Origin: a virus
Length of the DNA: 23,893 nt
IMG/VR virus record: IMGVR_UViG_3300044613_002940
Location: 1-23,893 of that record
Strand: one strand, 5' to 3'
The stretch's first letter is position 1. Every line of letters begins with the position of its first letter. A program made the translations under genes and the position numbers. Shown here piece by piece: positions 1-23,893 of this stretch. The notes under the pieces are model-generated. The model was given only the letters and a program-made list of their open reading frames with translations, searched no databases and had not been told where the DNA came from.

Positions 1-1
1 G

Positions 2-85
2 CTAAAAAAGGTTGCTGAGTTTGTTTGTTTGCCTGCTGGTCGCTGGGTTGCTGTTGACAATCGAAACGGGCTTTGCCACATTTAA
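2..85 (+). CDS. 3' end of an unidentified gene (partial)
   Basis: The frame starting at base 2 is open from the window edge to a TAA at 83-85 and gives 27 residues ending in VDNRNGLCHI. It stops 27 nt before the next ATG, which fits the tight packing of the genes that follow, so it is probably the C-terminus of a gene that begins upstream. The product cannot be identified from so short a piece. A competing TTG-started frame at 12-206 overlaps the next gene and is less likely. Confidence 0.35.
   Translation, partial: LKKVAEFVCLPAGRWVAVDNRNGLCHI
54..82 (+). promoter_or_regulatory. possible promoter (-35 TTGACA)
   Basis: A perfect TTGACA lies at 54-59. Seventeen bases further on, CACATT (77-82) is a poor -10 match (3 of 6). 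It sits about 30 nt before the ATG at 113, overlapping the end of the partial upstream gene. If real it would start the left-hand membrane/peptidase/terminase gene run. The -10 is weak, so this is only a candidate. Confidence 0.2.
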
Positions 86-112
86 GCCTCGACGTCTCCG
101 CGAGGTGTCTAA

Positions 113-517
113 ATGCACTCGCGACCCGCTCCGACTCTCATGCTGTTCGCAGCAATGCTTTCCATTCTCTGCGTGGGTTGTACCCCGGAGGATGCTGCAG
201 GGTTAAAAATTGACTTCAGTCAATTGAACTGGCAGACCGGTGTGATCATCGCTCTTGCCTTGCTCGTCAATCCCGGAAAGATCGTCAGCGGTTTGACGGA
301 TCAACTTGGAAAGATTCCAGCCGTCGAAAAAATTCTCCGCATACTGGGAGTGATATCGTCGAAAGACACGAGCCCGGGAACACTCACCCAGGCTGAAACA
401 CTTGAGCTGTTGGTCGGCATCGTCAACAGATTGCCACCGTCTCCGATCAGAGACAAGATTGCCGCGTTCCTCAGCGAGGTCGCAACGCAGCCGGAGGTGA
501 AGCCAGATGCCAAATGA
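113..517 (+). CDS. small phage lipoprotein, function unknown
   Basis: 134 aa. The N-terminus has a short basic start, a hydrophobic stretch (about residues 8-20) and a lipobox-like L-C-V-G-C ending at Cys23. This suggests export, lipidation and anchoring, although Cys at -3 is not the usual Leu. A second hydrophobic stretch lies near residues 44-56, followed by a helical, charged C-terminal half. The ATG is preceded by GAGGTG at good spacing, which supports the start. Its end overlaps the next gene, a single-span membrane protein, by 11 nt. A lipoprotein overlapping an inner-membrane protein is reminiscent of spanin pairs, but I see no sequence proof and leave the role open. Confidence 0.7.
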   Translation: MHSRPAPTLMLFAAMLSILCVGCTPEDAAGLKIDFSQLNWQTGVIIALALLVNPGKIVSGLTDQLGKIPAVEKILRILGVISSKDTSPGTLTQAETLELLVGIVNRLPPSPIRDKIAAFLSEVATQPEVKPDAK

Positions 518-875
518 GAAGCAATCCGGGAGCCTGCTCCCGATTATCCTGATCATCGGTGCGATCTGGTTTTTTACTCAGCAAGGTTCAGCGCCAAAAC
601 CAGTACAGCCTGATCCGATCAAGCCGACGCCAGACCTGATCAGCGTCAAGCCATCGGCGGAACAGGCGTGGGAGGCGTTCGCCGTAGCCGTCGAATCAAA
701 GATGCTCGGCGGAACCATGCAGCAGCACACGGACCACCTGCTCAAGATTGCAGACACTCTCAAAGATGCCGGCACGCTCACGGACATCTCCCGCGTCGAT
801 GAATGGCGAGCCAAAAGAATCGACATTACCGACGCCAATCGGGCCGAGATAGCGAAGAAACTGAGGGGCAAATGA
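507..875 (+). CDS. single-span membrane protein, function unknown
   Basis: 122 aa. A hydrophobic segment at about residues 9-24 (LLPIILIIGAIWFF) follows a short charged N-terminus. It is followed by a proline/lysine-rich linker (about 29-48) and a helical domain rich in charged residues. The topology expected is N-in, with the C-terminal domain outside the inner membrane. A strong GGAGGTG lies about 8 nt before the ATG. The gene overlaps the lipoprotein upstream and shares ATGA with the peptidase-like gene downstream. The shape would suit an inner-membrane spanin or a phage accessory membrane protein; no family is recognised. Confidence 0.7.
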   Translation: MPNEKQSGSLLPIILIIGAIWFFTQQGSAPKPVQPDPIKPTPDLISVKPSAEQAWEAFAVAVESKMLGGTMQQHTDHLLKIADTLKDAGTLTDISRVDEWRAKRIDITDANRAEIAKKLRGK

Positions 876-1849
876 GCGAGGAATACTTTGCCTCTGGCTG
901 TTTGCTGGATCCGGGCCAGCGAGACGCCGCAGTCGTGGACCTGATCGCCGCTGGCCGTCAGCCCATCTGCGCGGACAATGCCAGCATCAAAGGAACCTGG
1001 CAACGACTCAAGGCTCGCGGTGTTCAAGCAGTCCTGATGCCGCATCTCATGTTCAAATACTTTCCCGGACGCCGTAACGATTTTCAGCGAGCCAGCAGAC
1101 CGCCACGATCCGACGACGATCACGGGACGTGCGTTTCTCGCGGAACGTATCGCGCGTGCATGTTGAGCATGTTGCGACAGATCGACGAAAAACAAATCGT
1201 CGGCAAACCTGTCGTTCTCTCATACGAATTTGTTTACGGCTACGGACGAACCGTGATCGGCCGCAGCCAGCTCGGCAACGGCGGCGGAATGTTCGGCAGC
1301 ATGGCGGCGAAAACCGTGAGCCTGTTGGGAATCCCAGCGCGGGCGAAATACCCTAGCGCAGATCTGAGCGAGGATAACCCATTCGGCCAGCCGGCTCTGG
1401 CTCGCAAGTGGGGAACGGATCGTAAAGGACCGCCGCAGGATGTTATCGACGCCGCCAAGGGACACACGTTCGACGCTCACCTCGCCAATACTTCGGAGGA
1501 AGCCGCCGACGCTTTGGCTGCTGGCTTTGCCGCTGCGTTCTCCCGATCATGGGCGACGACTGGCCGACGAGACCAGAACGGAATGGTGAAGCCAACGCCG
1601 TCGGCACACTGTGAAACTCTCTGCGGAATCTTTCAAGCTCACAATGGTGAAGACGGATACCTCCACTGGCAGAGCTGGGGAGATAACACGCCCGGCGGCC
1701 CGAACGTATTAAAGCTCCGCGACGGTTCAACATACGAACTTCCAATCGGATGCTCCGGCGTTTATCGGTCAGACATGGACAAGGCTTTCCGAAGTGGAGA
1801 CGCCGAGTCTTGGCACTTCGAACTCAGAGAGGGGAGCCAGTGGCGATGA
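872..1849 (+). CDS. papain-like cysteine peptidase-like protein
   Basis: 325 aa from the ATG at 872, which overlaps the previous stop (ATGA) and has GAGGGG just upstream; the frame extends further 5' but without support. The order of motifs resembles papain-fold (C1-like) enzymes: a Cys in DDHGTCVSR (Cys87) at the start of a helix, a His in SAHC (His246), and W-Q-S-W-G at 266-270, where papains have N-S-W-G. A glycine-rich turn (about 135-140) lies between. The third catalytic position would be Gln instead of Asn, so activity is uncertain. No signal peptide is visible. Placed among membrane and export proteins before the terminase, it might cut peptide cross-links of the wall or process a phage protein. 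Fold assignment is inference from motif order. Confidence 0.6.
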   Translation: MSEEYFASGCLLDPGQRDAAVVDLIAAGRQPICADNASIKGTWQRLKARGVQAVLMPHLMFKYFPGRRNDFQRASRPPRSDDDHGTCVSRGTYRACMLSMLRQIDEKQIVGKPVVLSYEFVYGYGRTVIGRSQLGNGGGMFGSMAAKTVSLLGIPARAKYPSADLSEDNPFGQPALARKWGTDRKGPPQDVIDAAKGHTFDAHLANTSEEAADALAAGFAAAFSRSWATTGRRDQNGMVKPTPSAHCETLCGIFQAHNGEDGYLHWQSWGDNTPGGPNVLKLRDGSTYELPIGCSGVYRSDMDKAFRSGDAESWHFELREGSQWR

Positions 1850-2874
1850 ACATCCTCGCACTGATCTTGATTATCGACGCCGGTATTCTGGCGTCGATGG
1901 ATGGTCCGGATCTCCCGGACGCATTCAGGCGACCTGAGACCTCCGTGGTCGTTGAGCCAGAAACACTGCCAAGACAGGTTCCGGCCACGGAGGAACCTAC
2001 GCCATTGATTCACTGGGAGACCTCGGCGGCGGCCAGTGGACTCGTAAAGGCGACAGCAAAAATCACTGATCGTTGGCTAGTTTCTGAGGACTGGTGCGCA
2101 AACTGCCCCGCCGCAAAAGCTCGGTTCAAAGCATCCGGCGGAAAAGATGAAAACATCATAACGATCGCTGAGGCATTGGAACTTCACGGAAAACAAATTC
2201 GTGGAGTCCCTCACGAGTACAGCGTCCAGACAGAACGCGAAATCCTGCAACCTCCATCGTATCGCGAAGCCGAGAAAATGGAGGTCGAACTCGACGGCAG
2301 GAACAAGCCGACGAAGTCGGCAATTCTCAACCATCTTCGAAACGGCAAACCACATCAGGGAAAACACTGGCAGGCGTGGTATCTTGAATCGTGGGACGCA
2401 GAGCAACTTTACGCACTGCATGACGACGACCATTTCGACCGAGTCCCGACGTTTGAGAATGATACCGTCAGCGCTATTGTGTCGAATGCTGTGGCCTCGC
2501 CGGAGGTCGTTGCTGGAATCCTCGCCGCACACCTTTTGCGACGTGGACACGTCACGGAGGATCAGGCTGTTCTCGGCCTGTTCGAAATCGACGTCGACGC
2601 TCCGGACAGCGCGCGGAAGTGGGCCGCGGACTTGCTGAAAAATCAAAGCGTTGAGTTTCCGTCTGTCGGTGTGTCAGCATCATGGAAGGGAAGTGATCGC
2701 CAGATCTCAGTCACCCCGGGCCGACTTCAGATAAAGCCCGGGGCGACTGTTTCCGTCAAAAAATTCGGTGTGTTACTCTCGACGACACTCCGAGGCGTTT
2801 CATTTGCTGACGATCTTTCATGGGCGACGCTGGAACTTGACGGAGCCCCAGACCTCACCGTGAGGTTCCAATGA
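1846..2874 (+). CDS. thioredoxin-like protein with N-terminal hydrophobic segment
   Basis: 342 aa from the ATG at 1846 (overlaps the previous TGA); a GTG at 1840 is an alternative but sits very close to GGGGAG. The N-terminus MNILALILIIDAGILA is a short hydrophobic stretch that could be a signal peptide or anchor. A low-complexity linker (about 25-60) follows. Then comes a small thioredoxin-like unit: D-W-C-A-N-C-P with Cys84 and Cys87, and G-V-P at 120-122 in the place of the cis-proline loop. The C-terminal part (about 190-342) is a separate domain with helices and then beta strands, unrecognised. The CxxC suggests disulfide exchange, probably outside the cytoplasm. The spacing between CxxC and the proline is short for a full thioredoxin, so the fold may be minimal. 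Confidence 0.6.
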   Translation: MNILALILIIDAGILASMDGPDLPDAFRRPETSVVVEPETLPRQVPATEEPTPLIHWETSAAASGLVKATAKITDRWLVSEDWCANCPAAKARFKASGGKDENIITIAEALELHGKQIRGVPHEYSVQTEREILQPPSYREAEKMEVELDGRNKPTKSAILNHLRNGKPHQGKHWQAWYLESWDAEQLYALHDDDHFDRVPTFENDTVSAIVSNAVASPEVVAGILAAHLLRRGHVTEDQAVLGLFEIDVDAPDSARKWAADLLKNQSVEFPSVGVSASWKGSDRQISVTPGRLQIKPGATVSVKKFGVLLSTTLRGVSFADDLSWATLELDGAPDLTVRFQ

Positions 2875-3176
2875 CCACCGAAACAGATTACGAGTCCGCC
2901 GCCATGGCTCGGTTCATGTCGGACGGTGTTATGCTGGCCGATGGGATCGATCCAGCAAACGAAAGAAAATCGAACCGCCGAGAAAAAACGATCAAGTCGG
3001 CGAGCAAATCATTTTATCGAGTGATGAACTCGGAGAACCCGCCAAAATCTCGCGAGGAAGCGGCACGCCGAGCACTTGGATTTCTGGGCCTGTTCTTTGC
3101 GTCGATGTTTCCGCAGTATTCTCTGGCAATCAAGGTAGCCTTTTTTCTGTGGGACGTATTCCACCAGGGGAAATGA
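2871..3176 (+). CDS. small protein with hydrophobic C-terminus (holin-like shape)
   Basis: 101 aa, start overlapping the previous stop (ATGA). The first 65 residues are charged (ERKSNRREK near 31-39). The last third holds two hydrophobic stretches, about 68-80 and 84-97, separated by a short polar turn (PQYS), so it may be a hairpin membrane protein. No family is recognised. Its place between the thioredoxin-like gene and the small terminase gene, and its size, would allow a holin, but nothing specific shows it. Confidence 0.6.
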   Translation: MTTETDYESAAMARFMSDGVMLADGIDPANERKSNRREKTIKSASKSFYRVMNSENPPKSREEAARRALGFLGLFFASMFPQYSLAIKVAFFLWDVFHQGK

Positions 3177-3177
3177 C

Positions 3178-3609
3178 ATGGACCTCGGCGACGAGTGCCC
3201 CCCGTGGGTAGCCGAGGAAGGGCGCGAGATTTGGCAAGACACGTTACTCGAACTGAAAAGTCGCGACATGCTGGGCCGAGCCAGCCGCGTTCAGGTCGCC
3301 ACGTATTGCCAAACGTGGGCACAATACGCCGCCGCAACGGCAGCACTGACAAAAGACGGCGAACTCAATATGTCCGTCAACAAGTACGACAAAGAAGGGA
3401 ACGTGATCGGAGAGGAATTGAGTCCATGGTACAAGGTCCAGCAAGACGCCGAGGCGAAACTGAGACGGTACTGGAGCGACTGGAGACTACTCCCGAAGGA
3501 CGTGAGGATCGTACCAGATGATGGCCATCGACGAGGGGCAGCTCGATTGCTGGAGTCACTACAGCGAGCAGGAAAGGCAGACGCTGCTGGATCTGCTCGC
3601 GCGAGCTGA
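3178..3609 (+). CDS. terS: phage terminase small subunit (P27-like)
   Basis: 143 aa. The small terminase binds viral DNA and hands it to the large subunit for packaging. The pattern fits the P27 family: a Pro-rich start (PPWVAEEGREIW), a helical core with TYCQTWAQYAAATAAL, a variable loop with a beta hairpin (about 61-82), then helices ending near RLLPKDVRIV. The ATG has AGGGGA six bases upstream. The immediately following gene is clearly the large terminase, which supports the call. The 3' end overlaps the large-subunit gene by 92 nt. The last 30 or so residues are Arg/Ala-rich and may be an unconserved tail. Confidence 0.8.
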   Translation: MDLGDECPPWVAEEGREIWQDTLLELKSRDMLGRASRVQVATYCQTWAQYAAATAALTKDGELNMSVNKYDKEGNVIGEELSPWYKVQQDAEAKLRRYWSDWRLLPKDVRIVPDDGHRRGAARLLESLQRAGKADAAGSARAS

Positions 3610-5770
3610 TTACGATCCCGACCGCGTTGAGCAGGTCGCCACAGACGCCGAACTCGAACTACTCAGGCGATCGAATCAGGAAACGCAGCACGCCCCGGAA
3701 CACGATCACGAAGCGAACCTTTCCGCCTACGAGCGACACAAGGCCGACGCTGCGAAACGATCACGAGCCAAGTCAAAGGCCGGCCGCGATATCGGCCCGA
3801 TTCCTCCGGTGACGGATCCGGAGAAACGCAAGGCGTGCGAGGCGAGCCTACAGACGTTTCTCGAGACGGTGTTTCCTCATGCGTTTCGGCTGGGCTGGTG
3901 TGACGATCACCTCATACTCATTAGCGAACTGCAAAAGGTGATTGAGTCCGGAGGGTTTCGAGCAATCGGAATGCCGCGAGGAACTGGCAAAAGCACTATC
4001 GTTATGCGGGCAATGTTGTGGGCAGTCTGTCGAAGGCTCCACAGTTACGCGATCTTGACGGCTGCAAACTCTGGCAAGGCCGAAAAACTGCTGAGAGACC
4101 TCAGCGTCGAACTGACCCACAACGAAATTCTGCTCCAGCTTTTTCCCGAGGTCGCGTTTCCATTCGTTGCACTAGAGGGAGTCGCTAACCGAGCGCGTGG
4201 CCAACTGTTCCGAGGCGAATCGACGAACATCGCGACCAACAATAAAACGCTCTGCTTTGCCACGTTGAAGGGATACCCCGGGACCGGTGCAATTATTGGC
4301 GCGGCGGGATTGCTCGAGGCAGTCCGCGGAGCCCTTCACACCCTCCCAGACGGCCGCGTGATTCGCCCGTCGATGCTGCTTTGCGACGACTTCCAGACGC
4401 GCGAGTCTGCCATGTCGCCGCTTCAATGCCACAACCGCAACGAGGTTATACAGAACGACCTCGTCGGAATGGCTGGACCGGATTCCGCGTTCTGTGCTCT
4501 CGTGACGTGTACGGTCATTAGGAAGGACGACGCCGCCGACAGACTGCTGACCCCCGACCTCCACCCAGACTGGTGCGGACTGCGCCGGAAGTTCCTGCGA
4601 TCGATGCCGAACGAGGAAGCCATGAGGCTCTGGAGCCAGTACGCCGAAATTCGAGCCAACAGCCTGCGAACTCACGGCGACATCAGAGACGCGACGAAAT
4701 ACTACGTGGCCAACCGTGCCGCGATGGACTCCGGAGCCGAGGCGAGCTGGGAGGCACGTTTCGCCGCCGACCGTGGCGAGGTGTCTGCGATCCAGCACGC
4801 CATGGAATGGTACTACCGCAGCCGCTCGGGATTTTTCAGCGAACTGCAGAACGAGCCAGAGGACGACAGCAAATCAGGCCGGACGTGGTTGTCCGCCTCC
4901 GACCTCGCCACAGATCGCAACATTCAGTGCGCCCGCGGTGTGATCCCTCGAGGCTATACGCATCTCGTGGCAGACTGCGACGTCCAGGGCTCTTTGCTGT
5001 ATTACACGGTCGCAGCATTCAAGCAGGACGGTTCGGGCCATGTGATTCGATACGGTACCTGGCCGGAGCAGGAAGACCCATATTTCACGCTCAGAGAGGC
5101 TCGCAAGACTCTGAACAGGAAATACCCCAGACGCGGAGACATGGCCGCACTCTCTCAAGGGATCACGGATCTTGCCGACTGGCTGTTCGAACAGGAATGG
5201 AAAACCGAGGACGGCGACGATATGCCGCTGCTCGCCGCTGCTTTCGATGCTCGCTGGCAGACGACGCTGGTCCGTGAGGCTCTCCGCAGATCCCAGCACG
5301 CGAAACGCCTGCTCGCCTACTTCGGGCAATCCTACCGAGCCGCAGACAAGCCGATTCAGGAAAGAAAATTCGACGCCGGCTCCCGTGTCGGTTTGGGCTG
5401 GGTGATGCCGAAACGGAAAACGGTCTCCGACGTCAAGACGCTGACAGTCGACGTGAACTTTTGGAAAACGAATCTCCACGATCAGCTCGCCATCAGGATC
5501 GGACACCCGGGAGCCGTGACGCTCTACGACGGAAAACATCGAATGTACGCCGAGCATTTAACGGCGGAGTTCGCCACTCAGACGGAAGGCAGAGGCCGGA
5601 CTGTGATGGAATGGCGACTCAGGCCCGGGGCTGAGAATCACTGGCTCGACACAACGACAGGCTGTCTCGTTCTCGGCTCCGTGATGGGCTGCAACGTCCC
5701 TGAGATCTCGGACGCTGTCGAACGGAAACGCAAACGCAAACCCCGCAGAAAGACGGAACTCAAAACATGA
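3518..5770 (+). CDS. terL: phage terminase large subunit (GpA-like ATPase/nuclease)
   Basis: 750 aa. The packaging motor cuts concatemeric DNA and pumps it into the prohead. Walker A is G-M-P-R-G-T-G-K-S-T at 151-160. Walker B is MLLCDD with Asp290/Asp291. A coupling-type T-C-T lies near 330-332. The C-terminal nuclease part shows V-A-D-C-D-V-Q (Asp486/488), A-F-D-A (Asp577) and N-H-W-L-D (Asp711), matching the Asp positions of GpA-type (lambda A-like) terminases. It ends in a very basic tail (KRKRKPRRK, near 738-746). The start at 3518 (ATGATG) lies inside the small-subunit gene, with GAGG about 10 nt upstream; a later start would lose N-terminal sequence but not the motifs. Confidence 0.92.
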   Translation: MMAIDEGQLDCWSHYSEQERQTLLDLLARADYDPDRVEQVATDAELELLRRSNQETQHAPEHDHEANLSAYERHKADAAKRSRAKSKAGRDIGPIPPVTDPEKRKACEASLQTFLETVFPHAFRLGWCDDHLILISELQKVIESGGFRAIGMPRGTGKSTIVMRAMLWAVCRRLHSYAILTAANSGKAEKLLRDLSVELTHNEILLQLFPEVAFPFVALEGVANRARGQLFRGESTNIATNNKTLCFATLKGYPGTGAIIGAAGLLEAVRGALHTLPDGRVIRPSMLLCDDFQTRESAMSPLQCHNRNEVIQNDLVGMAGPDSAFCALVTCTVIRKDDAADRLLTPDLHPDWCGLRRKFLRSMPNEEAMRLWSQYAEIRANSLRTHGDIRDATKYYVANRAAMDSGAEASWEARFAADRGEVSAIQHAMEWYYRSRSGFFSELQNEPEDDSKSGRTWLSASDLATDRNIQCARGVIPRGYTHLVADCDVQGSLLYYTVAAFKQDGSGHVIRYGTWPEQEDPYFTLREARKTLNRKYPRRGDMAALSQGITDLADWLFEQEWKTEDGDDMPLLAAAFDARWQTTLVREALRRSQHAKRLLAYFGQSYRAADKPIQERKFDAGSRVGLGWVMPKRKTVSDVKTLTVDVNFWKTNLHDQLAIRIGHPGAVTLYDGKHRMYAEHLTAEFATQTEGRGRTVMEWRLRPGAENHWLDTTTGCLVLGSVMGCNVPEISDAVERKRKRKPRRKTELKT

Positions 5771-6054
5771 GCACACAGGCGAAACCAAAGAAGACAGGCC
5801 GACCACAGGGAGCAGCGACCGCTGACAGAGATCTCGTCGACGTTCCGGCCAGCCGTTGTGCTCGCTGTGGATGCACTGACCGAGCAACATACAACGATTG
5901 CAAACGAATTCCGGGGCAGGGACATGACCCCAGCGGCAAGCCATATACGGCGGTCATTTTGAGGCCGACAAAATGCCTGAACCCAAAATGCGGACAGCAT
6001 CGCGTCGATAGAACATGGGAATATGTCGCCAATGAAACAGGCGAAACCAATTAA
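5767..6054 (+). CDS. zinc-ribbon protein with GRP (AT-hook-like) N-terminus
   Basis: 95 aa, starting in the ATGA overlap with terL. Two cysteine pairs, Cys31-x2-Cys34 (plus Cys36) and Cys70-x4-Cys75, are spaced as in a zinc ribbon, with aromatic and basic residues after the second pair (HRVDRTWEY). The N-terminus KKTGRPQG contains the G-R-P core of an AT-hook, suggesting contact with the DNA minor groove. Its place between terL and the gpW-like gene suggests a packaging or DNA-binding helper, or a small transcription factor. Metal binding and DNA binding are inferred from the motifs alone. Confidence 0.65.
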   Translation: MSTQAKPKKTGRPQGAATADRDLVDVPASRCARCGCTDRATYNDCKRIPGQGHDPSGKPYTAVILRPTKCLNPKCGQHRVDRTWEYVANETGETN

Positions 6055-6095
6055 CGCGATTCAGTTTCGCCTCGGCATCCCGCAACCTGCAACAT

Positions 6096-6296
6096 ATGGC
6101 AACGGAAACGACGCTCGACAAGATCAATCGACTTCGCGCACTGCTGGAAAGCGGTGTCACGTCGTCGTCAGTCGACGGGGAAACCACCTCGTTCGATCTT
6201 GCTTCAGTGCGTCGTGAACTGATCAGGCTGGAGCGAGAGTACGGCACCAGAGCGAAGCGCAGCCGCGTTATCACCCCAATGATGGGGAGACGCTGA
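6096..6296 (+). CDS. gpW-like head-tail joining protein
   Basis: 66 aa. In lambda, gpW is a 68-residue protein that sits under the portal and completes the head before tail joining; its gene lies between the large terminase and the portal, as here. The sequence shows the family's plan: helix (TLDKINRLRALLESGV), a beta hairpin with a polar turn (SSSVDGETTSFD), a second helix (LASVRRELIRLEREYG) and a basic tail. No strong ribosome binding site is visible before the ATG. The stop overlaps the portal start by one base. The assignment rests on length, pattern and gene order. Confidence 0.75.
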   Translation: MATETTLDKINRLRALLESGVTSSSVDGETTSFDLASVRRELIRLEREYGTRAKRSRVITPMMGRR

Positions 6297-7786
6297 TGAG
6301 CACCGTTAACGCACCTACAGGCGACCAGACATATCAAGCGCTGAACCCGAAGAACCGCCGCAGGGCATCGACCCGCCGCGTCGTTCTCGAGGATCGCCTC
6401 TTGACTGATCGCCGCAGAGAGGCTCTGTCGGCTAACGCTCTCGACGTTTGGCGGAATATGGGCCTGATGGCCTGGGCGATTCGCAGAACTCTCGACTATT
6501 GTTGCCTCTGGGACTTCCAGCCCAGAACGAAAGACCGTGGACTCAATGACGCTTTGAAACAATTGATGGCGCGGGACACGGAACCCGAGGCAATCGACTA
6601 TTACGGCCGAATGGACTGGGACGATATGCGTCGAGTCGCCGAGGCTCAGAAGTTACTGTCCGGCGATTGTTTTTTTGTGAAGATGGCCGATGGTACTCTT
6701 CAGATGATTGAGGGTTCCTACTGCAATAGCCCGACCACCGCACGAAACAAGGCCGAGACATGGGTCAACGGTGCAAAGCTCAAGAATGGCCGCGTCGTCG
6801 CGTGGAATTTCTCGCAGGAGGATCCCATCACCGGCCAGCGTTCGGACAAGTCGGTTCGTCAGTCGTCCGTGTGGCAACACTGCCAATTCGAAGGGCGACC
6901 GAACCAGATACGGCCGCAGTCTCCGATAGTCGCCGCAATCAATGAATTTCGCGACCTCGACGAAACGTTCGACCATATGCGGGCAAAGGTCAAACTCGAC
7001 CAGCTTTTCGGAATTGCCTTCACACGAGCGGCAGACGCCGAGGGATTCGACGAGGACGATCCAGCAGCGTCGGACGTTCAGGAGGGCTCCGCCCGCGTCG
7101 TGGACTTTGGAGACGGCCCAGCCGTTTTTGATCTCGACGAAGGCGAGGGGGTCACACCGGTACAGAGTCAGAACCCAGCATCATCAACGCAGGAATTTTT
7201 GAAACTGTGCGCTCAGGTTGCTCTGAAGTCGCTTGATCTGCCATACAACTTTTTTGACGAGGCCCACACCAATTTTTTCGGAAGTCGTGCCGCGTGGTTG
7301 CTGTTCGAGCGGGCTTGTTATGCTCGCCGCAAAACGCAGGACCGACTCCATCGGAAAATGACGGTCTCCCGTTTCTGGCGATGGGCGTTGCCTGTCGACA
7401 TGGGCGGAACCGGGGAAATAACACTCCCAAACTCAATGCAGATTCAGGACGTCCCTTTCCGCTGGGTTCCTCGAGGCGTCGCGTGGTGGAAACCACAGGA
7501 AGAACTCGACACGGCTCTCAGATCGGTCGCCGCCGGCCTCAAATCAATGCAGGACGTTTGCGACGAGCACGGTTTCGGAGACTATCTGGACAACGTCCGC
7601 GAGATCCACGGCGAACGTGAGGAACTTGCGAGCCTCGGTTATGTCCAGAAGTGGAGCCAACAGGCGATGGTATACCTCGCCGACATTGACGACATGAGCG
7701 AACAACCGGCGACGGGTGGCGAGTCGCAACCCTATTCCGAAGACGAGCCGGAGGTTCCGGTCGATCCAGCCCCAGACGAAAGTTAA
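6296..7786 (+). CDS. phage portal protein (lambda gpB-like)
   Basis: 496 aa. The portal is the dodecameric ring at the capsid vertex through which DNA passes and to which the terminase and neck bind. Supporting features are a basic N-terminus (KNRRRASTRR), a region rich in Trp/Arg that is usual for the wing (DVWRNMGLMAWAIRRTLDY), LLSGDCFFVKMADG (about 121-134) and T-N-F-F-G-S-R-A-A-W starting near residue 325. The last matches the N-x-S-S-x-R-A-A signature of lambda-type portals. The acidic, Pro-rich C-terminus is typical. It begins in a TGATG overlap with the gpW-like gene and follows terL in the expected order. Confidence 0.92.
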   Translation: MSTVNAPTGDQTYQALNPKNRRRASTRRVVLEDRLLTDRRREALSANALDVWRNMGLMAWAIRRTLDYCCLWDFQPRTKDRGLNDALKQLMARDTEPEAIDYYGRMDWDDMRRVAEAQKLLSGDCFFVKMADGTLQMIEGSYCNSPTTARNKAETWVNGAKLKNGRVVAWNFSQEDPITGQRSDKSVRQSSVWQHCQFEGRPNQIRPQSPIVAAINEFRDLDETFDHMRAKVKLDQLFGIAFTRAADAEGFDEDDPAASDVQEGSARVVDFGDGPAVFDLDEGEGVTPVQSQNPASSTQEFLKLCAQVALKSLDLPYNFFDEAHTNFFGSRAAWLLFERACYARRKTQDRLHRKMTVSRFWRWALPVDMGGTGEITLPNSMQIQDVPFRWVPRGVAWWKPQEELDTALRSVAAGLKSMQDVCDEHGFGDYLDNVREIHGEREELASLGYVQKWSQQAMVYLADIDDMSEQPATGGESQPYSEDEPEVPVDPAPDES

Positions 7787-7798
7787 GGAACTCGAATC

Positions 7799-8104
7799 AT
7801 GACTAACATGCTCGATCTGATCGAAGCAATTCAAAACATTAGCCCGGCGATTTCGCAGGCCGCCGTTGTCGCCGCACTGACCGACAATTCCGGCGGAGCC
7901 TCCGCGGACGGCACGATCGGAGCCGTCACAACGTTTACGCCGAGCGTCGCGTGGAATGGCTCGTCGGTTTATCCCAGCGCCGCAGACGCAACCGCTATTG
8001 CCGCTGCAATCACTGCACTGATGGCCGCAGTCAAGGAACTGTCGACAAAACAAAACGCTGTGATAGCATCGCTGAAGGCTGCCGGAGTGATGGCCAGCTC
8101 ATAA
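7799..8104 (+). CDS. small Ala-rich protein between portal and protease
   Basis: 101 aa with AAGGA about 9 nt before the ATG. The N-terminal 30 residues look helical. A middle stretch with LTDNSGG and many Thr/Gly/Ser suggests beta structure. The end (about 64-101) is an Ala-rich amphipathic helix finishing in KAAGVMASS. Small phage proteins with an LTD-(S/N)-x-G-G motif and a final helix are common near head genes, and a short trimeric fibre or decoration protein is possible. No function is established, and I do not recognise a named family. Confidence 0.65.
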   Translation: MTNMLDLIEAIQNISPAISQAAVVAALTDNSGGASADGTIGAVTTFTPSVAWNGSSVYPSAADATAIAAAITALMAAVKELSTKQNAVIASLKAAGVMASS

Positions 8105-8156
8105 CGGCCGCAGATCATTTATCGCGTTCAGTTTTTCGAATCACCGGAAGCAAGTC

Positions 8157-9269
8157 ATGCCAGCAATTACAACCGCACCGAAAAACGGCCTCTTTCGAAC
8201 TCAAACGACCAACGCACCCCCGGTGCGAGTCGACCGAGCCGCTCGAGTCGTTTTCGGCTGTGCTCTCATGCAGGCTGGAGATTTGAATCCGGGCGATTCG
8301 AGAAACTGGACCGTTACGCCGGAAACGCTGTTTCAGGCGCACGAACTCGGCAGCCGTGGAAACAACGGGCTCAAGGCGCGATTCACTCACCCGAATATGT
8401 CGTCGGACGGAATGGGTTCATACCTAGGCCGCTGGAAAAATCTCAGAATTGACGGTGACACTTTAAGAGCCGATCTGCACATCGCCGACGCCGCCTTCAC
8501 TTCACCGCAGGGGGATCTGGGAACGTATGTCATGGAAATGGCAGACAGCGAACCGGATATGTTCGGTGTCAGTTTGGCCACCGAACTCGACATGGAAAGC
8601 CTCGCTCAATTCGAGCAGGAACGTGACATCAGCGGCGACGGCTCGGCTCGCTGGGAAATGAAATTCACAGCAGTGCGGGCCGGAGACGTCGTCGACGAGC
8701 CAGCCGCAACCCGCGGCGGAATGTTCGACTTGTTAACGGTCGATCAACGAAACCTGCCAGCTCAGGCTACTGCGCTGCTTCAAACATACTTTGGCGATGC
8801 GGAACCTGCCGTGGTCCGTTCCCGTATCGACGGATTTCTGGACCGCTATTTCAGCAACAAAGGGGCAACCATGCCGGAACAAACGACCTCGCCAGTCGAG
8901 GAAACAACGCCAACCACTGAGACGCCAACCGAGCAACCGACGACGCCTACCCCGACGACCACAGAACCGCCGGCCAACGAGTTCGGCAGCGTCGATCTCG
9001 GAGAGTATATGAGCACGTTCGGTGATGCCGACGGCGCTCGAATGTTCCGCGATCGGGTTCCGTTTCAAACGGCACTCGTTCAGCATCTCGCGAAACTCCG
9101 CGGCACCATTCAGGATCTTTCCGCAGAGAACGCTCAGATCAAGGCACGTTCCGCAGAACTGGCAAAAACGATGCACGGAGAGACCGAGCCGGTAAACGTC
9201 GGCCAGGGCGAGAAAAAGAAGTCACTGTCCGAGGCTTTCCGCCGGGGATCAAACCCGAAACAACGCTGA
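8157..9269 (+). CDS. prohead protease with C-terminal scaffold-like domain
   Basis: 370 aa. The N-terminal part (about 1-200) has the features of prohead serine proteases: a His in R-F-T-H-P-N (His78), a following G-R-W...L-R-A-D-L beta region, and a Ser in F-G-V-S-L (Ser139), then AVRAGDVVDEPA, the usual end of the catalytic core. A Thr/Pro/Glu linker (about 241-273) joins it to a helical region (about 280-370) with a likely coiled coil (LRGTIQDLSAENAQIKARSAEL) and a basic tail. This is the layout of a protease fused to scaffold, as in lambda C/Nu3 and Mu I/Z. It lies directly before the major capsid gene. The exact protease family is not certain. Confidence 0.78.
   Translation: MPAITTAPKNGLFRTQTTNAPPVRVDRAARVVFGCALMQAGDLNPGDSRNWTVTPETLFQAHELGSRGNNGLKARFTHPNMSSDGMGSYLGRWKNLRIDGDTLRADLHIADAAFTSPQGDLGTYVMEMADSEPDMFGVSLATELDMESLAQFEQERDISGDGSARWEMKFTAVRAGDVVDEPAATRGGMFDLLTVDQRNLPAQATALLQTYFGDAEPAVVRSRIDGFLDRYFSNKGATMPEQTTSPVEETTPTTETPTEQPTTPTPTTTEPPANEFGSVDLGEYMSTFGDADGARMFRDRVPFQTALVQHLAKLRGTIQDLSAENAQIKARSAELAKTMHGETEPVNVGQGEKKKSLSEAFRRGSNPKQR
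8871..9269 (+). CDS. possible nested scaffold protein from an internal start
   Basis: Met239 of the protease/scaffold gene is an ATG at 8871 with AAAGGGG just upstream (about 5-6 nt spacing), a better site than at many true starts in this window. Translation from it would give a 132-aa protein made of only the Thr/Pro linker and the helical scaffold domain. Lambda Nu3 and Mu Z are scaffolds made in this way, in frame, inside a protease gene. The protein is predicted, not shown. Confidence 0.5.
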   Translation: MPEQTTSPVEETTPTTETPTEQPTTPTPTTTEPPANEFGSVDLGEYMSTFGDADGARMFRDRVPFQTALVQHLAKLRGTIQDLSAENAQIKARSAELAKTMHGETEPVNVGQGEKKKSLSEAFRRGSNPKQR

Positions 9270-9300
9270 GCCGCCAGAACCGCGGCAACGAATCACCTTT

Positions 9301-9386
9301 GTCTCCGTGATGGGAGACCCGGATAAGGACGACGGTCCCCGGGTTCTCCCTCAACGAGAGTTTTTGTTTGACGAAATCCATCACGG
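9301..9386 (+). promoter_or_regulatory. structured leader before the capsid gene
   Basis: The 140 nt between scaffold and capsid genes hold several paired segments. A strong hairpin pairs 9312-9322 (GGGAGACCCGG) with 9339-9350 (CCGGGTTCTCCC, one bulged T), followed 10 nt later by TTTTTGTTT. A competing small hairpin pairs GTCTCC (9301-9306) with GGAGAC (9313-9318). CCGTGATGG (9305-9313) is perfectly complementary to CCATCACGG (9378-9386), which ends shortly before the AAAAGGA ribosome site. The arrangement could be a weak terminator, an attenuator or a stabilising 5' end for abundant capsid mRNA. Confidence 0.5.
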
Positions 9387-9409
9387 GGGATCGAAAAGGA
9401 ATCCTCCAA

Positions 9410-10378
9410 ATGGCTGATACTCTGACGACGCTGGCCGAGCTGGTGCTGTTCAACAGCGCCGACGTGAATCCAGCCGAAATGACCAACATTCTAAACGGTG
9501 CTCCGGTGCTGTCGGCATTGCACGCGATGCCATCCAGCAACGGCACACTGCACAAGTACAACATCGAAACCGGCGCACCGGTCGTCGGGTTCCGTGCTGT
9601 GAACGACGGAGCCGATTACACGGCCGGCAGCAGCACTCAGACCAGCGTCACGCTGAAATACCTCGACGCCAAGGTGATCGAGGACGCCGCAGAATGCGGA
9701 GCCTACAAGGGCGGGGCCGAGGCGTGGATGGACCACCGCACTAGCCGCGTTCTGCGTCAGGCGTTGTACGTCTACGAAAAACAGGTCTGGTATGGGACCG
9801 TTCACGGTAGCTCGGACGGATTCGCAGGTTTGGCGAATGATGCCAACTACAACGGCAGCGGCGACGCTCTCGTCGTTGATGCTGGCGGCACGACCGCCGG
9901 AACTGGTTCCTCAGTCTGGTTGCTGTGCTCGACTCCAGACGACGCCGCGTTCGCTCTTGTTGGTGCTGGTGATCCAGCGATTAATGGCGGGAACAATATC
10001 AACTTCACAATCAGCGAAACGTTTCGCTCGATGGTTCTCGGAGCCAACTCCAAGAGCATGACGGCACTTTGCCGCGATGCTGGGGCGCATTTGGGCATTC
10101 AAGTCGGCAGCAAATACGCTTGCGTGCGAATTGCCAACCTGACAGCAGACAGCGGCAAGGGTCTGACTGACGCACTGTTGGAGGATGCAATGGCCTTGTT
10201 CCCGTCGTCAATGCAGCCGACTGTGATCGCCATGAGCCGCCGCAGCCGAAAGCAGCTCCGCAAGAGCCGAACGACCTACAGCCCGACCGGTATGCCAGCA
10301 CCGAACCCGATCGAGTTCGACGGTGTTCCGATTTTCGTAACGGACAGCATCATCGACACCGAGACGCTGTTGGCGTAG
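9410..10378 (+). CDS. major capsid protein
   Basis: 322 aa from the ATG at 9410 (AAAAGGA about 9 nt upstream; an upstream in-frame start at 9368 lacks a good site). This is the head shell protein. Gene order (protease/scaffold before, connector after), size and composition fit. The part from residue 32 (APVLSALHAMPSSNGT) through TGAPVVGFRAVNDG resembles major capsid proteins of the epsilon15 gp7-like group, with a long helix near RVLRQALYVYEKQVWYG. The C-terminal part (EFDGVPIFVTDSI) is the usual last strand of the A domain. An HK97-type fold is expected. Expression is probably shaped by the structured leader in front. Confidence 0.85.
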   Translation: MADTLTTLAELVLFNSADVNPAEMTNILNGAPVLSALHAMPSSNGTLHKYNIETGAPVVGFRAVNDGADYTAGSSTQTSVTLKYLDAKVIEDAAECGAYKGGAEAWMDHRTSRVLRQALYVYEKQVWYGTVHGSSDGFAGLANDANYNGSGDALVVDAGGTTAGTGSSVWLLCSTPDDAAFALVGAGDPAINGGNNINFTISETFRSMVLGANSKSMTALCRDAGAHLGIQVGSKYACVRIANLTADSGKGLTDALLEDAMALFPSSMQPTVIAMSRRSRKQLRKSRTTYSPTGMPAPNPIEFDGVPIFVTDSIIDTETLLA

Positions 10379-10479
10379 TCCTTTCCTCAGGGTTGCTCAC
10401 TCGCTCGGCTGCAGAGCCTTCACTGTATCCGAGTCGAGTGGGCAATTTTGACACATCGCGAAAACAATGGCGTTCCGAC

Positions 10480-10851
10480 ATGGTTTCACCCGTTCAAGCA
10501 GCAATGCAAGCGACACACGCGGCCACTCGCCGCGTCCGTGGTGAATCCGTGACATACACACGCGGAGCGACAACCGCGACCGTGACGGCGACCAGAGGCA
10601 GCAGCCGCTGGACGTCCGAAGCAGTCGAGGGCTCCGTCAATGTCGATGAGCGTTCCGAGGACTGGCTGATTCTTGCCACCGATTTGACGGAGGCCGGAAT
10701 CACTGGCGGACCGACGCGAGGCGACACAATCACCGATGAAAACGACGTCGTTTTTCGTGCTATGCCGCCCGGATCAACGGAGCAGGTCTGGCGATGGCAC
10801 GACAGAGGCCGAACCGTTTACAGAATCTTCAGCAAGGAACGGAACTCATGA
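10480..10851 (+). CDS. probable head-tail connector protein
   Basis: 123 aa from the ATG at 10480. The same frame is open back to a TTG at 10393 and has a GTG at 10438; none has a clear ribosome site, so the start is uncertain. A helical N-terminus (VQAAMQATHAATRRVRGES) is followed by a beta-rich domain (VTYTRGATTATVTATRG...) that ends in WRWHDRGRTVYRIFSKE. A small beta-barrel with a final W-x-x-D-x-x-R-x-x-x-R-I-x-x-K pattern is common in neck proteins of siphoviruses (stopper or gpFII-like). Its place straight after the capsid gene agrees. The exact role is not settled. Confidence 0.65.
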   Translation: MVSPVQAAMQATHAATRRVRGESVTYTRGATTATVTATRGSSRWTSEAVEGSVNVDERSEDWLILATDLTEAGITGGPTRGDTITDENDVVFRAMPPGSTEQVWRWHDRGRTVYRIFSKERNS

Positions 10852-11162
10852 GTTCTGGTATTCAGGAAGCAGCAACGAAAGGACTCGTCGACTGGGCAAA
10901 AGGCCAACCATTTACCAACGTCCTGCTCACGGCAATTTTCTGTGCGGGTTGTTGGTTTGTGTACTTCGCTCTCAATGTGGCAATCCCACAGCATATAAAA
11001 ACGTTGAACGATTCAGCGGAGCGAATACACACCTCCCACAGGGAGGAACGTACCGAGACGGTCAAAATGTACGACAAGTGGAACAGTCAGATTTTCGAAC
11101 TGAAACGAGAGGCACAACAGGCGACTAGAGCACAGGCACCTGTCGCAAGTGTGGAACAGTAA
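10848..11162 (+). CDS. single-span membrane protein in the neck gene cluster
   Basis: 104 aa from the ATG at 10848, which overlaps the connector stop (ATGA) and has AAGGAAC upstream. One hydrophobic segment, about residues 23-44 (VLLTAIFCAGCWFVYFALNVAI), is followed by a charged helix rich in Glu/Arg/His/Lys (about 50-93) that may form a coiled coil, and an Ala/Gln-rich end. A membrane protein among neck genes is out of place for virion assembly. It could be a holin, a spanin-like piece or a superinfection factor. No family is recognised. Confidence 0.7.
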   Translation: MSSGIQEAATKGLVDWAKGQPFTNVLLTAIFCAGCWFVYFALNVAIPQHIKTLNDSAERIHTSHREERTETVKMYDKWNSQIFELKREAQQATRAQAPVASVEQ

Positions 11163-11165
11163 CAT

Positions 11166-11636
11166 ATGGCACTCAGCGCACATCAGGAACTTGCAGACGT
11201 CCTCCGTGGCCTCATCGCCGCGTGGGGCTCGCTGCCGTCCGGATTCAGCGTTGAACGAGTTTATAGCGTCGACCGATACGTCGGCGGCTGGACTGATGAA
11301 GCTCCTGGGCGAATTTGCGTCCTCGTGTCATCGATCACGCCAGAGCGCACCGGACGCAATACAGATCAAGACGACGTGACTGTCTCCGTCGTCTGGCTGC
11401 AGAAACTGACAGACATCACAACGATCACTGAGACAGACACGGCCGACACTAACGCCGACACACTCCGAAAGTTCCTAAGATCAAAGCAGCGGGCGACGCT
11501 CCCAGTATTCGGTCGGACAGCCAGCCGCGTCGCCACTGGTGTTCCGACACCATACGCCGCCGACATGATCCGCAACAATGAGATTTTTTGTTGTGTCATT
11601 CAAACGACCTACAGACTGTTCGCGGAGGTCGCGTGA
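11166..11636 (+). CDS. tail terminator / neck protein candidate
   Basis: 156 aa. A helical start (LSAHQELADVLRGLIAAW) is followed by alternating strands and helices. Size, position (after the connector, before the gp10-like and tail tube genes) and the mixed alpha/beta pattern fit the tail terminator or completion proteins of siphoviruses (lambda gpU-like), which cap the tail tube and join it to the head. No specific motif is seen, so this is gene-order inference. It shares TGATG with the next gene. Confidence 0.6.
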   Translation: MALSAHQELADVLRGLIAAWGSLPSGFSVERVYSVDRYVGGWTDEAPGRICVLVSSITPERTGRNTDQDDVTVSVVWLQKLTDITTITETDTADTNADTLRKFLRSKQRATLPVFGRTASRVATGVPTPYAADMIRNNEIFCCVIQTTYRLFAEVA

Positions 11637-12181
11637 TGGCATTCCAACCGTTCAAAGTGCAGCTTTCGAGATTCCTCGACAGACCGCTCGCGAAGCAACT
11701 CGGAAAGACTCGCCGCAGATACCTGACAAGAGTCGGCGGTGCGATTCGCAAGACGGCTAAACGACTGTTGAAACCAGCGAAGGAAATGAGCCTCTCGGAA
11801 ATGACTCCAGAGGCACGCGCCCAGTATTGGTATGAGGTTTCACGCTGGCGGAAGGGACTTCGCAAGTCGGAGCCAATGCTGCCGGACCGCGTCGCACCCC
11901 GAGGAAGGCCGCCGCTACTTCACACACATTTGATCAAACGCGATGCCAGAGGAAAAACAGTCTTCAACAAAACCGGCAAGGTCAAGACGTTTAACCCTCT
12001 CAAGGATCTGATTCTGTTCTCTCTCGACGATGCTGGAACCTCCGTTGTGATCGGCCCGAGCCAGTTTCATAGCGGCAACCTGCAACGACTCGAAAAAAAT
12101 AACCCATTCATGGAACCGGCGTTTGCCGCGATCGAGCCTCAATTTCCTCAATTCCTCGCCGCCGCAAGTGGCAACAACTAA
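11636..12181 (+). CDS. HK97-gp10-like neck/minor tail protein
   Basis: 181 aa from the ATG at 11636, overlapping the previous TGA; the frame is open further 5' without support. The N-terminal third is strongly basic (KTRRRYLTRVGGAIRKTAKRLLK). A central part includes APRGRPPLLHTHL and FSLDDAGTSVVIGP. The end shows N-N-P-F-M-E-P-A-F-A-A (about 155-165). HK97-gp10 family proteins end with a similar R-P-F-(M/L)-x-P-A motif and lie in this position, between terminator and tail tube genes, acting in head-tail joining. Confidence 0.72.
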   Translation: MAFQPFKVQLSRFLDRPLAKQLGKTRRRYLTRVGGAIRKTAKRLLKPAKEMSLSEMTPEARAQYWYEVSRWRKGLRKSEPMLPDRVAPRGRPPLLHTHLIKRDARGKTVFNKTGKVKTFNPLKDLILFSLDDAGTSVVIGPSQFHSGNLQRLEKNNPFMEPAFAAIEPQFPQFLAAASGNN

Positions 12182-12193
12182 GGACAAAGAAAC

Positions 12194-12658
12194 ATGGTAG
12201 CCGCAACGCCCGGGGCCGTTTATGGCGATGACGCGAAACTTTACTACTCCGCAACACTTGGCGGAGCCGGATCACTGACCGTCATTGATTGCGTAATTGA
12301 TGACACGATCAACCGCGAACGACGATCAAGCGAAGTCGTTTACCGCGGAGCCGACGAGGTTATGGAGCACGTCGGCAAGTGCAAAACGACCATCAGCGGG
12401 AACTTGATGACGCTGGTCGGGACGCCTGGCGTCGCGTATTTGGTTCTAAAAGCCGCGTTTCAGGCAAAAACGACGCTTCACTGGGCCGCCTCTACCGGTG
12501 ACATCACTGAGGTCGGCGCACAAGTCACACGCTTTGAGGGCAAGATCAAGAGTTGGACGGAGTCACGTCCGGACAATGGGAACGTTCAGGTGGCGTTCGA
12601 AATCGTCAAAACGCCGGACAGCAGTTACGCGACGACTCTGGCTGTTACCGCTTCCTAA
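12194..12658 (+). CDS. major tail (tube) protein
   Basis: 154 aa, beta-rich throughout. It starts with GAVYGDDAKLYYSATLGG and has the alternating hydrophobic pattern expected of tail tube proteins, with a central helix (VAYLVLKAAFQAK) and an end typical of these proteins (NGNVQVAFEIVKT). The protein would stack as hexamer rings around the tape measure to form the tail tube. The gene comes after the neck genes and before the chaperone and tape measure genes, as in lambda V. A rho-independent terminator just downstream suggests that its transcript is favoured over the following genes. Confidence 0.78.
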   Translation: MVAATPGAVYGDDAKLYYSATLGGAGSLTVIDCVIDDTINRERRSSEVVYRGADEVMEHVGKCKTTISGNLMTLVGTPGVAYLVLKAAFQAKTTLHWAASTGDITEVGAQVTRFEGKIKSWTESRPDNGNVQVAFEIVKTPDSSYATTLAVTAS

Positions 12659-12677
12659 CGGTCGCCGCACAATCACA

Positions 12678-12712
12678 GCCGCGGTGTGAATGCCGCGGCG
12701 TTTTCTGTTTTT
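12678..12712 (+). terminator. rho-independent terminator after the tail tube gene
   Basis: GCCGCGG at 12678-12684 pairs with CCGCGGC at 12693-12699 across an 8-nt loop, giving a 7-bp all-GC stem. TTTTCTGTTTTT follows at 12701-12712. It lies 20 nt after the tail tube stop. Read-through must be partial, because the next genes continue on the same strand with no obvious promoter. Confidence 0.75.
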
Positions 12713-12729
12713 CAATGAGGGAACGAGAC

Positions 12730-12876
12730 ATGCCAGAACTTGGCGAAATCAACGAGGTCGAGGTCATCAAGGCGGACGGTTCGAAAACCACCGTGAAACT
12801 GAAAACGATCGGCATTAAGCGAGAGCCGAAACCGCCAGAGCCGCAGGAACCTATTACGCCGGCCGAACCAGAATAG
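12730..12876 (+). CDS. 48-aa acidic/proline-rich protein, unknown
   Basis: 48 aa starting MPELGEINEVEV. The ATG at 12730 is preceded by GAGGGAACG at good spacing; the longer frame reaching back to 12553 crosses the tail tube gene and the terminator and is not credible. Two short strands (EVEVIKADG, TTVKLKTI) are followed by a Pro/Glu tail (PKPPEPQEPITPAEPE). Sited between tail tube and chaperone genes, it may be a tail accessory protein. No family is recognised. Confidence 0.6.
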   Translation: MPELGEINEVEVIKADGSKTTVKLKTIGIKREPKPPEPQEPITPAEPE

Positions 12877-12918
12877 ACCGGCCGACGAACAACGCAACCA
12901 CGAACCTGAGGGCAAACA

Positions 12919-13470
12919 ATGCACGCGACATGGACAGACAATACGGGGCATCCGCACCCGTTGAAGATAGACGGAGCAACCGCGAAACGCCTGCTCCGGG
13001 AATGCGATATTAACCTGCTGACCTGTTTGGTCGACACGGGGCACATTCAAAAGATCATACAGCGACTGGCAGACGAGCCAGAGGTACTCATGGCAGCGTG
13101 TGCCTGTTGTGAAGGAATCGACCCTAAGGCGCAAGATCACTATTTCAGCCTCTGGGACGGCGACGCATTTCAGACCGCATCGGTGGCACTGTTGGAAGCG
13201 ATCGCTGATTTTTTCCCGGTCCGGCCTCGTCAGATCCTGACGACATTGATCAGCAAGATGATCGAGGCCGCGGAAATGGTCAGCGGCAAAGCACTGACGG
13301 CGGTAATGAAGCAACTGGAGGAAACGGACTTTTCTTCGGTCGTCGACAGATCGCAGACCCGTGGAGGTGGTGGAACTGGATCTGCGGAGTCGTCGGCAAC
13401 GGGGCAGAAACGCTCACCCTCCGGGAACTTCTATGGCGGTGGGAAGGAATCACGTATCACGAATTCATGA
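12919..13470 (+). CDS. tail assembly chaperone, short form (gpG-like)
   Basis: 183 aa; GAGGG lies about 6 nt before the ATG. It is helical through about residue 140 (DGATAKRLLRECDINLLTCL..., ILTTLISKMIEAAEMV...), then changes to low-complexity Gly/Ser (RGGGGTGSAESSATGQ). Its place between the tail tube and tape measure genes is that of lambda G, whose product loads onto the tape measure protein during tail assembly. The change to low complexity near 13363 is where the overlapping second frame begins to look protein-like, so this 183-aa form is probably the non-shifted product of a frameshift gene. Confidence 0.72.
   Translation: MHATWTDNTGHPHPLKIDGATAKRLLRECDINLLTCLVDTGHIQKIIQRLADEPEVLMAACACCEGIDPKAQDHYFSLWDGDAFQTASVALLEAIADFFPVRPRQILTTLISKMIEAAEMVSGKALTAVMKQLEETDFSSVVDRSQTRGGGGTGSAESSATGQKRSPSGNFYGGGKESRITNS
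13324..13376 (+). other. probable -1 ribosomal frameshift region (gpG to gpGT)
   Basis: The chaperone frame must shift by -1 here to enter the frame of the next ORF. In that second frame the sequence reads G-N-G-A-E-T-L-T-L-R-E-L-L-W-R-W-E-G from about 13395, in phase with the ATG at 13467, and it has no ATG, GTG or TTG from at least 13260 to 13467. No canonical X-XXY-YYZ heptamer is in phase. Weak candidates are C-TTT-TCT (13329-13335) and GGA-GGT-GGT-GGA (13363-13374). Region limits are estimates. Confidence 0.55.
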
Positions 13471-13682
13471 TCGCCGGCCATATCGTCGCCGCGGTTTACA
13501 ACGTGAACCGAACGAAGGACACGCAAAAGGTCTGGAGCTGGATCGACTCGCACCCGAGTCATCAGAAACAGAAACGACACGGAGCCAGTGGAAAACAGGT
13601 TATCGCAGCGGTCGCCGCGATGGGCTCCGGAGAATGGGAGTTTGCTCCCGGGTACGACTGGTCCGTGATTATGGGAACTTGA
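13467..13682 (+). CDS. tail assembly chaperone, second frame (gpT-like)
   Basis: From its own ATG this would be 71 aa (MIAGHIVAAVYNVNRTKD...), overlapping the previous stop by 4 nt. However, the frame stays open upstream, and the preceding residues (ETLTLRELLWRWEGITYHEF) fit a tail chaperone T domain. In that domain L-R-E-L-L is followed by a Trp- or His-containing helix and then A-x-x-x-A-x-x-N-x-N-R. The conserved part is therefore longer than the ATG-started ORF, and the working product is probably a fusion of about 254 aa running 12919-13682 through a -1 shift, like lambda gpGT. The stop is one base before the tape measure ATG. Independent initiation at 13467 is not excluded. Confidence 0.7.
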   Translation: MIAGHIVAAVYNVNRTKDTQKVWSWIDSHPSHQKQKRHGASGKQVIAAVAAMGSGEWEFAPGYDWSVIMGT

Positions 13683-13683
13683 A

Positions 13684-15414
13684 ATGTCCAGCGGTGGAAT
13701 CGAAGCGGCAAAAGCGTTTGTGCGAGTCTATTGGGAAGACTCCGCCATCCGCCGAGGCATTGAAAGCACAAAAGCGATGCTCGAGTCCACGGCCGCCAAT
13801 ATCGCCTCGATCGGGGCTGGAATGGCTGGAGCTGGGGCAACGATTCTGGCACCGCTGACAGCCGCCGTGTTTCAGTTTGCGGGAGCTGGGGCAGCAATCG
13901 ACGACATGAGTCAGAGAACCGGAGCCAGTGCAGAGGCACTCAGTCAGCTTGCATACGCCGCCGGCCAGTCTGGAACCGACATCGGCACGGTCGAAAAAAG
14001 TATTCGAAAGCTCGGCAAGACCGTGACAGAAGCCGCTGACGGAAGTCAGGGAGCCGCCGCCGCTCTTGCCGCGATCGGTCTGAGTGCTGCCGAGCTGTCG
14101 ACGATGACACCGGAGCAACAACTGCAGGCCGTCGCCGATGGACTCGCAAAGATCCCCGATCCCGGTGAGAAAGCCGCGCGAGCGATGGACGTCCTCGGCA
14201 AATCAGGGGCCGACATGCTGCCTCTGATGAACGGCGGAGCTGAGGGAATCCGGGAACTCATGAACGAGGCCGACGCGCTCGGTCTCACTCTATCAGGCGA
14301 TCAAGCAGCGTCCGCCGCCGCGTTTGATGATATGTGGGATAAACTCAAAAACACGTTCGGAGCCGTGTCCATGCAAATCGGGGCCGCGCTGGCTCCGGCA
14401 ATCACTGACCTGATGGGCCGCGTTGTTCCCGTCGTCGCCCAGGTCGTTCAGTGGATCCGCGAAAACGGAGGACTCATCAAGGGCGTCGCCATGCTGGGCG
14501 TGGGGCTGGTTGTCGCTGGCGCTGCATTGACTACATTCGCCGGACTGCTCACTGGTATCGCGTTTGTTCTCGGAGCAATCACGAGTCCTCTGGGAATTAT
14601 GATCGGACTCATCGCCGGTCTGGGCGTTGCGGTGATTCAGTATTTCGGCGGAGCGACGAACGCTCTCAACATGCTGAAGGATGCCTTTCCGGGACTGCTG
14701 GCACCGATTCAGGAAGTCGGCGGGGCAATGATGAAGTTCCTTAACGCTGGCGAATACCAGAAAGCCGCGGAGGTTCTCTGGCTCGGCCTCAAACTGGCGT
14801 GGATCACCGGAATAGACGCACTCAATCAAGAATGGTTGATCTGGAAACACGCATTCCAAGACGTTTTCGATTCGGCAGCTAACTACGTCGTGAAGAAATG
14901 GGCCAAACTGCAGAACACACTGGCAAAGGGTATCGTCAGTGTGATGGCGTTTTTCGATTCTTCAATTAACGTCGATGACGTGAACGCTGAACTCGAGGCC
15001 ATGCTACAGCAGCAACTGGCAACGACAGACACGGCCGCAGCGGAACGACAAAAGGAACGGGATGCCGAATTCGCCTCCAATGTCGGCAAGGTCAATGCCG
15101 ATTTGATCGCCGCCCGCGAGGCTCTGGCGGCGTCCGTGTCTGAGGCAGCCGCACTCGAGCCAGCCGTTCCAGAGGCCGTCACAGCGGCACAGCAGGCACT
15201 GACGACTCAGCTCGATGACGTTTCCGTGAACGTCGCCGCGGCTACAAAAACACCGATGAACCAACCGCAGGACATCAGAAGCGTCGGCGGGGCCGCTCAA
15301 CTGACGAACCTGATCAACAGGACCGGCGAGGTGTCCCGGCGTCAACTCGACGCACTGCTGGAGATCGCACGAAACACAGCGGGCGGATTCAGCCCGGAGG
15401 TGGTGAATATCTGA
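13684..15414 (+). CDS. tail tape measure protein
   Basis: 576 aa. The tape measure protein sets tail length and is ejected ahead of the DNA. The N-terminus has a helix, then a Gly/Ala-rich segment (IASIGAGMAGAGATILAPL) and AAIDDMSQRTGASAEALSQLAYAAGQSG, a pattern typical of TMPs. KLGKTVTEA and LAAIGLSAAELSTMTPEQQLQAVADGLAKI continue it. Strong hydrophobic segments (about 270-320: GVAMLGVGLVVAGAALTTFAG, FVLGAITSPLGIMIGLIAGLG) are likely membrane-inserting. The C-terminal third is Ala-rich and helical. At 576 residues it is short, so a short tail is expected. It follows the chaperone frames as in other siphoviruses. Confidence 0.92.
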   Translation: MSSGGIEAAKAFVRVYWEDSAIRRGIESTKAMLESTAANIASIGAGMAGAGATILAPLTAAVFQFAGAGAAIDDMSQRTGASAEALSQLAYAAGQSGTDIGTVEKSIRKLGKTVTEAADGSQGAAAALAAIGLSAAELSTMTPEQQLQAVADGLAKIPDPGEKAARAMDVLGKSGADMLPLMNGGAEGIRELMNEADALGLTLSGDQAASAAAFDDMWDKLKNTFGAVSMQIGAALAPAITDLMGRVVPVVAQVVQWIRENGGLIKGVAMLGVGLVVAGAALTTFAGLLTGIAFVLGAITSPLGIMIGLIAGLGVAVIQYFGGATNALNMLKDAFPGLLAPIQEVGGAMMKFLNAGEYQKAAEVLWLGLKLAWITGIDALNQEWLIWKHAFQDVFDSAANYVVKKWAKLQNTLAKGIVSVMAFFDSSINVDDVNAELEAMLQQQLATTDTAAAERQKERDAEFASNVGKVNADLIAAREALAASVSEAAALEPAVPEAVTAAQQALTTQLDDVSVNVAAATKTPMNQPQDIRSVGGAAQLTNLINRTGEVSRRQLDALLEIARNTAGGFSPEVVNI

Positions 15415-16595
15415 TGGCTGTTTCATGGGTCAAAGAACTGAGACGATACGACTGGCAGGAGGACGCCGAGGGCAACGAGACGGCGGTCATAGAATATGAG
15501 ATTTTCGTCGATGATTACACGACGACGATCAGCAGTATTCTCGCGCACGCCAGCGTACCGGATCGTCGCTCCGCTCATCCAGAAAACTCGAACGCCTTGT
15601 GCGTCAGTCGATCACTCAAAGGAGCCAGCGACTTCGACGATCTCATGATTCTTACGGCGACGTTTTCGACGAAACCGATCAGCCAGCAGGACAATAACGA
15701 CCCTTTGAACATGCTAGTCAAGGGGGGAATGCGATCAGCTTGGAAAGAGGTTCCCGCGTATTACGACGCCTTCGGATATCCTCTCGTCAATGGTGCCGGC
15801 GATCTTTACGAGGGGCTAGTCAAAAAACAGCGATTGCGACAAATCAACGTGACGGCCAATTATGCAGCGATTCCGAATTATCTGTTCGATCTCGCCGAAA
15901 CGCTCAACAATGCCGCCGTGACGATACACGGCAAAACCTATCCGGCTGGAACGTGTCTGTTGACCAATGTCAACATGCCGGACGAGCCGACGACATCAAA
16001 AGACGGTGTCTCATACTGGCCGATAACTTACGACGTCGAGGTCAATCCCGCCGGCTATTTCATCATTCTGCCCGACAAGGGAATGCACGAACTCGTTTAT
16101 CAGACCAGAGCCAGCGTCACAGCACCGAACAACAAATTCGCGGACGTATCGAAGGCAACATACGACGCGGAAGGCACGGCGAATCTAAAGCAAGTCATAA
16201 AACGCCGGATTCAAACGAGTGAACAGCAGGACACGGCAGAACCCTTGTGGCTCGATCAGAACGGACAAGCGACGCGGGTAATATCGTTGACGAATACGCC
16301 GTTGACGTCCGGAGCGATGACGGCCGGCAGCGCTACGCTGACGGTAGCCAGTGGACTCGTCGAGGCGACGCACAAAGGCTGTCTGGTCATTGTCCCGGGG
16401 GCCGGTCCGTTCGGCAGAAAATTGGAGGCAACAATTACGGCGGTCGCGAGTGGTACATCGTGTACCTTGAGCCGCGCAGCACTGACGACAGTGTCCGGCA
16501 AATCGGTCTACATTCCGGGGGCACGGTTTCGCCAGTTTACGCTCGATGATCTCGCCGACTGGTCGTCTGTGCCACTCCCGGACAATGAGCCATGA
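15414..16595 (+). CDS. tail-tip structural protein with an inserted beta domain
   Basis: 393 aa, TGATG overlap with the tape measure gene. The position corresponds to distal-tail or baseplate genes. The first 265 residues are mixed alpha/beta (NPAGYFIILPDKGMHELVYQTR and similar). Between P-L-W-L-D-Q-N-G-Q (277-285) and F-R-Q-F-T-L-D-D-L (372-380) lies a Thr/Ala/Gly-rich stretch (about 296-368) with SGAMTAGSATLTVASG and VPGAGPFGRKL...ITAVASGTSCTLS. This looks like the small beta domain often found in phage fibre anchors. The flanks read as though they were once contiguous, so the insert may be a mobile adhesive module. No named family is assigned. Confidence 0.65.
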   Translation: MAVSWVKELRRYDWQEDAEGNETAVIEYEIFVDDYTTTISSILAHASVPDRRSAHPENSNALCVSRSLKGASDFDDLMILTATFSTKPISQQDNNDPLNMLVKGGMRSAWKEVPAYYDAFGYPLVNGAGDLYEGLVKKQRLRQINVTANYAAIPNYLFDLAETLNNAAVTIHGKTYPAGTCLLTNVNMPDEPTTSKDGVSYWPITYDVEVNPAGYFIILPDKGMHELVYQTRASVTAPNNKFADVSKATYDAEGTANLKQVIKRRIQTSEQQDTAEPLWLDQNGQATRVISLTNTPLTSGAMTAGSATLTVASGLVEATHKGCLVIVPGAGPFGRKLEATITAVASGTSCTLSRAALTTVSGKSVYIPGARFRQFTLDDLADWSSVPLPDNEP

Positions 16596-17242
16596 GCAAA
16601 CGTTACACGCCAAACCTCACAATCACGGACGCCAGACGCCTGCGATCTGTACTCGATGCCGCAGACGTTTCGACGTCTGGGGCGTTGGAGTCCAGCATTT
16701 CGCAAAATGGTGGCGCTGTTGTCGTCGAGATCAGGGAAGACATAGCCGCCGATGACCTCGATCAACATTACGTTTCCTTGATGCGACTAAACGGTGGGGA
16801 GTTCGTCGATACTCTGCAAACCGTTCCCGTTCGGAACGTTTCGCGCGTAGGGATAACGGCGTCCGAGGAATTTCCCGTCCGTGTCATCGCGAAACACGTT
16901 AGCAATCTCGGGCTGTGCATCGACATCCAGTTTGTTGGAAGTGAACTCATTCAGTTTCAGCCCACTGACGTTTGCGAGGGTATTGGCCTTACTTGTGATT
17001 GTGTCACGGCAACAGTTCTCACGGCGTCCTGCGGTTCATCGGTTGAACCTGGCGACGTCGTTCAGGTCTGGGACCAGTCACGCGGCTGGTTTCAAATGCC
17101 AGAGGCGTTGTTGTTCGCGTCGGTCGGCTGGGCTCATAAGGTCAAAGTCACCGAGGCAGACCAATACGATCTGCCGTTCGACGTCGGTCCGTGTCGCTAT
17201 GTCGTCATTTCAATGGACTGCATCGAGCAGGAGCCAGCCTGA
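16592..17242 (+). CDS. tail-associated protein, unknown
   Basis: 216 aa, starting in an ATGA overlap. The first 65 residues suggest two helices and a strand (LTITDARRLRSVLDAADV). The rest is beta-rich, with a cluster of cysteines in the second half (LTCDCVTATVLTASCGSS, GPCRYVVISMDC; seven Cys in all). It sits between the tail-tip protein and the cysteine-rich protein, and shares TGATG with the latter, so a baseplate or fibre-attachment role is likely. No family is recognised. Confidence 0.6.
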   Translation: MSKRYTPNLTITDARRLRSVLDAADVSTSGALESSISQNGGAVVVEIREDIAADDLDQHYVSLMRLNGGEFVDTLQTVPVRNVSRVGITASEEFPVRVIAKHVSNLGLCIDIQFVGSELIQFQPTDVCEGIGLTCDCVTATVLTASCGSSVEPGDVVQVWDQSRGWFQMPEALLFASVGWAHKVKVTEADQYDLPFDVGPCRYVVISMDCIEQEPA

Positions 17243-18984
17243 TGGCGTTCGACGTCTTCGGCCATGGCCCGCAATATCTGCCGTATGTCAATCCGCAGTA
17301 TTATTCAAACGGGCCGGATAGGAAGAAAGGCCCGTCAAAATGTCGCGGCGTTGTTGGCGGATGTTACGACGGAGCACCAGAACCACACGACCACTCATGT
17401 TGCTGCGATCCATGCCGACACGTCTACGTCGATGTTTGCGGCTCTGGGCATTGTTGCCGGTGCATTCCGAAGGCAATTTGTGCGGTGTTTACTCCGGACA
17501 CCGTCACAGCACAATGCAAGGCGAAGTCATGGACGATGACGCCCTCAACAGCGGATGGAAGATCTTCCTACACCTTTTCACCGAATGGCGATCAAATCAC
17601 ACTGAGCGTCGGTGCAGAAACTGCGGAGGAAGGATACGTTGGCGAATGCACATGGAAACTGTTTTCTGCCGCACTGAGCATCAATGAAAGTAGACTAATC
17701 GACCACAGCGGCGCGGTTCATTGTCAAGCACCGCCGGACTTCACAATTGAGGGGTTCAATTACGTTCGGTACGACAGCGAGGGCACGCCGTCAGATTGTT
17801 ACGGCACAATAACGTTTACCGAAAAGACATTTGCGAAAGTGCCGTTCGTTTATCGCTGGCAGGGGCAGGAAGAGTTTGCGGCGGTGACGTGCGGCAGTTG
17901 TTCACAGATCTGTCAGGTTCTCTGCGTTCGTCGTGGCAACGAATACGAATCAGATTACACGCGAGTGGATTTCCTCTGGGACACGGACACAGAACGCTGG
18001 AACGCGAACGACACCAGCGGGCACTACATCACGCTCCATGAGGAATACGGAAACTGTTACCTCAAACTAGACAGCATCAGCCCTACGACACTTCAGGGCG
18101 ACTTGGTTCTCATTGATACTGCAGCTTGCTCGATCGGAATGGATTTGACTGTCGTCGATGAGGTCGGCGATTACATCAAAATAAGCTGCAATCCCTGTTC
18201 CTGCTGGCGGTATTTGTGCGGGGCGTTTCGTTGTGCCTGTCGTGAACTCTGCGGCGTTGGAGTGTTGGCGGGCGAACTTGTTGAGCCGTTTACGCTGAAT
18301 TGGGACACCGACGCTCTGCGATGGGGTGACGACACTTTTTCAGTCACACCGACGCGCGGCGAGAATGGCGAGTGCATGGTGTCAGTCACCGGCTTTGAAG
18401 ATCCTGTCGAGGTTACAGAAACGAACGACGGATCATTCGGTTTTGCGATTTCTCAAAGCACCGCCGATTCCTTGTCCGAAGGCTCCGCGACTTACTACTA
18501 CTTCCGCTGCAAAAATTGTGACGTTGATTGTGCGAGCGGGACGTGTCTGTCTGAATGCGAAGACGTACCGTCAGTTCTCTACGCAGAACTGAGTGCGGCA
18601 CCGTGGACGGAAATGCTCGGCTGCAATCCTGCCGAACTCTGTTTTGAAACGATCACGTTCCCGCTGGTGCAGGTGTTTGTCTCAACGATCGACAATCCGG
18701 CTGGCGAATGGCGGTGGATCGGGAGTGCGATCATTTCCTGCAAAAATTGTATCGGAGCAACGCGCAAGAATTATCTGGTCAGTGTTGATATCGGATGCGA
18801 TGGCGCTGGAACGTTTAGTGTGTACCATCCAGACGCATCCGCCCAGTGCAGTCAGAATCTCAGTTTTACTCTGCCTTGCGACGGTTCGGCTCCGTGGGAT
18901 TTCACTTTCGGACCTTACACCGATTGCGATGGCCTCAATGGTTGCTGCGATGAGGGCGGGTTCATTTTGGGAATCACGGAATGA
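17242..18984 (+). CDS. cysteine-rich repeat tail protein
   Basis: 580 aa from the ATG at 17242 (TGATG overlap). By my count there are 44 cysteines (about 7.6%). An N-terminal cluster (residues 34-90) includes H-S-C-C-C-D-P-C and G-H-C-C-R-C. The rest looks like repeated beta domains of about 110 residues, each opening with Cys clusters: C-G-S-C-S-Q-I-C (about 217), C-N-P-C-S-C (316), C-K-N-C (423 and 500). W-D-T-D-x-x-R-W recurs at 246 and 354, 108 residues apart. The cysteines may bind zinc or form disulfides. Between tail-tip and glycosyltransferase genes, a fibre or tip spike is the best guess. No named family is recognised. Confidence 0.7.
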   Translation: MAFDVFGHGPQYLPYVNPQYYSNGPDRKKGPSKCRGVVGGCYDGAPEPHDHSCCCDPCRHVYVDVCGSGHCCRCIPKAICAVFTPDTVTAQCKAKSWTMTPSTADGRSSYTFSPNGDQITLSVGAETAEEGYVGECTWKLFSAALSINESRLIDHSGAVHCQAPPDFTIEGFNYVRYDSEGTPSDCYGTITFTEKTFAKVPFVYRWQGQEEFAAVTCGSCSQICQVLCVRRGNEYESDYTRVDFLWDTDTERWNANDTSGHYITLHEEYGNCYLKLDSISPTTLQGDLVLIDTAACSIGMDLTVVDEVGDYIKISCNPCSCWRYLCGAFRCACRELCGVGVLAGELVEPFTLNWDTDALRWGDDTFSVTPTRGENGECMVSVTGFEDPVEVTETNDGSFGFAISQSTADSLSEGSATYYYFRCKNCDVDCASGTCLSECEDVPSVLYAELSAAPWTEMLGCNPAELCFETITFPLVQVFVSTIDNPAGEWRWIGSAIISCKNCIGATRKNYLVSVDIGCDGAGTFSVYHPDASAQCSQNLSFTLPCDGSAPWDFTFGPYTDCDGLNGCCDEGGFILGITE

Positions 18985-20960
18985 GTTGTGACCAATTTCC
19001 GGCGGGATCCAGAAAACACCAGATCTGCACCGGTCAGGCGGATTTGCCACTGGAAAAAATCAACGCCTACCGAGCGAAATGGGGGCTCGATCCGCTCTCT
19101 GAGTCGAAGTCGCCGGGAACCGTTCGTGTCATCGTGCATCAGGGGCAGGCACCATTGCAGGTGCGCAGGGTTGAGCATTCCAGACGGCTGCCGTGTAAGT
19201 GCTCCGTAAAGACGCCGGCACAGGGGCCGGGAACGGAGTTAATCGAACTGCTGAAGGGCTGGAAAGTTCCGCCATGCCAGCAGTGCAAGGATCTTGCAGC
19301 CAGAATGAATGTATTGGGGGTTTCAGGCTGCCGTGAGCGAATCTCCGAAATTGTTGAAGACATATTTCCTCGTGCGAAGGAATGGCTCGCAGCGAATAAG
19401 CCGTGGGCTCACGCGATGCTGCCGGAGATTGTCGAGGACGCTGGCATCCGGTTAAAACTCCGTCACGACGTTGGAAGGGCGATCGACGCCGCCGACGCAA
19501 AACAGTTACGGCGTTCCGCCCAATACGTGAGCCACGGTTACAAGGCCTCGCCGGCGACGTTTGTTGATGCTGCGGAACCGATGTTTCGCATTAGGACGGC
19601 CGTCCGCACATCGTTCCGCGAAGTCAGAACGCTGGAGAAAACAATTGCCTCATTGCAGGCAGCAGGCTTCGAAACGCCGACAGTTTACGCTGAGAAAAAC
19701 GCAGTCGATGTTCCGGGTGCAATTCAATGGACGGAGCAGCTCGGGGCGTTCCGGTCATTCGTGCGAATGGCTCAGCACATCGTGGAAGGTTACGCGGGCT
19801 GGCTTTTGCTCTGCGAAGATGACGTCCAACTAAAAAACGGGGCGGCGGATTATCTGCGGACGCTCAATATCATGCCGGATCAGGTCGTGAGCCTATACGT
19901 TTCAGCAAAGCAGGACGGGTTGCTCGCCGGCGATGGGCTCAGTGAGATCATCGGAGACATGCACGGTTCGCTGGCGTATTTGATCCACTCGTCGACGTTG
20001 CAACAGGTTCTGAACTCACGGACGTTTCGTGAATGGACGTCGGACCAAAGAGTGGACAGGGCATTTTGTAAAGCCGTCGCCGAGGTAGACGCAAAGCTAC
20101 TTTGCCCACGTCCTGCACTGGCTCAACATATTGGCCTGACATCAACGCTGGTTGCTGGTCGTCGGCTGGACGCGGCCAGAACGTCGCACAATTTCAGCCC
20201 AGATCGACACAAGTCGGGACTCGTTACGCTCATCACCCCGACCGGCGACCGGCCAGAAGCGTTCGCAATGTGCGAGCGATGGATAAGCCAGCAACGATAC
20301 ACGGGGCCGATTCAGTGGATTGTGGTCGACGATGGACACGTCCCGACAGAGGTTAACCAGGCCCATATCGTTCTGCGGCCTGAGCCGATCCACGGACACA
20401 GCCTTTGCCGTAATCTGCGAACGGCACTCCCGCACATTCGAGGCCAGCACGTTCTGATCATCGAGGATGACGACTATTACGGGCCGGATTACGTTTCTGT
20501 CATGGTCGGAAGACTGCAGCACGCGGATCTCGTCGGAGAGTTCGGGGCGAAATACTACTACATTCGCGAGAAACGCTGGCGGCACAACACGAACGAAAAG
20601 CACGCCAGCCTATGCCGTACCGGCTTCAATCGCACGGTCCTGCCGACGTTGGAAAAGTGCATCACTGGAACAGATCACCCGAGCGTCGATTTGCGACTAT
20701 GGCAGCGATGGGACGGTTCCGCGCTGTACTGGAACGACCAGTCGGGAACGTCTCGAATGTGCGTCGGTATCAAGGGCGTCAGCGGTCGGCAGTCCTACGG
20801 ATGGAAGCCGTCGAAGAATGCTCAGCTCGACGACGGAAGCAAACTGACACAATGGCTCGGCGCGGATGCGGTGAACTACTCAGCAGGTGGCACCAGCTTA
20901 ACAACGGTTCCGGGCTCGCCAATATCGCCTGGAACGTCGAACACAGCCCAGCGCGGCTGA
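18981..20960 (+). CDS. tandem glycosyltransferase protein (two GT-A domains)
   Basis: 659 aa. Residues 1-200 form an N-terminal region with G-P-G-T-E-L-I-E-L-L (82-91) and C-Q-Q-C (99-102) plus Cys117, like a small metal-binding domain seen in phage and prophage proteins. Residues about 204-400 form a first GT-A-like domain: SFREVRTLEKTIASLQAAGF, L-L-C-E-D-D-V (276-282, DxD-type) and L-A-Q-H-I-G (380-385). Residues about 414-612 form a second, GT2-like domain: LVTLITPTGDRPEAF, I-V-V-D-D-G (447-452), I-I-E-D-D-D-Y-Y (493-500), then acceptor-side motifs. Both acidic motifs are intact, so both may transfer sugar. The target could be a tail protein, the adjacent Cys-rich protein, or host surface sugar. 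Start overlaps the previous stop. Confidence 0.82.
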   Translation: MSCDQFPAGSRKHQICTGQADLPLEKINAYRAKWGLDPLSESKSPGTVRVIVHQGQAPLQVRRVEHSRRLPCKCSVKTPAQGPGTELIELLKGWKVPPCQQCKDLAARMNVLGVSGCRERISEIVEDIFPRAKEWLAANKPWAHAMLPEIVEDAGIRLKLRHDVGRAIDAADAKQLRRSAQYVSHGYKASPATFVDAAEPMFRIRTAVRTSFREVRTLEKTIASLQAAGFETPTVYAEKNAVDVPGAIQWTEQLGAFRSFVRMAQHIVEGYAGWLLLCEDDVQLKNGAADYLRTLNIMPDQVVSLYVSAKQDGLLAGDGLSEIIGDMHGSLAYLIHSSTLQQVLNSRTFREWTSDQRVDRAFCKAVAEVDAKLLCPRPALAQHIGLTSTLVAGRRLDAARTSHNFSPDRHKSGLVTLITPTGDRPEAFAMCERWISQQRYTGPIQWIVVDDGHVPTEVNQAHIVLRPEPIHGHSLCRNLRTALPHIRGQHVLIIEDDDYYGPDYVSVMVGRLQHADLVGEFGAKYYYIREKRWRHNTNEKHASLCRTGFNRTVLPTLEKCITGTDHPSVDLRLWQRWDGSALYWNDQSGTSRMCVGIKGVSGRQSYGWKPSKNAQLDDGSKLTQWLGADAVNYSAGGTSLTTVPGSPISPGTSNTAQRG

Positions 20961-21151
20961 TAACTGACGACGGTGTATGGCTTTTTGTAACGCTCGTTCG
21001 CGACAGGCTCATCGTCGTCACTGTCGACGACACGCTCGACGACACACTCGACCAGTCGATCACCCTGTTTTGCCTCGTGAATTGAAAAAGCGACGAACAG
21101 CATCACGGACAGGCAAGCGAGGTAAACAAAGAAACGATCTGCAATATTCAT
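20876..21151 (-). CDS. small exported or membrane-anchored protein on the minus strand
   Basis: 91 aa. The start is supported by GGAGG about 8 nt before the ATG. A hydrophobic segment (about residues 8-23, FVYLACLSVMLFVAFS) is followed by a beta-rich domain (RLVECVVERVVDSDDDEP ... YTVVSYQPRWAVFDVPGDIGEPGTVVKLVPP) of OB-like or SH3-like appearance. It is the only convincing gene on this strand and overlaps the 3' end of the glycosyltransferase gene by 85 nt tail to tail. It is probably expressed separately from the late operon, as morons are. Function unknown; membrane or periplasmic location is inferred. Confidence 0.62.
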   Translation of the reverse strand: MNIADRFFVYLACLSVMLFVAFSIHEAKQGDRLVECVVERVVDSDDDEPVANERYKKPYTVVSYQPRWAVFDVPGDIGEPGTVVKLVPPAE

Positions 21152-21351
21152 TCTGACGGCCTCCAGAAATCCACGATTTCAAAATCCATGTCCGAAGTCA
21201 AGTATAAACCGCGAAAATGGGTTTCCGCATTTCAGGCATATACTGCTGTCTGATGTTTGAACGCGGGCGATATCATCGCAGTTACGAATGAAACGAGGGC
21301 AAAAGTAAACGCGGATCGTTGATCCGCTGTTGGTAAGAAATCGAGGAAAAC
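21152..21351. other. 200-nt divergent intergenic region
   Basis: This gap separates the minus-strand gene from the next plus-strand gene and is the largest non-coding stretch in the window. It holds a perfect hairpin, GCGGATC-gtt-GATCCGC (21311-21327), about 25 nt before the ATG at 21352 and ahead of its GAGGAAA ribosome site. It has no T-tract on the plus strand, so a terminator is unlikely; an operator or mRNA-stabilising hairpin is possible. A TTGACT on the minus strand (21196-21201) could be a -35 for the minus gene, but no good -10 follows. Promoters on both strands are expected but not proven. Confidence 0.4.
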
Positions 21352-21786
21352 ATGAGTCCACAGGAACTGAAGGCACTGATCGAATCTGACCCAGAAGCCA
21401 AACGACTGGCGTCAACGGGGGCTGCGGATCTCTGTGCGGCTCGGTGTCGCGATATTGCACCGAAAGTGACTCGTCAGACGATGATTAGCGAGCTTTCGAT
21501 TCTCAACGTATATCCAAATCCAGCAGACGCGGAAACGGTTTTACAGACGATCGAAGAGGTGGCGAAAGCCAATCCTGTCGTCAATCGCGTGCTGAAATGG
21601 CTCCAGCCAGGAGCACCGGGAATTGATATCGGTGACGCTCGTGTTCGTGGCTTGCTGGTTGCTCCAGTGCAATCCGGCGGCGTTGGGTTGAGTCAAGAAT
21701 TAGCCAGGCCTTTGCTGGCGGCTGCTGAAGTAGCTCCGGAAATCTCCGGGGCCGATGTTTCGACCGCATGGCCTTTTGGAGTGTGA
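21352..21786 (+). CDS. phage protein of unknown function (tail region)
   Basis: 144 aa; GAGGAAA precedes the ATG. The start (MSPQELKALIESDPEAKRLASTG) and C-A-A-R-C-R-D-I-A-P-K-V resemble a group of phage proteins of about 140 aa that I recall from tail-fibre neighbourhoods. I cannot name a function. The protein is mainly helical, with a Val/Gly-rich middle (DIGDARVRGLLVAPVQSGGVG). It opens the last gene run of the window, after the minus-strand gene. Confidence 0.65.
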   Translation: MSPQELKALIESDPEAKRLASTGAADLCAARCRDIAPKVTRQTMISELSILNVYPNPADAETVLQTIEEVAKANPVVNRVLKWLQPGAPGIDIGDARVRGLLVAPVQSGGVGLSQELARPLLAAAEVAPEISGADVSTAWPFGV

Positions 21787-21790
21787 TGCC

Positions 21791-22207
21791 GTGGATAACG
21801 CAGAACTGTTATTGATCAAGGCTGAACTAACAAACGATCCTCAAAATCTTGGGCTGACGACAGCACCGGAAGACGACGAAGCGAACGCGAATCTGCTGAA
21901 TGAGATCCGCGAGGATATTCAAGTCTATCGGGCTTCTGTTGCTTCCGACGAGATTGTTGTTTCCCCTTCAGAGTGGGCCGCATTGTCACCGGCTCAGCAG
22001 TCGTGGTGGAACAACCAGACGCTTGATGGCACTGTCAAACCTGCGGTCATTGTCAGTGGATTTTATGAACTGTTCGGCAGCAACACAGCGGCACGAGCGT
22101 CTTTTGATGCGGTATCCACTGAGCCAGCATCTCGGGCGCGTCAACTGCTCGACCGGTATGTGACGCTGACACCATCGGACATTGCAAACGCACGGACGGC
22201 GACATGA
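21791..22207 (+). CDS. phage protein of unknown function (tail region)
   Basis: 138 aa from a GTG at 21791 with GGAG about 9 nt upstream; the longer frame from 21755 overlaps the previous gene. The protein starts VDNAELLLIKAELTNDPQNLGL, is helical and acidic, and has VSPSEWAALSPAQQSWWNNQ in the middle. It has the look of the small phage proteins with an I-K-A-E-L-x-N-D-P start that pair with the previous type. A role in tail-fibre assembly is possible but unsupported. It ends four bases into the next gene (ATGA). Confidence 0.65.
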   Translation: MDNAELLLIKAELTNDPQNLGLTTAPEDDEANANLLNEIREDIQVYRASVASDEIVVSPSEWAALSPAQQSWWNNQTLDGTVKPAVIVSGFYELFGSNTAARASFDAVSTEPASRARQLLDRYVTLTPSDIANARTAT

Positions 22208-22920
22208 TAACGGACTCCGAACTGCTGCAACTGAGGAAAGAAATTTATCTGGCCTTGGTTGCAAAGTCGGGGGTCAGAGAGTGGGACGAGCCAGAGGTCA
22301 ATCAGACGATCTGGATTGCTGCACTGGATGCAGCAGATGGGCTTTTAGGAATTGACTCAGAACCCTCAGAAGGGGGCGGATCAGTGGCATTACCTGACGC
22401 ATTTAAGATTCAAGAGGGAATAGCAAAGACGCTTCGAAGTAGCGGCGGAAGTGCTGCCATAACGCTTGCATCGTTGGCAAACAGCAACGGAACCTCAACA
22501 GGTGGGCGGCAATCGGCTTCGCTGGACATGGGAGCAAATTGGGCTCAGCGATGGCGTTTAGAATGCAATTTTGAACTTGCGGCTACTCCAACCGCCGGTA
22601 ACGCAATCGACCTCCACGCTTCTTGGAACTCAGCAACTGGAGCAGGTGACGCAAATACCAGCGGAAGTGATGCAGCGTATTCAGGCTACAGCAGCAACCT
22701 GAATGCTGCCTTAAATCAATTGGAGTTTCTTGGCTCGCATATTTGCACGAGCCAAGTCACATCAACAGTTCAGCGGTCGCTTGTCGGTGTGATATTTCCA
22801 AAGGGCCGATGGTTGAACCTTGTCGTGGTAAATCGCAGTGGTGCAGCATTCCATTCGAATGATGCCAACTGCGTGATTACGCTCACTCCGCTTGAAGACA
22901 CGATCGTTGAGGACGTGTAA
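22204..22920 (+). CDS. tail-associated structural protein, unknown
   Basis: 238 aa, ATGA overlap with the previous gene. A helical N-terminus (ELLQLRKEIYLALVAKSGVREW) of about 50 residues is followed by a Gly/Ser linker (SEPSEGGGSVALP) and a Ser/Thr/Asn/Ala-rich beta domain (about 65-238). The beta domain contains QRWRLECNFELAATPTAGNAIDLHASW and ends VITLTPLEDTIVEDV. The layout suggests an attachment helix plus a beta-sandwich, as in short fibre or receptor-binding proteins. No named family is recognised. Confidence 0.6.
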   Translation: MITDSELLQLRKEIYLALVAKSGVREWDEPEVNQTIWIAALDAADGLLGIDSEPSEGGGSVALPDAFKIQEGIAKTLRSSGGSAAITLASLANSNGTSTGGRQSASLDMGANWAQRWRLECNFELAATPTAGNAIDLHASWNSATGAGDANTSGSDAAYSGYSSNLNAALNQLEFLGSHICTSQVTSTVQRSLVGVIFPKGRWLNLVVVNRSGAAFHSNDANCVITLTPLEDTIVEDV

Positions 22921-23687
22921 TGATTCTTCCGGGATCATACGCTAACGGATTTGCACCACGCGACGGACGCCCGCTGTTTCCTGAGTTGTGGCGTGGTTGC
23001 GTCGGTGCTTGGGCACCATGCCTCGGGCCGACAGGGGTGACGTTGCGTGATTGGAGCGGACTGGCGCGACACGGCACCTTAGTATCTGGCGGTCAATTCA
23101 TGGTCTCAAGCCGCTTCGCTATTTTGCTGAACGGAACGGACCAGTTTTTATCATTGTCTGCGGTCGTTTTGCCGCGTCCATTCACCGCATCATTTTGGAT
23201 CAATCCTACGTCTGTGAGCGGTGATATCAGATTGCTTAATCCATCCGTGGGCACGTATCCGCAGTTTTTTTGCCGAATAAACTCAGGGAATTTTGAGGTC
23301 TTAAATGCAGGCGGAGATACGTGGCTTACACTGGCGACCGGAATCACTGCAAACGTGTGGACTCATTTATGTTTAACAGCGACCACAACAGAAACCGTAG
23401 GCTTTGTAAATGGTAGTGAAAGAAACACAGTAGCCGCTGCCGCTGGAATAATAGATAACTTGACGTTCGGATCTCGTTACGGAAGTTTTGGTCAGTTTTT
23501 CCCAGGCTTATTTGATGACATTATGCTGTGCAATCGTGTGCGAGGACGGCGAGAAATTCGCACATTGGCATCACGTCGCGGCATTGCTTACGAACTTGCT
23601 CCACGTCGCAGGTCTGCATTGGTGGCCGGTTTCCGTGCCCACTGGGTGCGTCGGCGTTCGTTAGTTATTGGTGGAGGTATTAACTGA
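22920..23687 (+). CDS. LamG/concanavalin-like tail protein, candidate receptor binder
   Basis: 255 aa. The start F-P-E-L-W-R-G-C-V-G-A-W-A-P (about 20-33) and G-P-T-G-V-T-L-R-D-W-S-G (36-47) match the opening of LamG-like (concanavalin-fold) phage proteins. Typical strands follow: QFLSLSAVVLP, FTASFWINP (about 80-88), ANVWTHLCLT, GLFDDIMLCNRVRG. The C-terminus is Arg-rich (RRRSALVAGFRAHWVRRRS) and ends in GGGIN. Such domains bind sugars in many proteins, so a role in recognising the host surface is likely but inferred. The ATG shares one base with the previous stop. Confidence 0.75.
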   Translation: MILPGSYANGFAPRDGRPLFPELWRGCVGAWAPCLGPTGVTLRDWSGLARHGTLVSGGQFMVSSRFAILLNGTDQFLSLSAVVLPRPFTASFWINPTSVSGDIRLLNPSVGTYPQFFCRINSGNFEVLNAGGDTWLTLATGITANVWTHLCLTATTTETVGFVNGSERNTVAAAAGIIDNLTFGSRYGSFGQFFPGLFDDIMLCNRVRGRREIRTLASRRGIAYELAPRRRSALVAGFRAHWVRRRSLVIGGGIN

Positions 23688-23893
23688 TGTACCCGCGAAA
23701 TGCAGCAAGTCCACCGCGAATCGCAGTCGGTGCTGTTGTACAGATCTCAGATGGTGCTGTGCAGACATCCGGTGTTTCTATTGTTGTCAGGCCGGAAGGC
23801 GGGGCGGAATCAGCAGGCGGCGGAACGATCGCCTACAGTGCAGCCAGCGGAGTCGTTTACTACACGCCGACACAGGCCGAAACGAATCATACG
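23687..23893 (+). CDS. 5' end of a phage gene (partial, runs off the window)
   Basis: 69 codons, open to the window end. The ATG overlaps the previous TGA and GGAGGT lies about 10 nt upstream. The protein starts MYPRNAASPPRIAVGAVVQI, continues as a beta-rich domain, and reaches YYTPTQAETNHT. The phrase (Y)-T-P-T-Q-A-E-T-N is one I associate with phage tail-fibre-neighbourhood proteins of unknown function. Nothing more can be said without the rest. Confidence 0.7.
   Translation, partial: MYPRNAASPPRIAVGAVVQISDGAVQTSGVSIVVRPEGGAESAGGGTIAYSAASGVVYYTPTQAETNHT

Follow-up and report, generated by a model that had tools for sequence, protein, structure and literature searches.

Several phages encode glycosyltransferases (GTs) that act on their own virions. 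Such enzymes have been reported for Che8, Corndog and Myrna, and glycosylated capsid and tail-tube proteins have been reported in mycobacteriophages (PMC12363180); the same source, with reference to Freeman et al. 2023, presents Che8 gp110 and Corndog gp38 as GTs essential for capsid glycosylation. Wildflower, another mycobacteriophage, encodes three GTs, one of them a gp110 relative, and an O-methyltransferase between the portal and the capsid protease. In other words, virion glycosylation by phage GTs, including GTs encoded in structural operons, is already known.

Here we analyse a GT gene in a 23.9-kb virus record (IMGVR_UViG_3300044613_002940, 23,893 nucleotides, hereafter the window). 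Its product carries an N-terminal segment, a domain that we call GPGTEL after its motif, and two GT domains, D1 and D2 (Table 1). The likeness to the Che8 gp108-110 and Corndog gp38 system, as far as it is described in the source above, would be that the phage supplies GTs which modify capsid and tail proteins of its own virion, and D1 is distantly related to the gp110 family. The layout, however, is different. In Che8 each GT has its own gene, and these genes lie at the genome's right end, whereas the window enzyme is fused, lies in the tail operon and combines a GPGTEL domain, a D2-type fusion and a Cys-rich partner, none of which is known from the Che8/Corndog system. The Wildflower cluster resembles the window in having GTs inside a structural operon, but it is located in the head region, consists of separate genes and has no GPGTEL annotated. 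An original prediction, made from the window's letters alone, had held that no system with this layout was described. With regard to virion glycosylation and to GTs in structural operons this goes too far, but a three-domain fusion next to a Cys-rich tail gene was indeed not found in the open-licence literature. The same search of open-licence papers did not find GPGTEL as a transferase partner or a cassette of Cys-rich and GT genes either, and both the fusion and the Cys-rich/GPGTEL/GT cassette appear to be undescribed.

Table 1. Features of the window discussed in the text
Feature	Position	Strand	Basis or remark
Tape-measure protein; the GT gene is the fourth gene after it	13684..15414	+	phrog_13338 E=4.6e-40, phrog_8462 E=7.8e-36
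393-aa tail-operon protein	15414..16595	+	some other GPGTEL loci have a relative of it at -3
216-aa protein	16592..17242	+	C-terminal half inside the block shared with G002
Block in common with G002, a phage whose backbone is otherwise unrelated	16946..21183	+	85% nucleotide identity
Cys-rich tail-operon protein, probable acceptor or partner	17242..18984	+	ORF opens with GTG 17191; ATG 17242 likelier
659-aa protein: N-terminal segment, GPGTEL domain, GT-A D1, GT2 D2	18981..20960	+	ORF, family matches, models, dN/dS
N-terminal segment, aa 1-76	18981..19208	+	common to L005/L006 and L089 proteins
GPGTEL domain, aa 77-176	19209..19508	+	helical; GPGTEL at aa 82-87
D1, GT-A domain of the PHROG 854/Che8 gp110 kind, aa 200-408	19578..20204	+	CEDDV at aa 278-282
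D2, GT2-type GT-A domain, aa 409-642	20205..20906	+	EDDDYY at aa 495-500
LamG/ConA-like protein, likely receptor-binding	22920..23687	+	differs from sibling G001

Two glycosyltransferase domains in one protein

The predicted single protein with its GPGTEL, CEDDV and EDDDYY motifs is borne out by the reading frame, which is intact and begins with ATG, and by its translation. Compared with a relative, dN/dS is 0.086 over the whole length and 0.056-0.098 for each domain; since the values are low for the entire gene and for every domain, the frame is not a chance one. The start of the gene overlaps the stop of the preceding Cys-rich gene by 4 nt (ATGA). This fits the translational coupling proposed earlier, although overlaps of this kind are ordinary in phages. 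As a whole, the 659-aa protein had no tblastn match among 50,697 phage records.

D2 matches Pfam GT2 with E=1.8e-5 (25.2 bits against a curated gathering score of 23.3), and the domain alone scores 27.7 against Pfam Glycos_transf_2. Of 55 aligned family members, 34 match GT2 individually at E<=0.01, and in the alignment of all 55 sequences I90, E91, D92, D93, D94 and Y96 (IEDDD-Y) are invariant. The nearest folds to its AlphaFold model (pLDDT 90) found by Foldseek are SpsA-type GT2 enzymes (TM about 0.6). Family matches and model together support D2 as a GT2 domain with an acidic metal-binding motif. D2 is similar to SpsA, TarP and WrtF in its GT-A fold and acidic metal motif, but its identity to them is ~12% and its family has a conserved C-terminal region of its own, GxKGxPGR.

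In the case of D1, the sole match among 38,880 PHROG families was PHROG 854, 'glucosyltransferase' (E=2.9e-4, confined to aa 241-307). Che8 gp110 and Ardmore gp87 match this family at E 1e-101 to 1e-103, with 2e-101 for Che8 gp110, and none of 14 control genomes does. Ardmore gp87, which is 85% identical to Che8 gp110, was also the top viral fold match of D1 in Foldseek. Profile alignment of D1 against Che8 and Ardmore gave E 5e-6 and 3e-7 for the gp110-family proteins, with nothing comparable for the other proteins of the two phages in the same run. Since the three routes agree, D1 is supported as a distant member of the PHROG 854/Che8 gp110 family, the link being remote (E about 1e-4 to 1e-7). 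The D1 model was built on a shallow alignment and is fairly good (blocks mostly at pLDDT 82-94); its AlphaFold/Foldseek neighbours are mimivirus GTs, GnT-I, the GT domain of LH3, COLGALT1 and WrtF. COLGALT1 and LH3 glycosylate proteins. The likeness of D1 to these and to giant-virus GT25, that is, to GT25-type GT-A enzymes, is one of fold only, with no sequence match. For modelling, the N-terminal part with D1 was separated from D2, and a pooled 71-sequence alignment, in which short sequences were misplaced, was left unfolded. The call of two GT-A domains with acidic motifs thus holds for both, by Pfam GT2 for D2, by PHROG 854 for D1 and by structure prediction with Foldseek, which returned a GT-A fold for each and not the missing fold that would speak against the call.

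Used as single sequences for scanning, the N-terminal part and D1 recovered nothing beyond two known relatives, the second D1 copy in the GPGTEL protein L089 recovered only itself, and the D1 alignment was too divergent to serve for a scan of the sequence collection. A profile of the N-terminal part plus D1 matched 10 of 392 planctomycete genomes and 1 of 299 genomes from the phylum of G008, that one being the seed. The occurrence of D1 relatives in planctomycete genomes suggests that the host of the phage may be a planctomycete. D1-type GTs ('VGxTTAPR...QDD...PSLxQHIG') are multicopy in some planctomycete chromosomes (L240-L255).

The GPGTEL domain and its Cys-rich neighbour

GPGTEL followed by the pattern C..C...M...G...C defines a phage domain present in 88 distinct proteins. 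GPGTEL itself, C102, M109 and G113 are invariant and C117 nearly so. Most of these proteins are stand-alone and 100-230 aa long, whereas about 20 are longer and mostly fused, at either end, to unrelated transferase domains. GT2 is fused on the N-terminal side in L104, L154, L183, L152 and L130, and a D1-type domain on the C-terminal side in L089, L094, L095, L126, L138 and the window protein; L111 has a weak Stealth_CR2 match, and other proteins have further partners. Exactly the order GPGTEL-D1-D2 occurs only in the window and the related records G001 and G002. Among these proteins it is thus the GPGTEL part that stays constant and the transferase that changes.

The Cys-rich frame preceding the GT gene encodes, from its GTG, 597 aa with 45 Cys; the true start is probably the ATG, giving 580 aa, because the relative L003 begins at the equivalent site. 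Its dN/dS against a relative is 0.034. The protein has no family match. Of its earlier description as a Cys-rich tail protein, the Cys content stands, and 'tail' refers to the position of the gene. In GPGTEL loci, which were located with degenerate-pattern scans and our own profiles with the query among the seeds, and whose genes were called by a simple script, the gene at -1 encodes at least 4% Cys in 45 of 57 cases (median 7.3%) as opposed to 18 of 348 genes at all other positions within seven genes, counting same-strand genes of at least 150 aa; the loci are not independent, as 12 of the -1 genes fall in one cluster. Homology between the Cys-rich -1 proteins of other phages and that of the window was not detected, and what they share is composition and place. 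One protein, L121, unites both parts, with 37 Cys ahead of its GPGTEL.

Wherever its profile found the tape measure in GPGTEL loci, it preceded the GPGTEL gene, as a rule by three to five genes and most often at -4 or -3; none was found on the downstream side. The window conforms to this order of tape measure, Cys-rich gene at -1 and GPGTEL-GT. PHROG or Pfam matches identify the terminase, the portal, the major head protein and the tape measure, and the predicted location within a tail operon is confirmed by the tape measure (PHROGs) on one side of the GT gene and the LamG-type gene (Pfam) on the other.

Related genomes

The block in common with G002 (~4.2 kb) covers the Cys-rich and GT genes and the last part of the gene before them, with no other complete structural gene. 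Upstream of it G002 has its own set of structural genes, with no detectable relation to those of the window; its record stops 131 bases past the block, so that the downstream limit of the block is provisional. An assembly chimera might in principle account for the junction, although the reading frame continues through it. Both the Cys-rich and the GT genes are under strong purifying selection.

The sibling G001 is a 34.9-kb record that matches window positions 1-23054 at 99.74%, with no difference before about 22.0 kb. Its final 31 bases repeat those at its start, which is consistent with a complete circular assembly. It adds genes for DnaC-like, HD-phosphatase-like and CsrA-like proteins, a repressor-like regulator and a weak integrase match, and because of the last two the phage is probably temperate. 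The CsrA-like regulator of the sibling genome lies at L088:17007-17369 (-). Within 22001-23893, G001 drifts from the window after ~22.0 kb and carries a different LamG/ConA-type gene past 23054. The GT is identical in the two records while this downstream LamG-type gene differs, suggesting that a receptor-binding protein has been exchanged.

D2 relatives were located by the same kind of scan and profile as GPGTEL, the query again being one of the seeds. The non-redundant set comprises 57 D2 genes. In 39 cases a head-maturation protease, capsid, connector or tail-tube gene is encoded on the same strand no more than ten genes away, and in 7 cases a tape measure lies upstream. Homologues are thus present in phage tail and head operons, rather than only outside phage tail contexts. 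Many of the D2 loci near head or connector genes carry other GTs as well, a second GT2 and a sulfotransferase are among the neighbour clusters, and representative loci carry GT8, sialyltransferase-like, MptE-like and methyltransferase domains.

What the enzyme might modify

On balance, tail self-glycosylation is in our view probable, and the Cys-rich protein is its likeliest acceptor. That a phage might glycosylate its own tail or fibre proteins, already put forward in the original prediction, has gained support from the kinship of D1 with gp110, the operon placement and the recurrent Cys-rich/GPGTEL pairing. We favour it because D1 is a distant relative of a virion-glycosylating GT; because D2 combines a Pfam GT2 match with an SpsA-like fold and an invariant IEDDD-Y; because most D2 genes lie near head or connector genes, many together with other GTs; because GPGTEL joins various transferases, keeps company with a Cys-rich tail-operon gene and in L121 is fused to a Cys-rich stretch; and because the Cys-rich and GT genes alone are common to unrelated backbones and are both under purifying selection. 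Against the tail stands the location of gp110 at the right end of Che8, away from the tail genes. Encoding the GT with structural genes, as in the window, is usual but not obligatory in virion glycosylation, and Che8 itself differs.

If the phage does glycosylate its tail, a bifunctional GT working in the host cytoplasm would decorate the tail during assembly. The N-terminal/GPGTEL part might dock on the Cys-rich protein or its assembly intermediate, D1 would move a sugar from a nucleotide-sugar onto the protein, and D2, with its GT-A fold and acidic motif, would add the next sugar or act at a second site. The resulting glycan may shield the tail tip, stabilise it or change its adhesion. It is tempting to go further and regard GPGTEL as an adaptor for the Cys-rich tail protein that recruits exchangeable modules (D1, D2, GT2, Stealth-type), a plug-in form of tail glycosylation in many environmental phages. 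This generalisation we offer tentatively. At its boldest, the idea would have the sugars linked to cysteines.

The target might instead be a different protein of the virion (tail tube, major capsid or LamG fibre), with the Cys-rich neighbour a bystander. The targets reported in mycobacteriophages are indeed capsid and tail tube (PMC12363180), and most D2 relatives adjoin head and tail-tube genes. We nevertheless regard this as rather doubtful, since the pairing with GPGTEL indicates the Cys-rich protein, the block in common with G002 includes no other complete structural gene, and the LamG gene differs from that of G001 while the GT does not. That the enzyme alters surface sugars of lysogens or infected cells and excludes other phages, as in serotype conversion, is unlikely in our judgement. 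A probably temperate phage would suit such a role, and the D1 kin in planctomycete chromosomes may build surface glycans there. However, Gtr systems place a GtrA flippase and a GtrB bactoprenol GT beside the specific GT, and no GtrA/GtrB-type gene was present among the scanned genes (some small ORFs lay outside the scan). In addition, the gene is part of a late tail operon rather than a separate lysogeny gene, GPGTEL repeatedly pairs with a Cys-rich tail-operon gene, and that gene and the GT are all that the unrelated phages have in common. The original prediction had named host-surface modification as an alternative, and it received no specific support.

Very improbable, in our view, is that GPGTEL proteins are structural tail parts whose GT domains are non-catalytic, lectin-like virion modules. 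Most GPGTEL proteins do stand alone, and many of their loci place them near tail genes, as would suit structural parts, but both GT domains retain catalytic-type acidic motifs, invariant across the D2 family, and all domains are under strong purifying selection. A GT that hypermodifies DNA bases and guards phage DNA from restriction would have precedents among phages (Pyle et al. 2024, via PMC12619734). Here the chance of it seems slight in the extreme, given the tail-operon position, the kinship of D1 to a virion GT and the lack of any hydroxymethylase or base-modification gene among the scanned proteins of the window and the 34.9-kb G001 (some small ORFs again lay outside the scan).

If tail self-glycosylation is correct, virion self-glycosylation would no longer be confined to mycobacteriophages but would occur in many uncultured phages, some at least with planctomycete hosts. 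It could be recognised by the order of its genes (tape measure, Cys-rich gene, GPGTEL-transferase), and its cassette would be transferable. GPGTEL adjoining a Cys-rich gene would then be a search handle, and the adjacent gene a testable candidate acceptor.

Apparent glycan cassettes occupy the interval from capsid/protease to connector in L056, L064, L065 and L081 (GT2, GT8, sialyltransferase-like, MptE-like, sulfotransferase). In the tail region of L183, the GPGTEL-GT gene is followed by a CTP-transferase-family (cytidylyltransferase) gene (L183:11893-12525), and proteins of this kind can activate sialic-acid-like sugars. In L005 the GPGTEL-GT gene is followed by a methyltransferase, D2 with a TOD1-type GT, and a cupin (L005:12267-12749). 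The L183 cytidylyltransferase and the L005 cupin genes hint at a possible activation of special sugars. Downstream of the tape measure, L019:7682-11416 and L004:7772-11416 encode giant proteins of about 1215-1245 aa, and the one in L019 strings together three GT2 stretches, Methyltransf_24, D2, TOD1/MUCI70 and a TubC-type docking domain.
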